The position numbers and the translations under genes are program-made. This document shows, in pieces, positions 1 through 64,000 of a DNA stretch of 64,000 nucleotides. The notes below the pieces were generated by a model that had not been told where the DNA came from, searched no databases, and saw only the letters and a list, made by a program, of their open reading frames with translations. The DNA is taken from positions 1 through 64,000 of the forward strand of contig NZ_LUFH02000005.1 in assembly GCF_001586785.1 (NCBI RefSeq). Direction: 5' to 3'. The stretch comes from Sphaerospermopsis aphanizomenoides BCCUSP55 (GTDB lineage: Bacteria; Cyanobacteriota; Cyanobacteriia; Cyanobacteriales; Nostocaceae). Numbering within the stretch: the stretch's first letter is position 1; every line of letters begins with the position of its first letter.

Positions 1-36
1 GTCTCCCCTGCCTCCCCTGCCTCCCCTGCTTTCTTC

Positions 37-68
37 ACTGTCACCTGTCACCTGTCACCTGTCACCTA
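37..68. repeat. Short tandem repeat, heptamer TGTCACC
   Basis: About four head-to-tail copies of the heptamer TGTCACC lie just beyond the stop codon of the S1 gene. A decamer-like CTCCCCTGC run precedes it at 1-30. The same heptamer recurs at many gene ends in this window, sometimes on the other strand. It matches the short tandemly repeated repetitive sequences known from Nostocales. Confidence 0.9.
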
Positions 69-73
69 TCTCT

Positions 74-976
74 CTACTCTGCCGGTTTGTTAGCAGCGCG
101 ATTAGCACGAGCTTCAGCGGAATTCATCACTTCAGCCATATTTTCTAGCAATTCACCAGGATAGTTTTCCAAAACTCTGGTAGAAATAGCTACTCTTCCT
201 TTACCTTCATCTAAGTCAATAATTACAGCTTTGACTGACTGACCAACTTGAAAGACTTTTTCCAAAGATTCAATAAATTTCTGGCTGACTTGTTTGATGT
301 GTAGCAAGGCGCTAACACCATCTAAATCTACAAATACACCAAAAGGTTTAATACCAGTTACTTTCCCTTCTACCAACTGACCAACTTCTAATAGACTTAA
401 GTTGCTAGAACGAGCTGCTAAACGTTGGGAAAGGATCAGTTTTTTATTGCTGCGGTCTACTTCCAAAAACCCCACAGACAGAGTTTGACCTTTGAGTGCT
501 TCTAGGTTATCACGCTCGGCCAGGTGCGATCGCGGAATAAATCCTCGCAGAGCAAGAACTTCAACAGTCACACCGCCTTTATTGACACCAGTTACTCGTG
601 CTTGTACCGTTTGGGAATTTTCCTGCATTTGTGCGAGTTTTTCCCAGATGTGCTGAATTTCTAACTGCTTACGAGAAAGAGTAACTTGACCTTCAGCATC
701 CTGTTCCCGGATAATCAAAAACTCTAGTTCCTCATTCATCGGCAGCACTTCCGATAAATTAGTCACTACTCTCAACGCAGCCTCATCGCGGGGCAGAAAA
801 GCAGAGGATTTGCCACCAATATCAACATAAGCGCCATCATGGTCAAGCTGGAACACCTTGCCATGTACGACTTGTCCCTTTTGAAATTGGTAATCGTGTT
901 TTTCTAGTGCTTTGGCAAAATCATCCATTGAAAAGGACGAATTGGCTGTTTGAGAAAGTTTTGATTCGGAATTCAT
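74..976 (-). CDS. Short cyanobacterial 30S ribosomal protein S1 homologue
   Basis: This 300-aa protein has three S1-type OB-fold RNA-binding domains, at roughly residues 33-102, 118-183 and 197-267. The third has the typical GKVTGIKPFGVFVDLDGVSA pattern. S1 proteins bind mRNA and help load it on the 30S subunit. Cyanobacterial and chloroplast S1 proteins carry three domains against six in E. coli, so the length is normal. No Shine-Dalgarno sequence precedes the ATG, which is common for this gene class. It could be either of the two S1 paralogues that cyanobacteria often have (rps1A or rps1B); I cannot tell which, so I give no symbol. Confidence 0.85.
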   Translation of the reverse strand: MNSESKLSQTANSSFSMDDFAKALEKHDYQFQKGQVVHGKVFQLDHDGAYVDIGGKSSAFLPRDEAALRVVTNLSEVLPMNEELEFLIIREQDAEGQVTLSRKQLEIQHIWEKLAQMQENSQTVQARVTGVNKGGVTVEVLALRGFIPRSHLAERDNLEALKGQTLSVGFLEVDRSNKKLILSQRLAARSSNLSLLEVGQLVEGKVTGIKPFGVFVDLDGVSALLHIKQVSQKFIESLEKVFQVGQSVKAVIIDLDEGKGRVAISTRVLENYPGELLENMAEVMNSAEARANRAANKPAE

Positions 977-1007
977 GATTTTTGAAGATAAATTGTTATG
1001 AGCAGAA

Positions 1008-1050
1008 GGAGTTGCAGGAGTTACAGGAGTTACAGAAGTTACAGGAGTTC
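1008..1050. repeat. Tandem AGGAGTTAC nonamer repeat
   Basis: About four imperfect copies of the nonamer AGGAGTTAC lie between the S1 gene and the upstream hydrolase gene. On the minus strand this lies in the 5' region of the S1 gene, so it could be part of its leader. It looks like simple slipped-strand repetition. Confidence 0.7.
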
Positions 1051-1114
1051 TTCTTTCTTGATCAAACTCACAAAAAGGAGAAATAGTAACTGAGAATAAT
1101 CTGACAACCTCTGT

Positions 1115-1864
1115 TTAACCTCCTAGAGTGGCGGCAAAAAGTTGTTTTACTTGCTCCCAAGCATCAGCCGCAGCTATAGGATTATAGCTGGCGCGACGGT
1201 CACAGAAAAATCCGTGATCAGATCCATCGTAGCGAAACACACGATGAGAAATGTTGTGTTTTTGTAACTCGGCGGCAATTTCGTCTACCTGTGCTTGGGG
1301 AATACTGGCATCGTTCATCCCAAAAAAGGCGTAAATAGTGCCTGGAATTTCTCTCGTGCGGGTGATGGTAGGTTCTCCACCTCCGGGTGTATGGGTCGTA
1401 ATCCTCGCACCGTAAAAAGACGCAGTGGCTTTAATATCAGGGAGAGTGGCGGCTAAATATGCTATATGACCACCAAAACAAAAGCCTATACAACCAAAGC
1501 TGTCTTTTTTGACTTGGGGTAAAGTTTTGAGATAATTAATAGCTGCTTGAATATCGCTCAATAATTGTGAGGCTGTGGTTTGTGACCAGGCGTATTTTCT
1601 CCCCACTGCCACATCTTCAGGGGTGTAACCAGTTTCAAAACCAGGGGCTTGACGTTGAAAGAGTGCCGGAGCGATCGCCACATATCCCAGTTTAGCAATT
1701 CGTTCTGTCACATCTCGAATATGAACGTTAACCCCAAATATCTCTTGTAAAACCACAATTCCTGGGTAAAAACCTGGTGTTGTAGGTTTTGCCAGATAAG
1801 CATCTATTTGACAATCATCTTGGGAAAGTTTAACCTTGGCGGTGTCTATGGTTAGGTCTGTCAT
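1115..1864 (-). CDS. Dienelactone hydrolase family protein
   Basis: This is a 249-aa alpha/beta hydrolase. The nucleophile elbow is G-F-C-F-G-G, with the cysteine nucleophile typical of dienelactone hydrolases. A later Asp (in FFGMNDASIP) and a C-terminal His (in SDHGFF) complete the Cys-Asp-His triad. These are cytosolic enzymes that open lactone or ester rings; the true substrate in cyanobacteria is not known. I chose the ATG that gives MTDLTID. A TTG five codons upstream is possible but has no support. It runs in the same direction as the S1 gene, 138 bp away, with repeats between, so co-transcription is uncertain. Confidence 0.85.
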   Translation of the reverse strand: MTDLTIDTAKVKLSQDDCQIDAYLAKPTTPGFYPGIVVLQEIFGVNVHIRDVTERIAKLGYVAIAPALFQRQAPGFETGYTPEDVAVGRKYAWSQTTASQLLSDIQAAINYLKTLPQVKKDSFGCIGFCFGGHIAYLAATLPDIKATASFYGARITTHTPGGGEPTITRTREIPGTIYAFFGMNDASIPQAQVDEIAAELQKHNISHRVFRYDGSDHGFFCDRRASYNPIAAADAWEQVKQLFAATLGG

Positions 1865-2000
1865 AAGAATTTTTACCAATCTTCCGTGATTTGATCTAAC
1901 TATGCCAGTATGTTCAAGATGTTGTTAATCAAATCGCTATATTCATTGTGAATTTTAAACTTTGAATTTTGTGCCTCTTTTCCGATGAACTATGTCTAAC

Positions 2001-2031
2001 GCCACGCTTTGCGAACGTTCACGCGTAGTGT
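2001..2031. repeat. Palindromic GCCACGC/GCGAAC repeat
   Basis: This GC-rich stretch contains GCCACGCTTTGCGAACG followed by a partly complementary arm. Related sequences occur at 25806-25828, 29184-29200 and, on the other strand, in the tandem unit at 39233-39294. This is a dispersed palindromic repeat type common in Nostocales intergenic DNA. Confidence 0.6.
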
Positions 2032-2154
2032 CTTTGTTCCAGTCAAGAGTCATCTGCTATATTTTGAATTTCCCTTTGCAGTACAAGTAATATATTTAAT
2101 AGGTAGTATACACATCTGGTGAGGTGAAGCTACCAGTAATCAGGAGAATTGGTA

Positions 2155-3141
2155 ATGATTCAATTCCGTATTCAGCCAGACAGTGAAATTCCTGCATCCA
2201 GCCAACTGTTTAATCAAATCCGATTTGCGATCGCATCTGGTCAATATCCACCCGGATACAAATTGCCCAGCACACGGGCGTTAGCTATGCAAACCGGACT
2301 ACATCGTAATACCATTAGCAAAGTTTACCGCCAGTTGGAAGACGAGGGATTTGTTGAAAGTCTGGCAGGTTCAGGAATTTACGTCCGCGCTCAAGGTCAC
2401 GAGGGTGGGAGTAGACTACAGTTACCAATTCTCAAACAATATCCTGAAGCCTACAAAGTAGTCCAAAAAACATTGGATGAATTGCTCAATCAAGGCTGTT
2501 CCCTCAATCAAGCACGGGAGTTATTTCTCGCAGAAGTTGATTGGCGCTTGCGTTGCAGTGCTAGAGTGCTGGTAGTAGTACCATCTCAAGACCTTGGTGC
2601 AGGGGAATTAATGGTAGATGAATTGGAAGAATCCCTACAAATTCCAGTCCAACTGGTAGCAATGGAAGAATTAGCAGCGGTACTAGAACAAACTACCTCC
2701 GCCACATTAGTTACCAGTCGATATTTTATTGGAGAAGTGGAAGCGATCGCTGCACCCAAAGCCGTGCGCGTCATTCCTCTAGATATTCATGACTATGGTA
2801 AGGAACTTAACGTAGTCAAAAGCTTACCCAGAGCTAGTTGTATTGGCATAGTTAGCCTCAGTCCAGGCATTCTCAGAGCTACAGATGTTATTCTCCACGG
2901 CTTACGCGGAGATGAACTTTTAGTTATGACTTCTCAACCCAAAGATGCCTACAAACTCAATGCCATAGTTAAGCGGTCAGAAATCATCTTCTGTACAGAT
3001 CAAATCAGTTATTCAACAGCACAAGCAGCAATACAAACATTAGTAGACGACCTCATTCGTCCACCCAAACTCATCCGCTGTGAAAACTACATCGGTTCTC
3101 AGTCCATTAATTTGCTGAAACGAGAACTGGGTTTAACCTGA
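2155..3141 (+). CDS. plmA: GntR-family transcription regulator, probably PlmA
   Basis: Residues 1-75 form a GntR-type winged helix (PSTRALAMQTGLHRNTISKV, then the EGFVES wing). The ~250-residue C-terminal part is neither a UTRA nor an aminotransferase domain. This layout, the ~330-aa length and the cyanobacterial context fit PlmA, the conserved cyanobacterial GntR regulator first linked to plasmid maintenance in Anabaena and later shown to bind PipX-PII. That would tie it to nitrogen and carbon sensing. The ATG at 2155 has a good AGGAG eight bases upstream. The TTG two codons earlier falls too close to that site. The family is sure; the name rests on length and overall look. Confidence 0.8.
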   Translation: MIQFRIQPDSEIPASSQLFNQIRFAIASGQYPPGYKLPSTRALAMQTGLHRNTISKVYRQLEDEGFVESLAGSGIYVRAQGHEGGSRLQLPILKQYPEAYKVVQKTLDELLNQGCSLNQARELFLAEVDWRLRCSARVLVVVPSQDLGAGELMVDELEESLQIPVQLVAMEELAAVLEQTTSATLVTSRYFIGEVEAIAAPKAVRVIPLDIHDYGKELNVVKSLPRASCIGIVSLSPGILRATDVILHGLRGDELLVMTSQPKDAYKLNAIVKRSEIIFCTDQISYSTAQAAIQTLVDDLIRPPKLIRCENYIGSQSINLLKRELGLT

Positions 3142-3175
3142 CAGTTTTCATTTTGAGAGGTAATACCATTTTGGA

Positions 3176-3301
3176 TTTTAGATTTTAGATTTTGGATTTT
3201 AGATTTTGGATTGATAACCGTAGACAATGGAAAACTTTTACCACTGTCACCTGTCACCTGTCACCTGTCACCTGTCACCTGTCACCTGTCACCTGTCACC
3301 T
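3176..3301. repeat. TTTTAGA/TTTTGGA repeats and (TGTCACC)n array
   Basis: Between the regulator and the convergent DUF1636 gene there are several ATTTTAGA/ATTTTGGA units (3176-3213). About eight copies of the TGTCACC heptamer follow (3244-3301), running right up to the stop codon of the next gene. A reading frame across it encodes only the repeat and is not a gene. Confidence 0.9.
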
Positions 3302-3719
3302 ATAAACTGGGAATTCTTGCCAAAATGCCTTTTTTTAAAGGTTCTGGGCGTTCTGACCAAGGTAGGACACCATCAGGCTGAGAGTAGTATTTACTGGCAC
3401 ATTCCAACACTGCTTCAGCACAACCTTCAACCGGCAAATCACCGAATAGATAAGTTAACTTGCCTTGACCAGCAAAAGCGACGACACAGGAACGGTTACA
3501 AGCACTCATACATTCAACTTCTTTGATGGGGAACTTATCCCGTAAATCCCAATTTTGCGCGACTTGCTGAATTGCTTGTAGAAGTTTTTGACCGCCGCTT
3601 TCACCGACACGCTTACCATCTTGCCAAACACTGGCGCAGGTTTTGCACACAAATAAACTATGAGAAGCTACACCAGGTTCACTGGTAGGGGAAAGGGGAG
3701 AAATGTTAGCAGCAGTCAT
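3300..3719 (-). CDS. DUF1636 family, predicted 2Fe-2S thioredoxin-like protein
   Basis: This protein of about 139 aa has the DUF1636 cysteine pattern: C-K-T-C near the N-terminus (LFVCKTCASVW), then C-M-S-A-C-N-R-S-C. Four of these cysteines probably bind a 2Fe-2S cluster in a thioredoxin-like ferredoxin fold. The biochemical role of the family is unknown; elsewhere it is often found near cobalt or cobalamin genes, but no such neighbour is present here. The ATG at 3719 has AGGA five bases upstream. A longer GTG start (3743) has no such site. Confidence 0.8.
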   Translation of the reverse strand: MTAANISPLSPTSEPGVASHSLFVCKTCASVWQDGKRVGESGGQKLLQAIQQVAQNWDLRDKFPIKEVECMSACNRSCVVAFAGQGKLTYLFGDLPVEGCAEAVLECASKYYSQPDGVLPWSERPEPLKKGILARIPSL

Positions 3720-3801
3720 CTGTATCCTCGCAGATTTGCACAATTTATAATTATACTGCCAGCATTTTGATTCACACAGTTTTTGATGATATTGGTTGTT
3801 G

Positions 3802-6510
3802 TCACACCGTGCTGGAATCTGTGTCTGTATTCAATTTCGTTAAATCTTTTCTTTCCAGAATAGTTCCTACAAGATTAGCCGCTAGAAGATTAGCCCGTTG
3901 AAGATCCGCCCCATGAAGATCTGCCCCATGAAGATTAGCCCGTTGAAAATTAACCTGTTGAAGATTAGCCCATTGAAGATTAGCCCGTTGAAGATTAGCC
4001 CGTTGAAGATCCGCCCCATGAAGATCCGTCTCATGAAGATTAGCCCGTTGAAAATTAACCCGTTGAAGATTAGCCCATTGAAGATTAGCCTCTTGAAAAT
4101 TAGCCTCTTGAAGATTAGCCCATTGAAGATTAGCTTGATAAAAATCTTGATGAATCAAAATACACTTCTGTAAATCTAAAAAACTCAAATAATTTAAGCA
4201 AAAAACTTGATTCTTAAAATCTAATCTTTGTCCCCGTAGTCGAGAAATCCACACACCAAAATCTTGAGGAGAATGCCATTTAATCTCGGAAACTTTCTTG
4301 GTCACTCTAGCACAAGCATTCAACACAACTAATAATGCTTCTTCTGCATTTCGCGCTTGCCGATTTTCTTCATAAAAATTAGCTAACTTCAATTCTTCCA
4401 TCGGCATCCCCTCACGTAACATAAAACTAATCAAATTACATAAAGTTTGCTGCCATCTCTCAACATTTTTTAGTAATTGCAACTGCATTTCATCAAAAAT
4501 AAAGCTAAATAGGTACTCATTGAGAGGAGATGTTCCACACAAAATAGCCCATTGTTTTAAAGCCTCTTTTTCATCCCAGCCTTTACGGCGATTTTTTTGA
4601 CGTTCTGCTAACTGTTCATGAATAAAATCTAATTCTCGCACTATCCTTCTAGCTGTCAAATATTCACCAAAACTCTTATGAGTAAATTCAAAGGTTTTCT
4701 CCTGTTCCCTCACCCCACTCTGACGAAAATAAAAAGCAGTTAATAAACGAGTGATACCTGCTTCTGCTGCTTGCTGATATTCCGCAAAGAGATTTTGGAA
4801 ATGAATATTATCACTACAAATTTTTTCAATTTTACTAACCGTTGTAGTTCTTCCATCTCCGTGCCAACAAGCCAAAGCAATTTCTTCTAAAACTTCTGCA
4901 AATTCTTCCTCATCTTTAATTTTAAATTCTTGATTTATAGGATGTTTTTTATCAGCCCATTTACGTTTGTAAACTGCTTTGAGTAAATCTGCATAAATAC
5001 TATTCAAATTACTATCTGCGGAAAAATCTACTTCCCCACGAGCAAAACTTAAAGCTACCAAATAATTTAACAAAGGTTGAGCAGTAATTTCTCCTAGCTT
5101 ACCTTGATTTAATTCAGATGGTAAGCCAGTATATTCTATGCCTTTTGCTTCACCATAACCCTGCCACCATAAATTTCTTTGGTCTGTTTCTAACAATTTT
5201 TGGTCATCAACGTAATTATATTTCTCATTCTCTTCTAGAAAATAAGGCAGAACATACAATATTTCTTGTGATGAGTTATCCAATAAACTACTATTTGCTT
5301 GAATCGTTAAATTACGTCCAGTAATCAAAACTTGTAACCGAGTTTCCCGTTGATTAAAATTAGCTAAATTTTTATCAACCTTCTGAATAAACTCTTTAGC
5401 GACTTCTGCCCCAAGTTTACCCTGCATTGCTAATTCATCTAAGCCATCAAAGATAATTAATAATCGTGATTCAAAATCATTTGCTTGTAAAGGATTCTCT
5501 TTAATAAAACCATTACTTACAACAAAATCACCAACAGCATTAATTAAATTATCCGTAACTTCAAAGCGATGTAAGGGAATAAATAAAACTCTAACTTCTC
5601 CCTTTCTGGCTTGGTTAGCTGCAAATATTTTGGCAAAGGAAGATTTACCACTTCCGGGACCACCACTAATCACCCTCATCGCATCTTTAGAATCCGCTTT
5701 ATTTAACCAATTTTCTACTTCTGTTTCTAAATCAACAACAACCTGATCAAATTTATCTTCTTCTCTGCTAAAGGTATCTGTTTTTTTAACTTCAATTTTG
5801 CGTTTATAATAAGCCCGCAACGGCACATAAACCTGTTTTAAACCAAAGGCTTCATCAAACATCCTTTCATTAACTTGGTTTTCCAGCCACGCGCTATAAA
5901 TTTTCCATGCTTGTTGTCGTTCATTGGCTTTAACAAAAGGACTATTCAGGTTATTGATTAAAGATTGATATTTATCACTATTTTTTAACCATTCTTTGTG
6001 CAGTGCATAGACAAACTGACCGGGAATTTGATTACTAATAACTTTCGCTTCTGCTGAATTGATACCAAAGCTTTCTAACCATTGAGCAAAAGGTGTTTTA
6101 ATTGCTTCAACAATTACCAATTTTTCAGGATGATCAAAAAAGTTAATATCAATCGTTATTTCTTGTGATTCTAATTTTTTTAAACATTCCTCTAAACGAT
6201 GATTAACTATTATTTCAATATCTTTATTATCAGCATCTTGTAATAAATCTTTTCTCTCTTCTGCTAAAGTCCACATTGCTTGAATTAAAGCCCGAAAAAT
6301 TAACACCCAAGCAACTTCTCCAGGTTCTTTACCTAACCCAACTGCTGCGGCAACTTCCACCAGATTTTCTGGTACATTACCAAAATTCATCACAGCCGCA
6401 TTTGCACCAGCTTTGGTTACTGCTGTAAAAAAACTTCCGAAGTTAAAGTTAATGTTTCTATTTAATAATGCAACTGGCTTTTTGATGAGAATTCCTGATG
6501 TGTCTCTCAT
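3802..6510 (-). CDS. NACHT-domain NTPase with C-terminal pentapeptide repeats
   Basis: This protein has 902 aa. Residues 1-240 are mostly helical with no known enzyme motif, and resemble in general shape the helical N-terminal domains of bacterial NACHT proteins. The NACHT ATPase follows: Walker A GGPGSGKSS (about 283-291), Walker B IIFDGLDEL (352-360) and the LITGRN sensor strand (395-400). A helical region spans 450-780. About 20 pentapeptide repeats of A-N-L-Q-x type fill 790-895. The family groups bacterial NLR-like STAND ATPases, some with shown anti-phage activity; here the C-terminal repeats would be the sensor or a scaffold. It stands alone, with no adjacent effector gene, so any effector must lie in the N-terminal domain. 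Function is inferred. Confidence 0.85.
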   Translation of the reverse strand: MRDTSGILIKKPVALLNRNINFNFGSFFTAVTKAGANAAVMNFGNVPENLVEVAAAVGLGKEPGEVAWVLIFRALIQAMWTLAEERKDLLQDADNKDIEIIVNHRLEECLKKLESQEITIDINFFDHPEKLVIVEAIKTPFAQWLESFGINSAEAKVISNQIPGQFVYALHKEWLKNSDKYQSLINNLNSPFVKANERQQAWKIYSAWLENQVNERMFDEAFGLKQVYVPLRAYYKRKIEVKKTDTFSREEDKFDQVVVDLETEVENWLNKADSKDAMRVISGGPGSGKSSFAKIFAANQARKGEVRVLFIPLHRFEVTDNLINAVGDFVVSNGFIKENPLQANDFESRLLIIFDGLDELAMQGKLGAEVAKEFIQKVDKNLANFNQRETRLQVLITGRNLTIQANSSLLDNSSQEILYVLPYFLEENEKYNYVDDQKLLETDQRNLWWQGYGEAKGIEYTGLPSELNQGKLGEITAQPLLNYLVALSFARGEVDFSADSNLNSIYADLLKAVYKRKWADKKHPINQEFKIKDEEEFAEVLEEIALACWHGDGRTTTVSKIEKICSDNIHFQNLFAEYQQAAEAGITRLLTAFYFRQSGVREQEKTFEFTHKSFGEYLTARRIVRELDFIHEQLAERQKNRRKGWDEKEALKQWAILCGTSPLNEYLFSFIFDEMQLQLLKNVERWQQTLCNLISFMLREGMPMEELKLANFYEENRQARNAEEALLVVLNACARVTKKVSEIKWHSPQDFGVWISRLRGQRLDFKNQVFCLNYLSFLDLQKCILIHQDFYQANLQWANLQEANFQEANLQWANLQRVNFQRANLHETDLHGADLQRANLQRANLQWANLQQVNFQRANLHGADLHGADLQRANLLAANLVGTILERKDLTKLNTDTDSSTV
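3870..4140. repeat. 15-bp minisatellite inside the NACHT gene
   Basis: The 3' end of the NACHT gene is an almost perfect 15-bp repeat (GAAGATTAGCCCGTT on the plus strand) in about 17 units. It encodes the A-N-L-Q-R/W pentapeptides on the minus strand. The near identity at DNA level, not just protein level, points to recent expansion by slippage or unequal crossing-over. An open frame on the plus strand (3898-4173) is just the mirror of this repeat. Confidence 0.85.
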
Positions 6511-6597
6511 ATTTCAATACTTTTGATGTGAAAGCTAAAAATAAATATTTAGGTGGACTGAATTAAAAGAAAGCAATATTAAAGCTGATAATACAAT

Positions 6598-6630
6598 AAA
6601 TCCCCAACTCTTTTGATAAATCGGGGATTT
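6598..6630 (-). terminator. Likely terminator of the outer-membrane protein gene
   Basis: AAATCCCC and GGGGATTT form an eight-base-pair stem with a 17-base loop, downstream of the minus-strand gene ending at 6742. On the minus strand there is only a short T-containing tract after it, so termination may be partial. Confidence 0.5.
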
Positions 6631-6741
6631 TGCTTCTCATATTTTTATTACAGAACATTGCAAATCAATGAGGTAGAGAATCTAAATTCAAAGCCAGACA
6701 CTAAGACAGTTTTACTCCTGACTCCTGACTCCTACCTCTTC

Positions 6742-7245
6742 TCAAAATCTTAAACCTACACCACCTTGCAAAGATAAAGCTGTACCTCCACCATTGCGAT
6801 AGGCATCAAAAGCAATAATCGCGTTACCAAAAATCACTGTATTGCTATTAGGAACAACGTAATCAATTCCTGGTTGCAAAGCAAAACTAACTTTATTACC
6901 CACAGGGGAAGCAGTATCACCACTGGTTAATACCATTCCAGCACCCAGGTAAACATCAGTTTGCCAATTGATAGGCAAATCATAAGAAACAGTCGGTACT
7001 ATAGCCGTACCTTGACCAATTAAAGCTTGAGCGCGGAAAGAAACAGGAGTTTCTAGCAATTTGTAGCGAAAAGCCAAAACTCCACCCAATTGGGTATCCT
7101 CACTTAGTCCCACAGTCGGACCAATACCCACATAACTACCATAAGCGACTTGAGCTTGTGCAGGTTGATTATTGATCACCAAACTACAAATCGCACCAGT
7201 ACCCAGAACTGAAGCTACAGAAGCTAAATATTTAAGAGACTTCAT
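6742..7245 (-). CDS. Secreted or outer-membrane beta-barrel-like protein
   Basis: This 167-aa protein has a signal peptide (MKSLKYLASVASV..., with an A-Q-A cleavage site near residue 32). The mature part is rich in alternating polar and apolar beta-strand patterns with glycine turns, and ends in GLRF. A terminal aromatic residue is typical of outer-membrane barrels. About eight strands would fit. No named family is recognised. The ATG and a GTG directly before it (7248) are both possible; an AGGAG lies ten bases before the ATG. Confidence 0.6.
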   Translation of the reverse strand: MKSLKYLASVASVLGTGAICSLVINNQPAQAQVAYGSYVGIGPTVGLSEDTQLGGVLAFRYKLLETPVSFRAQALIGQGTAIVPTVSYDLPINWQTDVYLGAGMVLTSGDTASPVGNKVSFALQPGIDYVVPNSNTVIFGNAIIAFDAYRNGGGTALSLQGGVGLRF

Positions 7246-7441
7246 CACCCTACTACTCCTGACACCATTGATATAGATATGTTATCTATATTACTCCTAA
7301 TCTGAATTGGTGATTGGTGACTGGGAAAGAAGGAAAAAGGCAAGAGGCAAGAGGCAAGAGGCAAGAAGCAAAAGTTTTTTAATTTTGACTTTTGATTTTT
7401 GATTTTTGACTTGATGCCTCCCCATCTCCCCATCTCCTCTA

Positions 7442-7489
7442 TCACCTGTCACCTGTCACCTGTCACCTGTCACCTGTCACCTGTCACCT
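7442..7489. repeat. Short tandem repeat, heptamer TGTCACC
   Basis: Six to seven copies of the heptamer lie immediately after the stop codon of the RDD/pentapeptide gene. The position, right against a gene end, is the same as at 37, 3244, 34343 and 41001. Confidence 0.9.
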
Positions 7490-7494
7490 AAATA

Positions 7495-9612
7495 CTATGG
7501 ACAACGGGAATGAATACCGCCCTTAGTACAAATGAAAGCTAATTGTTGGGCATCTAAATTTTTAGCTTCGCTAAAATCTACACCTTGGACTATAGCTGCT
7601 TGTGAACCGAGATCGGAAGTTTGGACAAATTGATCGTTTGGGTCTTGTTTACCAGGAAACAGAATCGTACCTTGAAAATCTGCCCCCTCCAAATTTGCCC
7701 CCCGTAAATCTGCACGACTTAAATCAGCATTTCGCAGGTTGGCGTTTTTCATGTTGGCAGAACGCAAAACCGCACCAGATAGACGTGCTGCACTAAAGTT
7801 AGCATTGCTAAGATTGGCATTATCTAAATAAGCTTCCGATAAATCTGCTCCTTGCCAATCTGTGTTGGTTAAGTTGGCGTGAGATAATTGTGTACCAATA
7901 GCAGAAACACGACCTAAATTAGCAGCATACAAATTTGCTTCCATCATTTTTGCATCGCTGATGTCTGCTCCTGTAAGAATTGCGTCTTCTAACATTGCCT
8001 TTTGCAAATCGCTACCAATCAGTTGGCTACTACTCAGATTAGTGCCTACTAGACGAGCATTAGACAAGTTAGCTTTATTGAGGATGGCACGGCTTAAATC
8101 GCTGCGGTTCATCAACACACGGCTGAGATTAGCTTCGGTGAGGTTAGCTTGCTTTAATTGAACTTTACTCAAATCAGCGATCGCATCATCATAAGTATCC
8201 CAACGTCCATCTTCACCGACACTGCGGAAGCGACTAGCTTTCAAACTAGCTTGGTTCAGATTGGCAGATTTAAAAATAACTCCAGATAAATCAGTATTGT
8301 CTAGTACCAATTTAAATAAAGAATTTTCCTCTGAGCTTTTTGAACCCAATTGGGCATTGCTCAAATCTATGTCATGAATTTTGCCAGTATAAACAGAGAG
8401 AATTTTATTAATTGCCTGTTGGTTAAGACTTAACTGCTGTTTTCTTATGTCTCGGAAAGTGCTGACTGATTCTATTTCTCCAGCCAGAAACTGATTCATG
8501 CGTTTTAATTCAGGAATAGCTTTGGGTCCAATATTGGTTAAGGCTTGCTGGAGAGTATCTATGATGCTGGGGTCAGTTTCCTTCACTAGTAAATCAACCA
8601 GGAATTTGATTGATTGTGTATCGTTTATACCACCTAATGCCAGAATTGCTCTCTGGCGTTCTTCATTGCTGGCACCAGAGTTAGGATTCAGTTCCTTTAC
8701 TAGTTCCAGAAACTTTTGGCTGTTAATTTGCTCGGTTTTTCGTAGGCTTTCTTGACTTTGAATGTATATTTGTGTACCTACTAAAGTTGATAATACCGCA
8801 ATCATGCTTGTTACCCCAACCACAAATAAGGTGAAATTGGGGCTACGGCGGATGAGGTTTGTGGAAATAGGCTGCTGACTAGAGGTGTTTACTTGCTGTT
8901 GATTTTCTGGCTGTGACTGTTCAGTAGCTTCTGGAGGAGTTTTTACCGATTTGCTACTGTCTCTAGCATCTATAGTGTATGTACCTGCTAACTGGTCATG
9001 GAAGGCACGACGACGCTTTTGGGCAGGCCAGCCCATTCCTTCTCCTAGCACCAACAATATAGCTAAAAATGTAAATAAACCTAAGTTGGGAAACGCAAAG
9101 CTGTAACGCCATAACAGATAGGCAACGGAAACAGGAGCCGTCCAGCGTCCTAAACCTTCACGCACAACCACAGCCCCAAAACCAGGGGCTTGACCTTCTT
9201 CATTAACTACGCGCACACCAAACCAACGCTTGGGAATGGTGCTGCCCGTTTTACCCAGTAAATACAACTGCCACCCTGAAAGGGTAATAGGTGCTAATAG
9301 GGCAATTGTCCATAAAAAATTAGTGGGACTAGCGACATTATGAATACCATAACTAACTGGTAGAGCTAAAGGTCTGGAGATCGCTCTTTCTGTGACTACC
9401 AACACTGGATTTAAAGGTACTCGGTTCAGATCGCTGCGAGAATTGGCATAAACACCTATGCCAAAGGGAACTAACCCACTGGCAACTACTAATGTGATTT
9501 CCACTGCCCAAGCGGCTAACCGTCTTGTTCCCAGAGGCAGGGAATTAACTTTTTCTGGTTTTTGGGACTGACTCGATTGATTGATATTTCTCCTGACAGT
9601 TGGGGTCGTCAT
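7495..9612 (-). CDS. RDD-family membrane protein with HEAT-like and pentapeptide repeats
   Basis: This protein has 705 aa. Residues 24-215 form an RDD domain with several membrane helices and the conserved IPKRWFGVRVV and FHDQLAGT motifs. A low-complexity Q/S/P linker follows (220-255), then one more membrane helix (about 262-282). Residues 300-365 look like a HEAT-like repeat (NEERQRAILALGGIND). About 40 pentapeptide units (A-N-L-x-x) fill 410-680. The RDD family is found in membrane proteins of mostly unknown role. The soluble repeat part probably serves for binding. This is one of three pentapeptide proteins in the window. Confidence 0.75.
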   Translation of the reverse strand: MTTPTVRRNINQSSQSQKPEKVNSLPLGTRRLAAWAVEITLVVASGLVPFGIGVYANSRSDLNRVPLNPVLVVTERAISRPLALPVSYGIHNVASPTNFLWTIALLAPITLSGWQLYLLGKTGSTIPKRWFGVRVVNEEGQAPGFGAVVVREGLGRWTAPVSVAYLLWRYSFAFPNLGLFTFLAILLVLGEGMGWPAQKRRRAFHDQLAGTYTIDARDSSKSVKTPPEATEQSQPENQQQVNTSSQQPISTNLIRRSPNFTLFVVGVTSMIAVLSTLVGTQIYIQSQESLRKTEQINSQKFLELVKELNPNSGASNEERQRAILALGGINDTQSIKFLVDLLVKETDPSIIDTLQQALTNIGPKAIPELKRMNQFLAGEIESVSTFRDIRKQQLSLNQQAINKILSVYTGKIHDIDLSNAQLGSKSSEENSLFKLVLDNTDLSGVIFKSANLNQASLKASRFRSVGEDGRWDTYDDAIADLSKVQLKQANLTEANLSRVLMNRSDLSRAILNKANLSNARLVGTNLSSSQLIGSDLQKAMLEDAILTGADISDAKMMEANLYAANLGRVSAIGTQLSHANLTNTDWQGADLSEAYLDNANLSNANFSAARLSGAVLRSANMKNANLRNADLSRADLRGANLEGADFQGTILFPGKQDPNDQFVQTSDLGSQAAIVQGVDFSEAKNLDAQQLAFICTKGGIHSRCP

Positions 9613-9698
9613 TGCATAATTCCCTTTGACTTTATGTTTACGCCAATCTCGGCGCGGTTAAAATATAGCAGCTATCAGCTATCAGCTATCAGCTATCA

Positions 9699-9772
9699 GC
9701 AGTAAAACCCTCTTGCTTCAAGGCTTTGTCATTCAATTTTGCACTTGGAGCAACCTGCAATATCCTGTAACT
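9699..9772. repeat. Dispersed ~72-bp repeat, copy A
   Basis: This copy runs from AGTAAAACCCT through CAAGGCTTTGTCAT and CCTGCAATAT to CTGTAACT. A second copy in the same orientation lies at 10257-10328, on the other side of the small membrane gene. Both are preceded by CAGCTATCAG/CAGCAGTCAG short repeats. The pair looks like a short non-coding element or solo ends of a lost insertion. Confidence 0.7.
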
Positions 9773-9779
9773 AACTAGA

Positions 9780-10124
9780 CTATTGCTTACGTTGAAAGCT
9801 ATTAGACACAAAAAATTTGTATCCAACATACACCAACAATGCCAACAGTGCCAGACTAATTACGGATGCCACCAGTTTAAATACTGTTTGCAGTATCAAC
9901 AAGCCTACAAATATCGCTACACCTGCAACTGCCAGCTTGTTCATCCCTGATAAACCCTGAAACCAAATTTGCGATCGCTCTAAATATTGGTTTAATTTGC
10001 CAAACCCAGACGGTTGTGTCTGTTTTTGCGTCTCTCCTGGGGTTGAAATTGGGGAAAATGAATTAATTTCAGCCTCTAGCTGTTGGAGGCGACGCTGCAA
10101 GTCTTCTTCGGGTAGAGGATTCAT
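9780..10124 (-). CDS. Small membrane protein, unknown
   Basis: This 114-aa protein has a short charged N-terminal region with a possible coiled coil (EEDLQRRLQQLEAEIN), a P/T/Q linker, and two closely spaced hydrophobic helices (about 63-82 and 84-105). The family is not recognised. It is flanked by two direct copies of the ~72-bp repeat, which may matter for its mobility. Confidence 0.6.
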   Translation of the reverse strand: MNPLPEEDLQRRLQQLEAEINSFSPISTPGETQKQTQPSGFGKLNQYLERSQIWFQGLSGMNKLAVAGVAIFVGLLILQTVFKLVASVISLALLALLVYVGYKFFVSNSFQRKQ

Positions 10125-10256
10125 AATTTTTGACCTCAGCTAGGACACTTGTTTTACAACCAAACAACCAAATCTTTTATTTGCTAGTTGTGTTAGTGAT
10201 TTTAGCTAAAAAGGTGATTATACAGCAGCTTTCAGCAGTCAGCGGTCAGCAGTCAG

Positions 10257-10328
10257 CAGTAAAACCCTGTTGGTGCAAGGCTTTGTCATAAAAATTTGTA
10301 CCTTATTGACCTGCAATATGCTGTAACT
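10257..10328. repeat. Dispersed ~72-bp repeat, copy B
   Basis: This is the second copy of the repeat described at 9699-9772, in the same orientation. The two differ by scattered substitutions and small gaps. It lies in the 400-bp space between the divergent genes at 10124 and 10524, which otherwise holds only A/T-rich DNA and CAGCAGTCAG-type short repeats. Confidence 0.7.
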
Positions 10329-10523
10329 TGGGTATCAGCCAGATTTTTCTGCTAACTTCCTGTGATTTCAGGATATTTTAATGTTTAGTCACAAACTCAT
10401 TCAATTTGACAATAAAAATTTATACTTTTTCTTTGGGAACAAAAACGGATTGTTTCTGTCTAGGAAGATTATCAGAATATATATCAATATATTGCTCCAT
10501 CGCAGTCGGGAGCATTAATTAAA

Positions 10524-10955
10524 ATGAAGACTTTAAGGTTATTGATCCTTGTTCCCGCAACTTTAACAATGAGTTTGCTATTTAACCAGCCTAATGTAGC
10601 TCAAACTCCTGTTATTCAAATTAATAAAAACCTCCCTCAAGACCCGCTGGTTATCAATGGTACTTCGGCGGGAACACAGCAGAGTAATTGCGGGAATATT
10701 CCTGCTCAACCTAGTCAAGTGATTCAAGTTACAGAGTCACTACCTTACTTGCGATTAACAGTTGAGAGTCAAGGTAAACCAACATTACTAGTGGACGGTC
10801 CAGGGGGGCGCTTTTGTGTGTTAGCAGATAATTACACTAATAATAAACCAGAAATGGCTGGTTTCTGGCAACTTGGACGATATTCACTGTATATAGGCAA
10901 TTTATCTTCCGGACAATATAATTATTCCCTTTCAATTTCCCAAGAAAAGAAATAG
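10524..10955 (+). CDS. Secreted protein, unknown
   Basis: This 143-aa protein has a clear signal peptide (MKTLRLLILVPATLTMSLLF...). The mature part has two cysteines (in SNCGN and GGRFCVLAD) that could form a disulfide, and a beta-rich pattern of about 90 residues resembling small carbohydrate- or calcium-binding sandwiches. No family is recognised with confidence. It is probably periplasmic. It is transcribed alone; an array of AGTCATT repeats follows the stop codon. Confidence 0.6.
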   Translation: MKTLRLLILVPATLTMSLLFNQPNVAQTPVIQINKNLPQDPLVINGTSAGTQQSNCGNIPAQPSQVIQVTESLPYLRLTVESQGKPTLLVDGPGGRFCVLADNYTNNKPEMAGFWQLGRYSLYIGNLSSGQYNYSLSISQEKK

Positions 10956-10960
10956 TAAAG

Positions 10961-11008
10961 GTCATTAGTCATTAGTCATTAGTCATTAGTCATTAGTCAT
11001 TAGTCATT
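10961..11008. repeat. Short tandem repeat, heptamer AGTCATT
   Basis: About six copies of the heptamer AGTCATT fill the space between two convergent genes. A smaller array of the same unit sits at 31294-31315, at the broken start of a gene fragment. Confidence 0.9.
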
Positions 11009-11031
11009 ATCAACTGACAACTGATAACTCA

Positions 11032-11403
11032 TTAATCTTCCAGTGATTTAGCTGGGACTTCAATGGCTGTAACATCAATTGTACCGTCTGGTGCGAAGCG
11101 GCTAAATTGACTGTTTGTTACTGATAGTTGTTCTCCACAGTTTGGACACTGCAATTGAGAGTTGTTTAAACCTGTTAATTCAAATCCGCAGACGGGACAC
11201 TGACCTGTAACTAAATTACTTTGTAGCCACCAACGAAACCCGAAAAATGCTATTACTGGTGTTACTAACAACAGCCCAAAAATAATTAGCAGGGAATTAA
11301 CCAACCAACCTAAACCTAATGATGCTAACAACCAGGCCACCGCTAACAAAGTGAGCCAAGGACGGAGTTTATCAAGATTAAATTGCAAGTTTTTTAGGCT
11401 CAT
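11032..11403 (-). CDS. Membrane protein with a C-terminal zinc ribbon, unknown
   Basis: This 123-aa protein has two membrane helices in residues 15-55, followed by C-P-V-C-G and C-P-N-C-G, a four-cysteine zinc ribbon (about residues 75-96). The tail is acidic. The role is unknown; small membrane-anchored zinc ribbons are common in cyanobacteria. It lies just downstream of the glycosyltransferase operon on the same strand but is not clearly part of it. Confidence 0.6.
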   Translation of the reverse strand: MSLKNLQFNLDKLRPWLTLLAVAWLLASLGLGWLVNSLLIIFGLLLVTPVIAFFGFRWWLQSNLVTGQCPVCGFELTGLNNSQLQCPNCGEQLSVTNSQFSRFAPDGTIDVTAIEVPAKSLED

Positions 11404-11437
11404 TTCTCAAATTTCTTTTACTATAGTTTTATCTTAG

Positions 11438-12586
11438 TCATTCGTTAGTTAGTTGGTTGGTTGATTGGAGCATTTGTTGTAACCGTTGTTGAAAAGCTTC
11501 TATTCCGAAAATAGCGATCGCTTGCTCTCGTAACCATTTACCATCACAACGTTGCTCCTGACCTTGGAGAATTTCAATACAAGCTGCTGCCACGGTATCG
11601 GGGTTGCGGTGTGGTACTCTCCATCCTAGTTTACCATCTTGTAAGGGGTCGGCTGAACCATCATCATCACCAGATAATACTGGGACACCACAAGCCATTG
11701 CTTCTAGATAAACTATGCCAAATCCTTCTTGGGAAGGCATAATATAGGCATCGGCTAGACGATAGTGTAACATCAATGCTTCTGTAGGCACAAAACCAGC
11801 AAAAATAACGCGATCGCTCACACCTAAATCTTGTGCTAACTGAGCTAATCTTGGTTGGTCATCACCACGACCAATCACTAAATATTTTACCTCTGGAAAC
11901 ACTTGAATAATTTGCGGTAAGGCTCGAATTGTCACATCCACACCTTTGTAAATATCTCCAGACCACAACCGCGCTACTGTCATTAATACCTTGGCATCTT
12001 TTAAACCATACTTCTCAATTAGTTCTGGTGCTTTGTCTCCAGGAGTAAATTTATCCCCATCAATAGCACAAGGTAGCATCTGTACTTTTTCGGGGTTGAT
12101 ACCATTAGCAGCACAAGCTCTGTCTCGACTATAACGGCTAATTGTCCAAATTGCTGAGGCTGAAGCTAAAGCATTTCTTTCTGTATTTTTGAGAGTTTCC
12201 CAAACTTCTTTCCCATAGGTGAGTACAGTATAGGGAATACCCAAAGGTTGACATAAAATCTGTATCAGTCCTGCTAACTTAATATGACCACAAAAAACCT
12301 GTTGGGGTCGTTTTTGCAATAGATATTTAAACAAAGCTAAAGCTAATTTTAGTCTACCTATGGTGGGAGACTTACTTTTAAAATAATGAAATTTTAAATT
12401 CTCTGACTCAAAAGGATTAACACAATCTGGACTATCCCGCAGTAAAAAAACTTCTGCTTTACAAGTTGGATTTAATCCTTGATAGGCAAGGAAAATATCC
12501 TTCACATAGGATTGAATTCCACCTTCCAAAGTAAAAATTTCTAAAAACACAAATAAATGATTATTTGGCACTTTATTAATTGGCAT
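11438..12586 (-). CDS. Glycosyltransferase family 4
   Basis: This 382-aa protein has a GT-B fold. The N-terminal half begins FVFLEIFTLEGGIQSYV, the acceptor-side glycine loop. The C-terminal half has the donor-binding pattern, with SQEGFGIVYLEAMACGVPVL as the E-x7-E motif of GT4 enzymes. It would transfer a sugar from a nucleotide donor to a growing polysaccharide or lipid at the cytoplasmic face of the membrane. It starts nine bases after the GDP-mannose dehydratase-like gene, so the two are almost surely one operon. Donor and acceptor are unknown; a GDP-sugar is plausible from the context. Confidence 0.85.
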   Translation of the reverse strand: MPINKVPNNHLFVFLEIFTLEGGIQSYVKDIFLAYQGLNPTCKAEVFLLRDSPDCVNPFESENLKFHYFKSKSPTIGRLKLALALFKYLLQKRPQQVFCGHIKLAGLIQILCQPLGIPYTVLTYGKEVWETLKNTERNALASASAIWTISRYSRDRACAANGINPEKVQMLPCAIDGDKFTPGDKAPELIEKYGLKDAKVLMTVARLWSGDIYKGVDVTIRALPQIIQVFPEVKYLVIGRGDDQPRLAQLAQDLGVSDRVIFAGFVPTEALMLHYRLADAYIMPSQEGFGIVYLEAMACGVPVLSGDDDGSADPLQDGKLGWRVPHRNPDTVAAACIEILQGQEQRCDGKWLREQAIAIFGIEAFQQRLQQMLQSTNQLTNE

Positions 12587-12595
12587 TTGGTAATG

Positions 12596-13597
12596 TTATT
12601 TTTTCTGTTCAGCTTGTATTAATGGCTTAATTTTACCGTTCTCTAAATTTTCCAAATCGGTTTTTACCATGTTTTCCAAAAGTTGCTCAAAACTTACTTG
12701 CGGTTCCCAACCCAGATTTGTTTTGGCTTTAGCGGGGTTAGCAACAAGTTGAAAATGTTCGTCTGAGCGCAATAAATTAGTATTCACAATTACGTATTTT
12801 TGCCAATCAAGTCCGACAGCATCAAAAGCTGTGCTAATTAATTCTTTTACACTGTGGAGTTTACCTGTACCAATGACATATTCTTCCGGTTCGTCAACTT
12901 GCAACATTCGCCACATAGCATTAACATGATCTCCGGCAAAACCCCAGTCCCGTTTAGCATCTAAGTTGCCCATTTCCAAGGTTTGAGCTAAACCCAATTT
13001 AATTGATGCTGCGGCTAAAGAAACTTTGCGTGTCACAAACTGAGGAGGACGTAAAGGAGATTCGTGATTGTATAAAATACCACTACAAGCAAATAAACCA
13101 TAACGCTGTCGGTGATGTACCATCGTCCAGTGAGCGTGTAATTTTGCTGCTGCGTAGGGATTTTTAGGACGGAAAGGGGTTTCTTCATCTTGGGGAGCAG
13201 TAGTTACATCACCAAACATTTCTGAACTGCTGGCTTGATAAAACCTTGTAGATAAACCAACTTGCCGAATTGCGTCTAATAATCTGGTAGCAGTACCTGT
13301 AATCAGATCGAGAGTTCCTAAAGGATCATGCCAGGAATCAGGAACGAAACTAGGAGCAGCTAAATTATAAATTTCCTGGGGCTGTAGTTGTTCAACAGCA
13401 GTTAATAAACCTGCATAATCCCTTAAATCAACGGTGTAAATTTCTACTTTATCCGCTAGGTTTCCTAATTTTGACAAGTTAGGTTGTCGGTGGGGAGATA
13501 CTAAGCCGACCACTCGATAATTTTGGTGAAGGAGTAAATGGCTCAGATAGTAGCCATCTTGGCCTGTAATACCTGTGATTAGGGCTGTTTTTGTCAT
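12596..13597 (-). CDS. gmd: GDP-mannose 4,6-dehydratase-like SDR enzyme
   Basis: This 333-aa extended short-chain dehydrogenase has the NAD(P) motif TGITGQDGYYLS at the N-terminus, the catalytic S-S-S-E-M-F-G and the YxxxK motif (NPYAAAKLHAH). The RDWGFAGDHVNAMW segment is characteristic of GDP-mannose 4,6-dehydratases. The product, GDP-4-keto-6-deoxymannose, is the precursor of GDP-fucose, rhamnose and related sugars. It is first in an operon with a GT4 glycosyltransferase, which suggests a role in exopolysaccharide or envelope glycans. No fucose synthase gene (fcl) is visible beside it. Confidence 0.85.
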   Translation of the reverse strand: MTKTALITGITGQDGYYLSHLLLHQNYRVVGLVSPHRQPNLSKLGNLADKVEIYTVDLRDYAGLLTAVEQLQPQEIYNLAAPSFVPDSWHDPLGTLDLITGTATRLLDAIRQVGLSTRFYQASSSEMFGDVTTAPQDEETPFRPKNPYAAAKLHAHWTMVHHRQRYGLFACSGILYNHESPLRPPQFVTRKVSLAAASIKLGLAQTLEMGNLDAKRDWGFAGDHVNAMWRMLQVDEPEEYVIGTGKLHSVKELISTAFDAVGLDWQKYVIVNTNLLRSDEHFQLVANPAKAKTNLGWEPQVSFEQLLENMVKTDLENLENGKIKPLIQAEQKK

Positions 13598-13775
13598 AGA
13601 TATGGTGTTTGATATGACAGTTTTAGTCTACTGAAATTATGTATCTAGTATATTAAGTATTATTTTTACAGGCAAATTAGCTTTTCAACTAGTAAGATTT
13701 CGGAAATTTATTAAACATTTCTTAAAGATTTATCAGTATATTTAATTTGACAGTTTTTTTTAAAGATTTGATTAA

Positions 13776-14861
13776 ATGGATAGCCAGCCCAATCTTTTCA
13801 CACCTGTTCAGCTTGGCCCCTATATCCTACCTAATAGGATTGTTATGGCTCCTATGACCAGGTTAAGAGCAATTGATAGTATTCCTAACTCGTTGATGGC
13901 GACTTACTACGCTCAACGTGCCAGTGCAGGGCTAATTGTCACAGAAGCGACAATGGTGTCTTCACTAAGTTTAGGCTACATGAACTGTCCGGGTATTTAC
14001 TCAGAGGAGCAGGTGGCAGGATGGCGGTTGGTGACAGATGCAGTCCATGAACAAGGGGGCAGAATTTTTCTGCAAATATGGCACTCTGGCAGGGTTTCCC
14101 ATCCATCGTTATTGGGAGGAGAGTTACCTGTTGCTCCCAGTGCGATCGCCGCAGTTGGTTCGTTACATACACCTGTTGGTAAGGTGTCTTTAGAAACTCC
14201 CCGTGCTTTGGAAACTGAGGAAATTCCCGGCATCGTTGAGCAATTCCGCCAAGGGGCAAAAAATGCTTTAGCTGCTGGTTTTGATGGTGTGGAACTGCAC
14301 GGCGCTTTTGGTTATTTAATTGACCAATTTTTACAAGATGGTTCAAACCAGCGCACTGATGAATATGGTGGTTCAATTGAGAACCGCAGTAGGTTTCTCT
14401 TAGAAGTGGTGGCTGCTGTCACTGATGTTTGGGGGGGCGATTGCGTTGGTATTAAACTTTCACCAAGTAATACATTTTACGGAATGCAAGATAGCAATCC
14501 CCAAGCCACTTTCGGTTATGTAATTCAGGCGCTGAACTCCTTTGGACTGGCTTATCTACACCTAATGGAGCCTAATGAACTTGATTTAAGTACCCGTGAA
14601 GTGATCAATCCTGTAATTAATGAATTTAGACCTATTTATCCAGGTACTATCATTACCAATGGTGGCTATGACCGGATTACAGGCGATCGCATTCTCAGTG
14701 ATGGAAATGCAGAATTAGTCTCTTTTGGTAAGTTATTTATCTCCAATCCAGACCTACCAAAACGCTTACAACTTAATACCGAATTGAATGCCCCAGATCC
14801 CAAAACATTCTACGCTCTAGATGCTACAGGGTATACAGATTACCCATTTTTAGAATCTTAG
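13776..14861 (+). CDS. Old-yellow-enzyme-type ene-reductase
   Basis: This 361-aa FMN-dependent alkene reductase of the NemA/OYE family shows RIVMAPMTRLRA near the start, the active-site segment around residue 172 and the highly conserved DEYGGSIENRSRF. It would reduce activated C=C bonds using NAD(P)H. In the H-x-x-N pair that binds the substrate carbonyl in classical members, the Asn is replaced by Phe here (HGAFGYL), while the proton-donor Tyr is kept. This may change the substrate range. It stands alone with no obvious operon partner. Confidence 0.85.
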   Translation: MDSQPNLFTPVQLGPYILPNRIVMAPMTRLRAIDSIPNSLMATYYAQRASAGLIVTEATMVSSLSLGYMNCPGIYSEEQVAGWRLVTDAVHEQGGRIFLQIWHSGRVSHPSLLGGELPVAPSAIAAVGSLHTPVGKVSLETPRALETEEIPGIVEQFRQGAKNALAAGFDGVELHGAFGYLIDQFLQDGSNQRTDEYGGSIENRSRFLLEVVAAVTDVWGGDCVGIKLSPSNTFYGMQDSNPQATFGYVIQALNSFGLAYLHLMEPNELDLSTREVINPVINEFRPIYPGTIITNGGYDRITGDRILSDGNAELVSFGKLFISNPDLPKRLQLNTELNAPDPKTFYALDATGYTDYPFLES

Positions 14862-15085
14862 AATCTTCACAAAATTATCTAAATTTCGGTAGAAAATCAA
14901 TAAACTGACCACCGTTTTCAGTTTTATAATTGTCGAGAGCAGCTAAAAAACTGGGTTATTAAAGATAGACAGAAAAAGGTTGTATAAAACCTATCTAATA
15001 TCTTTTTAGATATCGACTCAGCTATCCTAGTTTAAAAGTCTGTTTTTCCCATTAAAAATCATTTCGCAGGCACACACAAATAATT

Positions 15086-15799
15086 ATGGATTTGTCAAAC
15101 TTTACTACACTCCAAAACTTAGAATCTGCCTTCGGTGGTGAATCGATGGCAAATCGCAAATATCTGTTTTTTGCCAATGTAGCAAAGAAACTGGGTTTTT
15201 CAGACTTAGCAAAACTTTTTAAAGAAACAGCAGATCAAGAAACTGAACACGCCTTTGCACATTTCGAGTTATTACATCCAGAACTAGTAGTGAAAGATCC
15301 AACTAGTTTAACTGATGAACAAAAACGGGAAATTGTTTCTCGCTGTTTGTCTTTAGCAATTGAAGGCGAAACCTACGAATACACTACAATGTATCCTGAA
15401 TTTGCTGCTGCTGCTCAACAAGACAGAGACAATCCCGCAGCGGAAGAATTTCTCAAACAAGCACAAGAATCTAGCGAACACGCTAATACATTCCGCGCCG
15501 CAGCCCACCGCTTTGGGTTACTAAAATTCATCGAAAATTACCACGCAGATCGTTACGCTGAAGCGTTGGAAGTATTAAATGGAGGACAAGCTGTCACCAG
15601 AGTAGCAGGTGAAGATCCTCAAACTCAAAAATGGATTTGTAGACAATGCAGCATGATTTACGATCCGGTTGTGGGTGATCCAGATTCAGGAATTGCACCT
15701 GGTACACCTTTTGCACAAATTCCCGACGACTGGAGTTGTCCTATTTGTGGTGCAACTAAAAAGACTTTTAAACCGCTAGAGGAAAAAGTTGCTGCTTAA
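15086..15799 (+). CDS. rbr: Rubrerythrin
   Basis: This 237-aa protein has an N-terminal ferritin-like diiron domain with repeated E-x-x-x-H elements (ETADQETEHAF and QESSEHANTF). A C-terminal rubredoxin domain carries C-R-Q-C and C-P-I-C-G iron ligands (about 192-225). It reduces hydrogen peroxide, passing electrons from the rubredoxin site to the diiron site. In Anabaena a rubrerythrin protects nitrogenase in heterocysts. The protein is longer than the usual ~190 aa, because of a longer diiron domain. It is the only gene between two non-coding gaps. Confidence 0.9.
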   Translation: MDLSNFTTLQNLESAFGGESMANRKYLFFANVAKKLGFSDLAKLFKETADQETEHAFAHFELLHPELVVKDPTSLTDEQKREIVSRCLSLAIEGETYEYTTMYPEFAAAAQQDRDNPAAEEFLKQAQESSEHANTFRAAAHRFGLLKFIENYHADRYAEALEVLNGGQAVTRVAGEDPQTQKWICRQCSMIYDPVVGDPDSGIAPGTPFAQIPDDWSCPICGATKKTFKPLEEKVAA

Positions 15800-16132
15800 A
15801 AAAGGCAGGGTGTAGGGTGTGGGGTGTGGGGAAAGCAGGGGAGAAAAGAGTTATTTAATTTTGACTTTTGACTTTTGACTTTTGACTTGATCTTACCCAA
15901 TGCCCCATGCCCACTTGCCAAAAAATTTACTGATAAATAAAACTTAATCACGTACAAAAATTACAATACAAAATTATTATTTTTACCATTCCACAAGCAA
16001 GATTAGCTATTTCTGTATTAACCGAAGTATTTCTCAAAACTATGTAATAAAAATATCATCATAAAATTACAAATTCTTTGATAAAAAATCAGCAGATGCG
16101 TGTTAAGGTTTTAATTCCGTTGTCTTCCCCTA
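15800..16132. other. Intergenic region with simple repeats
   Basis: No gene is seen. The first 100 bases are G-rich GGGTGTGGGG and TTTTGACT short repeats (TTTTGACT is also at 60455-60485). The rest is very A/T-rich and could hold the promoter of the replication-protein gene. I found no clear iteron array. Confidence 0.5.
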
Positions 16133-19100
16133 GTGCTTCAGACCATGCATCTGCATTATTTACTCCCCCAACATCTTGAAGAATTAGTCAAGAGTAGCTG
16201 TATAGATTTACACTTAGCGCGAATGAATTTTATCTCGCTTCAAGGTGTGAATGCCTATCAGTATCTACTCATATCTGAACAACTCCCTCGCACTAATACT
16301 GGCATGATTAAAAGTGGGTTGTTACAACGTTATAGCCATATTACAGCAGGAGGTTGGTGGTGTTCTGGAAGAGACCCCCTCAATAATTGGCACAAGATGG
16401 AATGGGGATGTTTTAAACCAACTCAACCCCGACAAAATCAAAACGGTAAGTTGATTAAATATGAACATCCTCCCAGCACACCAATGCGAGTGTTTTGTCT
16501 GAGAGTAAATCAGCAAATTTGGCAGCAAGTTTCCCAGCGTTACAATATTCCCATGCCTCACAATATCACCATTGCTGATGACGGTGAAGCAGAGGGTTTT
16601 TGGCAATGGGTAATGGAATATAATCTCTCAATCATTATTTGTGAAGGGGCAAAAAAAGCAGCAGCTTTATTAACACAAGGTTATGTGGCTGTTGGTATTC
16701 CTGGAATTACTAGCGGTTATCGAGTTTTGAAAGATAACTTTGGTAAAGTTTCCCGTCGTCAATTGATACCTGAATTAGAAGTTTTTGCTACTAAGAAGCG
16801 GAGAATTTATATATGTTTTGATTTTGAAAATCAAGCTCAAAAAATTGCTGCTGTCAATAATGCTATTTCCCAACTTGGTTGTTTATTTCAACAACAAGAT
16901 TGTCCGGTGAAAGTTGTGGAATTACCAGGCACAGAAAAGGGAGTTGATGAGTTTATTCTTGCTAAAGGTGCTACTTATTTTGAAAAAATATATCGTCAAA
17001 GTGTAGATTTAGAAATTTACCTCGCTCAAACTAAACCCCATAGTCATTTAACCATTAATCCGGCATTAACTGTTAATCAACCTTATTTAGAAAAAATACC
17101 ATTTCCTACTTCTGGCTTAGTGGGAGTCAAATCAGCTAAAGGTACAGGTAAAACGACTGGACTACAAGCCGTTGTGACTCAAGCCAAAAGTCGTAATCAA
17201 CCTGTTTTATTAATTACGCACCGCATTCTGTTAGGACGGTTTTTATGTGAAAAAATCGGCATTCAATGGGGAGTTAATCAAGAGATATGGACTGGAGAAA
17301 CACAAGCAAATTTAGCAATTACCAAATCCTTTGGTTTGTGTATTGATTCTCTTTGGAAATTGCATCCAGAAGACTGGCAAGGAGCGATAGTTATTTTAGA
17401 TGAAGTTGAGCAATGTCTATGGCATCTGCTTAATAGTAATACCTGTAAACATAAACGAGTAAAAATTTTGGGGTTTTTTCGGGAATTGATTTCTACAGTT
17501 CTCACAACTGGAGGTTTAGTTATTGCTCAAGATGCGGATTTAACAGATATTTCTCTAGAATATTTACAAGGTTTAGCAGGAATTAAAACCACACCTTGGG
17601 TACTTGTCAATCAATGGAAACCCAAACAAGGTTGGGATGTCACTTTTTATGATTCACCTAACCCCACACCATTAATTCATCAACTAGAATTAGATTTAAT
17701 TGCTGGACGTAAATGTTATGTAACTACGGATAGTCGTACAGGACGTTATAGTTGTGAAACCATTGAACATTACCTCAAAGAAAGATTACAGAAATTAAGA
17801 AAGAAATTTCCTGATACTTTAGTAGTCAGTAGTCAAACTACTAATACACCTGGTCATGCAGCAGTTGATTTTATTTCGGCAATTAATCAAAAAATTACTG
17901 ATTATAATACCGTATTTGTCACCCCTAGTTTGGGGACGGGAATTAGTATTGATGTCCAACATTTTGACCGCGTTTATGGGATTTTTCAAGGTGTAATTCC
18001 TGATGCAGAAGCACGTCAAGCACTAGCAAGAGTAAGGGATGATGTCCCCCGTGTTGTCTGGTGTGCAAAACGTGGTATAGGTTTAATTGGTAGTGGCAGT
18101 ACAAGTTATCAGTTACTATCTCATTGGTATCAGGAAAATCAAAAAGAAAATTTAGCTTTGCTAAGTCCTTTACATAAAATAGATGTAGATTTACCTACGG
18201 TATATGATCCAATTCATTTACGAACTTGGGCGAAATTATCTGCTAGAGTCAATGCTTCCATGCGGTTATACCGTCAATCACTACAAGATGGTTTGATTGC
18301 TGATGGACATAAAATTATTATGCGTAGTAATGAGGTTCATAATAATATCATTCGAGATTTACGCTTGGCCTTTTTTGCTACTGATTCCAGCGACTCAGAA
18401 ACCCGCAAACGTTTAATTATGGAAATTGTCAAAGTCCAAAAAGATTGGAATCAAAGTCGTCATAAAGCTAAAGATATTAAACGCAAAATCAAAGAAATTA
18501 AACAACAAAATCAATTATTAACTGCAAAGGCTGTAGCGACAGCTAAGGATATTGATTATGTAGAATATGAGCAGCTATTGGCTAAACACTCTCTCAGTCA
18601 TGAAGAACGCCATCAAATCAATAAATATATTCTCAGAGATTTGTATGGTGTGGAAGTAACTCCGCTGCTAAAGTTGCGTGATGATCAAGGGTATTATGGA
18701 CAATTGTTAATTCATTATTATCTCACTCATGAAAGTGAATATTTCCATACCAGAGATCAACAAGAATGGCATCAACAACTACATTGGGGTGGTGGAAAGG
18801 TTTTTTTACCAGATTTAAAAACTTATACTCTCAAGGTTGAAGCTATGCGTGCATTAGGAATGCTACAATTTTTGGAAACAAGCAGGTTATTTAGGGAAAG
18901 TGATCCTGATTTAATTTGGTTAAAGAATGTTGCTGTGCAGAGTAATAAACATATTAAACGAGCATTAGGTATTGATGTGGTACAAGGAAAAGAAGTTATT
19001 TCTGGGATGAAAATTCTGGGCAGACTTTTAAAGCTATTAGCTTTGAAGTTGCAGCAGGTAAATGATGTTTATCATATTGATCCAGAAACTTTAGATGATG

Positions 19101-19222
19101 GTAGAAATGAAATATTTAAAGTCTGGCAGCACCGTGATGATTTACGATTAAACCATTTACATGGTATTAGTGATGAAGTGAGAATTCAGCCATTAGAGGT
19201 CATATTGACTACTGACCATTAA
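16133..19222 (+). CDS. Plasmid-type replication protein, CyRepA1/DUF3854-like
   Basis: This protein has 1029 aa. The N-terminal third has a TOPRIM-like segment (IIICEGAKKAAALL, about 168-182, and RIYICFDFENQ, about 225-235), as in DUF3854 primase-like domains. A helicase follows: Walker A KGTGKTT (about 339-345) and Walker B IVILDEVEQ (about 416-424). A C-terminal helicase part includes TPSLGTGISID and an arginine-rich QALARVRDD. This layout matches the large cyanobacterial plasmid replication proteins named CyRepA1. The likely roles are origin opening and priming. On a chromosome it suggests an integrated plasmid or element. The start is a GTG; an ATG four codons later is also possible. Confidence 0.75.
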   Translation: MLQTMHLHYLLPQHLEELVKSSCIDLHLARMNFISLQGVNAYQYLLISEQLPRTNTGMIKSGLLQRYSHITAGGWWCSGRDPLNNWHKMEWGCFKPTQPRQNQNGKLIKYEHPPSTPMRVFCLRVNQQIWQQVSQRYNIPMPHNITIADDGEAEGFWQWVMEYNLSIIICEGAKKAAALLTQGYVAVGIPGITSGYRVLKDNFGKVSRRQLIPELEVFATKKRRIYICFDFENQAQKIAAVNNAISQLGCLFQQQDCPVKVVELPGTEKGVDEFILAKGATYFEKIYRQSVDLEIYLAQTKPHSHLTINPALTVNQPYLEKIPFPTSGLVGVKSAKGTGKTTGLQAVVTQAKSRNQPVLLITHRILLGRFLCEKIGIQWGVNQEIWTGETQANLAITKSFGLCIDSLWKLHPEDWQGAIVILDEVEQCLWHLLNSNTCKHKRVKILGFFRELISTVLTTGGLVIAQDADLTDISLEYLQGLAGIKTTPWVLVNQWKPKQGWDVTFYDSPNPTPLIHQLELDLIAGRKCYVTTDSRTGRYSCETIEHYLKERLQKLRKKFPDTLVVSSQTTNTPGHAAVDFISAINQKITDYNTVFVTPSLGTGISIDVQHFDRVYGIFQGVIPDAEARQALARVRDDVPRVVWCAKRGIGLIGSGSTSYQLLSHWYQENQKENLALLSPLHKIDVDLPTVYDPIHLRTWAKLSARVNASMRLYRQSLQDGLIADGHKIIMRSNEVHNNIIRDLRLAFFATDSSDSETRKRLIMEIVKVQKDWNQSRHKAKDIKRKIKEIKQQNQLLTAKAVATAKDIDYVEYEQLLAKHSLSHEERHQINKYILRDLYGVEVTPLLKLRDDQGYYGQLLIHYYLTHESEYFHTRDQQEWHQQLHWGGGKVFLPDLKTYTLKVEAMRALGMLQFLETSRLFRESDPDLIWLKNVAVQSNKHIKRALGIDVVQGKEVISGMKILGRLLKLLALKLQQVNDVYHIDPETLDDGRNEIFKVWQHRDDLRLNHLHGISDEVRIQPLEVILTTDH

Positions 19223-19284
19223 ATACTTGCAGGGGTATAAGAGTGTGGAGAAAAAAATAAATTCTTACTCCTGTTGTTTGTCTT

Positions 19285-19312
19285 CTGTCACCTGTCACCT
19301 GTCACCTGTCAT
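19285..19312. repeat. Short (TGTCACC)n repeat
   Basis: About three copies of the heptamer lie just before the start of the TPR gene, in the gap after the replication-protein gene. Close to a start codon it may affect the leader of the TPR mRNA. Confidence 0.85.
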
Positions 19313-19314
19313 AT

Positions 19315-20460
19315 ATGAATGCTGAAGAATTAATTCAACTGGGAGTAAAGAAAAATTTACATGGAGATTATGAAGGTGCAATCGCATTTTTTAACCAAGC
19401 TATCCAACTAAATTTCAACTTGGTTGCAGCTTATTACAACCGTGGTAACTCCTACTTGTCCTTAGAAAAATTTGACCAAGCGATCGCAGATTATCAACAA
19501 GTAATCAAACAAGTAAAAGAAAATTCTCTTCAACCACCCGAAAATATCAATTTAGACATTGCTAAGGCATTTCATAATCGGGGTTTAGCTTGTTTTCAAC
19601 GTGGAGATAATCAAGCTGCTATTGCAGATATCAACCAAGCTTTAAAATTCTCTCCAGATTTTGTCGCCGCCTATAGTAACAGAGGTAATATTTGGCATAT
19701 TCTTGGTCAATATATAGAAGCTATTGACGATTATAATCAAGCCATACAATTAAATCCCAATCTAGCAGCAGCCTACCATAATAGAGGTAATAGTCACTAC
19801 GCCCTCCAACAATATGAAGATGCGATCGCCGATTATAATCAAGCATTAAAAATTAATCCTAACTTTGCTGAAGCCTACTATAATCGCGGTTTAATAATGT
19901 CTCATCTTCAAGACTATCAAAGTGCGATCGCCGATTTTACCGAAGCAATACAACGCAATTCTGAAGATGTTCAAGCTTATTATCAACGGGGTTTAATTCA
20001 TAGCACTTTAGGAGACTATAAAAACGCCATTCAAGACTATAATCAAGCATTGCAAATAAATCCGACTATGCCTACAGTTTATGGCTTACGGGCTAATGCA
20101 CGTCGCCATCTAGGAGATTATCAAGGGGCAATTGCAGATACCAATAGATTACTACAACTTAATCCCCATCTGGTAGAAGGATATTGTGATCGCGCAGCTT
20201 CTCATCGCTTCTTAGGAGACTATCAAGCAGCTATTAAAGACTATAATCAAGCATTACAAATAAATCCTAACCTAGCAGACGCTTACTATGCTAGAGGAGA
20301 CATTTACCTACATCTGGGAGACATTCAAGCAGCTATTAAAGATTTCCAAAAATCCGCTCACCTCTTCTACCAACAAGGAAACAAAATATACCATCAAGAA
20401 ATTGTAAATGTAATTACCAAAATTCAGCAATCCCCAGCATCCTTTTTGAATCATCAATAA
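19315..20460 (+). CDS. TPR-repeat protein
   Basis: This 381-aa protein is made almost entirely of about nine to ten tetratricopeptide repeats with the A-Y-x-N-R-G and A-I-x-D-Y-N-Q-A-L patterns. There is no signal peptide or membrane segment, so it should be a cytosolic protein-protein scaffold. No partner domain is fused. It follows the replication-protein gene by 92 bp on the same strand, but simple repeats sit between them, so an operon is doubtful. Confidence 0.85.
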   Translation: MNAEELIQLGVKKNLHGDYEGAIAFFNQAIQLNFNLVAAYYNRGNSYLSLEKFDQAIADYQQVIKQVKENSLQPPENINLDIAKAFHNRGLACFQRGDNQAAIADINQALKFSPDFVAAYSNRGNIWHILGQYIEAIDDYNQAIQLNPNLAAAYHNRGNSHYALQQYEDAIADYNQALKINPNFAEAYYNRGLIMSHLQDYQSAIADFTEAIQRNSEDVQAYYQRGLIHSTLGDYKNAIQDYNQALQINPTMPTVYGLRANARRHLGDYQGAIADTNRLLQLNPHLVEGYCDRAASHRFLGDYQAAIKDYNQALQINPNLADAYYARGDIYLHLGDIQAAIKDFQKSAHLFYQQGNKIYHQEIVNVITKIQQSPASFLNHQ

Positions 20461-20702
20461 ATGAGGTGTAGGGGTGTAGGGGTGTACGGGTGTACGGGTG
20501 TACGGGTGTACGGGTGTAGAGGGTCTTCTATTAATCTTACCTATTCCCTATTCCCCATTCCCTATTCCCTATTCCCTATTCCCTATTCCCTATTCCCTAT
20601 TCCCTATTCCCTATTCCCTATTCCCTATTCCCTATTCCCTATTCCCTATTCCTATTCCCTATTCCCTATTCCCTCTTAACTGTCACCTGTCACCTGTCAC
20701 CT
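20461..20702. repeat. Compound short tandem repeat cluster
   Basis: Three arrays follow each other: a GGTGTACG/GGTGTAGG octamer-like run (20464-20520), about 17 copies of the heptamer TTCCCTA (20540-20670) and about three TGTCACC units (20681-20702). Open frames here read only SLFPIPY-type repeats and are not genes. This is the longest simple-repeat tract in the window. Confidence 0.95.
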
Positions 20703-20794
20703 GAATAGCCGTAATTGTAAAAATTTCCTAAGACTATGTATTAATCCAATACAGTACACTACCTTAGAAAGTAATAAACTTTATCTTAAATATC

Positions 20795-21544
20795 ATGAAT
20801 TGTCCAACTTTTATTCAGTATCTGGGAAAACTTACGGGCTGCATTTCTCCAGTACTGTTAATAGCATTTATCTTACCTGCACAGCTGCTGGCACAACCAT
20901 CACCAGTCAAAATCAGTCTTAAATTCCCCTCTGGAGATTCCAGAGGCACACCAGCATCTACCATTGGAGGAGGAAGAAGAGGAGTGTCCTGCATCAACTT
21001 GGCCACAGGAAAACCTTCTGTCACAGCCTTAATGCCCAAACGGAATAATAAAAGTCTAACTATTTCCGATAGTCCGACATTATATTTTTACGTGCCACAA
21101 ACTACAGCAACTACTGGAGAATTTATACTCAGAAACGACAAAAATAATGATATTTACAACATCAGCTTTGAACTTCCTCAGAAACCAGGAATCATTCACA
21201 TCAAAATACCTCCTACAGCCAAGCTGAAAACAGGCAAAGCATATAAATGGTACTTTTTACTTGTTTGTGATCCAGAAGACAGAAGCAGCGATGAATATAC
21301 TGAAGGAATAATTGAACGCACAACTATCAGTTCATCCTTGAATAAATACTTCCAGCAAGCTAAACCTCTCAAACAAGCAGAAATTTACGCCAAGAATGAC
21401 CTTTGGCCAGAAACCATCACCAAGGTGGCGCAGTTACGCACCCAACAGCCAAAGGAATGGGAAGAACTGTTGAAATCAGTTGGGTTAGAAGTAATAGCCA
21501 AAGAACCTCTGCTTGAGTGTTGCCAACCAAACCCTCAACCTTAA
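20795..21544 (+). CDS. DUF928 family secreted protein
   Basis: This 249-aa protein has an N-terminal signal or anchor (ISPVLLIAFILPAQLLAQ). The DUF928 region follows, with GGGRRG, the LWFYVP-like segment (PTLYFYVPQT), YKWYFLLVC and a helical end (WPETITKVAQLR). The family is cyanobacterial and its function is not known. It is very often next to CHASE2-domain signalling genes, as here, where a CHASE2 cyclase gene starts five bases after the stop codon. It may act with that receptor in the periplasm. Confidence 0.8.
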   Translation: MNCPTFIQYLGKLTGCISPVLLIAFILPAQLLAQPSPVKISLKFPSGDSRGTPASTIGGGRRGVSCINLATGKPSVTALMPKRNNKSLTISDSPTLYFYVPQTTATTGEFILRNDKNNDIYNISFELPQKPGIIHIKIPPTAKLKTGKAYKWYFLLVCDPEDRSSDEYTEGIIERTTISSSLNKYFQQAKPLKQAEIYAKNDLWPETITKVAQLRTQQPKEWEELLKSVGLEVIAKEPLLECCQPNPQP

Positions 21545-21549
21545 TATCA

Positions 21550-23787
21550 ATGAATGCCAATAATCTGAAAAATATTCTTTGGCAAGAACGAGGTTTGTGG
21601 ATTACCACACCAATAATCGCTTTAAGTATCATATTGATACGTTGGGCTGGGTTATTGCAGTCTTGGGAATGGGGGGTTTTTGATCAATATATGCGTTGGC
21701 GACCTCCAGCACCTCCTGACAGCCGCCTTGTTATAGTTGGTATTAATGAAGAAGACTACCATAATCTGAAACAAGCAGTTATTACAGATCAGGTCTTAGC
21801 TAAATTACTCCAGAAACTAAAAGCCAAACAACCAAGAGCCATTGGACTGGATATTTATCGTGATTTACCTTCACCACCTGGTACGTCAGAATTAGAACAA
21901 GTATTTAAATCAACACCTAATCTCCTAGGGATTGAGAAAGCGGTTGGCAAAAATACGTATGAAAGAGTCAAGGCACCGCCCATCCTTAAATCTTTAAATC
22001 AAGTAGGTGCGAACGACCTAGTGGTTGATGCAGACAACAAAGTGCGGCGTGGTTTAATGTATGTGAACCCTAAAAAGGGAGAAACAGTCTACAGCTTCAG
22101 CTTGTATTTAGCTTTGCATTATCTAGAAAAAGAAGGAATTCTCGCTACCCCAGATTTCCAGATTGGGAAAGCCAAATTTACTCCCTTTGGAAGTAATGAT
22201 GGTGGCTATGTGCGTGCTGACGATGGCGGCTACCAAATATTAATTAACTACAGAGGCAAAAGGGGTAGCTTTCCAACCGTTTCCATGACTGATATTTTGA
22301 CCGACAAAGTACCAGCAGATTGGGGACGCGATCGCATCATCATGATTGGGTATACAGGAGAAAGTTTTAGAGACACATTTTTTACACCCCACAGTAGTGG
22401 ACTGCTCGGACTCGCAGAACCTATGACTGGGGTAGAAATTCATGCTCATCTCACCAGCCAAATTATCAATGCCGCCTTGGGAAATCGACCTCTGTTTAAA
22501 AGTTGGTCAGAACCCCAAGAATGGCTATGGATACTATTCTGGAGTGGGGTTGGCGCTCTCCTGACTTGGAAATTGCGATTCCAAAACCTGCTGACATTTC
22601 CGAGGATATTGACTGTTTTACTAGCAGGAGGGGCTTTACTAGGCAGCACCTACGCAGCTTTGATCTGGGGTTGGTGGTTGCCTGTGGTTCCCGCATTTTT
22701 AGCACTTACAGGTTCTGCCATTGCCATTACAGCTTACATTGCTCGTACTGCTGAACATATCCGCAAGGTATTCGGACGTTACATCAATGATGAAGTTGTA
22801 GCCACCTTACTAGAAAGTCCAGAAGGATTGAAATTAGGGGGTGAACGACGACAAATTACCATCTTCACCTCTGATTTAAGAGGATTCACCGCCACATCTG
22901 AAAGACTACCTCCAGAACAAGTAGTGCAAATTCTCAACTTTTACCTGGAATGCATGGCCGATGAAATCACTAAATATCACGGAACAATTGATGAATTCAT
23001 GGGGGATGGTATTTTAGTTCTTTTTGGCGCTCCTACTGCTAGAAAAGACGATGCTGTTAGAGCCGTTGCTTGCGGTGTTGCCATGCAGTTAGCAATGGTC
23101 AAAGTTAACACCCAAATGACAGCATGGGGTTTACCACCCCTAGAAATGGGTATTGGTATTAATACAGGTGTTGTGGTAGTAGGTAATATTGGCTCTGAAA
23201 AACGTACTAAGTATGGTATTGTCGGCAGTCAAGTCAATTTAACTTACCGAATTGAAGGCTACACCACAGGCGGCGAAATTATTATTTCTGAATCCACTTT
23301 TAAAGAAGTAGAGTCAATGGTAGTAATTGACCGGCAATTACAAGTCACACCAAAAGGAGTTAAAGAACCAATCAACATCTATAAAATAGCTGGCATTGCT
23401 GGGGAATACAATCTTTTTCTTCCCCAAAACCAAGAAGAATTATGCACCCTTACTGAACCCATTCCCATTGAATACGCAGTTGTAGATGGTAAAAACATAG
23501 GTAACGTTTTGTTCACGGGAAACTTAATCAGACTCTCAAAACATGAAGCTGAGATTTATTTAGCAAATGAAGAACTCCACGAGCCGCCATCTTACTTAAG
23601 TAATATCAAACTTAATTTATCCAAGCCAGATCAACCAGAAGAAACCGGAGATATCTATGCCAAAGTCTTAGACAAACCTGCTCAAATAGGTCACTTTTGT
23701 ATTCGTTTTACCGCTAAACCACCAGGAATTATCACCAAGTTCAAAACCTTAATTGAACAGATTAATTCTCAAAAATCACAATCTTAA
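21550..23787 (+). CDS. CHASE2-domain class III nucleotide cyclase
   Basis: This protein has 745 aa. A first membrane helix is followed by a periplasmic CHASE2 sensor (about 40-320), then two to three membrane helices (about 325-405), then a class III cyclase domain (about 430-600). Both metal Asp residues are seen (TSDLRGFT and EFMGDGIL), as are the N and R of the transition-state pair (VNLTYRIEG). At the position that is Lys in typical adenylyl cyclases there is Glu, so cAMP as product is not certain. A ~130-residue C-terminal beta-rich extension is unassigned. The ATG at 21550 is preferred over a TTG at 21517, since it avoids a 28-bp overlap with the DUF928 gene. Confidence 0.85.
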   Translation: MNANNLKNILWQERGLWITTPIIALSIILIRWAGLLQSWEWGVFDQYMRWRPPAPPDSRLVIVGINEEDYHNLKQAVITDQVLAKLLQKLKAKQPRAIGLDIYRDLPSPPGTSELEQVFKSTPNLLGIEKAVGKNTYERVKAPPILKSLNQVGANDLVVDADNKVRRGLMYVNPKKGETVYSFSLYLALHYLEKEGILATPDFQIGKAKFTPFGSNDGGYVRADDGGYQILINYRGKRGSFPTVSMTDILTDKVPADWGRDRIIMIGYTGESFRDTFFTPHSSGLLGLAEPMTGVEIHAHLTSQIINAALGNRPLFKSWSEPQEWLWILFWSGVGALLTWKLRFQNLLTFPRILTVLLAGGALLGSTYAALIWGWWLPVVPAFLALTGSAIAITAYIARTAEHIRKVFGRYINDEVVATLLESPEGLKLGGERRQITIFTSDLRGFTATSERLPPEQVVQILNFYLECMADEITKYHGTIDEFMGDGILVLFGAPTARKDDAVRAVACGVAMQLAMVKVNTQMTAWGLPPLEMGIGINTGVVVVGNIGSEKRTKYGIVGSQVNLTYRIEGYTTGGEIIISESTFKEVESMVVIDRQLQVTPKGVKEPINIYKIAGIAGEYNLFLPQNQEELCTLTEPIPIEYAVVDGKNIGNVLFTGNLIRLSKHEAEIYLANEELHEPPSYLSNIKLNLSKPDQPEETGDIYAKVLDKPAQIGHFCIRFTAKPPGIITKFKTLIEQINSQKSQS

Positions 23788-23791
23788 CGAA

Positions 23792-23885
23792 GGCAGGAGG
23801 CAGAAGGCCGTTGTTGTAACGGGGATTTATACCCTGCTCCAAAAACTTTGGACGAAGTCCGGTTTTAGACCCGATTGTTTTGATA
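23792..23885 (+). repeat. ~100-bp interspersed repeat, copy A
   Basis: This matches the reverse complement of 60542-60662 at roughly 85% by eye. It contains GGCCGTTGTTGTAACGG, the hairpin GGACGAAGTCC, and CGGTTTTAGACCCGATTGTTT. It starts directly after the cyclase gene and may also act as its terminator. The 160 bases that follow hold a degenerate AGCGGCTTCCCGCAGGG-type repeat (24018-24036) but no gene. Confidence 0.75.
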
Positions 23886-24048
23886 ATTTCCCAAATCCAA
23901 CTACTGACTACTGGCAAAATGACTGGGAGCATCCCAAATGTGTAAGTTTATTTTTTGGAAAGAAAGGCAATTTCTCCAAGGCTTGATATGAACTAACCCC
24001 AAAGAACGCATAGACGCGGAGCGGCTTCCCGCAGGGTAGGACACAAAG

Positions 24049-25764
24049 TTAACGATTTACTTGTAACCAAATTTCTAAACTTACTAATAACCACAATTTC
24101 ACACCATATCTGCCCCAAATATCTCCTTTAAAATCTAACCAGTTACGGACAATTTCCTGATTGATATAAGGTGAAATTGCGCTTGTTTTATTTAACAACA
24201 ACTTTCTTGTTTCTCGTTGCCAATATTTCCGAAATCCTAATTGTACAGGCACCATCATTCCGCTTTTGGGACGATGAATAATAGCATCTGGTAAAATATC
24301 ACTCACGGCTTTTTTCAAAACTGCTTTTTCTTCCACACCAGAAAGTTTATATTCGGGGGGAATTTGCATACTCAAATCAACTACTCGCTGATCAAATAGC
24401 GGTGATAAACCCTGTAAACCTGCGGCTTGAGTTAAGTTATTCACTTTTGTTAAAATCTGATCTGCACCTTTAAATTTAATATTCAATGCCATTAATCTAT
24501 TTAAATAATTAGCCTGGGAATTTAAATCATGGTCAAATACAGATGACTCGTTTTTTAAACTTTGGTAAATTTCTGATTTTAAAAGTTGTGATAAATCGGA
24601 AGCGCACTTCTGAAAAGCCATCAAATAGGCTGGCAGTGCAGCTTGATTATTGATTGCACTATACAAACTATTAATTAACATCGGTTGATTTTTGGGTCCA
24701 CCAAAACAAGGGTCTCCACCTTCTCCGTTCAGGGTAGTCTGCACGTTTTCCCTTGCTAGTTTTCCTACTAATAAATTGGGTACTGTCAAAGGATCACCAA
24801 TAGGATCATCTAGATACATCATTGTTTCTGGTAGACGTTCCCACATATCTCGAAAGGTGATTTCTAAAATGTGATGTTGAGTTTGACAATGTTGGGCAAC
24901 TAAGCTAGAAAATTCTAATTCATTGGGTGTTTCTGTACCAAAATGAATGGAATAGGTGTGAACTGGTGCATAATGCAATTTTGCTGCTAATGCGGTAATG
25001 CTGCTAGAATCTAATCCACCAGATAGGAATATCCCAACAGGTTGATTTTTGGGTAAATATTCCTGGACAATTTGCTCAAGTAAAGAACGCAGTTTTTCAC
25101 CATACCATTCTAAAGGCTGATGTGCGTCTGTAATTTGTTCTTGCAGTTGCCAATAATAATAAACTTTGTTTAATGGCATTTCTAGAAATGTTCCGGGACG
25201 CATTTCTCGGACATCTTGCCACAGTGTTCTTTCTCCTGGAACAAATGCACAACAGAGATAATCTCGCAATGCAACTACATCTAAATCATGGGAATGATAA
25301 GGGTTAAGGGTGTTTAATTTTGGGGCAATCCAGCGCGTTAAACCAGTGTTAGTGTAATATAAAGTCCGGCTACCTATGGGATCTCTTCCTAAATATAATA
25401 CTTGCTTTTCTCGATCCCAAACTACTAAACCAAACATTCCCACCAAGAGGCTTAAAGATTCAGAGTTGTATTTTTCCCAAAGCTGTGCAATTATTTGTTG
25501 ATTACTGACATGATCATGAATATCAATTGCCAATTTTTGAATTAGTTCTAACCGATTACTTAACCATATATCACCCACTACGATAAATCTTTGTGAAGGA
25601 CTAATGGCAAAATTATCTGGTGGAGAAATAACTGCAAATTTATCATCCCGCCAAATAACATTGACTGTTAATTTATCTAAATTGCCATAAACTACACACC
25701 AACTAGAAGTAACTTCAAGATGGGAAATTGTTGATCGAGGAGTTTTTAAAAGATTAAAAAACAT
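24049..25764 (-). CDS. Asparagine synthase-related protein without the glutaminase Cys
   Basis: This protein has 571 aa. The N-terminal ~190 residues have the fold pattern of a class II glutamine amidotransferase (LVVWDREKQVLYLGRDPIGSRTLYY) but start MFFNLL instead of MCG. The Cys nucleophile is therefore missing and glutamine cannot be hydrolysed. The synthase part has the PP-loop SGGLDSSS (248-255) and the later GEGGDPCFGG, so ATP activation of a carboxylate should work. Such proteins can be ammonia-dependent asparagine synthetases or amide-forming enzymes in peptide or exopolysaccharide pathways (lasso cyclases also lack the Cys). No precursor peptide gene is seen nearby. Confidence 0.75.
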   Translation of the reverse strand: MFFNLLKTPRSTISHLEVTSSWCVVYGNLDKLTVNVIWRDDKFAVISPPDNFAISPSQRFIVVGDIWLSNRLELIQKLAIDIHDHVSNQQIIAQLWEKYNSESLSLLVGMFGLVVWDREKQVLYLGRDPIGSRTLYYTNTGLTRWIAPKLNTLNPYHSHDLDVVALRDYLCCAFVPGERTLWQDVREMRPGTFLEMPLNKVYYYWQLQEQITDAHQPLEWYGEKLRSLLEQIVQEYLPKNQPVGIFLSGGLDSSSITALAAKLHYAPVHTYSIHFGTETPNELEFSSLVAQHCQTQHHILEITFRDMWERLPETMMYLDDPIGDPLTVPNLLVGKLARENVQTTLNGEGGDPCFGGPKNQPMLINSLYSAINNQAALPAYLMAFQKCASDLSQLLKSEIYQSLKNESSVFDHDLNSQANYLNRLMALNIKFKGADQILTKVNNLTQAAGLQGLSPLFDQRVVDLSMQIPPEYKLSGVEEKAVLKKAVSDILPDAIIHRPKSGMMVPVQLGFRKYWQRETRKLLLNKTSAISPYINQEIVRNWLDFKGDIWGRYGVKLWLLVSLEIWLQVNR

Positions 25765-25805
25765 AATATTAATTCACAAGGCATAATTATAGGAATCAGT
25801 AAGTG

Positions 25806-25828
25806 GCTACGCCACGCTACGCGAACAG
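25806..25828. repeat. Palindromic GCCACGCTACGCGAAC repeat
   Basis: This is a member of the dispersed palindromic repeat type also present at 2001-2031 and 39233-39294. It lies in the 336-bp gap between the asparagine-synthase-like gene and the phosphorylase gene. Confidence 0.6.
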
Positions 25829-25884
25829 CTTTTACCTAGTAGGTAGACAGATTTTTTCTCAAATCATAATATTGCCAACTGTAA

Positions 25885-26007
25885 GCTACCGCTAAGGCAC
25901 TCCAAGGTCAAGAAGAATCTCGCCATGCTCGTTTAATTAAAACACTAATGGAACATTATCAGATTAAGATAAGTACCCAAGCAAAATTAATTGTACATAT
26001 TGATTGA
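25885..26007 (+). pseudogene. Fragment of an unknown coding sequence
   Basis: The frame reads about 40 residues ending in a stop codon. They include LQGQEESRHARLIKTLMEHY, which looks like a helix of a ferritin-like protein (E-x-x-R-H). There is a stop codon just upstream and no start, so this is at best the tail of a lost gene. It could be chance, but the residue composition is protein-like. Confidence 0.3.
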
Positions 26008-26100
26008 AAACAAAAATGTCTGTATTCTTTACCTTTTCCCTATTCCCTATTCCCTATTAATAGCCCCAACACATATCGTAAGTATTCCCACGGACATGAT

Positions 26101-26775
26101 ATGATTAACACAATTTTAGTACCCCAAGGAGCAGAATACCAAGCCGTCTGTCGTGGTTTGAGTCGTGCAACTGGTATTCAACCACAGGTAATAGCTGTTC
26201 CCATCGGGATGCAACCACTACATCAATTCCTGAAAAAAAACTGCCAACATTTCCATCAACCAAATCAACGAGTGCTACTGATGGGTTTATGTGGCAGCTT
26301 AAATCAGCGTTACAGAGTTGGTGATATTGTTCTTTATCAAGATTGTGTTTATCACAGCCATCGGCACAATTGCGATAGTAACCTGACCACAGATATATAT
26401 CACCACATTGGGGAGCAAGTATCTTTAGTGAAAGGATTAACAAGCGATCGCATCATATCCTTGGCCAAGGAAAAACGTAATTTTCATGAACAATCTGGTG
26501 CTGATGTCGTCGATATGGAAGGATTCACAGCCCTAGAATTTTTCCAGCATGGGGTATCAATAGCCATGTTACGAGTCGTCAGTGATGATGCTCTTCATGA
26601 TATACCTGACCTGACAACAGCCATTAATGCCGATGGGTCACTGTCAGCTTTACCCCTCACCTTAGCATTGCTTCGTCAACCCCTGGCTGCTACTCGCTTA
26701 ATTCGGGGTTCTTTACAAGGACTCAAAGTATTAGAAAGAGTAGCTGATCGGTTGAGATACCTGTCCAACAAATAA
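26101..26775 (+). CDS. Nucleoside phosphorylase-like protein (PNP/UDP family)
   Basis: This 224-aa protein has the phosphorylase-superfamily pattern: VLLMGLCGSLN with the glycine strand, VVDMEGFTALEF (the M-E-G substrate pocket) and RVVSDDALHD with the catalytic Asp. Related proteins are 5'-methylthioadenosine/SAH nucleosidases and the hopanoid-pathway phosphorylase HpnG. The protein is short for that group and no hopanoid genes are next to it. I cannot choose between nucleoside salvage and hopanoid side-chain processing. Confidence 0.7.
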   Translation: MINTILVPQGAEYQAVCRGLSRATGIQPQVIAVPIGMQPLHQFLKKNCQHFHQPNQRVLLMGLCGSLNQRYRVGDIVLYQDCVYHSHRHNCDSNLTTDIYHHIGEQVSLVKGLTSDRIISLAKEKRNFHEQSGADVVDMEGFTALEFFQHGVSIAMLRVVSDDALHDIPDLTTAINADGSLSALPLTLALLRQPLAATRLIRGSLQGLKVLERVADRLRYLSNK

Positions 26776-26795
26776 GAACTGCACATTGAAGCATG

Positions 26796-26827
26796 AGATC
26801 CCCAACCTTGCCAACAAGTCGGGGATC
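26796..26827. terminator. Bidirectional hairpin between convergent genes
   Basis: AGATCCCC and GGGGATCT form an eight-base-pair stem. It sits between the end of the phosphorylase gene on the plus strand and the end of a small gene on the minus strand, so it can serve both. There is no strong T run on either side. Confidence 0.55.
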
Positions 26828-26849
26828 TGCATATTAAACAATACAAAAC

Positions 26850-27086
26850 TTAAATCGTTACTTCTTCCCGTTGAGAATCAAAGACAATCTCAAAAGAACC
26901 ATCCGGTACCATTTGCCGTAAGTGCTGAATATAACCATCTGCGTCTGATCGACTGCGGAATCTGGCAACAATCACACGCTCCTGATTTGCAGCCACACGA
27001 GCTATAGCCCAACCATTCAGCCGATTTCTGTAAGAAATTGCTTTATTTTCTGAATTGGTATCTTTGTAATCTGTGTTTTGTGGCAT
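26850..27086 (-). CDS. Small conserved-looking protein, unknown
   Basis: This protein of about 78 aa, beginning MPQNTDYKD, is mostly charged with the pattern ARFRSRSDADGYIQHLRQM. That suggests a short beta-alpha-beta fold similar to SPOR-type or glutamine-rich binding domains. There is no signal peptide. A longer start at 27149 adds a region without coding character. The family is not recognised. Confidence 0.55.
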   Translation of the reverse strand: MPQNTDYKDTNSENKAISYRNRLNGWAIARVAANQERVIVARFRSRSDADGYIQHLRQMVPDGSFEIVFDSQREEVTI

Positions 27087-27671
27087 GATTATATTATCCG
27101 TATGAACTTGAGTAAATGGCGTTAGTGCGTCTCTTAGGGGGGATAGCACTAGCGCCTTTAATTGACGATGCCACCTTGTTATTACATAATTTTTGAATTG
27201 TCAATACTTAGTGCAACACACTTGTTTTTACTAGGCAATAAAACTGAGATAAATAGTAAGTATTCAGCTATCAGTAATCAGTAATCAGCTATTATCTAGA
27301 GTGAGACTGAGTTAATAATCAGGATGCTCCCCTTCCTTTGGTCAAATTACACCAGTGTTAATGAGAGCAATATACAACCTATTATTGATGGTTTTCTTCT
27401 TTCTTACTGACTGCTGACGGCTAAATCCTTACGCTCAATATATCTTACAGCATTGTGACGATACAAAAACCAAGTTCACCAAAACAGTGCGGAATAGTTT
27501 GTAAATAAAACCACACTTTTCCTGATAAAATAATCACACCGTATTTAAATATCATTAAATATAAATTGCTAAATACTTGTAGCATTTCTCAAGAATATGT
27601 GAGAGAATCTGTTGCGTATTCTCCCTTGCCTAATTTTATAAGTAAGCTGACAAATCTACGAGGAATGCTAT
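27087..27671. other. Intergenic region without a recognised gene
   Basis: These 585 bases hold CAGTAATCAG short repeats around 27267-27295 and are otherwise A/T-rich. They probably contain the divergent promoters of the small protein and the ATP-grasp gene. I saw no RNA gene or hairpin worth naming. Confidence 0.5.
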
Positions 27672-28658
27672 ATGAGATTAATTACAGTAATTTTACAAAA
27701 ATTAGCCATAGAAATGGGTGCTAGTGTTTTAATTGAACCTGAATCGGAACTAATTGGACACATTACTTTTAAAAATGGAAAAACAACTGTTTTTAATAAC
27801 ACTAGACTAAATATTAATGGTTTTGGATCTGCACATTTAGCTCAAGATAAAGGCTTCTCTAATTATTTTTTGCACCAACTTGGTTATAAAGTTACAGAAG
27901 GTAAAACATTTTTTAATGAAAAAATATGTGCAAAAATAGCCAACCCTAGAAATGTCGATGATGGTTGGGATTATGCCCAAGAATTAGGATTACCTGTAAT
28001 TGTTAAGCCATTAAATCTTAGTTTAGGCATCCTAGTTACAAAAGTATATGACAAATCAGAATATTATGAAGTAGCAGCCAGAATTTTTAACATTAATTCT
28101 GGATTAATAGTAGAAAGATTCTACAGCGGTAATGACTTTAGAATTTTGGTATTAGATAATGAAATAATTGCTGCTTATCAAAGAATTCCTTTATCTGTAA
28201 TTGGTGATGGTAAATCTACTATTCTAAAATTACTAGAAATCAAACGGGAACAATTAATCAAAACAGGTGAAAAGATATTAATAGACTTAGAAGATTTCCG
28301 CATTATTCAAAAATTACAAAAACAACACCTCACTTTTGATAGCATCCTTGCCAAGGATACTTTAGTTTATCTTTTAGATAATGCTAATCTGTCTACTGGA
28401 GGAGATTCCATAGATTTCACCGAAAATCTTCATCCTGATTTTCAGCAACTAGCGATTAAAATCACTAAAGATATGGGTTTGAGATTAGCCGGTGTAGATA
28501 TTCTGACTACTGATATTACTCAACCATTGGTAGATTATACCCTGTTAGAAATTAACAGCGCCCCTGGTTTAGCTCATTATGCTTCCCTTGGGGAGAAGCA
28601 AATACAGAAAGTAGAAAATTTATATCGCAAAATTCTGCAAGCATTAGAAAAAGAGTAA
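27672..28658 (+). CDS. Stand-alone ATP-grasp ligase, cyanophycin-synthetase-like
   Basis: This 328-aa ATP-grasp protein includes GLPVIVKPLNLSLGILVTKV (the ATP-binding lysine and loop), VERFYSGNDFRILVLDNEIIAA, the LSTGGDSIDFTENLHPDF segment that is close to the ATP-grasp domain of cyanophycin synthetase, and the metal-binding LEINSAPGLAHY. It lacks the C-terminal Mur-ligase domain of CphA, so it is not a cyanophycin synthetase. It would join an amino acid to a carboxylate. A good GAGGA lies upstream of the ATG. No partner gene is visible. Confidence 0.75.
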   Translation: MRLITVILQKLAIEMGASVLIEPESELIGHITFKNGKTTVFNNTRLNINGFGSAHLAQDKGFSNYFLHQLGYKVTEGKTFFNEKICAKIANPRNVDDGWDYAQELGLPVIVKPLNLSLGILVTKVYDKSEYYEVAARIFNINSGLIVERFYSGNDFRILVLDNEIIAAYQRIPLSVIGDGKSTILKLLEIKREQLIKTGEKILIDLEDFRIIQKLQKQHLTFDSILAKDTLVYLLDNANLSTGGDSIDFTENLHPDFQQLAIKITKDMGLRLAGVDILTTDITQPLVDYTLLEINSAPGLAHYASLGEKQIQKVENLYRKILQALEKE

Positions 28659-28733
28659 ATCTGCTAAGAATTCAGGAGTCAGGAGATCAAGAAGTGGATT
28701 CAATCCCAAATCCCAAATCTCAAGTCGAATAAC

Positions 28734-29084
28734 TCACCAATTTTTACCCAGTAGAGATTCAAATTCAGCTTGTAAAGCTTTGATATCTGCCACCCTAGCC
28801 ACTAGTAAATTATCTCTACCAGCATCTTGTAATCTGGTTTTCCAATATTGAATAGTCTCTGCATTGTTCAACCAAAACTGAATTACTGTATCTACTACTT
28901 GATCTAAATTCCAACCTCCAGTTGGTGCAACTGTTTCCACAGATTCCAGAAACGCATCTAGTGTACAAGTTTGAGTTCCCACGTATTCAACCCCTTGTGG
29001 TTGGGGTTTTTGCCCACTCTGTTGTTGATGATTGAAAAAATATAAAACTGGAGATACTCCCACAATATCAAAAGTATATTTCAT
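28734..29084 (-). CDS. Small protein, unknown
   Basis: This 116-aa protein starts MKYTFDIVGV and has no membrane segment. The C-terminal half is helical and ends LQAEFESLLGKNW. The ATG has a near-perfect GGAGG six bases upstream. No family is recognised. A CIRCE operator lies about 207 bases upstream, and no other gene is placed to be controlled by it, so this gene is a candidate member of the heat-shock regulon. Confidence 0.65.
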   Translation of the reverse strand: MKYTFDIVGVSPVLYFFNHQQQSGQKPQPQGVEYVGTQTCTLDAFLESVETVAPTGGWNLDQVVDTVIQFWLNNAETIQYWKTRLQDAGRDNLLVARVADIKALQAEFESLLGKNW

Positions 29085-29290
29085 TTTATTCCTCCACATC
29101 AGTTATCAGCTATCAGTTTTTAGTCTCTTGACTGTCACTTGTCACCTATTTCCTCTTCTCTTTAGTGATGAATAATTAGGGCTGCGCCACGCAAGCTATG
29201 AAAATCAAATATTATTCTTATATATTCAACTATAACTACAAAAACACAGAATTACTACCTCAATTCCAGGTTTTAAAATTTATTTAAAAT

Positions 29291-29317
29291 TTAGCACTTG
29301 TCAGCTGAGAGTGCTAA
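29291..29317. promoter_or_regulatory. CIRCE operator (HrcA site)
   Basis: TTAGCACTT-N9-GAGTGCTAA matches the CIRCE consensus (TTAGCACTC-N9-GAGTGCTAA) at 17 of 18 arm positions. HrcA binds this inverted repeat and represses chaperonin genes. Here there is no groES or groEL; the nearest correctly oriented start is the small gene at 29084. Confidence 0.75.
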
Positions 29318-29318
29318 T

Positions 29319-29500
29319 TTAGTTCGAGTTATTTGATGGATTATGAAATGGTTTCCCTGCTGTTTTAAATGGAGAAATATTCTTTTGTATATCCAGCGCC
29401 ATTTTAGCAACTGCGATCGCTAATTTCTTTTCGCACTCTTTGAAATATTTGTTTAAAGGGGGTTAAATGCCTCAATCACTTCACCCATCTCATCTTGACG
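29319..29500 (-). pseudogene. Decayed fragment with a HAMP-like segment
   Basis: On the minus strand the frame reads RQDEMGEVIEAFN, which fits the second helix of a HAMP domain. After a frameshift and a stop it continues in another frame as KLAIAVAKMALDIQKN... to a stop at 29319. This is probably the wreck of a sensor or cyclase gene. It lies between the CIRCE site and an IS200/IS605-like end. Confidence 0.35.
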
Positions 29501-29507
29501 TTAAATA

Positions 29508-29602
29508 GTTGACACTCTCCTGGCCTTTAGGCAGGAGATTCTTAGTTCACAGACTCGCCATTAGACGACAGGTTTACACCCTTACGAGTTCGGCAGTCGC
29601 TC
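29508..29602 (-). mobile_element. Orphan IS200/IS605-type right end with structured RNA-like region
   Basis: Read on the minus strand, a closing stem (GACTGCC/GGC-g-AGTC; plus-strand 29592-29598 with 29552-29559) encloses about 32 bases. It is followed by AAGAATCTCCTGCC-TAAA-GGCCAGGAG and AGTGTCAA, a hairpin and end typical of the right end of IS605/IS1341 elements, where the TnpB guide (omega) RNA lies. No tnpB is present. Similar anchors (CCGAACTC, AAGAATCTC, GTCAA) occur at 62454-62583. Confidence 0.55.
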
Positions 29603-29612
29603 AACTACTCTG

Positions 29613-29641
29613 ATCCCCAACTACTTCAAAAAGTTGGGGAT
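29613..29641 (-). terminator. Strong hairpin downstream of the pentapeptide gene
   Basis: ATCCCCAACT and AAGTTGGGGAT form a ten-base-pair stem with an eight- to nine-base loop. It lies 53 bases after the stop codon of the minus-strand pentapeptide gene and is likely its terminator. Confidence 0.6.
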
Positions 29642-29693
29642 ATCTTTGTTCACAGGGTGTTACTGCTGACTACTGATAGCTGAATATTACCAA

Positions 29694-30197
29694 CTATGAG
29701 CAAAACAAAGTCTCCCGCGTATCTCTACCAGTGACAGGATTAGTACCGTTGGCCAATTTGCATAATTTTTTTTGCTCATCTGGACGCAGCAATACATCAG
29801 TAAAATCCGCACCATCAATTATAGCACCATCAAATTTAGCATTAGCGGCAAAAGCACCTTCTAATACGGCATTAGTTAAATTTGCTTTAATCAACCGCGC
29901 CGAATCCAAGGTAGCATTAGTGAGATCAGCCCCAGTTAAGTTTGCTGACTCTAGATTTGCAGCAAAAAAGCTCACACCACGCAAGTTAGCAGCACTGAAA
30001 TTGCTCTTTTTAAGATTAGCTTTGGTAAAACTAGAATCTGTTAAATCACGGTGAGAAAAATCAGCTTCAATCAAAATTTCTTTGTTGTATTCTAATGCCA
30101 AAGCCGTTGATGCTAAACCGACTAATGCTGTAATGGGAATAATTGCCCACAGCAATAAACTGAGTATGAGAGACAAGATTCGATACTTAGTATTCAT
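29694..30197 (-). CDS. Secreted pentapeptide-repeat protein, probably lumenal
   Basis: This 167-aa protein has an N-terminal signal (SLILSLLLWAIIPITALVGLASTALA) followed by about 14 pentapeptide repeats (A-N-L-x-x) folding as a right-handed quadrilateral helix. A C-terminal cap has two Cys that may pair (KKLCKLAN ... LFCS). This layout matches the small thylakoid-lumen pentapeptide proteins of cyanobacteria and plants, whose function is not known. The start codon is only 14 bases from that of the divergent YraN gene. Confidence 0.75.
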   Translation of the reverse strand: MNTKYRILSLILSLLLWAIIPITALVGLASTALALEYNKEILIEADFSHRDLTDSSFTKANLKKSNFSAANLRGVSFFAANLESANLTGADLTNATLDSARLIKANLTNAVLEGAFAANAKFDGAIIDGADFTDVLLRPDEQKKLCKLANGTNPVTGRDTRETLFCS

Positions 30198-30211
30198 GAT
30201 ATTTTTAATTG

Positions 30212-30718
30212 ATGTTGATAATGCCTAAACCTCCTCCATCTAATTATCCAGATATCGGTGACATAGGAGAAGACCTAGTAGCACAATGGTTACAATCTAC
30301 AGGTTGGGAAATTCTACACCGTCGTTTTTCTTGTCGTTGGGGAGAGATTGATATTATTGCTCAGTCTGACGACAATAAAGTCGCACCCAAGCATCAAAAT
30401 AGCTATCATCAGGATTCAATACTGGCATTTGTAGAGGTAAAAACCCGCAGTGCAGGGAATTGGGATGCAGGAGGTAGAAGCGCCATTACTGCAAAAAAGC
30501 AAGCAAAACTCTGTCACACAGCAGGAATGTTTTTAGCCCAGTATCCTGAAAAGGCTGATTTTCCATGCCGCTTTGATGTGGCTATTGTCTTTTGCCAACG
30601 TTTATCAAAAAATCTTGATCAGGGAATAGTTACTTCAAAAACCTTAGCTAGTTTGTCAATTCCCGGATATGAGTTTAAGCTGCAAGATTACATTCCAGCA
30701 GCTTTTGATAATTGCTAA
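30212..30718 (+). CDS. YraN/UPF0102 family nuclease-like protein
   Basis: This 168-aa protein starts with [35 protein letters not shown], the PD-(D/E)XK-type core of YraN, and goes on to [16 protein letters not shown] with the E-x-K catalytic pair. YraN proteins are thought to act on DNA ends or Holliday-like structures; direct activity is little studied. Three starts are close (TTG 30209, ATG 30212, ATG 30221). The divergent pentapeptide gene starts 14 bases away, so the two promoters must lie inside each other's coding region or leader. Confidence 0.8.
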
Positions 30719-30789
30719 TTGGTCAGTTATCAGTCTATTCACTGTTTACTGTTCTCTGTTCACTGTCACCTGTCACTTGTGACATATTT

Positions 30790-31179
30790 TCAAGCTAGTG
30801 TTTCTGGGCAATAGCCCAAACCTCTGACGAATTGTTGTCGGAATGCTTCTATTTCCTCTTTTTCTGGGCTACCATGAGATACAACTGCTACTTGGTAGCG
30901 ACGCATTACATCCACAGGATACTGTCCCGCCTCCAAGCTCCAAAGTGCCATTTGTACCCGCATTGGTGGCTCGTAACTAATACCTAATTCATTGCAGAAA
31001 GCCCGAAAATCACCATCGTTTTGGGCTGAGATAGGATCTCTAAGTTTGATTCTCACTACCCAACCATCAATTTGATGAATTACGGTGATGAAGGAAACAG
31101 GAATTTGGGGTCTACCGTGCAGGTGTTGAACGACCCTGAGCGTTAGACTAGCATTTGCTAGGTAATATAAGTATTCCAT
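30790..31179 (-). CDS. Small conserved-looking cyanobacterial protein, unknown
   Basis: This protein of about 129 aa starts at MEYLYYLANASLTL. It is soluble with mixed helix and strand, and ends YCPETLA. No motif for an enzyme or DNA-binding domain is seen. The ATG at 31179 is preferred over the TTG/ATT-type starts upstream because the preceding residues look non-coding. Confidence 0.6.
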   Translation of the reverse strand: MEYLYYLANASLTLRVVQHLHGRPQIPVSFITVIHQIDGWVVRIKLRDPISAQNDGDFRAFCNELGISYEPPMRVQMALWSLEAGQYPVDVMRRYQVAVVSHGSPEKEEIEAFRQQFVRGLGYCPETLA

Positions 31180-31315
31180 GATGGTGTTTGGGATCAAATC
31201 CAATCCTACATCTCTATCTTCCTGAATCAAGGATAGTTCCTGCTAGGGTAAAAGCCCCCGTTTTTGTATGGGGAGATTTACCCAATTTTAGTTATCAGTC
31301 ATTAGTCATTAGTCA

Positions 31316-31744
31316 TTGGCAAGAGGTAAATTGTTTGACATTCATGCAGACTTAGAACGGCAAGCCAAACGTAATGAGATGCGAATAGGTGAAACCGAAT
31401 TACCCCAACTATGGATTTTTACGCCTACAGTATCAGTAGAGATACTAGAGGGTTGTAATGGTACTCTGGATGAAACAAACTGGGGAAAGGGCATCTATTT
31501 TTTACCAAAAGTATTAAAAACCGTAGTTGTGGCGATTCATCAGCTACCCAGTACACCTGAAACGCTGTTTTTGAGAGTTTTAGGAAAAGGGAAAGTACAA
31601 AGACAAGCAGTAGAAGAATTAGAAGCACTAGCAAATAATAGTCCGTTCCTTGCGGATATCATACAATTAGTACATGAACTAATTGCTGTTTTTGCTGTGT
31701 ATATGCGGTTTCTAACCGATCTTTTAAGGAAATGTCTGACTTAG
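31316..31744 (+). pseudogene. 5'-truncated cyanobacterial protein, unknown family
   Basis: About 142 residues read well (LPQLWIFTPTVSVEIL, TLFLRVLGKGKVQRQAVEEL) and look like the C-terminal part of a larger Nostocales protein I recall only as hypothetical. The frame opens at a TTG inside an AGTCATT repeat, with no proper start. The last 13 bases overlap the queA start. The repeat marks the likely break point. It could still be expressed as a short protein. Confidence 0.45.
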
Positions 31745-32847
31745 AGATACAAGATATTAATTTAGACCGTTCATTATCTGGGTATGATTATGAACTTCCA
31801 CCGGAACTGATTGCCCAAAATCCGGCTGTTCCTAGAGATAGTTCTCGTTTACTGGTGGTAAATTCTCCGCGTACAGGTGTAGAAATACCAGCCTTAAATC
31901 ATATTTTCCGGGATTTGCCTGAACTCCTACAACCGGGAGATTTATTAGTAATGAATAATACAAAAGTTATTCCCGCTAGGTTGTATGGTCGCAAGTCTAC
32001 AGGGGCAAAGGTGGAAGTGTTGCTGTTGGAAGAAAGACAGCATAACTGTTGGTTGGCTTTGGTGAAGCCTGGAAAGTATTTCCAGATGGGAACTCAGATT
32101 ATTTTTGATGGAGACAAATTAGCCCTGGGTACTGAACTGACGGCTACAGTTGTGGATAGGGATGATGCGACTGGGGGACGGTTGTTACAGTTTGATTTAC
32201 CGGAGAATGTGTCTTTGGTGCAGGTGTTGGAGAAATTTGGCGAAATACCTTTACCTCCTTATATTACTGCTTCTACTGCGGCTGATGAACAGTATCAAAC
32301 TGTATATGCTCAACAAACTGGGGCGATCGCAGCACCAACGGCAGGATTACACTTTACACCAGAACTTTTAGAAAAATTGCGCGATCACGGCATTCATCAA
32401 GCTTTTTTGACGTTGCACGTTGGTGTAGGTACATTTCGTCCTGTAGAAGTGGAAGATGTCACCACTCACGAAATGCACTCTGAATGGATTGAAGTGAGCG
32501 AAGTTACAGTAGAAAAAATCCGGGCTACTAAAGCCGCTGGAGGGCGAATTATTGCTGTTGGGACTACAGTAGTCCGTGCTTTAGAAGGTGCAGCCCAATC
32601 TGGAGAATTACAGCCTTATGTGGGTAAGGTAAATTTGTTTATCTATCCTGGTTATCAATGGCAGGTAGTAGAAGGTTTGATTACGAATTTTCACTTACCC
32701 CGTTCTAGTTTGTTGATGCTGGTAAGTGCCTTAATTGGTAGAGAAAGGTTATTGAAAATTTATCAACAAGCGAGCGCATCTCAATATCGTTTCTATTCCT
32801 TTGGTGATGCCATGCTAATTTTGCCAGAAGCAGGGGAAAGGGTGTAG
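31732..32847 (+). CDS. queA: tRNA ribosyltransferase-isomerase QueA
   Basis: This 371-aa S-adenosylmethionine:tRNA ribosyltransferase-isomerase transfers the ribosyl part of SAM to 7-aminomethyl-7-deazaguanine in the tRNA anticodon, making epoxyqueuosine. Conserved stretches are [14 protein letters not shown] at the start, [20 protein letters not shown] and the THEMHSEW segment. Length is normal (about 350 aa plus a short N-terminal extension). AAGGA stands six to eight bases before the ATG. It overlaps the fragment upstream by 13 bases. Confidence 0.95.
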
Positions 32848-33027
32848 GGTGTAGGGTGTAAGGTGTGGGGTATTAGAAACTTCATCAACTCTTGCCTGTT
32901 CCCTGTTCCCTGTTAAGAGTTCCCTGTTCCCTTCTTTACGAATTACGAATTGAATTGTGAATTTTTGATGTAGTTATGGGTACTCTGAAGTTGTGAGGAT
33001 CTCAGCTATAGATACAGGGCTGCTTTT

Positions 33028-34161
33028 ATGTCTAAAAAACTGCAATTTAATCAGTGGTTACACAGTCAAGTTAAAGCATCTTTTTACAAAATTTCTGGAC
33101 AAAGATTAGGATTGTTGTTTGCTGCTTCGGCATTTTTAGTATTGGCTTTACCAACAATTATTGATTTACCTAGTAGTAAATTGTTGGCACAAAATGCAGT
33201 TTCTCAGGATTTGGATGCAGCTATATTCTACCAACTAGGCGTGACACGCTATCAACGCCAAGACTTACAAGGTGCAGAATCTGCCTTTCGTCAAGCTTTA
33301 CAGCGAGATAGCAATATTGGGTTAGCACGGAATTATTTAGGTAATATTTTGGTGGAGCAAAATCGCTTAGATTTAGCTATACAAGAATATGGGGAAGCGA
33401 TTAGACTGATTCCCAATTTTGGGGAGGCTTATTACAATTTAGGGGTAGCTCTGCAAAAACAGGGACAGAAAGAACAGGCAACTGCTGCTTATCGGCAAGC
33501 CTTAGTAGCAAATCCGACAATGGCGGCTGCTCATTATAATTTGGGTTTAATATTGTATGAACAAGAACAGCGTCAAGAAGCGATCGCCGCTTACCAGCAA
33601 GCTGTAAATTTAGATGGTAACAATGTTAATGCTTACTTTAATTTAGCGATCGCACTCCAACAAGAAGGGCAAATAGAACAAGCAATTTCTAACTATCGTC
33701 AAGTCTTGAAGTTAGATCCTCAAAATACTGTAGCCTACAATAATTTAGGTGCTTTGTTAGTCATTCAAGGTCAATCTGCTGAGGCAATTAAAGTTTATCA
33801 ACAAGCTATTCGCCAAAATTCCAAAAATGCTGTAGCCTACTACAATTTAGGAGTGACTTTATATAATCAAGGTGATTTAAAGGCAGCTAATTCAGCATTT
33901 AAACGCGCTCGTCAAGAATATGGTGAACAAGGAAACACTGAGCAAACTGCCAAAATTGACGATATGACACAGAAAATCACCGAATATTTAACACCGAAAA
34001 AACCTCAACCCACACAAACCGCAACTCCCACCACCACTCCTACTCCTACTAACAGTGATGTGGTTCTACCAACACCAGAAACGCAAACACCAGGAATGCA
34101 AACACCGGAAGCAGAAAAGAATTCTACTGATGTTCCTCAACCAGTTGAACCAAAGCCGTAG
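33028..34161 (+). CDS. Membrane-anchored or secreted TPR protein
   Basis: This 377-aa protein has a hydrophobic segment (LGLLFAASAFLVLALPTII, about 26-44) acting as anchor or signal, then about seven TPR repeats (A-Y-Y-N-L-G, A-I-x-x-Y-x-x-A). A C-terminal tail of about 55 residues is rich in Pro and Thr (PTQTATPTTTPTPT). The tail looks like a flexible wall or periplasmic linker. It probably acts as a scaffold. It is a single gene, flanked by short repeats. Confidence 0.75.
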   Translation: MSKKLQFNQWLHSQVKASFYKISGQRLGLLFAASAFLVLALPTIIDLPSSKLLAQNAVSQDLDAAIFYQLGVTRYQRQDLQGAESAFRQALQRDSNIGLARNYLGNILVEQNRLDLAIQEYGEAIRLIPNFGEAYYNLGVALQKQGQKEQATAAYRQALVANPTMAAAHYNLGLILYEQEQRQEAIAAYQQAVNLDGNNVNAYFNLAIALQQEGQIEQAISNYRQVLKLDPQNTVAYNNLGALLVIQGQSAEAIKVYQQAIRQNSKNAVAYYNLGVTLYNQGDLKAANSAFKRARQEYGEQGNTEQTAKIDDMTQKITEYLTPKKPQPTQTATPTTTPTPTNSDVVLPTPETQTPGMQTPEAEKNSTDVPQPVEPKP

Positions 34162-34185
34162 GTGAAAATTGACAATTGATAATTG

Positions 34186-34292
34186 ATAATTGACAATTGT
34201 TTCATTCCAGGTTTACAACCTCTCCTAGAAAGGCGAAAAAGTCCAAAAGTTCCTATTTCCCTATCCTCTCACTTTTAGGGAGAAGTAATTGT
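34186..34292 (-). repeat. Double-hairpin interspersed repeat, copy 1
   Basis: In reverse complement this runs from CAATTACTTCTCCCTAAAAG through GAGAGGAT to AGGAGAGGTTGTAAACC and ATGAAACAATTGTC. It is one of four copies in the window (others at 41697, 54327 and 58725). All are bordered by CAATTGACAATT-type short repeats. Two inverted repeats in each copy can fold into neighbouring hairpins. Confidence 0.7.
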
Positions 34293-34342
34293 CCATTGTT
34301 GAACAGTTATCAGTTATCAGTTATCAGTTATTAATCTGTTCA

Positions 34343-34407
34343 CTGTCACCTGTCACCTGTCACCTGTCACCTGTCACCTGTCACCTGTCACCTGTCACCT
34401 GTCACCT
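34343..34407. repeat. Short tandem repeat, heptamer TGTCACC
   Basis: Nine copies of the heptamer abut the stop codon of the trkA-type gene (minus strand). On the other side of that gene, at 35177-35207, the same unit occurs in the opposite orientation. Confidence 0.9.
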
Positions 34408-35103
34408 TCAAATTGGCAACCGATTAATATCTTTATTACAGCCAATAACTACCATTGCGGAACCCTTTTCTAAACGTTTGTTAGAGTCAGGATTAATCTT
34501 AAATTTACCATCCTGACTTACTGCCAATAAATTTAAACCATAACGATTTCTCAGTTGAATTTCTGCAACAGTTTTACCATGAAATTCATCAGGAACAATT
34601 ACTTCAACAATACTGTTATCTGGATCGAGGTCAAATCGATCTAAAATTGATGGTTTAGTTAGTGTTCTTGCTAAAGCACAACCAGCTTCATATTCTGGAA
34701 AAACAACATGATCTGCTCCCACTCTTTTTAACAGCTTGCGGTGAACTTCACTAGAAGCTTTAGCAACTACATGAGGTACACCAGCTTCTTTAACGTTGAG
34801 AGTAGTGATAATACTTTCTTGAATATAGTTACCAATAGCCACAATTACGGTATCAAATTCAAAAATACCAGCTTCTTTGAGTGCCGCAGGTTCAGTTGAA
34901 TCTAATTGTACTGCATGACTGACAATTTCCTCCGTTAATGCTTCCGCAACCAGCTTTTCATCAACGTCAGTTGCTAAAACTTGATAACCTAAATTGTGCA
35001 ATGTAGAACATACAGAACGGCCAAACCGACCTAACCCAATTACAGCAAATTGTTGGTTATCTTGGCGTAAACTTTTAAAGAATTTTAATGATGCTAGATT
35101 CAT
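34408..35103 (-). CDS. ktrA: Potassium channel/uptake regulatory subunit (TrkA/KtrA)
   Basis: This 231-aa protein has an N-terminal RCK domain with the nucleotide-binding FAVIGLGRFGRSVCSTL and VLATDVDEKLV, and a C-terminal RCK_C domain (about 150-225). It is the cytosolic ring-forming gating subunit for the KtrB/TrkH channel, controlled by ATP/ADP or NAD(H). The channel gene lies 225 bp upstream on the same strand, so the pair forms a Ktr-type potassium system, used in cyanobacteria for osmotic adaptation. Confidence 0.9.
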   Translation of the reverse strand: MNLASLKFFKSLRQDNQQFAVIGLGRFGRSVCSTLHNLGYQVLATDVDEKLVAEALTEEIVSHAVQLDSTEPAALKEAGIFEFDTVIVAIGNYIQESIITTLNVKEAGVPHVVAKASSEVHRKLLKRVGADHVVFPEYEAGCALARTLTKPSILDRFDLDPDNSIVEVIVPDEFHGKTVAEIQLRNRYGLNLLAVSQDGKFKINPDSNKRLEKGSAMVVIGCNKDINRLPI

Positions 35104-35328
35104 AATTTTGTCAGTTGTTAGAGAATAGGGAATAGGGCATAAATTTTTATATTTTAGATTAGAGTTGGTTAAATATAGCAGGTGACAGGTGACAGGTGAC
35201 AGGTGACAGTGGTAAAAGCCTTTGAGTGTCTAAGTTTTAGTTTTAGTTAATGTCCTAAGCGCCTTGTCTACAGCTATGCAATCCAAAATCCAAAATCTAA
35301 AATCTAAAATCTAAAATTGAATCACTAA

Positions 35329-36663
35329 TTATCCAACCAGTAAATTTTCTTCAGGATAGTGAATTCTGCTAGGACGAGGGTCGCCTAATATAGCTGACAT
35401 TAATAATAAAACACCGACTCGTCCAATGTACATTGTGATAATTAAAATTAGCTTTGCTGCTGGGGAAACGCCAGCGGTTATACCTGTAGATAAACCTACT
35501 GTACCAAATGCTGATACAACCTCAAACAGAATTTGAATAAACTCTAATTTAGGGTCTGTCAGACTAATTAAGATTGTTGCACCTATCACCGTAGCTAGAG
35601 AACCAAAAACTACACCCACAGCTTTCAAAATCAGTGATATTGCTATTTTACGGTCATAGAGTAAAACTTCCTCTTTCCCTTGAAGTATGGTTTTTGTACA
35701 ACTGGTCAGAACTCTCAATGTAGTCGTTTTTATACCTCCTCCTGTACCACCTGGACTGGCACCAATAAACATTAAAGCAATGGTAATAAATAAGCCAGCA
35801 TCCGTCATTTTCCCAATATCAATGGTGTTAAATCCAGCAGTTCTGGGGGTAACAGATTGAAACCAAGCTAATAATAATTGGTCAGAAAAACTAAAATTCC
35901 CAAAGGTTTGAGGATTTCTGATTTCTATACAAAGAAAGGCAACTGTTCCCAACACTAACAATAACAAAGTCGTACTGGTTGCTACTTTAAAATCAAGAGA
36001 AAATACAATGGCATTAGGTTTTTTCAAAAATCTATCACGCAACCAAAGATACATATCTAAAATTACTTGATAACCAATGCCTCCAAAAATAATTAAGCCG
36101 GTGATGGTGAAAACAACTAAACCAGAGGTTTGATAGCCGATTAAATTATCTTTGAATAAACTAAAACCAGCATTATTCCAAGCATTAACACTATGAAATA
36201 TCGCTAACCAAATTCCTTGATTCCAACCATACTCAGGCACAAAAGCCGGCATTAATAAAAAGATTCCCGTGATTTCAAAAATCATGGTTGTAGCTATAAT
36301 TGACCGGATAATTTGCGTACTACCACTCATTCCTGGACGGTCTAAAGCTTGTTGAATTGCTACTTTTTGTCGCAAGTCAAATCTCCGTCCAATCAATAAA
36401 ATCAAAAATGTGGTAGTTGTCATATATCCTAAACCACCAATTTGAGCCAATAGTGTGATAAACAATTGACCCCAAAAGGAAAAAAAAGTACCAGGATCAA
36501 CTACTGATAACCCAGTCACACAAACTGCGGAAGTTGAAGTAAAAAGTGCTACAATGGGGTCATTCCACATACCATTGCTAGTTGAGAAAGGCATCATTAA
36601 AAGGAGAGTTCCTAGCAGGATGACAGCCAAAAATCCCAAGCAGATACTCCGAGCAACAGTCAT
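35329..36663 (-). CDS. ktrB: TrkH/KtrB-family potassium channel subunit
   Basis: This 444-aa membrane protein has about ten helices including four pore loops with selectivity-filter glycines, for example SAVCVTGLSVVD, NAGFSLF, TPRTAGFNTID and AFGTVGLSTG. It carries K+ (with Na+ coupling in Ktr systems) into the cell together with the RCK subunit downstream. The length is typical of KtrB rather than the longer TrkH. The ATG is followed by a long hydrophobic N-terminal helix. Confidence 0.9.
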   Translation of the reverse strand: MTVARSICLGFLAVILLGTLLLMMPFSTSNGMWNDPIVALFTSTSAVCVTGLSVVDPGTFFSFWGQLFITLLAQIGGLGYMTTTTFLILLIGRRFDLRQKVAIQQALDRPGMSGSTQIIRSIIATTMIFEITGIFLLMPAFVPEYGWNQGIWLAIFHSVNAWNNAGFSLFKDNLIGYQTSGLVVFTITGLIIFGGIGYQVILDMYLWLRDRFLKKPNAIVFSLDFKVATSTTLLLLVLGTVAFLCIEIRNPQTFGNFSFSDQLLLAWFQSVTPRTAGFNTIDIGKMTDAGLFITIALMFIGASPGGTGGGIKTTTLRVLTSCTKTILQGKEEVLLYDRKIAISLILKAVGVVFGSLATVIGATILISLTDPKLEFIQILFEVVSAFGTVGLSTGITAGVSPAAKLILIITMYIGRVGVLLLMSAILGDPRPSRIHYPEENLLVG

Positions 36664-36790
36664 AAGTAATTTACAAATCTTCCTCTGGAAGAAAAATTGC
36701 CTGATCTAATTAATTACACAGATGGTAGCCTAACAATATATTTTTTTACTGGGCTTTTTTATTGGGCTTGGTCTTCATCTGGATAGATTC

Positions 36791-37633
36791 ATGAGTACAA
36801 CACTTTATCAACAAATTCAACAATTTTACGATGCTTCCTCTGATCTGTGGGAACAGATTTGGGGAGAACATATGCACCACGGCTACTACGGTGCAGATGG
36901 TAAGCAGCAAAAAGACCGTCGTCAAGCGCAAATTGATTTAATTGAAGAACTGCTGAACTGGTCAGGTGTCAAGGATGCAGACAATATCCTTGATGTAGGT
37001 TGTGGTATTGGTGGCAGTTCTTTATACCTGGCTGAAAAGTTTAATGCTCAGTCAACGGGGATTACACTTAGTCCTGTACAAGCTGCTAGAGCGACTCAAA
37101 GAGCTTTGGAGGCTAATTTAGGTGAAAGAAGTCATTTTCTGGTGGCTAATGCTCAAGAAATGCCTTTTGCTGATGATTCTTTTGACCTGGTGTGGTCACT
37201 AGAAAGCGGTGAACATATGCCAGATAAAACTCAGTTTTTACAAGAGTGTTATCGAGTGTTAAAGCCCGGTGGTACTTTGATTATGGTGACATGGTGTCAT
37301 AGACCTACGAATATTTCACCATTAACAGCGGATGAACAAAAGCATTTGCAGGATATCTATCGGGTTTATTGTTTACCTTATGTGATTTCTTTGCCAGAGT
37401 ATGAGGCGATCGCACATCAATTACCATTAAACCACATTCGCACCGCTGATTGGTCAACGGCTGTTGCTCCTTTTTGGAATGTGGTTATTGACTCGGCTTT
37501 TACTCCCCAAGCATTTTTTGGGTTACTGTTTTCTGGTTGGAGTACAATTCAAGGGGCGCTTTCTTTGGGGCTGATGCGTCGGGGTTATGAACGGGGTTTA
37601 ATTCGGTTTGGCTTGTTGTGTGGGAAGAAATAA
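36791..37633 (+). CDS. gamma-Tocopherol C-methyltransferase-like enzyme
   Basis: This 280-aa SAM-dependent methyltransferase has the motif I ILDVGCGIGGSSLYLA, the acidic loop and LKPGGTLIMVTWCHRP. The N-terminal WGEHMHHGYY is shared with gamma-tocopherol methyltransferases. These convert gamma- to alpha-tocopherol. The homogentisate phytyltransferase gene follows 137 bp later on the same strand, which makes a tocopherol role likely. Other members of this subgroup methylate different small substrates, so the exact reaction is not fully sure. Confidence 0.8.
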   Translation: MSTTLYQQIQQFYDASSDLWEQIWGEHMHHGYYGADGKQQKDRRQAQIDLIEELLNWSGVKDADNILDVGCGIGGSSLYLAEKFNAQSTGITLSPVQAARATQRALEANLGERSHFLVANAQEMPFADDSFDLVWSLESGEHMPDKTQFLQECYRVLKPGGTLIMVTWCHRPTNISPLTADEQKHLQDIYRVYCLPYVISLPEYEAIAHQLPLNHIRTADWSTAVAPFWNVVIDSAFTPQAFFGLLFSGWSTIQGALSLGLMRRGYERGLIRFGLLCGKK

Positions 37634-37770
37634 TTGATAATTGACAATTGATAATTGATAATTGACAATTCATAATTTGTAATTTTCCGAGAGTTGCTTA
37701 ATGATACAAGCCTTCGGATTTATGCGTGGTATCAATCCAAAATCTAAAATCCAAAATCTAAAATCGAGTA

Positions 37771-38712
37771 ATGAATCAGTTTTTTCAACAAAATTCGCCT
37801 AGTTTTCCAGGAAGTTGGCTGTATGCTTTTTGGAAGTTTTCTCGACCACATACAATTATTGGCACCAGTTTGAGTGTGTTGGGTTTATATTTATTAACCC
37901 TTGGTGTTACATCTACAAGCTTTTCTGTAGTTCATCTTGGGCAAATTTTGGGAACTTGGTTAGCTTGCATATCTGGCAATATTTATATTGTTGGTTTGAA
38001 CCAGTTGGAAGATGTAGAAATTGACAAAATCAATAAGCCTCACTTACCTTTAGCTTCAGGAGAATTTACCAGAGAACAGGGAAATTTAATTGTTATTATT
38101 ACTGGGATTTTAGCTTTAGTTTTAGCTTGGCTAAACAGTCCCTTTTTATTAGGAATGGTAGCCATAAGTTTGTTCATCGGTACTGCTTATTCTTTACCAC
38201 CTGTGCGCTTGAAACAGTTTCCCTTTTGGGCGGCTTTGTGTATTTTTTCAGTACGGGGTACTATTGTTAATTTAGGATTGTTTTTGCATTTTAGTTGGTT
38301 ATTTCAAAGAAGCCAAGGAATACCCGCCGCTGTTTGGGTTTTGACTGTATTTATTTTGGTGTTTACATTTGCCATTGCCATCTTTAAAGATATCCCTGAT
38401 ATGGAAGGCGATAAGCTTTATAATATTACTACTTTGACTCTACAACTAGGTCAAAAAGCAGTATTTAATCTGGCGCTTTGGGTGTTAACTGTTTGCTATG
38501 TGGGCATGATTTTTGTTGGAGTTTTACGGTTAGCAGAAGTTAACTCTATCTTTTTGTTTATCACCCATATCATACCCTTGATTGTGATGTGGATACAAAG
38601 CAGAAAAGTAGACTTACAAGATAAAAATGATCTTGCTCGTTTTTATCAATTTATCTGGAAACTGTTTTTTGTCGAATACTTCATTTTTCCCTTAGCTTGT
38701 ATTTTTGCTTAA
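37771..38712 (+). CDS. hpt: Homogentisate phytyltransferase (UbiA family)
   Basis: This 313-aa membrane prenyltransferase has about nine helices. Aspartate-rich sites are NQLEDVEIDKINKPHLPLASGE (N-x-x-x-D type) and KDIPDMEGDKLY. It joins phytyl diphosphate to homogentisate, the committed step of tocopherol synthesis. The methyltransferase gene upstream supports this over a plastoquinone role. The TPR gene that follows begins 15 bases after the stop codon and may be co-transcribed. Confidence 0.88.
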   Translation: MNQFFQQNSPSFPGSWLYAFWKFSRPHTIIGTSLSVLGLYLLTLGVTSTSFSVVHLGQILGTWLACISGNIYIVGLNQLEDVEIDKINKPHLPLASGEFTREQGNLIVIITGILALVLAWLNSPFLLGMVAISLFIGTAYSLPPVRLKQFPFWAALCIFSVRGTIVNLGLFLHFSWLFQRSQGIPAAVWVLTVFILVFTFAIAIFKDIPDMEGDKLYNITTLTLQLGQKAVFNLALWVLTVCYVGMIFVGVLRLAEVNSIFLFITHIIPLIVMWIQSRKVDLQDKNDLARFYQFIWKLFFVEYFIFPLACIFA

Positions 38713-38727
38713 AATGTACTTAAAATT

Positions 38728-39192
38728 ATGTTAGAAACATCTCCAATAGGTAACGTATTTGCCATTTCTTTAGTATCTGTAAGTCTAGGTTTTCTGATTT
38801 ATTTTGCCTGGAAAACATTAATCACATCCAATTTATTCCAGAAAGGTATTAAGCTGTTTCAAGAGAAAAATTATGCAGGTGCAGAAGCAGCTTTCCGTCA
38901 AGTAATTGCGATTAATTCTACTAATGATGTAGTGCGGTTATTATTGGGAGATATTTTAAGCCATCAAGGCCAAATTGACGAAGCCAAAGAATTATTCAGC
39001 TATGTCATTAACCGCAGTCCTAAAAACGCCGACGCTTACCTAAGATTGGCAAATATTTTATTATTGCAAAACAATCAGGAAGAAGCAATTAAAAATTTAC
39101 AAACATCAAAAGATTTATTCCAAAAACAACGTCAACCTCAAAAAGCAGAAACAATAGATAGAATTCTCAAAGAAATAGGGAACAGGGAATAG
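38728..39192 (+). CDS. Membrane-anchored TPR protein
   Basis: This 154-aa protein has an N-terminal membrane helix (FAISLVSVSLGFLIYFAW) and then about three TPR repeats (NYAGAEAAFRQVIAINS, ADAYLRLANILL). It probably binds other proteins at the membrane. It follows hpt by 15 bases on the same strand. It has no known specific role in tocopherol synthesis. Confidence 0.75.
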   Translation: MLETSPIGNVFAISLVSVSLGFLIYFAWKTLITSNLFQKGIKLFQEKNYAGAEAAFRQVIAINSTNDVVRLLLGDILSHQGQIDEAKELFSYVINRSPKNADAYLRLANILLLQNNQEEAIKNLQTSKDLFQKQRQPQKAETIDRILKEIGNRE

Positions 39193-39232
39193 GGAATAGA
39201 GAAATATTTATCTTTCTTCTTATTTCTTACTT

Positions 39233-39294
39233 CTGATAGCGAAGCGTGGCGTAAGCCATACTCCTGATAGCGAAGCGTGGCGTAAGCCATACTC
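39233..39294. repeat. Two 31-bp direct repeats of a palindromic unit
   Basis: The unit CTGATAGCGAAGCGTGGCGT plus AAGCCATACTC occurs twice in a row, without mismatches. GCGAAGCGTGGCGTAAGCC is the reverse-complement form of the palindromic repeat at 2001 and 25806. Confidence 0.85.
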
Positions 39295-39308
39295 CTTCTT
39301 CTGAACTA

Positions 39309-40019
39309 ATGACTAAAAAAGTTTATCTTGTTGGTGCTGGGCCTGGAGACGTGGCCTATTTAACTGTTAAAGCCTATCGTCTTTTAGCATCTGCTCAAGT
39401 ATTAGTTTATGATGCTTTAGTAGATGCCGAATTGTTAGATTGTGTACCAGCAGATTGTTTAAAATTAGATGTGGGGAAACGTGGTGGTAAACCTAGCACT
39501 CCCCAAGTAGAAATTAACAATTTATTGGTCAGATATTGCCAGGAAGGAAAACAAGTTGTTAGACTTAAATCCGGTGATCCATTTATTTTTGGTCGCTGCA
39601 TTTCTGAAATAGAAGCTTTAAAAGCTGCGGGTTGTGAATTTGAAGTTATCCCAGGAATTTCTTCAGCTTTAGCAGCACCTTTATTAGCAGGAATACCTTT
39701 AACAGATACCGTACTCAGTCGCTGTTTTGCTGTTTTGACAGCACATGAACCAGAGGGTTTAGACTGGGAAGCGTTATCCAGATTAGAAACCTTAGTCATT
39801 TTGATGGGGGGAAAAAATCTAGCGGAGATTGTCCATCAACTGTTACGATATGGGCGTTCTCATTCCACACCTATAGCTATTATTCGTTGGGCAGGAACTC
39901 CGCATCAACAAATCTGGACAGGTGAACTGGGTAATATTTTGTCACAGACTGCGGGTTTATCTCTCTCTCCTGCGGTCATTGTAGTTGGGGAAGTGGTGGG
40001 GTTGCGGAAGTTTTTATAA
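39309..40019 (+). CDS. cobA: Uroporphyrinogen-III C-methyltransferase
   Basis: This 236-aa SUMT-type methylase begins VYLVGAGPGDVAYLTVKAYR, with the P-loop-like GAGPGD and RLKSGDPFIFGR. It adds two methyl groups to uroporphyrinogen III, giving precorrin-2, the branch to siroheme and cobalamin. It lacks the CysG C-terminal domain. The uroporphyrinogen-III synthase gene follows on the same strand, giving substrate and enzyme a common locus. Confidence 0.92.
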   Translation: MTKKVYLVGAGPGDVAYLTVKAYRLLASAQVLVYDALVDAELLDCVPADCLKLDVGKRGGKPSTPQVEINNLLVRYCQEGKQVVRLKSGDPFIFGRCISEIEALKAAGCEFEVIPGISSALAAPLLAGIPLTDTVLSRCFAVLTAHEPEGLDWEALSRLETLVILMGGKNLAEIVHQLLRYGRSHSTPIAIIRWAGTPHQQIWTGELGNILSQTAGLSLSPAVIVVGEVVGLRKFL

Positions 40020-40176
40020 AGTTTTTATAAAAAAATAATATCCGCGACATCTTTGAGAAGTTGCGTATTTTAGGATTTAGCTAATACCACAACTCAGATA
40101 TCACAAATGGGTTAGTATTGGTATATATCATCAAAAATTATAAACTATTATTAATTACTCCTCTAACCATAACATC

Positions 40177-41025
40177 GTGCATAGTCATCTTCCTCTATCC
40201 CCATCTCCTGAAACCTCCTCCTCTCCCCTCGCAGGTAAAACCATTCTCGTTACCCGTTCTGTTGGACAGTCCAGCCAATTTAGCGATCGCCTTGCGGCCG
40301 CAGGTGCTACAGTGATTGAACTACCCGCTTTAGAAATTGTACCCCCTTCGACTTGGAAACCTTTAGATCAAGCAATATCTAATTTATCCACTTTCCACTG
40401 GATAATTCTGACTTCTAGCAACGGTGTAGAATACTTTTTTGAGAGACTTAAGACCAAAGGCAAAGATAAAAGCGTCTTAGCTAATGTCAAGATTGCTGTT
40501 GTAGGTGAGAAAACAGCCAGAACTCTAAAAAAATACAATATCCAGCCAGATTTTATTCCTCCCCACTTTGTTGCTGACTCTTTAGCTATTAACTTTCCTG
40601 AAAGCCTCACAGGTAAAAAGATTTTATTTCCCAGAGTTGAAAGTGGAGGAAGACAAGTTTTAGTTAAAGAATTAACTGACAAAGGTGCAGAAGTCATTGA
40701 AGTTCCTGCTTATGAATCTTGCTGTCCCCAAGCTATTCCCCCAGCAGCAGAAATAGCTTTACGAAATCACACTTTAGATGTCATTACCTTTGCTAGTTCT
40801 AAAACCGTACAATTTTTCTGTCTATTAACAGCAGCTAAATTTCCAGAAGGAATTACACAATATTTAAACCAAACTTGCATTGCGTCCATCGGTCCCCAAA
40901 CTTCCAAAACTTGTTTTGATTTATTCGGTCGAGTTGATATAGAAGCCGAAGAATATACCGTAGACGGTTTACTCAAAGCAATTATTAAATGGGCAAACAG
41001 GGGACAGGTGACAGGTGACAGGTGA
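40177..41025 (+). CDS. hemD: Uroporphyrinogen-III synthase
   Basis: This 282-aa protein has the HemD two-lobe pattern: KTILVTRSVGQSSQFSDRL, WIILTSSNGVEYFF, FPRVESGG and DVITFASSKTVQFF. It closes hydroxymethylbilane into uroporphyrinogen III for heme, chlorophyll, siroheme and cobalamin. The first ~18 residues are Ser/Pro-rich, and the only in-frame start before the domain is the GTG at 40177. A run of (ACAGGTG)n repeats directly overlaps the last codons of the gene. Confidence 0.9.
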   Translation: MHSHLPLSPSPETSSSPLAGKTILVTRSVGQSSQFSDRLAAAGATVIELPALEIVPPSTWKPLDQAISNLSTFHWIILTSSNGVEYFFERLKTKGKDKSVLANVKIAVVGEKTARTLKKYNIQPDFIPPHFVADSLAINFPESLTGKKILFPRVESGGRQVLVKELTDKGAEVIEVPAYESCCPQAIPPAAEIALRNHTLDVITFASSKTVQFFCLLTAAKFPEGITQYLNQTCIASIGPQTSKTCFDLFGRVDIEAEEYTVDGLLKAIIKWANRGQVTGDR

Positions 41026-41056
41026 CAGGTGACAGGTGACAGGTGACAGGTGACAG
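41001..41056. repeat. Short tandem repeat, heptamer ACAGGTG, overlapping a gene end
   Basis: Seven to eight copies of the reverse-complement form of TGTCACC start inside the last codons of hemD (reading ...RGQVTGDR) and continue past its stop. The repeat has become part of the protein C-terminus, so hemD probably ended elsewhere before insertion of the array. Confidence 0.85.
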
Positions 41057-41085
41057 GGAAGAAAGTAACCAGTGACTAATGACTA

Positions 41086-41670
41086 ATGACTAAACGATTA
41101 ATTGGTTTAACTGGAGGTATTGCAACAGGTAAAAGTACAGTGGCTGATTATTTAGCTACTGCTTATAATTTACCTATTTTAGATGCAGATATTTATGCGA
41201 GAGATGCTGTATCTGTAGGCTCTTCTATTCTCGCACAAATTGCCCAACGTTACGGTCAAGAAATTTTACTTGCAGATGCTAATTTAAATCGTGCCAAGTT
41301 GGGAGAAATTATTTTTAATCAACCAGAAGAAAGACATTGGATAGAAAATGTTATTCATCCTTATGTGAGAAATTGTTTTTCTCAAGCGATTAATACATCA
41401 TCTGCAAATACCTTAGTGTTAGTTATTCCGCTATTATTTGAAGTAGGTTTAGAAAATTTAGTTAGTGAAATTTGGGTGGTATCTTGTGCAGCAGAACAGC
41501 AACAGCAAAGATTAATTCAGCGGAATAATTTAACTCATGAACAAGCAGCAGCTAGAATTAAGAGTCAGTTACCAATATCAGAAAAAATTGCCCGTGCTGA
41601 TGTTGTTTTAGATAATTCCTCTAGTTTAGAATCTCTTTTACAACAAGTAGATATGGCGATGAAAAAATAA
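41086..41670 (+). CDS. coaE: Dephospho-CoA kinase
   Basis: This 194-aa P-loop kinase has GLTGGIATGKSTVADYL at the start, LDADIYARD (the substrate Asp) and HPYVRNCF. It phosphorylates the 3'-hydroxyl of dephospho-CoA as the last step of coenzyme A synthesis. The length is normal for the family. The start ATG lies within GACTAATGACTAATGAC repeats, and the in-frame one giving MTKRLIGLTGG is used. Confidence 0.93.
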   Translation: MTKRLIGLTGGIATGKSTVADYLATAYNLPILDADIYARDAVSVGSSILAQIAQRYGQEILLADANLNRAKLGEIIFNQPEERHWIENVIHPYVRNCFSQAINTSSANTLVLVIPLLFEVGLENLVSEIWVVSCAAEQQQQRLIQRNNLTHEQAAARIKSQLPISEKIARADVVLDNSSSLESLLQQVDMAMKK

Positions 41671-41696
41671 TATAGAAATATGATTCAACAAAGGAC

Positions 41697-41803
41697 AATT
41701 AACAATGAACAATTACCTCTCCCTTAAAGTCAGAGGATTGAAAAAGCGAAATTTTTGGCTTTTTTACCCTTGAAAGGAGAGGTTTTAAACCTTGAATTAA
41801 ACA
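41697..41803 (+). repeat. Double-hairpin interspersed repeat, copy 2
   Basis: This runs from CAATTACCTCTCCCTTAAAG through GAGGATTGAAAAAGCG to TTGAAAGGAGAGG and TTTTAAACCTTGAAT. It is the same orientation as copies 3 and 4. It lies between coaE and the convergent tldD gene, with ATTATCAATT short repeats to its right. Confidence 0.7.
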
Positions 41804-41836
41804 ATTATCAATTATCAATTATCAATTATCAATTAT

Positions 41837-43231
41837 TTAACTTTCTCCCCCCACAACTACATCCCGAATACGCAAACTCGGACCACCGCAACCCACAGGT
41901 AAACCGTTTTGTCCACCTTTACCGCATCCACCGGATTCATCCCAGTAAAAATCATCACCTATGGCTTCTATATCTGCGAGGGTTTGGAAAACGTTACCGG
42001 AAAGGGTGACATCTTTTACAGGTTCAGCTATTTTGCCATTTCTAATCATCCAAGCTTCCCCGGCGCTAAATGTGAACATTTCCCCGTTGGTCATCCCCCC
42101 TAACCAGTTACGTGCATATACGCCTTCTTTGATATCTGTGAATAAATCTGCTACTGGTGTCTTACCTCTTTCTATCCAGGTATTTGTCATCCGGACAATG
42201 GGTGAAAAGTGATAATCGAGACAACGGGCATTACCTGTGGGTGCTTCTGCTAATTTGCCCGCAGTTTCACGAGAATGCAAACGTCCGACTAAAACCCCAT
42301 CTTGAATTAATTGCGTAGTTGTCGCAGGTGTGCCTTCATCATCGTAAAAATAACTACCACGATGTCCTTGGGGTGCAGCACCATCAAAAATTTGCAGTTC
42401 CTCTGACCCAAAGCGCCTTCCCAGGGTCATAACTTCCAATAAATCAGGGTTTTCGTAAGCCATGTCTGCTTCGGAAAGATGTCCAAATGCTTCATGCACA
42501 AATAAACCAGTCAGTATCGGATCAATAACTACGGTATAAGTATTGCCTTTAACTGGTGGTAATGATAAGGCTGTCACAGCCCTTTGGGCAGAACTTTGAA
42601 CTTGGGTATCTAAATTTACTAAATCTTCGTAGGCTTTGCGTGAACCAATGGTTTCTCTACCTGTTTGTACGGTGTCGCCATTTCTAGCAGTAGCCGCAAA
42701 GCGCATTTCCATATCTACCCAAGATTGCTCAATCAGAGTTCCTTCCGAAGTGGCAATAATTACTTTTTGGGCGCTGTCACCATAGCGGACTGAGGTGGTA
42801 GTGATACGGGAGTCAACACTTTTTAATAATTCAGTATAGCGATCGCACAATTCTTTTTTCTGTTTGAGGGGAACTGTACGCGGGTCGATACCTATCAGTG
42901 GTAACTCGCAGATGGCTTTGACTGGATCAATGGGTGCAAGTATGGTTTCCTCATCTCCCACAATTCTAGCCGCTGCGATCGCTTCTTCTATTCTTTCTTG
43001 GATAGTAGCTAACTGGTTGAAACTACTTAAGCCCCAGCCACCTTTATAACAAGCGCGAACATGGCCACCGATAGAAATACCTTCGCTGAGAGTTTCTACC
43101 TTGTCACCACGCAACAAGATATCTGTTCCTTCTGCTTCTTCCAAGCGAATCATCAGATAATCTACCCTGGAGGAATAGCGGGAGATCAAATCAGAGAGTA
43201 AATTTTGTACGTCAGCAAGTAATTTAGGCAT
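41837..43231 (-). CDS. tldD: TldD/PmbA-family metalloprotease
   Basis: This 464-aa protein has the HEAFGHLSEAD motif (about 246-256, H-E-x-x-x-H) for zinc binding, with the GRCLDYHFSPI segment downstream. TldD and its partner TldE form a heterodimer that degrades unfolded or modified peptides and processes some peptide natural products. The HExxxH motif places this one as TldD. No tldE is next to it in this window. Confidence 0.9.
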   Translation of the reverse strand: MPKLLADVQNLLSDLISRYSSRVDYLMIRLEEAEGTDILLRGDKVETLSEGISIGGHVRACYKGGWGLSSFNQLATIQERIEEAIAAARIVGDEETILAPIDPVKAICELPLIGIDPRTVPLKQKKELCDRYTELLKSVDSRITTTSVRYGDSAQKVIIATSEGTLIEQSWVDMEMRFAATARNGDTVQTGRETIGSRKAYEDLVNLDTQVQSSAQRAVTALSLPPVKGNTYTVVIDPILTGLFVHEAFGHLSEADMAYENPDLLEVMTLGRRFGSEELQIFDGAAPQGHRGSYFYDDEGTPATTTQLIQDGVLVGRLHSRETAGKLAEAPTGNARCLDYHFSPIVRMTNTWIERGKTPVADLFTDIKEGVYARNWLGGMTNGEMFTFSAGEAWMIRNGKIAEPVKDVTLSGNVFQTLADIEAIGDDFYWDESGGCGKGGQNGLPVGCGGPSLRIRDVVVGGES

Positions 43232-43292
43232 TCTTGTTAGTGATGATCACAAACTGTATTTATTTTGCAACTATTCGGGTTTATTTTCCTAT

Positions 43293-43709
43293 TTATTCAA
43301 AAACATATTTTTCAGCCACTTTCCAATAACGTGAAAATCGCTTTAAGTCAATAAAACCATCATAATCGAAAAACGGTTCTACTTCAAATACTTCTAATTC
43401 TAAAGATTTTTCAATTTGATTACAAATCTCTTCAAACCTGGGACTGGGACTATCGGTAGTCACTACTAAATTAGCATCATTTTCTTTAGCAAATTGAATA
43501 ATTTCTGCTGCCACATTTCCACGACGAATTTCCACAGGTAATTCTAATAAACATTCATAGATAAAAGTCAGGCGTTTTAAACTGAGTTGCCATTCTTCTA
43601 TTAACCCATCATCCCAAACCCAAATAGCCGGAGTGTTGGGATATTCTTTTAAGGCTGGGTTTTGAGGACTTAAACAATCTCCATTAATCCAAATAATTGA
43701 TTTAGTCAT
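43293..43709 (-). CDS. Stand-alone photolyase alpha/beta domain
   Basis: This 138-aa protein aligns by eye with the N-terminal domain of DNA photolyases and cryptochromes: IIWINGDCLSPQNPAL matches the usual V-W-F-R-R-D-L-R-x-x-D-N-P-A-L, and VEIRRGNVAAEIIQFAKEND matches the G-D-P-x-x-x-L-x-x-L-A-x-x-x-x-A element. In normal enzymes this domain holds the antenna pigment. The FAD domain is encoded by the gene just upstream. I infer that the two proteins work together, or are the halves of an ancestral photolyase split and swapped in order. Confidence 0.65.
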   Translation of the reverse strand: MTKSIIWINGDCLSPQNPALKEYPNTPAIWVWDDGLIEEWQLSLKRLTFIYECLLELPVEIRRGNVAAEIIQFAKENDANLVVTTDSPSPRFEEICNQIEKSLELEVFEVEPFFDYDGFIDLKRFSRYWKVAEKYVFE

Positions 43710-43779
43710 TTGAGTATTAGTAATTGATGATTAAAAATTATTCTTCGACTTGTCAACATCTTCATCTGCGTCCATCTGC

Positions 43780-43797
43780 GTCCATCTGCGTTCCATT
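43780..43797. repeat. Tandem CATCTGCGTC 11-bp repeat
   Basis: About three copies of an 11-bp unit (CATCTGCGTCC) lie at 43764-43797 between the two photolyase-domain genes. They may mark the split point. Confidence 0.6.
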
Positions 43798-43845
43798 ATT
43801 ATTGATATTCAAGCTCCTGTAAATCCTGATTCTGAAAATAAATTT

Positions 43846-44685
43846 TTACCTTGCTTTTTTCCCCTTCTGCCAACTTTGACTATTTGGCTTTTTAGTAAAC
43901 TCCCCTTTCGGAAAAAGTCGCGTTTCTAACTCCTCATAACTACCTTCAAAATCACAACTTCCATAAAGCGGACATTGACGACAATAAACCCCTTTAGTGT
44001 AACGTTCTAAATTTTCTCGATTAAAAAAATAAGGTTTGTGACTAAAGGTACTTGCAACCCATTGCCATGACATATTATTACTAGCAGGATCACCATCCAG
44101 CAAATGTTGTAAAAACCATTTTGCCCCGGCTTGCCATTGAATGCGTCGCCAATGAATAATGTAAGCAGCTAACCACATTCTAAGATGGTTGTGGAGATAG
44201 CCGGTTTCTCGTAACTCTCGACTAAAGCTATCAATACAAACCAGTCCTGTCTTCCCTTCCGTGATATCTGCCGGTAACTTTGCTGCGTAGTCTGCTGGTT
44301 TATAGCCGGTTTTGTATTCTTCTTGATTTTGCCAAATACCATTTCCTAGCTTGGTGTATAACCTTTGCCAATAGTCACGCCATCCTAATTCATTAATTAG
44401 TTTAGTGGCATCCTCTGGATTTTCCACCCGCTCAAGGATATAGTTTCTAATTTCTCGTAAACTCAAAACCCCATAGCGAATATAAGGTGATAATCTAGTG
44501 ACAGCACCTGTTAAAGAATTTCGTGTTTTTGTGTAAGCAATAGGATCTACTTTATGTAATAATTGTTCGGCGGCTTTATGTCCTCCCACAGTTTCGCTCA
44601 CGTGAGCATCTCGTTCTGCAACTTGGGGAAATTGTTCTCGTAGGTAAGTTACTAATTCTTCTCGACTGGTAAAATCACGTAACAT
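43846..44685 (-). CDS. FAD-binding domain of a photolyase/cryptochrome-like protein
   Basis: This 279-aa protein holds only the C-terminal helical FAD domain: LINELGWRDYWQRLY, FSRELRETGYLHNHLRMW, FLQHLLDGDPASNNMSWQW and STFSHKPYFF, which are the conserved flavin and DNA contacts. Near the end a Cys-rich stretch (CRQCPLYGSC, three Cys) could bind a metal or an iron-sulfur cluster. Lacking the antenna domain, it is shorter than true photolyases (about 470 aa). Stand-alone proteins of this kind occur in cyanobacteria with no settled role. It is probably co-transcribed with the alpha/beta gene 136 bp downstream. Confidence 0.75.
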   Translation of the reverse strand: MLRDFTSREELVTYLREQFPQVAERDAHVSETVGGHKAAEQLLHKVDPIAYTKTRNSLTGAVTRLSPYIRYGVLSLREIRNYILERVENPEDATKLINELGWRDYWQRLYTKLGNGIWQNQEEYKTGYKPADYAAKLPADITEGKTGLVCIDSFSRELRETGYLHNHLRMWLAAYIIHWRRIQWQAGAKWFLQHLLDGDPASNNMSWQWVASTFSHKPYFFNRENLERYTKGVYCRQCPLYGSCDFEGSYEELETRLFPKGEFTKKPNSQSWQKGKKAR

Positions 44686-44848
44686 AAATTTATTGCTTGA
44701 GGCTGAATTTTAGTGACAATTTCAATCACAACCTTTGCCATAGTAATACTATTTTAAACGCAATGACGGCAAACTGAAAGTATCTACCTTTCCAAATTAA
44801 CAATTCCCGTGTCAAATCTCAAACCTTTCTTGCTTGAAAAATTCCATC

Positions 44849-45331
44849 ATGACCAACATTCCTCAAATTGGACAACCAGCACCCGATTTTTCTACCCCAG
44901 ACCAAAACGACAAACTTGTTTCCCTCACTGACTTCAACGAGTGGATAATCCTCTATTTCTACCCCAAAGACGACACACCAGGATGCACCACAGAAGCCAA
45001 AGATTTTACAGATTTATCATCACAATTTACTGCTTTAGGCGCTAAAATCATCGGTGTCAGTCCAGATTCTGGTAAATCCCATTGCAAATTTATCGACAAA
45101 CATCACCTATCAATTACCCTATTAACTGACCCCGAACATCAACTAATAGAAGCCTATGGTGCGTGGCGTTTAAAGAAGTTTATGGGTAAAGAATATATGG
45201 GCGTTGCTCGTTCAACTTTCTTAATTTCACCTGATAAGATGATTGCCTACTCTTGGCCAAATGTCAAAACAAAAGGCCATGCTCAAGCAGTATTGAAAAA
45301 ATTGCAAGAATTGGCTGATAAGTCAGAATAA
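44849..45331 (+). CDS. Peroxiredoxin of the Bcp/PrxQ group
   Basis: This 160-aa thioredoxin-fold peroxidase has the peroxidatic Cys in TPGCTTEA (about residue 44). The Cys five residues later, found in many PrxQ proteins as resolving Cys, is Lys here; a different Cys lies in KSHCKF. It reduces hydroperoxides with electrons from thioredoxin. The ATG at 44849 is used; a TTG five codons upstream has no support. Confidence 0.88.
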   Translation: MTNIPQIGQPAPDFSTPDQNDKLVSLTDFNEWIILYFYPKDDTPGCTTEAKDFTDLSSQFTALGAKIIGVSPDSGKSHCKFIDKHHLSITLLTDPEHQLIEAYGAWRLKKFMGKEYMGVARSTFLISPDKMIAYSWPNVKTKGHAQAVLKKLQELADKSE

Positions 45332-45377
45332 TTATCAGAACCAGAACTTCAATCATAACGAAGAATAGTTATCAGTC

Positions 45378-46151
45378 TTATCCACGAATAAAAAAGTAAG
45401 TAGTCATACTATAGCCAACAACTATTACAAATATTCGCACTAAACGGGGTTCTAATCTCCGCGCATAATGAGCGCATAAATAACCACCAAGAGAACCACC
45501 CACAGCCATTAAAATAGCTTGATGCCAAAGAATTACACCAGCGAACATAAAAGGAAAAATAGCGATGCCGTTAACACAACTCCCAAGAAAAGATTTAAAA
45601 GCATTCATAGTGTGAATATTTTTAATACCTAAAAAGCTTAAAGTTGCTAACATTAAAATTCCTAAACCTGCACCAAAGAAACCACCATAGATAGATATTG
45701 CTAACTGAGCAATAATGAGAATCAATAAAGGAGGAGATTCTGATGAATTTTGGCTTTGAAATTGTAGCCACTTCTTCAAAAGATCGCTAAATGTAAATAT
45801 CAGCGTTGCTGAAAGTAAAAGGTAAGGAAGTAGCTTTTTAAACACATCCGCTGATGTAAATAACAAAATAATAGAACCAATTACACCCCCAATTAAACTG
45901 GTAACACATAGTATCAAAAGCTGTTTTCGTGGGATTTGCAAATTATGACGATATGCTCCTGCACTTGCCATAGCTGCAATCCATAAAGCAGTATTATTAG
46001 TAGCATTAGCAGTAATTGGTGATACGCCAGTAAATATCAAAGTGGGGAATGTAATAAAACTTCCACCACCTGCTACAGCATTTAAAGCCCCAGCAATAAA
46101 GGCAGTAGTAAACAAAAGCAAGCTGTGAAAAATCGTTAAATCTTGGGGCAT
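45378..46151 (-). CDS. TauE/SafE-family anion permease
   Basis: This 257-aa protein has eight hydrophobic helices and the family motifs GALNAVAGGGSFITFPTLI at the start and GFFGAGLGILML in the middle. Members export sulfite, sulfoacetate or related organosulfonates, or take up inorganic anions. There is no sulfur-metabolism gene next to it, so the substrate is open. It runs on the minus strand with the long intergenic region upstream of it. Confidence 0.85.
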   Translation of the reverse strand: MPQDLTIFHSLLLFTTAFIAGALNAVAGGGSFITFPTLIFTGVSPITANATNNTALWIAAMASAGAYRHNLQIPRKQLLILCVTSLIGGVIGSIILLFTSADVFKKLLPYLLLSATLIFTFSDLLKKWLQFQSQNSSESPPLLILIIAQLAISIYGGFFGAGLGILMLATLSFLGIKNIHTMNAFKSFLGSCVNGIAIFPFMFAGVILWHQAILMAVGGSLGGYLCAHYARRLEPRLVRIFVIVVGYSMTTYFFIRG

Positions 46152-46793
46152 TGATTGAGTAAATAATGCGGTTGATTGGAACTATAGCTGAAAAATCAAG
46201 TTTTGCAACATTTTTACCTCTTTAGGTATAAAAAGTAAATGTTTGCAAAAACACTTGTTTTTTCAGCAAGACAATGAAATAATTCTATATATACGGTAAA
46301 TTGACCGACAAACCGTAGTTTATCTGGACTGGCGTAAATACTTCCCAGTCCAATTATTTATTTGACACCAAGAGTAGGGAAGTTAAATCAAGCTTCTCTA
46401 CAAAGGCTTCTGTGTTTGCCTGTCATTTAAGGCTAATTGGCAGCATCCCTTTGGCAGTGACAGTACAATTGCTGGTAAAGACAACTACCCTGAAAACCAG
46501 TAATATCAGTATTATTGTTTATAGCTGTTTTTTCTAGGTTTTGCGGTTAAGTCTAATCTCATTTCACGAAAATCATGATCAGATTTGCTTCCCCTGCCTT
46601 CTGTTTTCTTCCTCCTAACTAAGAACTGAGTTTATTTTACTTATTTTGAAATTTCTGTTAAATTAACCATAAACTACTATAAGCCTATAAATTTACCGTA
46701 GTTGGAAATTTATACCCATAACGATAGGGTAATCTTCCAGTCTACTGGTAATAGGCGCAAAATTCCGTTCTATCTTCAGTGAGGAATCAGTTA
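46152..46793. other. Long intergenic region with hairpins
   Basis: About 640 bases without a gene. GGACTGG and CCAGTCC (46325-46350) form a clean seven-base-pair hairpin. CTGTCA and TGACAG (about 46420-46465) enclose a second, nested inverted repeat (AAGG/CCTT). The region separates divergent genes and precedes an MgtC-family gene, so a structured leader is possible, but I do not recognise a known riboswitch. Confidence 0.4.
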
Positions 46794-47324
46794 ATGGGGC
46801 CTATGTTTCTGACTGCCAACGATTGGGTGCATATAGGTTTTAGACTAACGCTGGCGCTTCTGGTGGGTGGCATGATTGGATTAAACCGTCAAAAAGGTGG
46901 CAGACCAGCGGGGATGAGAACATTTATGTTGGTAAGTATGGGAGCAGCCCTATTTGTTATGATTCCTTTGCAAGCTGAGGGTGATAGTCCCTACGCTGCC
47001 ACAAATGCCCTAAGTCGCACGATACAAGGTGTAGCTACTGGCATAGGTTTTCTTGGTGCTGGATTGATTCTGCAAGAATCTCCTAGAAAATCTGAAATTC
47101 CAAGAGTGCGGGGTTTAACTACGGCTGCTTGTGTTTGGACTGCGGCAGGGTTGGGTGCAGCTATTGGTTGCGGTTTGTGGCAAATGGGATTATTGGGAGG
47201 TTTGTTGACTTTAATTACCCTGAGTGGGATGAAGCGATTGAACCGCTTTTTTAAGGTATTAACTGGTCAGAATCATCAAGAAACTGCTGCACAGTTAAAT
47301 GCTAACTCTGATGATGATGATTAG
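46794..47324 (+). CDS. MgtC/SapB-family membrane protein
   Basis: This 176-aa protein has four helices and the MgtC core: RLTLALLVGGMIGLNRQK, AGMRTFMLVSMGAALF, GVATGIGFLGAGLIL and RGLTTAACVWTAAGLGA. In pathogens MgtC acts under low Mg2+ and inhibits the F-type ATP synthase; the cyanobacterial role is not clear. The ATG at 46794 has GAGGA eight to nine bases upstream; this AGGA lies inside the codons of a longer GTG start (46779), which is less likely. Confidence 0.85.
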   Translation: MGPMFLTANDWVHIGFRLTLALLVGGMIGLNRQKGGRPAGMRTFMLVSMGAALFVMIPLQAEGDSPYAATNALSRTIQGVATGIGFLGAGLILQESPRKSEIPRVRGLTTAACVWTAAGLGAAIGCGLWQMGLLGGLLTLITLSGMKRLNRFFKVLTGQNHQETAAQLNANSDDDD

Positions 47325-47368
47325 CACTAAGTAAATAGCAAATTTATCTGTTGAAGGAAGGGTAATGT

Positions 47369-49543
47369 ATGGGCAAAATCATCATTCCCGGAGGCTCAAT
47401 CCCATCCTGGCATAAAAAACAACAAGATATGAAACCCCTGATTCAAATTGGTGTTTTAGCACATCGAGATACACAGCATACGCTACAAACCTGGCAAAAA
47501 ACAGCGGATTACCTGTCCTCGGAATTGCCTGAATATCACTTTGTCATTGTTCCCCTGGATTTCACCCAGATAGAGGCAGCTATTCAACAGAATGCGGTGG
47601 AATTCGTAATTACGAGTTCGGGGATATATGTGGAATTTGAAGCCCTTTATGGAGTAAATCGTCTGGCAACATTAAAGCATCTATGGATGGGACAAGCTTA
47701 CACCATGTTTGGTGGGGTAATTTTCTGTAAGGCTGATTGTGAGGATATTCAAATTCTGACTGATTTACGAGGGAAACGGTTTGTAGCTGCGGCTGAAAAT
47801 TCCCTTGGGGGATGGCGATCAGCATGGCGGGAAATTGTGGAAGCGGGGATCAATCCTGACCGAGATTTCCAAAGTTTGCATTTCACTAATAGTCATGATG
47901 CGGTTGTCTATGCCATTCAAGAAGGTAAAGCTGATGCGGGTACTATTTCCACGAATGTATTAGAACAAATGGCGTTGGAAGGAAAAGTTGACCTGAAAAC
48001 CTTCAAAATTATCAATCAGCAGATGCAGTATGCAGAAAAGTTTCCCTTTGCTTTAAGTACCCGGTTATACCCAGAATGGCCGTTTGCAGTCACTCCAAAA
48101 ACTCCAAGTGAATTAGCAGAACAAGTAGCGATCGCTCTATTAAAATTACCCAAAAATCATCCCGCCGCCACAGCAGCAAAATCAGAAGGTTGGACAATTC
48201 CCCTCAATTATCAACCTGTTCATGAGTGCTTTCAAGTTCTACAAGTTCATCCTTATAAAGATTTCGGCAAAACAACTTCCAGCTTTCAACTAGCAGTCAA
48301 GGGATCAAATGATGGGTTGTGGGATTGGAATTTAGAAACCAATGAAGTCTTCTTTTCTACTCGCTGGAAAGAAATGTTGGGGTATGCAGAAGCCGAGATA
48401 CCCAATCACTTTCAACAATGGAAACAACGATTACATCCAGATGATTGCGATCGCGTTTTGACAACTTTTCGGCAATACTTTGAGGGGCAACTTGCAACTT
48501 ACGAACAAGAATATCGCCTCCAACATCGCAACGGCAATTATCTCTGGGTACTTTGCCGAGGAACACTTTTGCGGGATGTCTGGAACAAACCATACCGTAT
48601 GGCAGGTTCTCACACTGATATTACCCGACGCAAACAGGCAGAGGAAGAATTACGACAATCTGAATTACAGCTAAAAACTCAAACTCAGCATTTGCAACAA
48701 GCATTGAAAGAGTTACAGCAAACGCAAATGCAATTAATCCACAGTGAAAAAATGTCCAGCTTAGGACAATTAGTAGCGGGAATTGCTCACGAAATTAATA
48801 ATCCTGTGAATTTCATTTATGGCAATCTCAACTATTTAGAAGAATATGTTCAATGCCTATTAAATATCGTTCAAACTTTCCAGCAATCCTATCCTCAACC
48901 AGTCAATGCCGTTCAAGTAGCAATGGAAAAATTTGAACTGGGATTTATTAGTAATGACCTGCCACAACTTCTCAATTCTCTGCGGGTTGGTAGCCAAAGA
49001 ATTAGAGATATTGTCCATTCTCTGAAAAATTTCTCGCGCTTGGATGAAGCAGAAATCAAACCAGTTGATATTCATGAAGGAATTGAAAATACATTATTAA
49101 TTTTGCAGCATCGCTTGAAGGGTAATTCTCATAACTCTACTATTGTTATTAATAAAGAATATGGTGATTTACCAGTTATCGAATGCTCCCCCGGACAATT
49201 GAACCAGGTATTTATGAATATTTTGAGTAATGCTATAGATGCCTTGGAAGAAACTATTGTTAATAAGCCGAATAATTTTATTCCTAGAATTACTATTAGA
49301 ACAAATGTAATAGATAGGTGGGTTTTTATCCACATTGCAGACAATGGCTTAGGCATAGGAGAAGAGACAAAGCTCAGAGTATTTGACCCCTTTTTTACAA
49401 CTAAGCCAGTTGGTCAGGGAACAGGATTAGGGTTAGCAATTAGCTATCAAATTGTGGTTGAACGGCATAGTGGCAAACTTGATTTTTTCTCAGAACCTGG
49501 ACAGGGAACAGAGTTTCAGATTCAGCTTCCTGTGGGTCGATAA
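47369..49543 (+). CDS. Hybrid sensor: PhnD-like binding domain, PAS and histidine kinase
   Basis: This protein has 724 aa. Residues 29-290 have the pattern of PhnD-type periplasmic binding proteins (LRGKRFVAAAENSLGGW, QEGKADAGTISTNVLE). A PAS/PAC unit follows (about 307-425, SNDGLWDWNLETNEVFFS), then a coiled coil, then the HisKA box LVAGIAHEINNPVNF (His near 474), then an HATPase domain with N, G1 and G2 boxes (NILSNAIDAL, ADNGLGIG, GTGLGLAI). No signal peptide or membrane helix is visible, so the binding domain should be cytosolic. No response regulator is adjacent. Confidence 0.8.
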   Translation: MGKIIIPGGSIPSWHKKQQDMKPLIQIGVLAHRDTQHTLQTWQKTADYLSSELPEYHFVIVPLDFTQIEAAIQQNAVEFVITSSGIYVEFEALYGVNRLATLKHLWMGQAYTMFGGVIFCKADCEDIQILTDLRGKRFVAAAENSLGGWRSAWREIVEAGINPDRDFQSLHFTNSHDAVVYAIQEGKADAGTISTNVLEQMALEGKVDLKTFKIINQQMQYAEKFPFALSTRLYPEWPFAVTPKTPSELAEQVAIALLKLPKNHPAATAAKSEGWTIPLNYQPVHECFQVLQVHPYKDFGKTTSSFQLAVKGSNDGLWDWNLETNEVFFSTRWKEMLGYAEAEIPNHFQQWKQRLHPDDCDRVLTTFRQYFEGQLATYEQEYRLQHRNGNYLWVLCRGTLLRDVWNKPYRMAGSHTDITRRKQAEEELRQSELQLKTQTQHLQQALKELQQTQMQLIHSEKMSSLGQLVAGIAHEINNPVNFIYGNLNYLEEYVQCLLNIVQTFQQSYPQPVNAVQVAMEKFELGFISNDLPQLLNSLRVGSQRIRDIVHSLKNFSRLDEAEIKPVDIHEGIENTLLILQHRLKGNSHNSTIVINKEYGDLPVIECSPGQLNQVFMNILSNAIDALEETIVNKPNNFIPRITIRTNVIDRWVFIHIADNGLGIGEETKLRVFDPFFTTKPVGQGTGLGLAISYQIVVERHSGKLDFFSEPGQGTEFQIQLPVGR

Positions 49544-49771
49544 TTCAGGAGTACTGAGTACCGAGTAGTGAGTACCGAGTACCGAGTAATGAGTAATGAG
49601 TACCTGTAGAAATTTACAATTTTTTCTGTATGTTTAAATACTGAGATGCTATAGTAATAGCAACAGCCAAGGTGGTGAAAACATCAATCCTTGGCCTTGA
49701 CTTTGAAAATAAATATGTCAAACTAATATTTAGATAAACTAAATATTTGAAACAGGAAATAAATCCTACTT

Positions 49772-50626
49772 GTGACGAAACTTACGGGAAGAATAGAATC
49801 TGCGGAAACACCTGCACAAGTTCCAAATTCGGTAATATTACAAACCTTGGAACTGACGCGCCGCTTTGAAAAATTTACCGCTGTTGATGCTTTAAATATC
49901 TCCGTAACAGCAGGAGAAGTTTTTGGGTTACTAGGTCCCAATGGTGCTGGTAAAAGTACAGTAATTAAAATGTTAACTACCTTGCTACCAGTCAGTAGCG
50001 GTAAAGCATATTTAGCAGGTTATGATGTGACTCGTCAACCAGAAGCAGTCAGAAGAGTCATAGGTTATGTACCCCAGGCTTTATCAGCAGATGGGAGTTT
50101 GACAGGGTATGAAAATCTTTTAATCTTTTCCAAGTTGTATGATATTCCTGCTCGAAGGAGAAAACAGCAAATCGCTGAAGTCTTGGAATTCATGGGTTTG
50201 GAAGATGTAGCACATCGCTTAGTGAGAACTTACTCTGGGGGCATGATTCGGAAACTGGAAATTGCCCAAGCCATTTTACATCAACCGCAAATATTATTTC
50301 TAGATGAGCCAACAGTCGGATTAGATCCCGTTGCCAGAACACAAGTTTGGCAGATGATGGAACAACTACGGATTCAATACGGTACAACCATCTTTTTAAC
50401 CACTCACTTTTTAGAAGAAGCAGATAGTCTTTGCAACCAAGTAGTGATTATGAACCAGGGTCAAGAAATTATCACTGGTTCACCAGCAGACTTAAAAGCA
50501 GCTATAGAAAAACCAGATGCAACTTTAGATGATGTGTTTATCCATTACGCAGGAAATCAATTAGTATCAGGAGTGAGTTATCGTGAAACTGCAAGAACCA
50601 GACGTACCAGTCAACGGTTGGGCTGA
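49772..50626 (+). CDS. ABC transporter ATPase, DrrA type
   Basis: This 284-aa ATPase has Walker A LLGPNGAGKST, the signature YSGGMIRKLEI, Walker B ILFLDEPTVGLDP and the switch His in FLTTHFLEEAD. The type matches daunorubicin-resistance exporters (DrrA). It starts at a GTG. It overlaps the permease gene by 44 bases, as usual for co-translated pairs. Together they would export a hydrophobic compound; the substrate is not known. Confidence 0.9.
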   Translation: MTKLTGRIESAETPAQVPNSVILQTLELTRRFEKFTAVDALNISVTAGEVFGLLGPNGAGKSTVIKMLTTLLPVSSGKAYLAGYDVTRQPEAVRRVIGYVPQALSADGSLTGYENLLIFSKLYDIPARRRKQQIAEVLEFMGLEDVAHRLVRTYSGGMIRKLEIAQAILHQPQILFLDEPTVGLDPVARTQVWQMMEQLRIQYGTTIFLTTHFLEEADSLCNQVVIMNQGQEIITGSPADLKAAIEKPDATLDDVFIHYAGNQLVSGVSYRETARTRRTSQRLG

Positions 50627-51437
50627 ACCAAAATATAATCGCGCCAAAGGGCTTTTTTCTAGCATTAAAGAACTATTTACCAAAACCCTGGTAATTACTG
50701 AGTTAGAAGTACGGAAACTCCGCCATGATCCCAGTAATTTAGTGATTCGGGCTGTACAACCGTCTTTATGGCTGCTGATATTTGGGCAAGTATTTACCCG
50801 CACTCGCGCTATACCCACCGGTAATTTACCTTACTTAGATTTTATTACTCCCGGTATTTTGGCTCAAAGTGCGCTGTTCATCGCCATTTTTTCTGGGGGA
50901 ATGGCATTAATCTGGGAACGTGATTTAGGAATACTCCATAAGTTCCTGGCTGCACCCATACCCCGTGCGGCGATTGTTTTAGGTAAAAGTTTGGCTTCTG
51001 GTGTGCGATGTTTTTCCCAAGTTGTGTTTATTTACTTATTAGCTTTGTTATTAGGTGTAAAACTCAATTTCAATCCTGTAGCTTTCTTACAAGTTGTGTT
51101 AATTGTGTTCTTAGGTGCAGGTTGTTTCTGCACGTTTTCTTTGATGATTGGTTGTCTAGTGAAATCGCGGGAAAGATTTACGGGTATTGGACAGTTGATA
51201 ACAATGCCGTTGTTTTTCGCTAGTAATGCGATCTATCCTATTTCATTGATGCCAACTTGGTTAAAATTCATTTCTCACTTGAATCCTTTGACTTATGAAG
51301 TCGATGCTTTACGGGGTACAATGTTGGCGCATGGCTCAAGTATTTATGGGTTTGGGTTAGACTGTACAATTCTCTTGCTAACATTAATAGGTTTGACTTA
51401 CATCTGTGGACGACTTTATCCACGGGTGGTAATGTAA
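50583..51437 (+). CDS. ABC-2 type permease, DrrB type
   Basis: This 284-aa permease has six membrane helices and ABC-2 motifs (DFITPGILAQSALF, DLGILHKFLAAPIPR as the coupling region, ASNAIYPISLMPTWL). It is the membrane partner of the ATPase encoded directly upstream with a 44-base overlap. It starts at GTG. A truncated MarR gene follows, which in related cyanobacteria would be the regulator of the exporter. Confidence 0.9.
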   Translation: MKLQEPDVPVNGWAEPKYNRAKGLFSSIKELFTKTLVITELEVRKLRHDPSNLVIRAVQPSLWLLIFGQVFTRTRAIPTGNLPYLDFITPGILAQSALFIAIFSGGMALIWERDLGILHKFLAAPIPRAAIVLGKSLASGVRCFSQVVFIYLLALLLGVKLNFNPVAFLQVVLIVFLGAGCFCTFSLMIGCLVKSRERFTGIGQLITMPLFFASNAIYPISLMPTWLKFISHLNPLTYEVDALRGTMLAHGSSIYGFGLDCTILLLTLIGLTYICGRLYPRVVM

Positions 51438-51454
51438 TCTGGAGAAAAATAGTC

Positions 51455-51571
51455 ATGACCAGTTTGGATAAACCCTCTGAAGAATGTGCCGCTAGGGTGA
51501 TGGAAACAGTCCCCTTATTGATGCGGTCTATCCGAGCCGAAATGCGGACTTACAGTGCTGATTCTTTATGA
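51455..51571 (+). pseudogene. Truncated MarR-family regulator
   Basis: The frame reads 38 residues (CAARVMETVPLLMRSIRAEM) that fit the first helix of cyanobacterial MarR proteins. It then stops before the winged helix. The GGAG before the ATG is intact, so a short peptide may still be made. The exporter may have lost its local regulator. Confidence 0.55.
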
Positions 51572-51602
51572 TTGAAGAACATCAATTCAAAGTTCATTAG
51601 TA

Positions 51603-51752
51603 ATGAATGGTGAAGATTTCCAATTGATCAAACTCACATACAAAGATAAACCTAAATATGCTTTGTCGGATAGATTCACTTTGCATAGACGTGAAAACGA
51701 ACTGTATCAAGTTCTGCAAATTCTCAAAAAAATAGGTCAAATATTGAGTTAA
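51603..51752 (+). CDS. Possible 49-residue small protein
   Basis: An open frame from an ATG encodes a basic 49-residue peptide (FQLIKLTYKDKPKYAL, ELYQVLQILKKIGQILS). It has no clear ribosome binding site and no known family. It may be the tail of a gene lost with the MarR deletion, or chance. It is reported because of its protein-like composition. Confidence 0.25.
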   Translation: MNGEDFQLIKLTYKDKPKYALSDRFTLHRRENELYQVLQILKKIGQILS

Positions 51753-51779
51753 AATTTAGGTTGATTGTTGAGTTATGTT

Positions 51780-52949
51780 ATGTCCAGTCGTCCTATCTAC
51801 CTTGATTGTCATGCCACTACCCCCATAGATGAACGGGTACTAAATGCTATGATTCCTTACTTTACAGAAAAGTTTGGTAACGCAGCTAGTATTAGTCATG
51901 TCTACGGTTGGGAATCAGAAGCTGCTGTCAGAAAAACCAGAGACTTTTTAGCAACTGCTATTAACGCTAATTCCGAAGAAATTGTCTTTACCAGTGGTGC
52001 AACAGAAGCGAATAATTTAGCCATTAAGGGTGTAGCAGAAGCTTACTTTTCCAAAGGTCAGCATATTGTTACAGTTGCAACAGAACACAAAGCAGTTTTA
52101 GACCCTTGTGAATATTTGAAATCTTTGGGTTTTGAAATTACTGTTCTCCCAGTTGATGCCGATGGATTAATTGATGTAGATCAATTAGAAAAAGCCTTAC
52201 GTTCTGATACAATTTTAGTATCAGTCATGGCTGCCAATAATGAAATTGGTGTTTTACAACCTTTAGCTGAAATCGGAAAAATTTGCCGTCACAAAGAAAT
52301 TGTATTTCATACAGATGCAGCTCAAGCTATTGGTAAAATTCCCTTGGATGTAGAAGCATTAAATATTGATTTAATGTCTTTAACCGCTCATAAAGTATAC
52401 GGTCCAAAAGGTATTGGGGCTTTATATGTTCGTAGACGCAACCCCAAAATTAAACTTGCAGCACAACAACATGGGGGAGGACATGAAAGAGGAATGCGTT
52501 CTGGAACTTTATATACACCCCAAATCGTTGGTTTCGGAACAGCGATAGAAATTGCTTTAGCAGCACAAGAACCAGAAAATTTGAGGCTACAAGAACTGCG
52601 AGAAAGACTGTGGAAACAGTTATCTAATTTAGAGGGAATTTATCTGAATGGACACCCCCAAAAACGATTAGCAGGAAATTTAAATGTTAGTGTTGAAGGT
52701 GTGGATGGTGCTGCACTTTCTTTAGGTTTACAACCAATGGTAGCAGTATCTTCTGGTTCTGCTTGTTCCTCCAATAATGTTGCACCTTCCTATGTGCTGA
52801 CAGCTTTAGGACATCCCGATAAATTAGCTTATGCTTCCGTGCGGTTTGGGATTGGTAGATTTAATACTGCTGAAGAAATAGACCAAGTTGCAGAACATTT
52901 CATTCATACTGTGAAAAGTTTAAGAAGTGCGTCAATAGTTAGTTGTTAG
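51780..52949 (+). CDS. Cysteine desulfurase (IscS/NifS family)
   Basis: This 389-aa PLP enzyme begins IYLDCHATTPID, with the PLP-binding Lys in LTAHKVYGPKG (near residue 210) and the active-site Cys loop SSGSACSSNNVAPS. It takes sulfur from cysteine for iron-sulfur clusters and tRNA thiolation. Loop length and motif fit the class I (IscS/NifS-like) type. It is not within a nif cluster here, so a housekeeping role is more likely than a nitrogenase one. The ATG at 51780 (MSSRPIYLD) is used. Confidence 0.9.
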   Translation: MSSRPIYLDCHATTPIDERVLNAMIPYFTEKFGNAASISHVYGWESEAAVRKTRDFLATAINANSEEIVFTSGATEANNLAIKGVAEAYFSKGQHIVTVATEHKAVLDPCEYLKSLGFEITVLPVDADGLIDVDQLEKALRSDTILVSVMAANNEIGVLQPLAEIGKICRHKEIVFHTDAAQAIGKIPLDVEALNIDLMSLTAHKVYGPKGIGALYVRRRNPKIKLAAQQHGGGHERGMRSGTLYTPQIVGFGTAIEIALAAQEPENLRLQELRERLWKQLSNLEGIYLNGHPQKRLAGNLNVSVEGVDGAALSLGLQPMVAVSSGSACSSNNVAPSYVLTALGHPDKLAYASVRFGIGRFNTAEEIDQVAEHFIHTVKSLRSASIVSC

Positions 52950-52959
52950 TAAATCCAGA

Positions 52960-52986
52960 TACCCGATTTCTTTAAGAAGTCGGGTA
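52960..52986 (+). terminator. Hairpin after the desulfurase gene
   Basis: TACCCGA and TCGGGTA pair around a 13-base loop, 11 bases after the desulfurase stop codon. It overlaps the short space before the next gene (53000). It has no strong T run. Confidence 0.5.
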
Positions 52987-52999
52987 CAGAGAAATAAAT

Positions 53000-53494
53000 A
53001 TGCAGCAAAAGATCAGAAAAGTCTACAGCCTTAAAGAATATTCCACTCCCGATATATTCTATCATTCCTTAACTCCCGCTTTGGGAATAATATTATCTAT
53101 TTTTGCTGGTTGGGAAATAATTCTGTTTTGTTTTATATTAGGGTTATTTATTAGTATTTTAATTTTAGATATTGATAATTGCTATGAAGTAATTACCTGC
53201 AACTTTAATTCTACATTTGGTAGAATTACTATACGACAGAAAAATATATTCTCTCAGGGGGTGATGGAAATTCCACTTCATGAGATTGAAACGGCACTAA
53301 TTAAGTCGAGTAGTTCTTCCTTTACTACTAAAACCTCTTTTGGTAAAAAAATCCAAATTGACAGCCAGTTATATTGGATTGTGATTATTTTAAATTCTGG
53401 AGAACATTGCCGCTTGACTTATTATGAAACAAGTCTTTTCAGTAGTAAACAACAAATGATTGATTATATTTTATTTCTCAAAGAAAATACATAA
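53000..53494 (+). CDS. Small membrane protein with a PH-like domain, unknown
   Basis: This 164-aa protein has two membrane helices (about 22-40 and 42-60) and then a beta-rich C-terminal domain (CNFNSTFGRITIRQKNIF, EIPLHEIETALIKSS). This looks like the PH-like domains of small bacterial membrane proteins. No specific family is recognised. It is convergent with the M41 protease gene, only 19 bases away. Confidence 0.6.
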   Translation: MQQKIRKVYSLKEYSTPDIFYHSLTPALGIILSIFAGWEIILFCFILGLFISILILDIDNCYEVITCNFNSTFGRITIRQKNIFSQGVMEIPLHEIETALIKSSSSSFTTKTSFGKKIQIDSQLYWIVIILNSGEHCRLTYYETSLFSSKQQMIDYILFLKENT

Positions 53495-53513
53495 TCTTGA
53501 ATATGTACTGCTA

Positions 53514-54182
53514 CTAACGGATAGCTGTTTGACAATCTATCACCGTAGCACCTCGTCTCATGGCTGCCACCAAAGCTTGATAACTATCCCAATTTTCCTG
53601 AATCAGATTTTTAGCTTGTAGCAGGTGAAACCGTTGTTTTTGTTCAAAAACATTCTCGGCAAAACCCAAAGCTTGCAAAAACTGATTTAACTGAGCTTTA
53701 TCATCACCACCACCCTCAGCAGAGTTGAAAACCAGAGTTTCCGCCGCAATTCCCGCCATCCAAATATTACAATAGCGATCGCACATAGAAACGCTAATCT
53801 TCCCCTTTTCCAATTGTGCTGCAATTTCGCTATCCTCCAAAATTACCCCACCTTGTCCTGGTTGTCCTTGCTTCCAAGCTTCCCACGCGCTGAGAGTATA
53901 ACCAGTAACAAGAATGCCCGACAAGTGAGCAACGAGAAAATGACCAGCTTCATGATGTATAATCCGTTCTCGATATGCTGGCGAAAATCCCGCTAACCAA
54001 TCTAATACTATCGTTCCTCCCTTCCCTTGAAAACTGAAATTATCCAAAGTAGCGATACCCAAAAACCCCACCATAGTTAAAGCTGGTATTGTTGGGGAAA
54101 GATGTATTAATGGTCCCAACAAAGTGGAAAGCGTCATCAGGAAGACAGATATAGCAATAAGATTGATAGCGGTTTGATTCAT
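53514..54182 (-). CDS. Membrane-bound M41 (FtsH-like) protease domain without AAA part
   Basis: This 222-aa protein has two hydrophobic helices at the N-terminus (about 5-24 and 31-46), then the zinc motif HHEAGHFLVA (76-85). The FtsH-type third-ligand region follows (AGIAAETLVFNSAEGGGDD). The AAA+ ATPase domain of FtsH is missing entirely, not by frameshift. Such stand-alone proteins occur in cyanobacteria and resemble the protease part of plant FtsHi/EGY-type proteins. It may need a partner ATPase, or act as an ATP-independent membrane protease. Confidence 0.75.
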   Translation of the reverse strand: MNQTAINLIAISVFLMTLSTLLGPLIHLSPTIPALTMVGFLGIATLDNFSFQGKGGTIVLDWLAGFSPAYRERIIHHEAGHFLVAHLSGILVTGYTLSAWEAWKQGQPGQGGVILEDSEIAAQLEKGKISVSMCDRYCNIWMAGIAAETLVFNSAEGGGDDKAQLNQFLQALGFAENVFEQKQRFHLLQAKNLIQENWDSYQALVAAMRRGATVIDCQTAIR

Positions 54183-54753
54183 TTCAGGTTTGGGAATACA
54201 GTTTTGTCTTTAATCTATTATGGGCTTCTGAAAAGATAATTGCCAATAACGATGAATTGCAAAAGAAGTTATTCACTTTAGTTATGGAAGATTACAGATG
54301 GTTCAAAAATGGATAATGTACAATGGACAATTGACAATTACCTCTGCTTAAAAGCGAGAGGATTGAGAAATCGGAATTTTTTCTTTTTTCCCCTTTGAAA
54401 GGGGAAGTTTTAAACCGGGAATGAAACAATTGTCAATTTATAATATCTTTTGTCAATGCTTAATTTCCACAATAACTATAACTAAATATATCAGTCTTTA
54501 TTTACAGAGGTCATTTTTTTTGCAAAAATGTCAACAATGTTCTCTGGGAGTCCATGCTCGTTTTCTTGCTGATGTAATTTAACAACTTGTCTCTATTCCC
54601 AAACAATGGGATAATAAGTTTTTAGATAAATTACTCTAATTCTCAGCCTGTATGTGTCAATATCAGTCATTTACATTGGATAGGTGATACTTGAAATGTG
54701 GGCAATTGACCCATTGATATGATAACCATGACTAAAATATATAAGGGGTTTTT
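54183..54753. other. Intergenic region with repeat copy 3 and a possible gene remnant
   Basis: About 570 bases. They hold the double-hairpin repeat at 54327-54436. At 54487-54640 a frame with one internal stop reads CQQCSLGVHARFLADVI, then LVSIPKQWDNKFLDKLL. This looks like a decayed reading frame, but no family is recognised. The last 100 bases are A/T-rich promoter-like DNA. Confidence 0.4.
54327..54436 (+). repeat. Double-hairpin interspersed repeat, copy 3
   Basis: This is the clearest copy. Hairpin 1 is CCTCTGCTT/AAGCGAGAGG (54341-54361) and hairpin 2 is CCCCTTTGAAAGGGG (54390-54404). It ends TTTTAAACCGGGAATGAAAC next to CAATTGTCAATT. The two hairpins are the conserved elements shared by the copies. 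Confidence 0.8.
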
Positions 54754-55728
54754 ATGAGACAATTTCCTGGTGAAAGAAAGAGACGCTGGCATGAAATCGT
54801 AAATGAGATGATGACTTCAGAAGAAAATTCCTCTGAGGAAATACGTTTAAACCAGTCTGTCAACATCTACAAAGTTTTACCACAAGATACAGACACAGCA
54901 ATTGATGACTGGTTAGAACCACATCATATCGCATTAGATCAGTCTGTTACTCTTCGCAACAAGCTGGTTGTTTTCTTTCCTGGTTCTTTTGGTAAAGTAA
55001 CGCGGCAGCAGCTAATTATCCAGGAATTGGCTCATCTTGGCTATCACACCATCAATATCAGCTATCCTAACACCTGGACAGTTGCTAGTCTATGTAGACA
55101 CAACCATGATCCACATTGCTTAGAAAAAGCACGGTTAGAAATTATTTTTGGACGAGGCGACTGTGATGTTCTCAAAATCAGTCGGCATAACTCAATCGAA
55201 AATCGACTAATTAAGTTATTAGCATATTTAAACCTCAAGTATCCGCAGCAAAAATGGGGTCAATATTTAGATAAAAACCTTCCTAACTGGGAGCAAATTG
55301 TCGTCATCGGTCATTCTCAAGGAGGGGGACACGCAGCCCTACTAGGCAAGCAACATTCCGTTGCCAGAGTTGTCATGTTGGCGGCTCCAGCTGATTTTAG
55401 TTGGGTATTAGGTGAATCTGCCCCCTGGTTATCAATTCCCGGACAAACACCAGCGGAACGGTATTATGGTTTTACTCATATTAAAGATGAAGGATATGAT
55501 CGTATTCAAAAGGCGTGGGAGTTATTGGGAATGGATAAATACGGACCTATTGTCAATGTAGATGGACAGCAACCACCTTACAAACATTCCCATCGCTTAG
55601 TTACAAATATGATGCCCGCTCGACCTGAAAAGTATCATGGTAGTGTAGCTACAGACGGACCAACACCCAAGTTTTCTGATGGCACACCTGTATTCAAGTC
55701 GGTTTGGCAGTACCTCCTTGATGTTTGA
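54754..55728 (+). CDS. alpha/beta-Hydrolase-fold protein, BPSS1187-like
   Basis: This 324-aa protein has the nucleophile elbow VVIGHSQGGGHAALLGKQH with a catalytic Ser. It has RVVMLAAPADFSWV and a C-terminal region that could hold the His (MPARPEKYHGSVATDG). The pattern fits the BPSS1187-type hydrolases, whose substrates are unknown. There is no signal peptide or lid insertion. A GGGG tract precedes the ATG (TAAGGGGTTTTTATG). Confidence 0.65.
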   Translation: MRQFPGERKRRWHEIVNEMMTSEENSSEEIRLNQSVNIYKVLPQDTDTAIDDWLEPHHIALDQSVTLRNKLVVFFPGSFGKVTRQQLIIQELAHLGYHTINISYPNTWTVASLCRHNHDPHCLEKARLEIIFGRGDCDVLKISRHNSIENRLIKLLAYLNLKYPQQKWGQYLDKNLPNWEQIVVIGHSQGGGHAALLGKQHSVARVVMLAAPADFSWVLGESAPWLSIPGQTPAERYYGFTHIKDEGYDRIQKAWELLGMDKYGPIVNVDGQQPPYKHSHRLVTNMMPARPEKYHGSVATDGPTPKFSDGTPVFKSVWQYLLDV

Positions 55729-55755
55729 AACTACTTGTAGCGGTTTTGATTTGAT

Positions 55756-55882
55756 AGGACTTACGCAAAAGAAAGAAAAAATAAGGTTTTCGGAGGATAG
55801 GTTCATCAAAGAAAAAAACCCCTACACCCTACACCCCACACCCTACACCCAGCCCGGATGATAAATTTTGTGCGTAAGTCCT
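55756..55882. mobile_element. MITE-like element with AGGACTTACGCA termini
   Basis: This 127-bp element is bounded by inverted AGGACTTACGCA ends (about 12 matching bases, then an A/T tract). The interior is mostly ACCCTACACC short repeats, with no coding capacity. The flanks show no clear target duplication. The ends are like those of small non-autonomous elements in Nostocales. Confidence 0.6.
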
Positions 55883-55917
55883 GTTTGAGTGAGAGCCTTT
55901 AGGTCAGGGAGTGTCAA

Positions 55918-57666
55918 ATGAATCAAACCTATACAACCGATGTTTTAGTCGTAGGAGGAGGAACCGGCGGAACTGCTGCCGCTATCCAAGCAGCACGCAG
56001 AGGTGCTAAAACCATCCTCGTCAGCGAATTTTCCTGGTTAGGGGGAATGTTAACATCTGCTGGTGTATCTGCTCCGGATGGCAATGAATTACAATCTTTT
56101 CAAACTGGCTTATGGGGGGATTTTTTACAAGAGTTACGCCACCGTCAACCAGGAGGATTAGATCATAGTTGGGTGAGCTTTTTTAGTTATCAACCCCATA
56201 TAGGTGCAGAAATTTTTGCAGACTGGGTGAAGGAATTACCGAATCTGCAATGGATTTCTGGGAAAGTACCGTTAGAAGTGTTACGGACAGGAGACTGCAT
56301 TACAGGTGTACGCTTTGCAGATTTCACTGTCAACGCCAAAATTATCCTTGATGGTACAGAATTAGGAGATTTGTTGGCTTTAGGAGAAGTCCCCTACAGA
56401 TGGGGTTGGGAGCTAAAATCAGAGTGGAAAGAACCTAGCGCCCCGGAAAGTTTTAATTCGCTCACCGCCAAATATGCCGTACAAGCACCAACTTGGGTGG
56501 TGGTAATGCAAGATTTCGGAGAAAGTACCGCCTCAGCAATTCCGCCAGCACCTAATTATGATCCATCCTTATTTACGGGGGCTTGGGATGATTATGGAGC
56601 AGAACAATTTTTAAACTATGGACGATTACCCGCAAATTGGTTTATGATCAATTGGCCGATTTGTGGCAATGACTACGGCCAAAACGCCGAGCGTTTGATA
56701 GAGTCAGATATACCAAGACGTGAGTTTAACCAAGAATGTTTCTGGCATAGTCAAAACTTTGCCCATTTTATCCAAACTCAACTTGGTAGACGCTACGGTT
56801 TAGCAGAAGGAGTTTTTCCTAGTCTCTCTCCAGCTTTTGCACTTCATCCCTATTATCGGGAAAGTCGGCGCTTAGAGGGACTCATTACTGTCTGTGAGCA
56901 GGATATCCTACCATTAGCAGGTGGTAAAGTTGCAGCTAAGTTTGAAGATGCGATCGCTATTGGTAACTATGCCAATGACCATCATTATCCTGGTGTCAAG
57001 TTCTCACTGCAACCTAAATCTATTCGCTGGGGGGGACGTTGGACTGGAACTCCCTTCACTGTTCCCTATCGCTGTTTAATTCCTCAATCTACAGATGGTT
57101 TACTAGTTTGTGAGAAGAATATTTCTGTATCTCACATTGCCAATGGAGCAACTAGACTACAACCTGTAGTCATGGGTATTGGTCAAGCAGCGGGTATGGC
57201 AGCTGCTCTGTGTTGTGAGTTAAACTGTCAGCCCAGGGATTTGCCAGTGAGGATGTTGCAAACAACTTTATTAACAGATGAGCAATCGCCCACAGCAATT
57301 GTTCCTTTGTTCAATTTACCAATTAATCATCCACAGTGGTTAGACTGGCAAATTCATTATTTAGATCATCCAGAAACTTATCCCATCAGTGGAAATTGTC
57401 CTTGTTTATCGGTTGATCAGTGTGATTACTCTCATCTTGATTGTTTCATAGGCATTTTTAATCGCCTAGACCAACAAGACTATAGATTTACTATCACAAA
57501 CTCAACTGAATTATCACCGAAAATTTGGCAGATAGTCGCATTGGGATCATCTGCTGATGAGCAATTGCAAGTCTTGACCCAAAATCAAAAGCTTGTTGTC
57601 AGGGGTCGTGCCAATTCATCTGGTAACTGGCTACTTGTCGAACATATCGACGAAGTATCAAATTAA
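55918..57666 (+). CDS. FAD-dependent oxidoreductase
   Basis: This 582-aa protein starts with the dinucleotide motif VLVVGGGTGGTAAAIQAARRG and has SEFSWLGGMLTSAGVSAPDG and NISVSHIANGATRLQPVVMGIGQAAGMAA. These fit the FAD_oxidored family of tentative xanthan-lyase-like oxidoreductases in which FAD is bound by the N-terminal Rossmann fold. The final ~110 residues are an extra beta-rich part. The substrate is unknown. The bases before the ATG end in GGGAGTGTCAA, like an IS200/IS605 end, which may be the scar of an insertion. Confidence 0.75.
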   Translation: MNQTYTTDVLVVGGGTGGTAAAIQAARRGAKTILVSEFSWLGGMLTSAGVSAPDGNELQSFQTGLWGDFLQELRHRQPGGLDHSWVSFFSYQPHIGAEIFADWVKELPNLQWISGKVPLEVLRTGDCITGVRFADFTVNAKIILDGTELGDLLALGEVPYRWGWELKSEWKEPSAPESFNSLTAKYAVQAPTWVVVMQDFGESTASAIPPAPNYDPSLFTGAWDDYGAEQFLNYGRLPANWFMINWPICGNDYGQNAERLIESDIPRREFNQECFWHSQNFAHFIQTQLGRRYGLAEGVFPSLSPAFALHPYYRESRRLEGLITVCEQDILPLAGGKVAAKFEDAIAIGNYANDHHYPGVKFSLQPKSIRWGGRWTGTPFTVPYRCLIPQSTDGLLVCEKNISVSHIANGATRLQPVVMGIGQAAGMAAALCCELNCQPRDLPVRMLQTTLLTDEQSPTAIVPLFNLPINHPQWLDWQIHYLDHPETYPISGNCPCLSVDQCDYSHLDCFIGIFNRLDQQDYRFTITNSTELSPKIWQIVALGSSADEQLQVLTQNQKLVVRGRANSSGNWLLVEHIDEVSN

Positions 57667-57704
57667 TTTTTTAACAGTTAAATACAATACTTTTTTACAA
57701 ATTG

Positions 57705-57710
57705 TCCGGA
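57705..57710 (+). promoter_or_regulatory. TCCGGA element of a DIF-class promoter
   Basis: TCCGGA lies 58 bases before the patX start codon. In Anabaena this hexamer at the -35 position marks promoters induced during heterocyst differentiation. A possible -10 (TAAGTA, 57726-57731) follows at a spacing of 15 bases. The match with patX genes in other strains is from memory and would need transcript mapping. Confidence 0.55.
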
Positions 57711-57767
57711 TGAATATATCAAAGCTAAGTATCAGTGAAGTAGAGAGTTCTAAAATAGACATCTACT

Positions 57768-58004
57768 ATGCGTGCTGCCATTTCACTTTTAGTATCGAGT
57801 CTGGTATTCGGCTCCTTAGCTTTTAACTATGAAGCAGAATTCACTGGCATTTTCCATCCGCTGACTGGTAATTCTGGTTCAGGAAAGCTACTTGCAGACA
57901 ATTCTAAGCCCGGGCCTAACGAACCAGAACAGCCAGCACCTCATCGGGGTAGTGGACGTAAAGAGTCAATTGAATTTTTCCTAAATATCAATTCTGCTGT
58001 TTAG
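57768..58004 (+). CDS. patX: PatX-type heterocyst-inhibiting peptide precursor
   Basis: This 78-aa protein has an N-terminal Sec signal (ISLLVSSLVFGSLAF). The segment PAPHRGSGRK (residues 56-65) contains the RGSGR pentapeptide (60-64) that blocks the master regulator HetR. PatS has the same pentapeptide at its end; PatX differs by its signal peptide and an H before the motif, both seen here. The peptide would be exported, processed and passed between cells to space heterocysts. It has a 14-residue extension after RGSGR (KESIEFFLNINSAV). A DIF-type TCCGGA promoter element and the gifA-glnA context support the call. Confidence 0.85.
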   Translation: MRAAISLLVSSLVFGSLAFNYEAEFTGIFHPLTGNSGSGKLLADNSKPGPNEPEQPAPHRGSGRKESIEFFLNINSAV

Positions 58005-58100
58005 CACCCCCTGGGTCAGACTGCTTTTAGGAGAATTTCTTGCCAGAACAAGAATCAATGTACCGGAATAATCGGGTGTCCCACATCCTTTACACAACTA

Positions 58101-58267
58101 GTCAGACCAAGACAAAGACAGTTAAAGCACTACACAATTCTTCCACTGTTTTTTATTGTATGTTCTTTGACAGAGATATAGACAGTTTAAGCACTACATA
58201 ACTCAACAAGCGTTCTGTGATTTCATCTTCTCTGACAGAGACAAAGACAGTTCCAGCACTACACAAC
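58101..58267. repeat. Three ~65-bp direct repeats downstream of patX
   Basis: The unit GACAGAGACAAAGACAG followed by TTnnAGCACTACACAACT occurs three times, beginning near 58102, 58168 and 58232, at periods of about 66 and 64. The 36-base core is well kept, the spacer not. There is no open frame. The layout (tandem, non-coding, next to a heterocyst-pattern gene) recalls NsiR1-type small-RNA arrays, but I cannot confirm identity. Confidence 0.75.
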
Positions 58268-58724
58268 TGACTGGTGTTTAGTATTTCTCAAAAAACATCC
58301 GGTAATTGCAAAAACCTGGCCTTGTACTGGTGATTAAGCCACTCATCACTCATATCAGTGTTAACCTAGCTGAAAATTTGATGTGATACCAAGGTGGATA
58401 TTTTCGGCATTTTTCCAGTATTTAGACCATACTCTTGTTGATGTATTTTTCCTACTCTAAGTTCAGCGAATCCGCTTTTATATACCGTTGCGTTTAAGAA
58501 AGCGGGAAGCTACCCTTCAGGTGTCCAGGTGCGAAACAAAAAATATATGGTTCATTTACCCAAAAATCACTGTAAGCAGGGGTGATTCAACCGCAATATG
58601 TCAAGTTTTCTGAGGGAAAAGGAGAAGGGGTAAAAGGTAAGAGTTTTTCCCTTTCCCATGTTTCTTATACTCTTTCGGGATTCGCACCTTACCCTTTACA
58701 CCCAACCCATTCAACAATGAACAA

Positions 58725-58840
58725 TGTACAATTGACAATTACCTCTGGCTGGAAGGAAGAGGATTAAATTGTCAAAGGGAAAACTTTGATCATTTTCCCC
58801 TTAAACAGGGAAAACTTTAAACCTTGAATGGATCAATTGT
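58725..58840 (+). repeat. Double-hairpin interspersed repeat, copy 4
   Basis: This runs from CAATTGACAATTACCTCTGG through GAGGATTAAATTG to AACTTTAAACCTTGAAT and GATCAATTGTCAATTG. It is the most diverged copy and its second hairpin is altered (TTTTCCCCTTAAACAGGGAAAA). It is in the same orientation as copies 2 and 3. Confidence 0.65.
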
Positions 58841-58874
58841 CAATTGTCAATTGTCAATTATCAATTGTCAATTG

Positions 58875-59933
58875 TTAATCTGGTTTATGAGCAATAAAAT
58901 ATTTGCTCATAAAGTGAACTTGGGTTTCTATATTCTCAAAACCTGCTTTCTCCAAACGCTCTACCAAATCATCAGTAGTGTAATGTTTGTAATAGGGTTC
59001 ATGGAAAGTTTTTGGGAAATTATTCATCATTAATTCCATATCGGGTGAATCATTCAACTGAATTGAATCACAAATAATAAAAGTTCCTCCTGGTTTTGTC
59101 ACTCGGAAGCATTGCTCTATAACTTTTTGACGCACAGACTCTGGTAATTCATGGAAGAGGAAAACAGACGTGACAGCATGAAAATAGTTATCTAGATAAG
59201 GTAATTCTTCAGCATTGGCTTGTAAAAGTTGTGGCAATTCCCTAGGATTTTGAGATAATAACTCATAGGCCTTTCGCAAATACGCCGGGGATAAATCTGT
59301 ACCAAATAAAGAAACTTGCTCTAAAGCGGATCGAATCATCTTTAAAGTTCGACCAGTACCACAAGCTACATCTAAAATTCGGATTTGCTTTTGAGGAAGA
59401 AACTGGAATTTGGCCAGTTCGCGTTTGAGGGGAGCGAGAATACGTCGCCGCATGGCATCAGCTGAACCACCAAACAGAATTTCTACCTGTAGGTCATACA
59501 AATTGGCTGACAGGTCGCTCAAATAGCCGTCAGTTTGGTGATGAAAATTTTGGACATAGTAGCTCGGATAGCCTTCTTTATCTATTTCTGGTGAAAACTC
59601 TTGCAGACTGTTGTTTTTAATTCGCTCCCAGATGAGGGGTAAATCTAGCCACGTTAGTGGATAGTAGCGGAAAAAGTCTTCCCAGGGATTGTCAAATAAT
59701 AAACTGTGGGGATATATTCCTGTTTCTGCATCCTGCCAGTCTGTTTCTAGTAGCTGGTTAAATCTGTTTTGCAGTTTGAGTATTAACTCTTGAGGAATGG
59801 GTTGGTCTGCTGGCGCTAGTGTGGGATACAGTAAATTTCTTAACTGGGAACTGAGGGTTTTGTGAGCTAGTCCGAAGTAATTCTTTCCTTGTTGAAAGGT
59901 CTGATAGGTGAGTTTCGTTAAGGTGTCAGACAT
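58875..59933 (-). CDS. Class I SAM-dependent methyltransferase
   Basis: This 352-aa protein has a ~175-residue N-terminal helical region (LETDWQDAETGIYPHSLLFD, WEDFFRYYPLTWLDLPLIW) and then a methyltransferase with motif I ILDVACGTGRTLKMI and RVTKPGGTFIICDSIQL. It probably methylates a small molecule or lipid. The N-terminal part is shared with other cyanobacterial proteins I cannot name. It separates patX from gifA but faces the other way, so it is not in an operon with them. Confidence 0.75.
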   Translation of the reverse strand: MSDTLTKLTYQTFQQGKNYFGLAHKTLSSQLRNLLYPTLAPADQPIPQELILKLQNRFNQLLETDWQDAETGIYPHSLLFDNPWEDFFRYYPLTWLDLPLIWERIKNNSLQEFSPEIDKEGYPSYYVQNFHHQTDGYLSDLSANLYDLQVEILFGGSADAMRRRILAPLKRELAKFQFLPQKQIRILDVACGTGRTLKMIRSALEQVSLFGTDLSPAYLRKAYELLSQNPRELPQLLQANAEELPYLDNYFHAVTSVFLFHELPESVRQKVIEQCFRVTKPGGTFIICDSIQLNDSPDMELMMNNFPKTFHEPYYKHYTTDDLVERLEKAGFENIETQVHFMSKYFIAHKPD

Positions 59934-60139
59934 AAAAAAATAATTAAGCTTTATTACAGTTAATCATTTTATGTGAATAGAAATGAATAATACAGAACTT
60001 TATAAGAAAAAATTCCCGTTTTCAGCTATGTTGTGATGTCAAAGTTCTCGATCTGACCGGCTATTTTTCCCGTCTTTGATCCGAATTGTGACAAAGGCGA
60101 TCACTCAATTGTAAATTTTTGTGACGAAATAGTAGTTTC

Positions 60140-60153
60140 GTAGCTTACGATAC
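60140..60153 (+). promoter_or_regulatory. NtcA-binding site upstream of gifA
   Basis: GTA-GCTTACGA-TAC matches the NtcA consensus GTA-N8-TAC exactly. It lies 75 bases before the gifA start. A -10-like TACGAT (60146-60151) overlaps it, so NtcA bound here would block transcription. This agrees with the known repression of gif genes by NtcA under nitrogen shortage. Confidence 0.65.
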
Positions 60154-60227
60154 AGAATTTTGTCTATCATGAATATGCAAGACAAAATTAATTCTATTAC
60201 TTACTAAAAAACAAGAGGTTTAAAGCT

Positions 60228-60428
60228 ATGTCTATTCAAGAAAAATCTCGTGCGTTAATGGTGCGTCAACATCAGCAAGTTAAAAACCGTCAACAATCCA
60301 TGCTGATGCGTGCAGCACAAGAACTCGGTCTTCCTGAAGAACTATCCAATTATTGGAATCCCATTCAAGGGAAGGTAGATCCTACCACTCAAACCCTTTA
60401 CAGCCGCAGTAATGCAGCGATGAGCTAG
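60228..60428 (+). CDS. gifA: Glutamine synthetase inactivating factor IF7
   Basis: This 66-aa basic protein starts SIQEKSRALMVRQHQQVKNR and contains QQSMLMRAAQELGLPEE. The same ARALM-R-x-H-Q and N-R-Q-Q-S-M-L patterns and length are known from cyanobacterial IF7. It binds glutamine synthetase and inhibits it when ammonium is present. The target gene glnA lies about 300 bases downstream on the opposite strand. An exact NtcA consensus site is in the upstream region. AGAGG precedes the ATG. Confidence 0.9.
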   Translation: MSIQEKSRALMVRQHQQVKNRQQSMLMRAAQELGLPEELSNYWNPIQGKVDPTTQTLYSRSNAAMS

Positions 60429-60541
60429 AGAAAGGCAAGGGAGCAGGGAAAAAATCAAGTCAAAAGTCAAAAGTCAAAAGTCAAAATTAAGAACTCTTGC
60501 CTTTTATCAATGCCCAATGTCCAATGCTCTGCGTTTTACTG

Positions 60542-60662
60542 TTATCGAAACAATCGGGTCTAAAACCGGACTTCGTCCAAAGTTTTTGGAGTGGGGTATA
60601 AATAAATCTCCGTTACAAAAACGGCCTTTTACCTCCTGCCTCCTGCCTCCTGCCTCCTGCCT
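60542..60662 (-). repeat. ~100-bp interspersed repeat, copy B
   Basis: This is the reverse-complement counterpart of 23792-23885, about 85% by eye, with the hairpin GGACTTCGTCC and CCGTTACAAAAACGG. It is followed by four copies of CTCCTGC. It sits between the convergent gifA and glnA genes. Confidence 0.75.
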
Positions 60663-60666
60663 TGGT

Positions 60667-60692
60667 AAAAAAAAACCACCCTTGAGGGTGGC
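60667..60692 (-). terminator. Intrinsic terminator of glnA
   Basis: On the minus strand CCACCC-TCAA-GGGTGG is a perfect six-base-pair stem with a four-base loop, followed by nine T residues. It lies 32 bases after the glnA stop codon. Confidence 0.9.
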
Positions 60693-60723
60693 TGAAAAAT
60701 TTACTATTATTGCTCAATTGCCC

Positions 60724-62139
60724 TTAGCAATCGTAATATAAGAAGAATTCGTAGGGATGAGGACGTAACTGCATCTGCTTAACTTCGTTAGCTAGTTTGT
60801 AGTCAATCCAGTTTTGAATGAAATCTTCTGAGAATACGCCTGTTTCGGTTAAGAAAGCGTGGTCATTTTCCAGTGCTTCCAAAGCCAGTTCCAAAGAACC
60901 AGGAGTAGAAGGAATCTTAGCTAGTTCTTCTGGAGAAAGTTCATAGATATTCTTATCTAAGGGTTCACCAGGATGGATTTTGTTCTTGATACCATCAATA
61001 CCAGCGCAAAGCATGGCAGCGAAGGCTAAGTAGGGGTTAGAAGTTGCATCAGGACAACGGAATTCTAACCGCTTGGCTTTGGGGTTATCACCACTTAAAG
61101 GAATACGTACAGAAGCAGAACGGTTTCCTTGGGAGTAAGCCAAGTTCACGGGTGCTTCATAACCAGGTACGAGGCGTTTGTAAGAGTTTGTAGTGGGGTT
61201 GGTGATAGCCAACAAAGCAGGTGCGTGTTTGAGGATACCACCGATGTAGTATAAGCCCATATCGCTCATGCCAGCATACTTGTCACCTGCAAAGAGGGGT
61301 TGACCACCTTTCCAGATGGACTGGTGACAGTGCATACCAGAACCATTATCACCAAAAATGGGTTTGGGCATGAAGGTGACAGTTTTGCCGTACTTTCTGG
61401 CCACGTTCTTGATGACGTATTTGTAGGTCATCAACCAGTCAGCAGCTTCAATTAATTTGCCAAAGCGGAAACCGAGTTCGCACTGACCACCAGTAGCAAC
61501 TTCGTGGTGTTGTTTTTCAATGGGTACGCCACAATTCTTCATTGTTAACAACATTTCAGTCCGAATATCTTGGAAGGTATCCGTTGGAGGAACTGGGAAA
61601 TAACCTTCTTTGAAGCGTGTTTTATAACCCAGGTTGGGGCTTTCCTTTCTACCTGTGTTCCAACGACCTTCTACGGAGTCTACATGATAGTAGCCTTCGT
61701 TGGCGGTTTGGTCATAGCGAACATCATCAAACAAGAAGAATTCAGCTTCTGGACCAAAGAAAGCTGTGTCACCGAGTCCTGTGGAAGCCAGATAATCTAT
61801 TGCTTTTTGGGCAATAACGCGGGGGCAACGGTTGTACCATTCGCCTGTGCGTGGTTCTTTAATGCTACAAATAATACTTAGAGTTGGCTCTGCCATGAAC
61901 GGGTCGATCCAAGCAGTGTTGGGATCTAAGACCATTGTCATGTCAGATTCTTCGATGCCTTTCCAACCCCGAATACTGGAACCGTCGAAGGGTACACCAC
62001 TGGAGAAGGAACTTTCATCAATTTGGTCATGGTACACAGTCAAGTGCTGCCATGTACCTGGTGTATCTATGAACTTCAGATCGATCATCTGAATGTTTTG
62101 GTCCCGAATCATCTTCAAGACTTCTTGTGGGGTTGTCAT
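60724..62139 (-). CDS. glnA: Type I glutamine synthetase
   Basis: This 471-aa enzyme has [60 protein letters not shown] and the NRSASVRIP substrate loop. It joins ammonium to glutamate with ATP and is the main entry of fixed nitrogen, highly important in heterocysts. The ATG at 62139 ([10 protein letters not shown]) has AAGGAG five to six bases upstream. A longer frame up to 62199 is not the true start. Control is by IF7 (gifA) and by an NtcA-type promoter. Confidence 0.97.
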
Positions 62140-62268
62140 TGTTACTCCTTGTGTACCCAATTTTCTAAAATAAACCAGACTTTGCCAAAATATCCTCACC
62201 CTGCGGCGCTAACCCAAGTTGTGACACACCACCTGGAATATCGTAAATAGTTGACTTGAGACAAGTTT

Positions 62269-62282
62269 GTGGTTTTTGTTAC
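62269..62282 (-). promoter_or_regulatory. NtcA-type site upstream of glnA
   Basis: On the minus strand GTA-ACAAAAAC-CAC differs by one base from GTA-N8-TAC. It lies 130 bases before the start codon. A TANNNT-type -10 (TACGAT) follows after about 23 bases, the spacing of NtcA-activated promoters. The same place holds a full NtcA site in Anabaena glnA, as I recall. Confidence 0.55.
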
Positions 62283-62453
62283 AGATTGTCTGGATTACAG
62301 GTTATATTAACCTTTCTTTCTTAATCTGCACAAAACAAGAAACTTCATCTTAACGGGGTCAACTTTGGCATAGAATCCTTTAAGTAGTGGTATGGATAGT
62401 TTTGTGCCGAATCTATTTTATGCAGATAGCACAAAATTTGATTGAGTCAGGTA

Positions 62454-62583
62454 GGGTGGGACGCACCCGAACTCAAGCTTGAGGAGGTGTCTGTAAGGAC
62501 ATCCTATGCTCTGTAAGTCCGGGATTGACTCACGGCTTGAGCAGATCAAGAATCTCACTACCAACAGTCGTGAGAACGTCAAT
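62454..62583 (+). mobile_element. Structured RNA-like element with IS200/IS605-type right end
   Basis: Four helices can be drawn: GGGTG/CACCC (62454-62468), a closing stem CTCAAGC/GCTTGAG (62472-62478 with 62535-62541) holding two hairpins (AGGTGTC/GACA-TCCT and AGTC/GACT), and CTCAC/GTGAG (62554-62574). The last lies between AAGAAT and GTCAA as in the right end at 29508. The layout resembles a TnpB or IscB guide-RNA scaffold without its protein. It sits just upstream of apcF and is likely part of that gene's 5' leader. Confidence 0.5.
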
Positions 62584-62644
62584 GGTGCATAACTGCAACC
62601 AAATTAATATCAAATCATAGATAGCAACGATTGGGAGAAAAGGA

Positions 62645-63154
62645 ATGCGCGATGCAGTTACTACTTTAATTAAGAATTATGACGTAACCGGAAGATATTT
62701 TGACCGGAATGCGATCGATAGCCTCAAGTCTTACTTTGAAACTGGTACAGCAAGAGTGCAAGCGGCAGCTGTGATTAATTCTAATGCGGCTGCTATTGTC
62801 AAGCAAGCTGGTTCTAAATTGTTTGAAGAACTACCAGAATTGATTCGTCCTGGTGGTAATGCTTATACAACTCGTCGTTATGCAGCTTGTTTGCGTGATA
62901 TGGACTATTACTTGCGCTATGCTACTTATGCATTGGTGGCTGGTAATATGAATGTGTTGGATGAGCGTGTGTTGCAAGGGTTACGGGAAACTTATAATTC
63001 CTTGGGTGTACCCATTGGTTCAACTGTTCAAGGTGTCCAGATTATGAAGGGCATTGTGAAGGAGCAAGTTGCAGCAGCTGGTATTGCTAATACTGCTTTT
63101 GTTGATGAGCCTTTTGACCATATCACTCGTGAGTTGAGTGAACAGGATGTTTAA
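62645..63154 (+). CDS. apcF: Allophycocyanin beta-18 subunit ApcF
   Basis: This 169-aa phycobiliprotein has the chromophore Cys82 in YAACLRDMDYYLRYATYAL and the Asn72 that is methylated in beta subunits (PGGNAYTTRRYA). The sequence is close to known ApcF, the core-linked terminal subunit that passes energy to the photosystems. GGAGAAAAGG precedes the ATG. It is transcribed divergently from glnA; the long 5' leader contains the structured element at 62454-62583. Confidence 0.95.
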   Translation: MRDAVTTLIKNYDVTGRYFDRNAIDSLKSYFETGTARVQAAAVINSNAAAIVKQAGSKLFEELPELIRPGGNAYTTRRYAACLRDMDYYLRYATYALVAGNMNVLDERVLQGLRETYNSLGVPIGSTVQGVQIMKGIVKEQVAAAGIANTAFVDEPFDHITRELSEQDV

Positions 63155-63587
63155 AAGCAGAAGGCAGGAGGCAGGAAGCAGAAAGGTTTAGTGCTTTTGG
63201 TCATTTTGCCTGGATTAATTTGAGATATCAAAAGATTTATGCGATCGCACTTTGGCTGTTTGGGCAAGGTGCGTTTACTTTTTGATAATTAAACTCTCAC
63301 TACAAGATGGTTTTACTCCTGACTTTTGACCAGTCCCTTTGGGGGTGTGGGGTGTGGGGAAGAAAAAGCCCCGCAGTTGAGGTACAAGCCCCTACTTTTA
63401 AGTATAGAAACAGAAAAAAGATGTATTTTGAGGCGCGTAGTGCGAAAAATACAGCGTCCTTGCTGGAAACCCCTGATTTTAATTATGGGGTTCCCTACAC
63501 CCCACACCCTACCCCCTACACCCTCTTCATTCCTGCTATAAATAACACAACACCAGATTAAAATATACAAAACTATCATCATTAACT
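63155..63587. repeat. Intergenic region with inverted short-repeat ends
   Basis: A GGGGTGTGGGGTGTGGGG run (63341-63359) and a CCTACACCCCACACCC run (63494-63510) form long inverted arms around about 150 bases, including GAGGCGCGTAGTGCG. GCAGGAGGCAG-type repeats lie at 63160-63180. No gene is supported; frames crossing it are repeat-driven. It may be a small mobile element. Confidence 0.5.
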
Positions 63588-64000
63588 ATGCTGTCAGTCA
63601 GAGATGCAGAAGCTACTATTTTAAATTCCATACAACCGCTGAATAACCAGCAGGATATAGAATTTGTCGATTTATTAATGGCAAATAATCGCATTTTAGC
63701 CACTCCTGTTACCAGTTCCCTGGATTTTCCCCATTGGGATAATTCGGCAATGGATGGTTATGCTGTGCGTTATGCAGATGTGCAGCAAGCTAGGGCTGAC
63801 AAACCTGCTATTTTGGAAGTTGTGGAGGAAATTCCCGCCGGATATCAACCCCAAGTGACCATTAAACCAGGACAAGCAGCGCGAATTTTCACTGGTGCAG
63901 TGATGCCAGCAGGTGCTGATACTGTGGTTATGCAGGAAAAAACTCACCGACAAGACAACCGTGTTTTTGTCTTTCTTGCACCTCAACCCCAGGAGTTTGT
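63588..64000 (+). CDS. moeA: Molybdopterin molybdenumtransferase MoeA, 5' part
   Basis: The reading frame starts at an ATG (MLSVRDAEATILNSI) and is open to the window end (about 137 codons). It shows the MoeA N-terminal pattern: FPHWDNSAMDGYAVR, the GQAARIFTGAVMPAGADTVVMQE stretch and the loop after it. MoeA inserts molybdate into adenylated molybdopterin to form the molybdenum cofactor, needed for nitrate reductase. The rest of the gene lies outside the window. Confidence 0.92.
   Translation, partial: MLSVRDAEATILNSIQPLNNQQDIEFVDLLMANNRILATPVTSSLDFPHWDNSAMDGYAVRYADVQQARADKPAILEVVEEIPAGYQPQVTIKPGQAARIFTGAVMPAGADTVVMQEKTHRQDNRVFVFLAPQPQEF

Follow-up and report, generated by a model that had tools for sequence, protein, structure and literature searches.

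Locus Structure and Gene Identity

In the window, i.e., the complete stretch of 64,000 nucleotides analyzed here, a small open reading frame (ORF) is located between its upstream neighbor, a gene for an FAD-dependent oxidoreductase (PF12831), and a methyltransferase gene, the latter being encoded on the opposite strand and convergent with it. The ORF was identified as patX, a small gene whose exported peptide keeps neighboring cyanobacterial cells from turning into nitrogen-fixing heterocysts. The following features were assigned.

57677..57690, plus strand: NtcA-like site GTTAAATACAATAC, with GTT in place of the GTA of GTA-N8-TAC, 28 nt before DIF1
57705..57710, plus strand: DIF1 motif TCCGGA, 63 nt before the ATG
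57768..58004, plus strand: patX coding sequence, ATG start, TAG stop, 78 aa, MRAAISLLVSSLVFGSLAFNYEAEFTGIFHPLTGNSGSGKLLADNSKPGPNEPEQPAPHRGSGRKESIEFFLNINSAV
57768..57827, plus strand: signal-peptide-like N-terminus MRAAISLLVSSLVFGSLAFN, end approximate, assigned from the sequence and kept in nearly all relatives
57942..57959, plus strand: HRGSGR hexapeptide, residues 59–64, read from the sequence, pN/pS 0.02
57960..58001, plus strand: 14-residue C-terminal tail KESIEFFLNINSAV, length and end typical of the family, pN/pS 0.53
58091..58280, no strand assigned: three tandem direct repeat units behind patX, period 64–65 nt, core AGACAGTTNNAGCACTAC
60228–60428: gifA, glutamine synthetase inactivating factor IF7A (NF052599)
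60724–62199, minus strand: glnA

The deduced protein matches the NCBIfam model NF047413 (“heterocyst-inhibiting protein PatX”) with 78.6 bits (E-value 4.4e-22) at a curated cut-off of 30 bits. Residues 1–66 of the ORF align with positions 1–68 of the 69 model positions, and the model, which stops two residues past RGSGR, excludes the tail. The hydrophobic N-terminus MRAAISLLVSSLVFGSLAF is near-identical across relatives and is predicted from this comparison to act as a Sec signal; the protein part downstream of it is expected to be disordered. The same frame is present in close relatives at 87–88% protein identity, and a copy from an uncultured Trichormus (L032) bears the identical tail, in favor of the initial annotation, for which frame conservation had been proposed as a check. 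Its description of a small ORF with signal peptide followed by HRGSGR, between oxidoreductase and methyltransferase, is likewise borne out by the sequence and the PF12831 match.

The gene order glnA, gifA (IF7A), methyltransferase, patX and FAD oxidoreductase agrees with the region of asl2332, the patX gene of Nostoc/Anabaena PCC 7120, around which all2333, alr2331, asl2329 and alr2328 have been named (PMC7761841); the locus is therefore orthologous and does not represent a new look-alike gene. Because of family model, synteny, DIF1 promoter and the presence of hetR in the genome, the PatX identity proposed initially holds, and the ORF at 57768–58004 is a real gene and a PatX ortholog, well supported but ordinary. 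It shares with the PCC 7120 PatX the signal peptide, HRG(S/T)GR, the DIF1 promoter, the gifA/glnA neighborhood and the co-occurrence with hetR, whereas the motif reads RGTGR in PCC 7120 and RGSGR in the window. The 14-residue tail is no difference from the PCC 7120 type, as HRGTGR-type PatX proteins of genus g79 possess tails of 10–14 residues; from these HRGTGR-bearing g79 genomes (L153, L154, L200, L202, and L203) we infer a tail for the PCC 7120 protein as well.

Other assignments were discarded. A chance ORF is ruled out by the NF047413 match (4.4e-22), the frame found in relatives, the identical L032 tail and the motif pN/pS of 0.02, and the L032 copy also rules out a frameshift or sequencing error as the source of the tail. 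PatS is, like the window PatX, an RGSGR-bearing HetR inhibitor, but it is very short, lacks a Sec signal and has the motif as its C-terminus; with 78 aa, a signal-like N-terminus and 14 residues beyond the motif, a PatS-type gene is ruled out. HetN likewise contains an internal RGSGR that is to be freed from a longer protein, but it is of the ketoreductase type with several hundred residues and not a small exported precursor. A HetN-type gene is ruled out, as the 78-aa protein is devoid of any Pfam domain and, hence, of a ketoreductase (SDR) domain. A PDB search with repeated RGSGR gave no matches.

Promoter and Receptor

For comparison, 168 distinct PatX proteins were collected from genomes of the window’s family (Nostocaceae) and of its order. 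DIF1 is found at exactly 63 nt before the start in 123 of the corresponding genes and within 140 nt in 141, with about 0.01 TCCGGA expected by chance per 140-nt promoter. In patX genes of heterocyst formers, Elhai and Khudyakov reportedly described an NtcA site upstream of DIF1 in 2018. Among the 141 promoters with DIF1, GTA-N8-TAC is present within 60 nt before this motif in 101, and the looser form GT-N10-AC in 130; the site in the window, GTTAAATACAATAC, is in the usual place and matches only the looser form.

The genome contains one hetR, which is intact and located on the same contig as patX (C210, 99320–100213). Its product is 90% identical to a HetR query sequence taken to be that of PCC 7120, and all six residues reported to matter for PatS6 contact (R223, E253, E254, D256, D270, and D278) are retained.

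Silent sites evolve slowly in the first 18 patX codons (57768–57821 and orthologs), with a pS of 0.107 versus 0.21–0.25 in the rest of the gene and a four-fold third-base identity of 0.64 versus 0.52 elsewhere in it, hinting at an RNA-level constraint at the start of the gene.

The C-Terminal Tail Among PatX Proteins

A profile search of 217 genomes of the window’s family detected PatX in 211. When counting tail length after the last RG(S/T/E/G)GR, exactly 14 residues is the commonest form (85/168), coming nearly entirely from the window’s family, and most of the remainder have 10–16 residues, besides 5-residue tails (13/168) and tail-less proteins (13/168), the latter all from outside this family. 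The 14-residue tails follow the loose consensus R-E-[LV]-[MTI]-[EQ]-x-x-G-N-[IT]-[YH]-[PSA]-[VA]-V, and in 93% of them the last residue is apolar (A, V, I, L, M or F). In 137 of 155 tails, a basic residue (K or R) directly follows the motif. Among 21 dissimilar (thinned) 14-residue tails, 17 have V or I at the end, compared to 20.5% in a set of 195 long ORFs taken from the window and the longer loci.

The standard PatX of the window’s family thus carries 14 residues behind RG(S/T)GR. The initial annotation correctly recorded 14 residues with an apolar end behind HRGSGR, but considered as a peculiarity these do not stand up to comparison with other PatX proteins, in which neither such an extension nor its apolar end is unusual. 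The gene is one more patX of known kind, and its tail extension as a novelty does not hold. The accompanying question of whether the tail is trimmed, needed for export or part of a different signal is valid, yet it pertains to most PatX proteins. As most precursors in the window’s family continue beyond RGSGR, release of the hexapeptide requires a cut on either side.

Selection was assessed by region over 40 disjoint pairs, giving pN/pS values of 0.02 for the motif, 0.32 for the signal, 0.53 for the tail (bootstrap 0.39–0.74) and 0.54 for the linker. Nucleotide identity drops from 0.88 to 0.66 and then to about 0.5 past the stop. Together with the pN/pS value, this drop indicates that the tail is coding and filtered, but weakly. 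Given that it is constrained to the same degree as the linker, a specific role of the tail may not exist. It has been lost through stop codons at least three times and at differing positions, with the old tail still legible past the new stop (asterisks) in Dolichospermum (RGLDG*LGNVGSVI*), Richelia sinica (SEA*MESFPTIPIAV*) and two Nostoc (REVT*KSENIYVVV*). Fischerella-type PatX proteins (L028, L030, L070, L082, L083, L086, L090, and L092) appear internally duplicated, with a second motif that has decayed to GGSRR but retains 14 residues behind it, the last three being VVA. In this type, the tail has kept its C-terminal position rather than its place behind an intact motif.

Other Sources of RGSGR

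Degenerate patterns read by eye in the 254-contig assembly revealed neither an ORF ending in RG(S/T)GR, as would be typical of PatS, nor a HetN-like RG(S/T)GR followed by [IV][IV]. An ERGSGR-stop pattern is present in 148 of 208 genomes of the window’s family, some of these being chance matches, and is also missing from the related genera g15, g32, g61, and g74. PatX may thus stand alone as early inhibitor in the window’s organism and these genera and, within the limits of pattern searching in a fragmented assembly, may provide most of the RGSGR in the former.

Proposed Release of the Inhibitory Hexapeptide

Starting from what can be read directly in the genomes, i.e., orthology, promoter elements, hetR, and conservation as well as losses of the tail, the best overall explanation, which we regard as probable, is a PatX ortholog that is exported and cut to HRGSGR, with the tail being a normal pro-piece trimmed outside the cytoplasm. 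The tail would most likely be dispensable in this role, as the still readable remains of lost tails suggest. Upon nitrogen step-down, the DIF1 promoter would transcribe patX in cells starting to differentiate, and its signal peptide would direct export of the precursor. Cutting would yield the hexapeptide HRGSGR, which would then enter neighboring cells and prevent HetR from DNA binding. The uncut precursor would be inactive with its motif masked by the tail, because HetR recognizes the free carboxyl end of RGSGR. In the structure of the HetR hood with PatS6, Arg223 is positioned beside the C-terminal carboxyl group of the peptide, and the R223W substitution shifts the affinity for PatS6 from 12 nM to about 2.4 μM, i.e., about 200-fold lower (PMC4649674). 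If masking is true, the tailed peptide HRGSGRKESIEFFLNINSAV would bind HetR much more weakly than HRGSGR.

Trimming, cut site and protease are what we infer here: the tail would be removed outside the cytoplasm, plausibly by a cut at the basic residue nearly always found right after RGSGR, and the conserved apolar end could serve an S41-type C-terminal protease as handle. Three S41 proteases are encoded in the genome. A cyanobacterial example of this kind of processing is the photosystem II D1 precursor, whose short C-terminal extension is removed outside the cytoplasm by the S41 protease CtpA (PMC8121967, PMC8909930), although this is an analogy of processing alone, as D1 and PatX are not related in sequence. 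One of these reports assigns trimming of the D1 precursor in photosynthetic organisms to CtpA and calls the roles of CtpB and CtpC elusive (PMC8121967). A C-terminal signal dedicated to processing in the PatX of heterocyst formers, made up of the basic residue after RGSGR and an apolar C-terminus at fixed spacing and read by a protease of the CtpB/CtpC kind, appears unlikely; if true, morphogen release would need two cuts by different enzymes, the second of which would be bypassed in clades without a tail.

Experimental data are available for PCC 7120, where PatX activity depends on export and processing (PMC12756182). The PatX signal exports maltose-binding protein (MBP) in E. coli and HRGTGR binds HetR at 88 nM, while cytosolic signal-less PatX did not bind HetR in the two-hybrid system and was inactive unless the peptidase PatP was co-expressed (PMC12756182). 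The two-hybrid result could, however, stem from the N-terminal and not from the C-terminal extension. For its ex vivo cleavage assay, the PatP study presents GPDIIFWAHDR as the peptide flanking the motif on the C-terminal side (PMC12756182). As this peptide maps inside MBP, the C-terminal fusion partner, tail-side cleavage is not resolved in that work. Published PatX maturation data thus resolve the N-terminal side only, and a test of the PatX tail was not found in the literature searched. Ready comparisons for a control of signal release by the tail are offered by its natural losses and by the clade in which a PatS-type ORF ending in RGSGR was not detected.

Alternatively, the tail might be a passenger, arising as translation runs to the next stop, with residues weakly filtered against harm, playing no part in recognition and being degraded by general peptidases. 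A pN/pS equal to that of the disordered linker, the repeated nonsense losses and the existence of tail-less PatX in other families are in line with this, but it leaves unaccounted for the exact length of 14 residues in half of the distinct proteins, the K or R at the first position, the fourfold excess of a final V or I over long ORFs, and the Fischerella-type duplication with its decayed downstream motif and retained C-terminal tail. We consider a passenger tail less probable.

The tail might also act before processing, in export, in stability, or in keeping the signal local by retaining the precursor at membrane or septum, which would fit the apolar and often aromatic end and the C-terminal place kept in the Fischerella type; however, a membrane anchor would have to be longer and less polar than this tail, a covarying partner was not found, and Dolichospermum PatX does without a tail, making such a role very improbable. 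Retention of the tail in another kind of signal, such as a longer peptide with changed HetR affinity or one read by another receptor, is the least credible reading and hardly to be expected. Length conservation, the joint occurrence of tailed and tail-less paralogs in several filamentous genomes outside the window’s family (e.g., G044 and G353) and the finding that most PatX effects look HetR-independent in Leptolyngbya (PMC11298460) would agree with it. Against this stand the clamping of the peptide’s free C-terminus by HetR (PMC4649674), the binding of HRGTGR by itself (PMC12756182) and a tail sequence poorly conserved for a ligand.

Downstream Repeats and Additional PatX-Like Genes

For the tandem repeat downstream of patX, other convincing copies in the window’s genome, Rfam families near their gathering score and a conserved RNA fold were not found, and the single-sequence fold is unremarkable. 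The repeat is present downstream of patX in 53 of 214 loci (among them L033, L035, L038, L040, L048, and L104) with 1–5 copies, a period of 64–65 nt and the core AGACAGTTAAAGCACTAC, starting mostly 90–190 nt past the patX stop, and occurs in Anabaena, Trichormus, Sphaerospermopsis, Cylindrospermum, Richelia and Dolichospermum. Among upstream control regions, it was seen in one of 168. A different tandem array, made up of 6.7 copies of the heptamer TCAATTG, is located at 58833–58879, just beyond the 3′ end of the methyltransferase gene.

Outside the window’s family, filamentous genomes of the same order can encode two PatX-like genes (L177 and L178 in G044, L195 and L163 in G353, L165 and L194 in G425), one ending in RGSGR and the other bearing a tail of 17–25 residues. 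Three RGSGR copies per PatX-like precursor, reminiscent of a multi-copy prohormone, are found in L188 (G248) and L192 (G346), L188 additionally containing a degenerate FGNGR.
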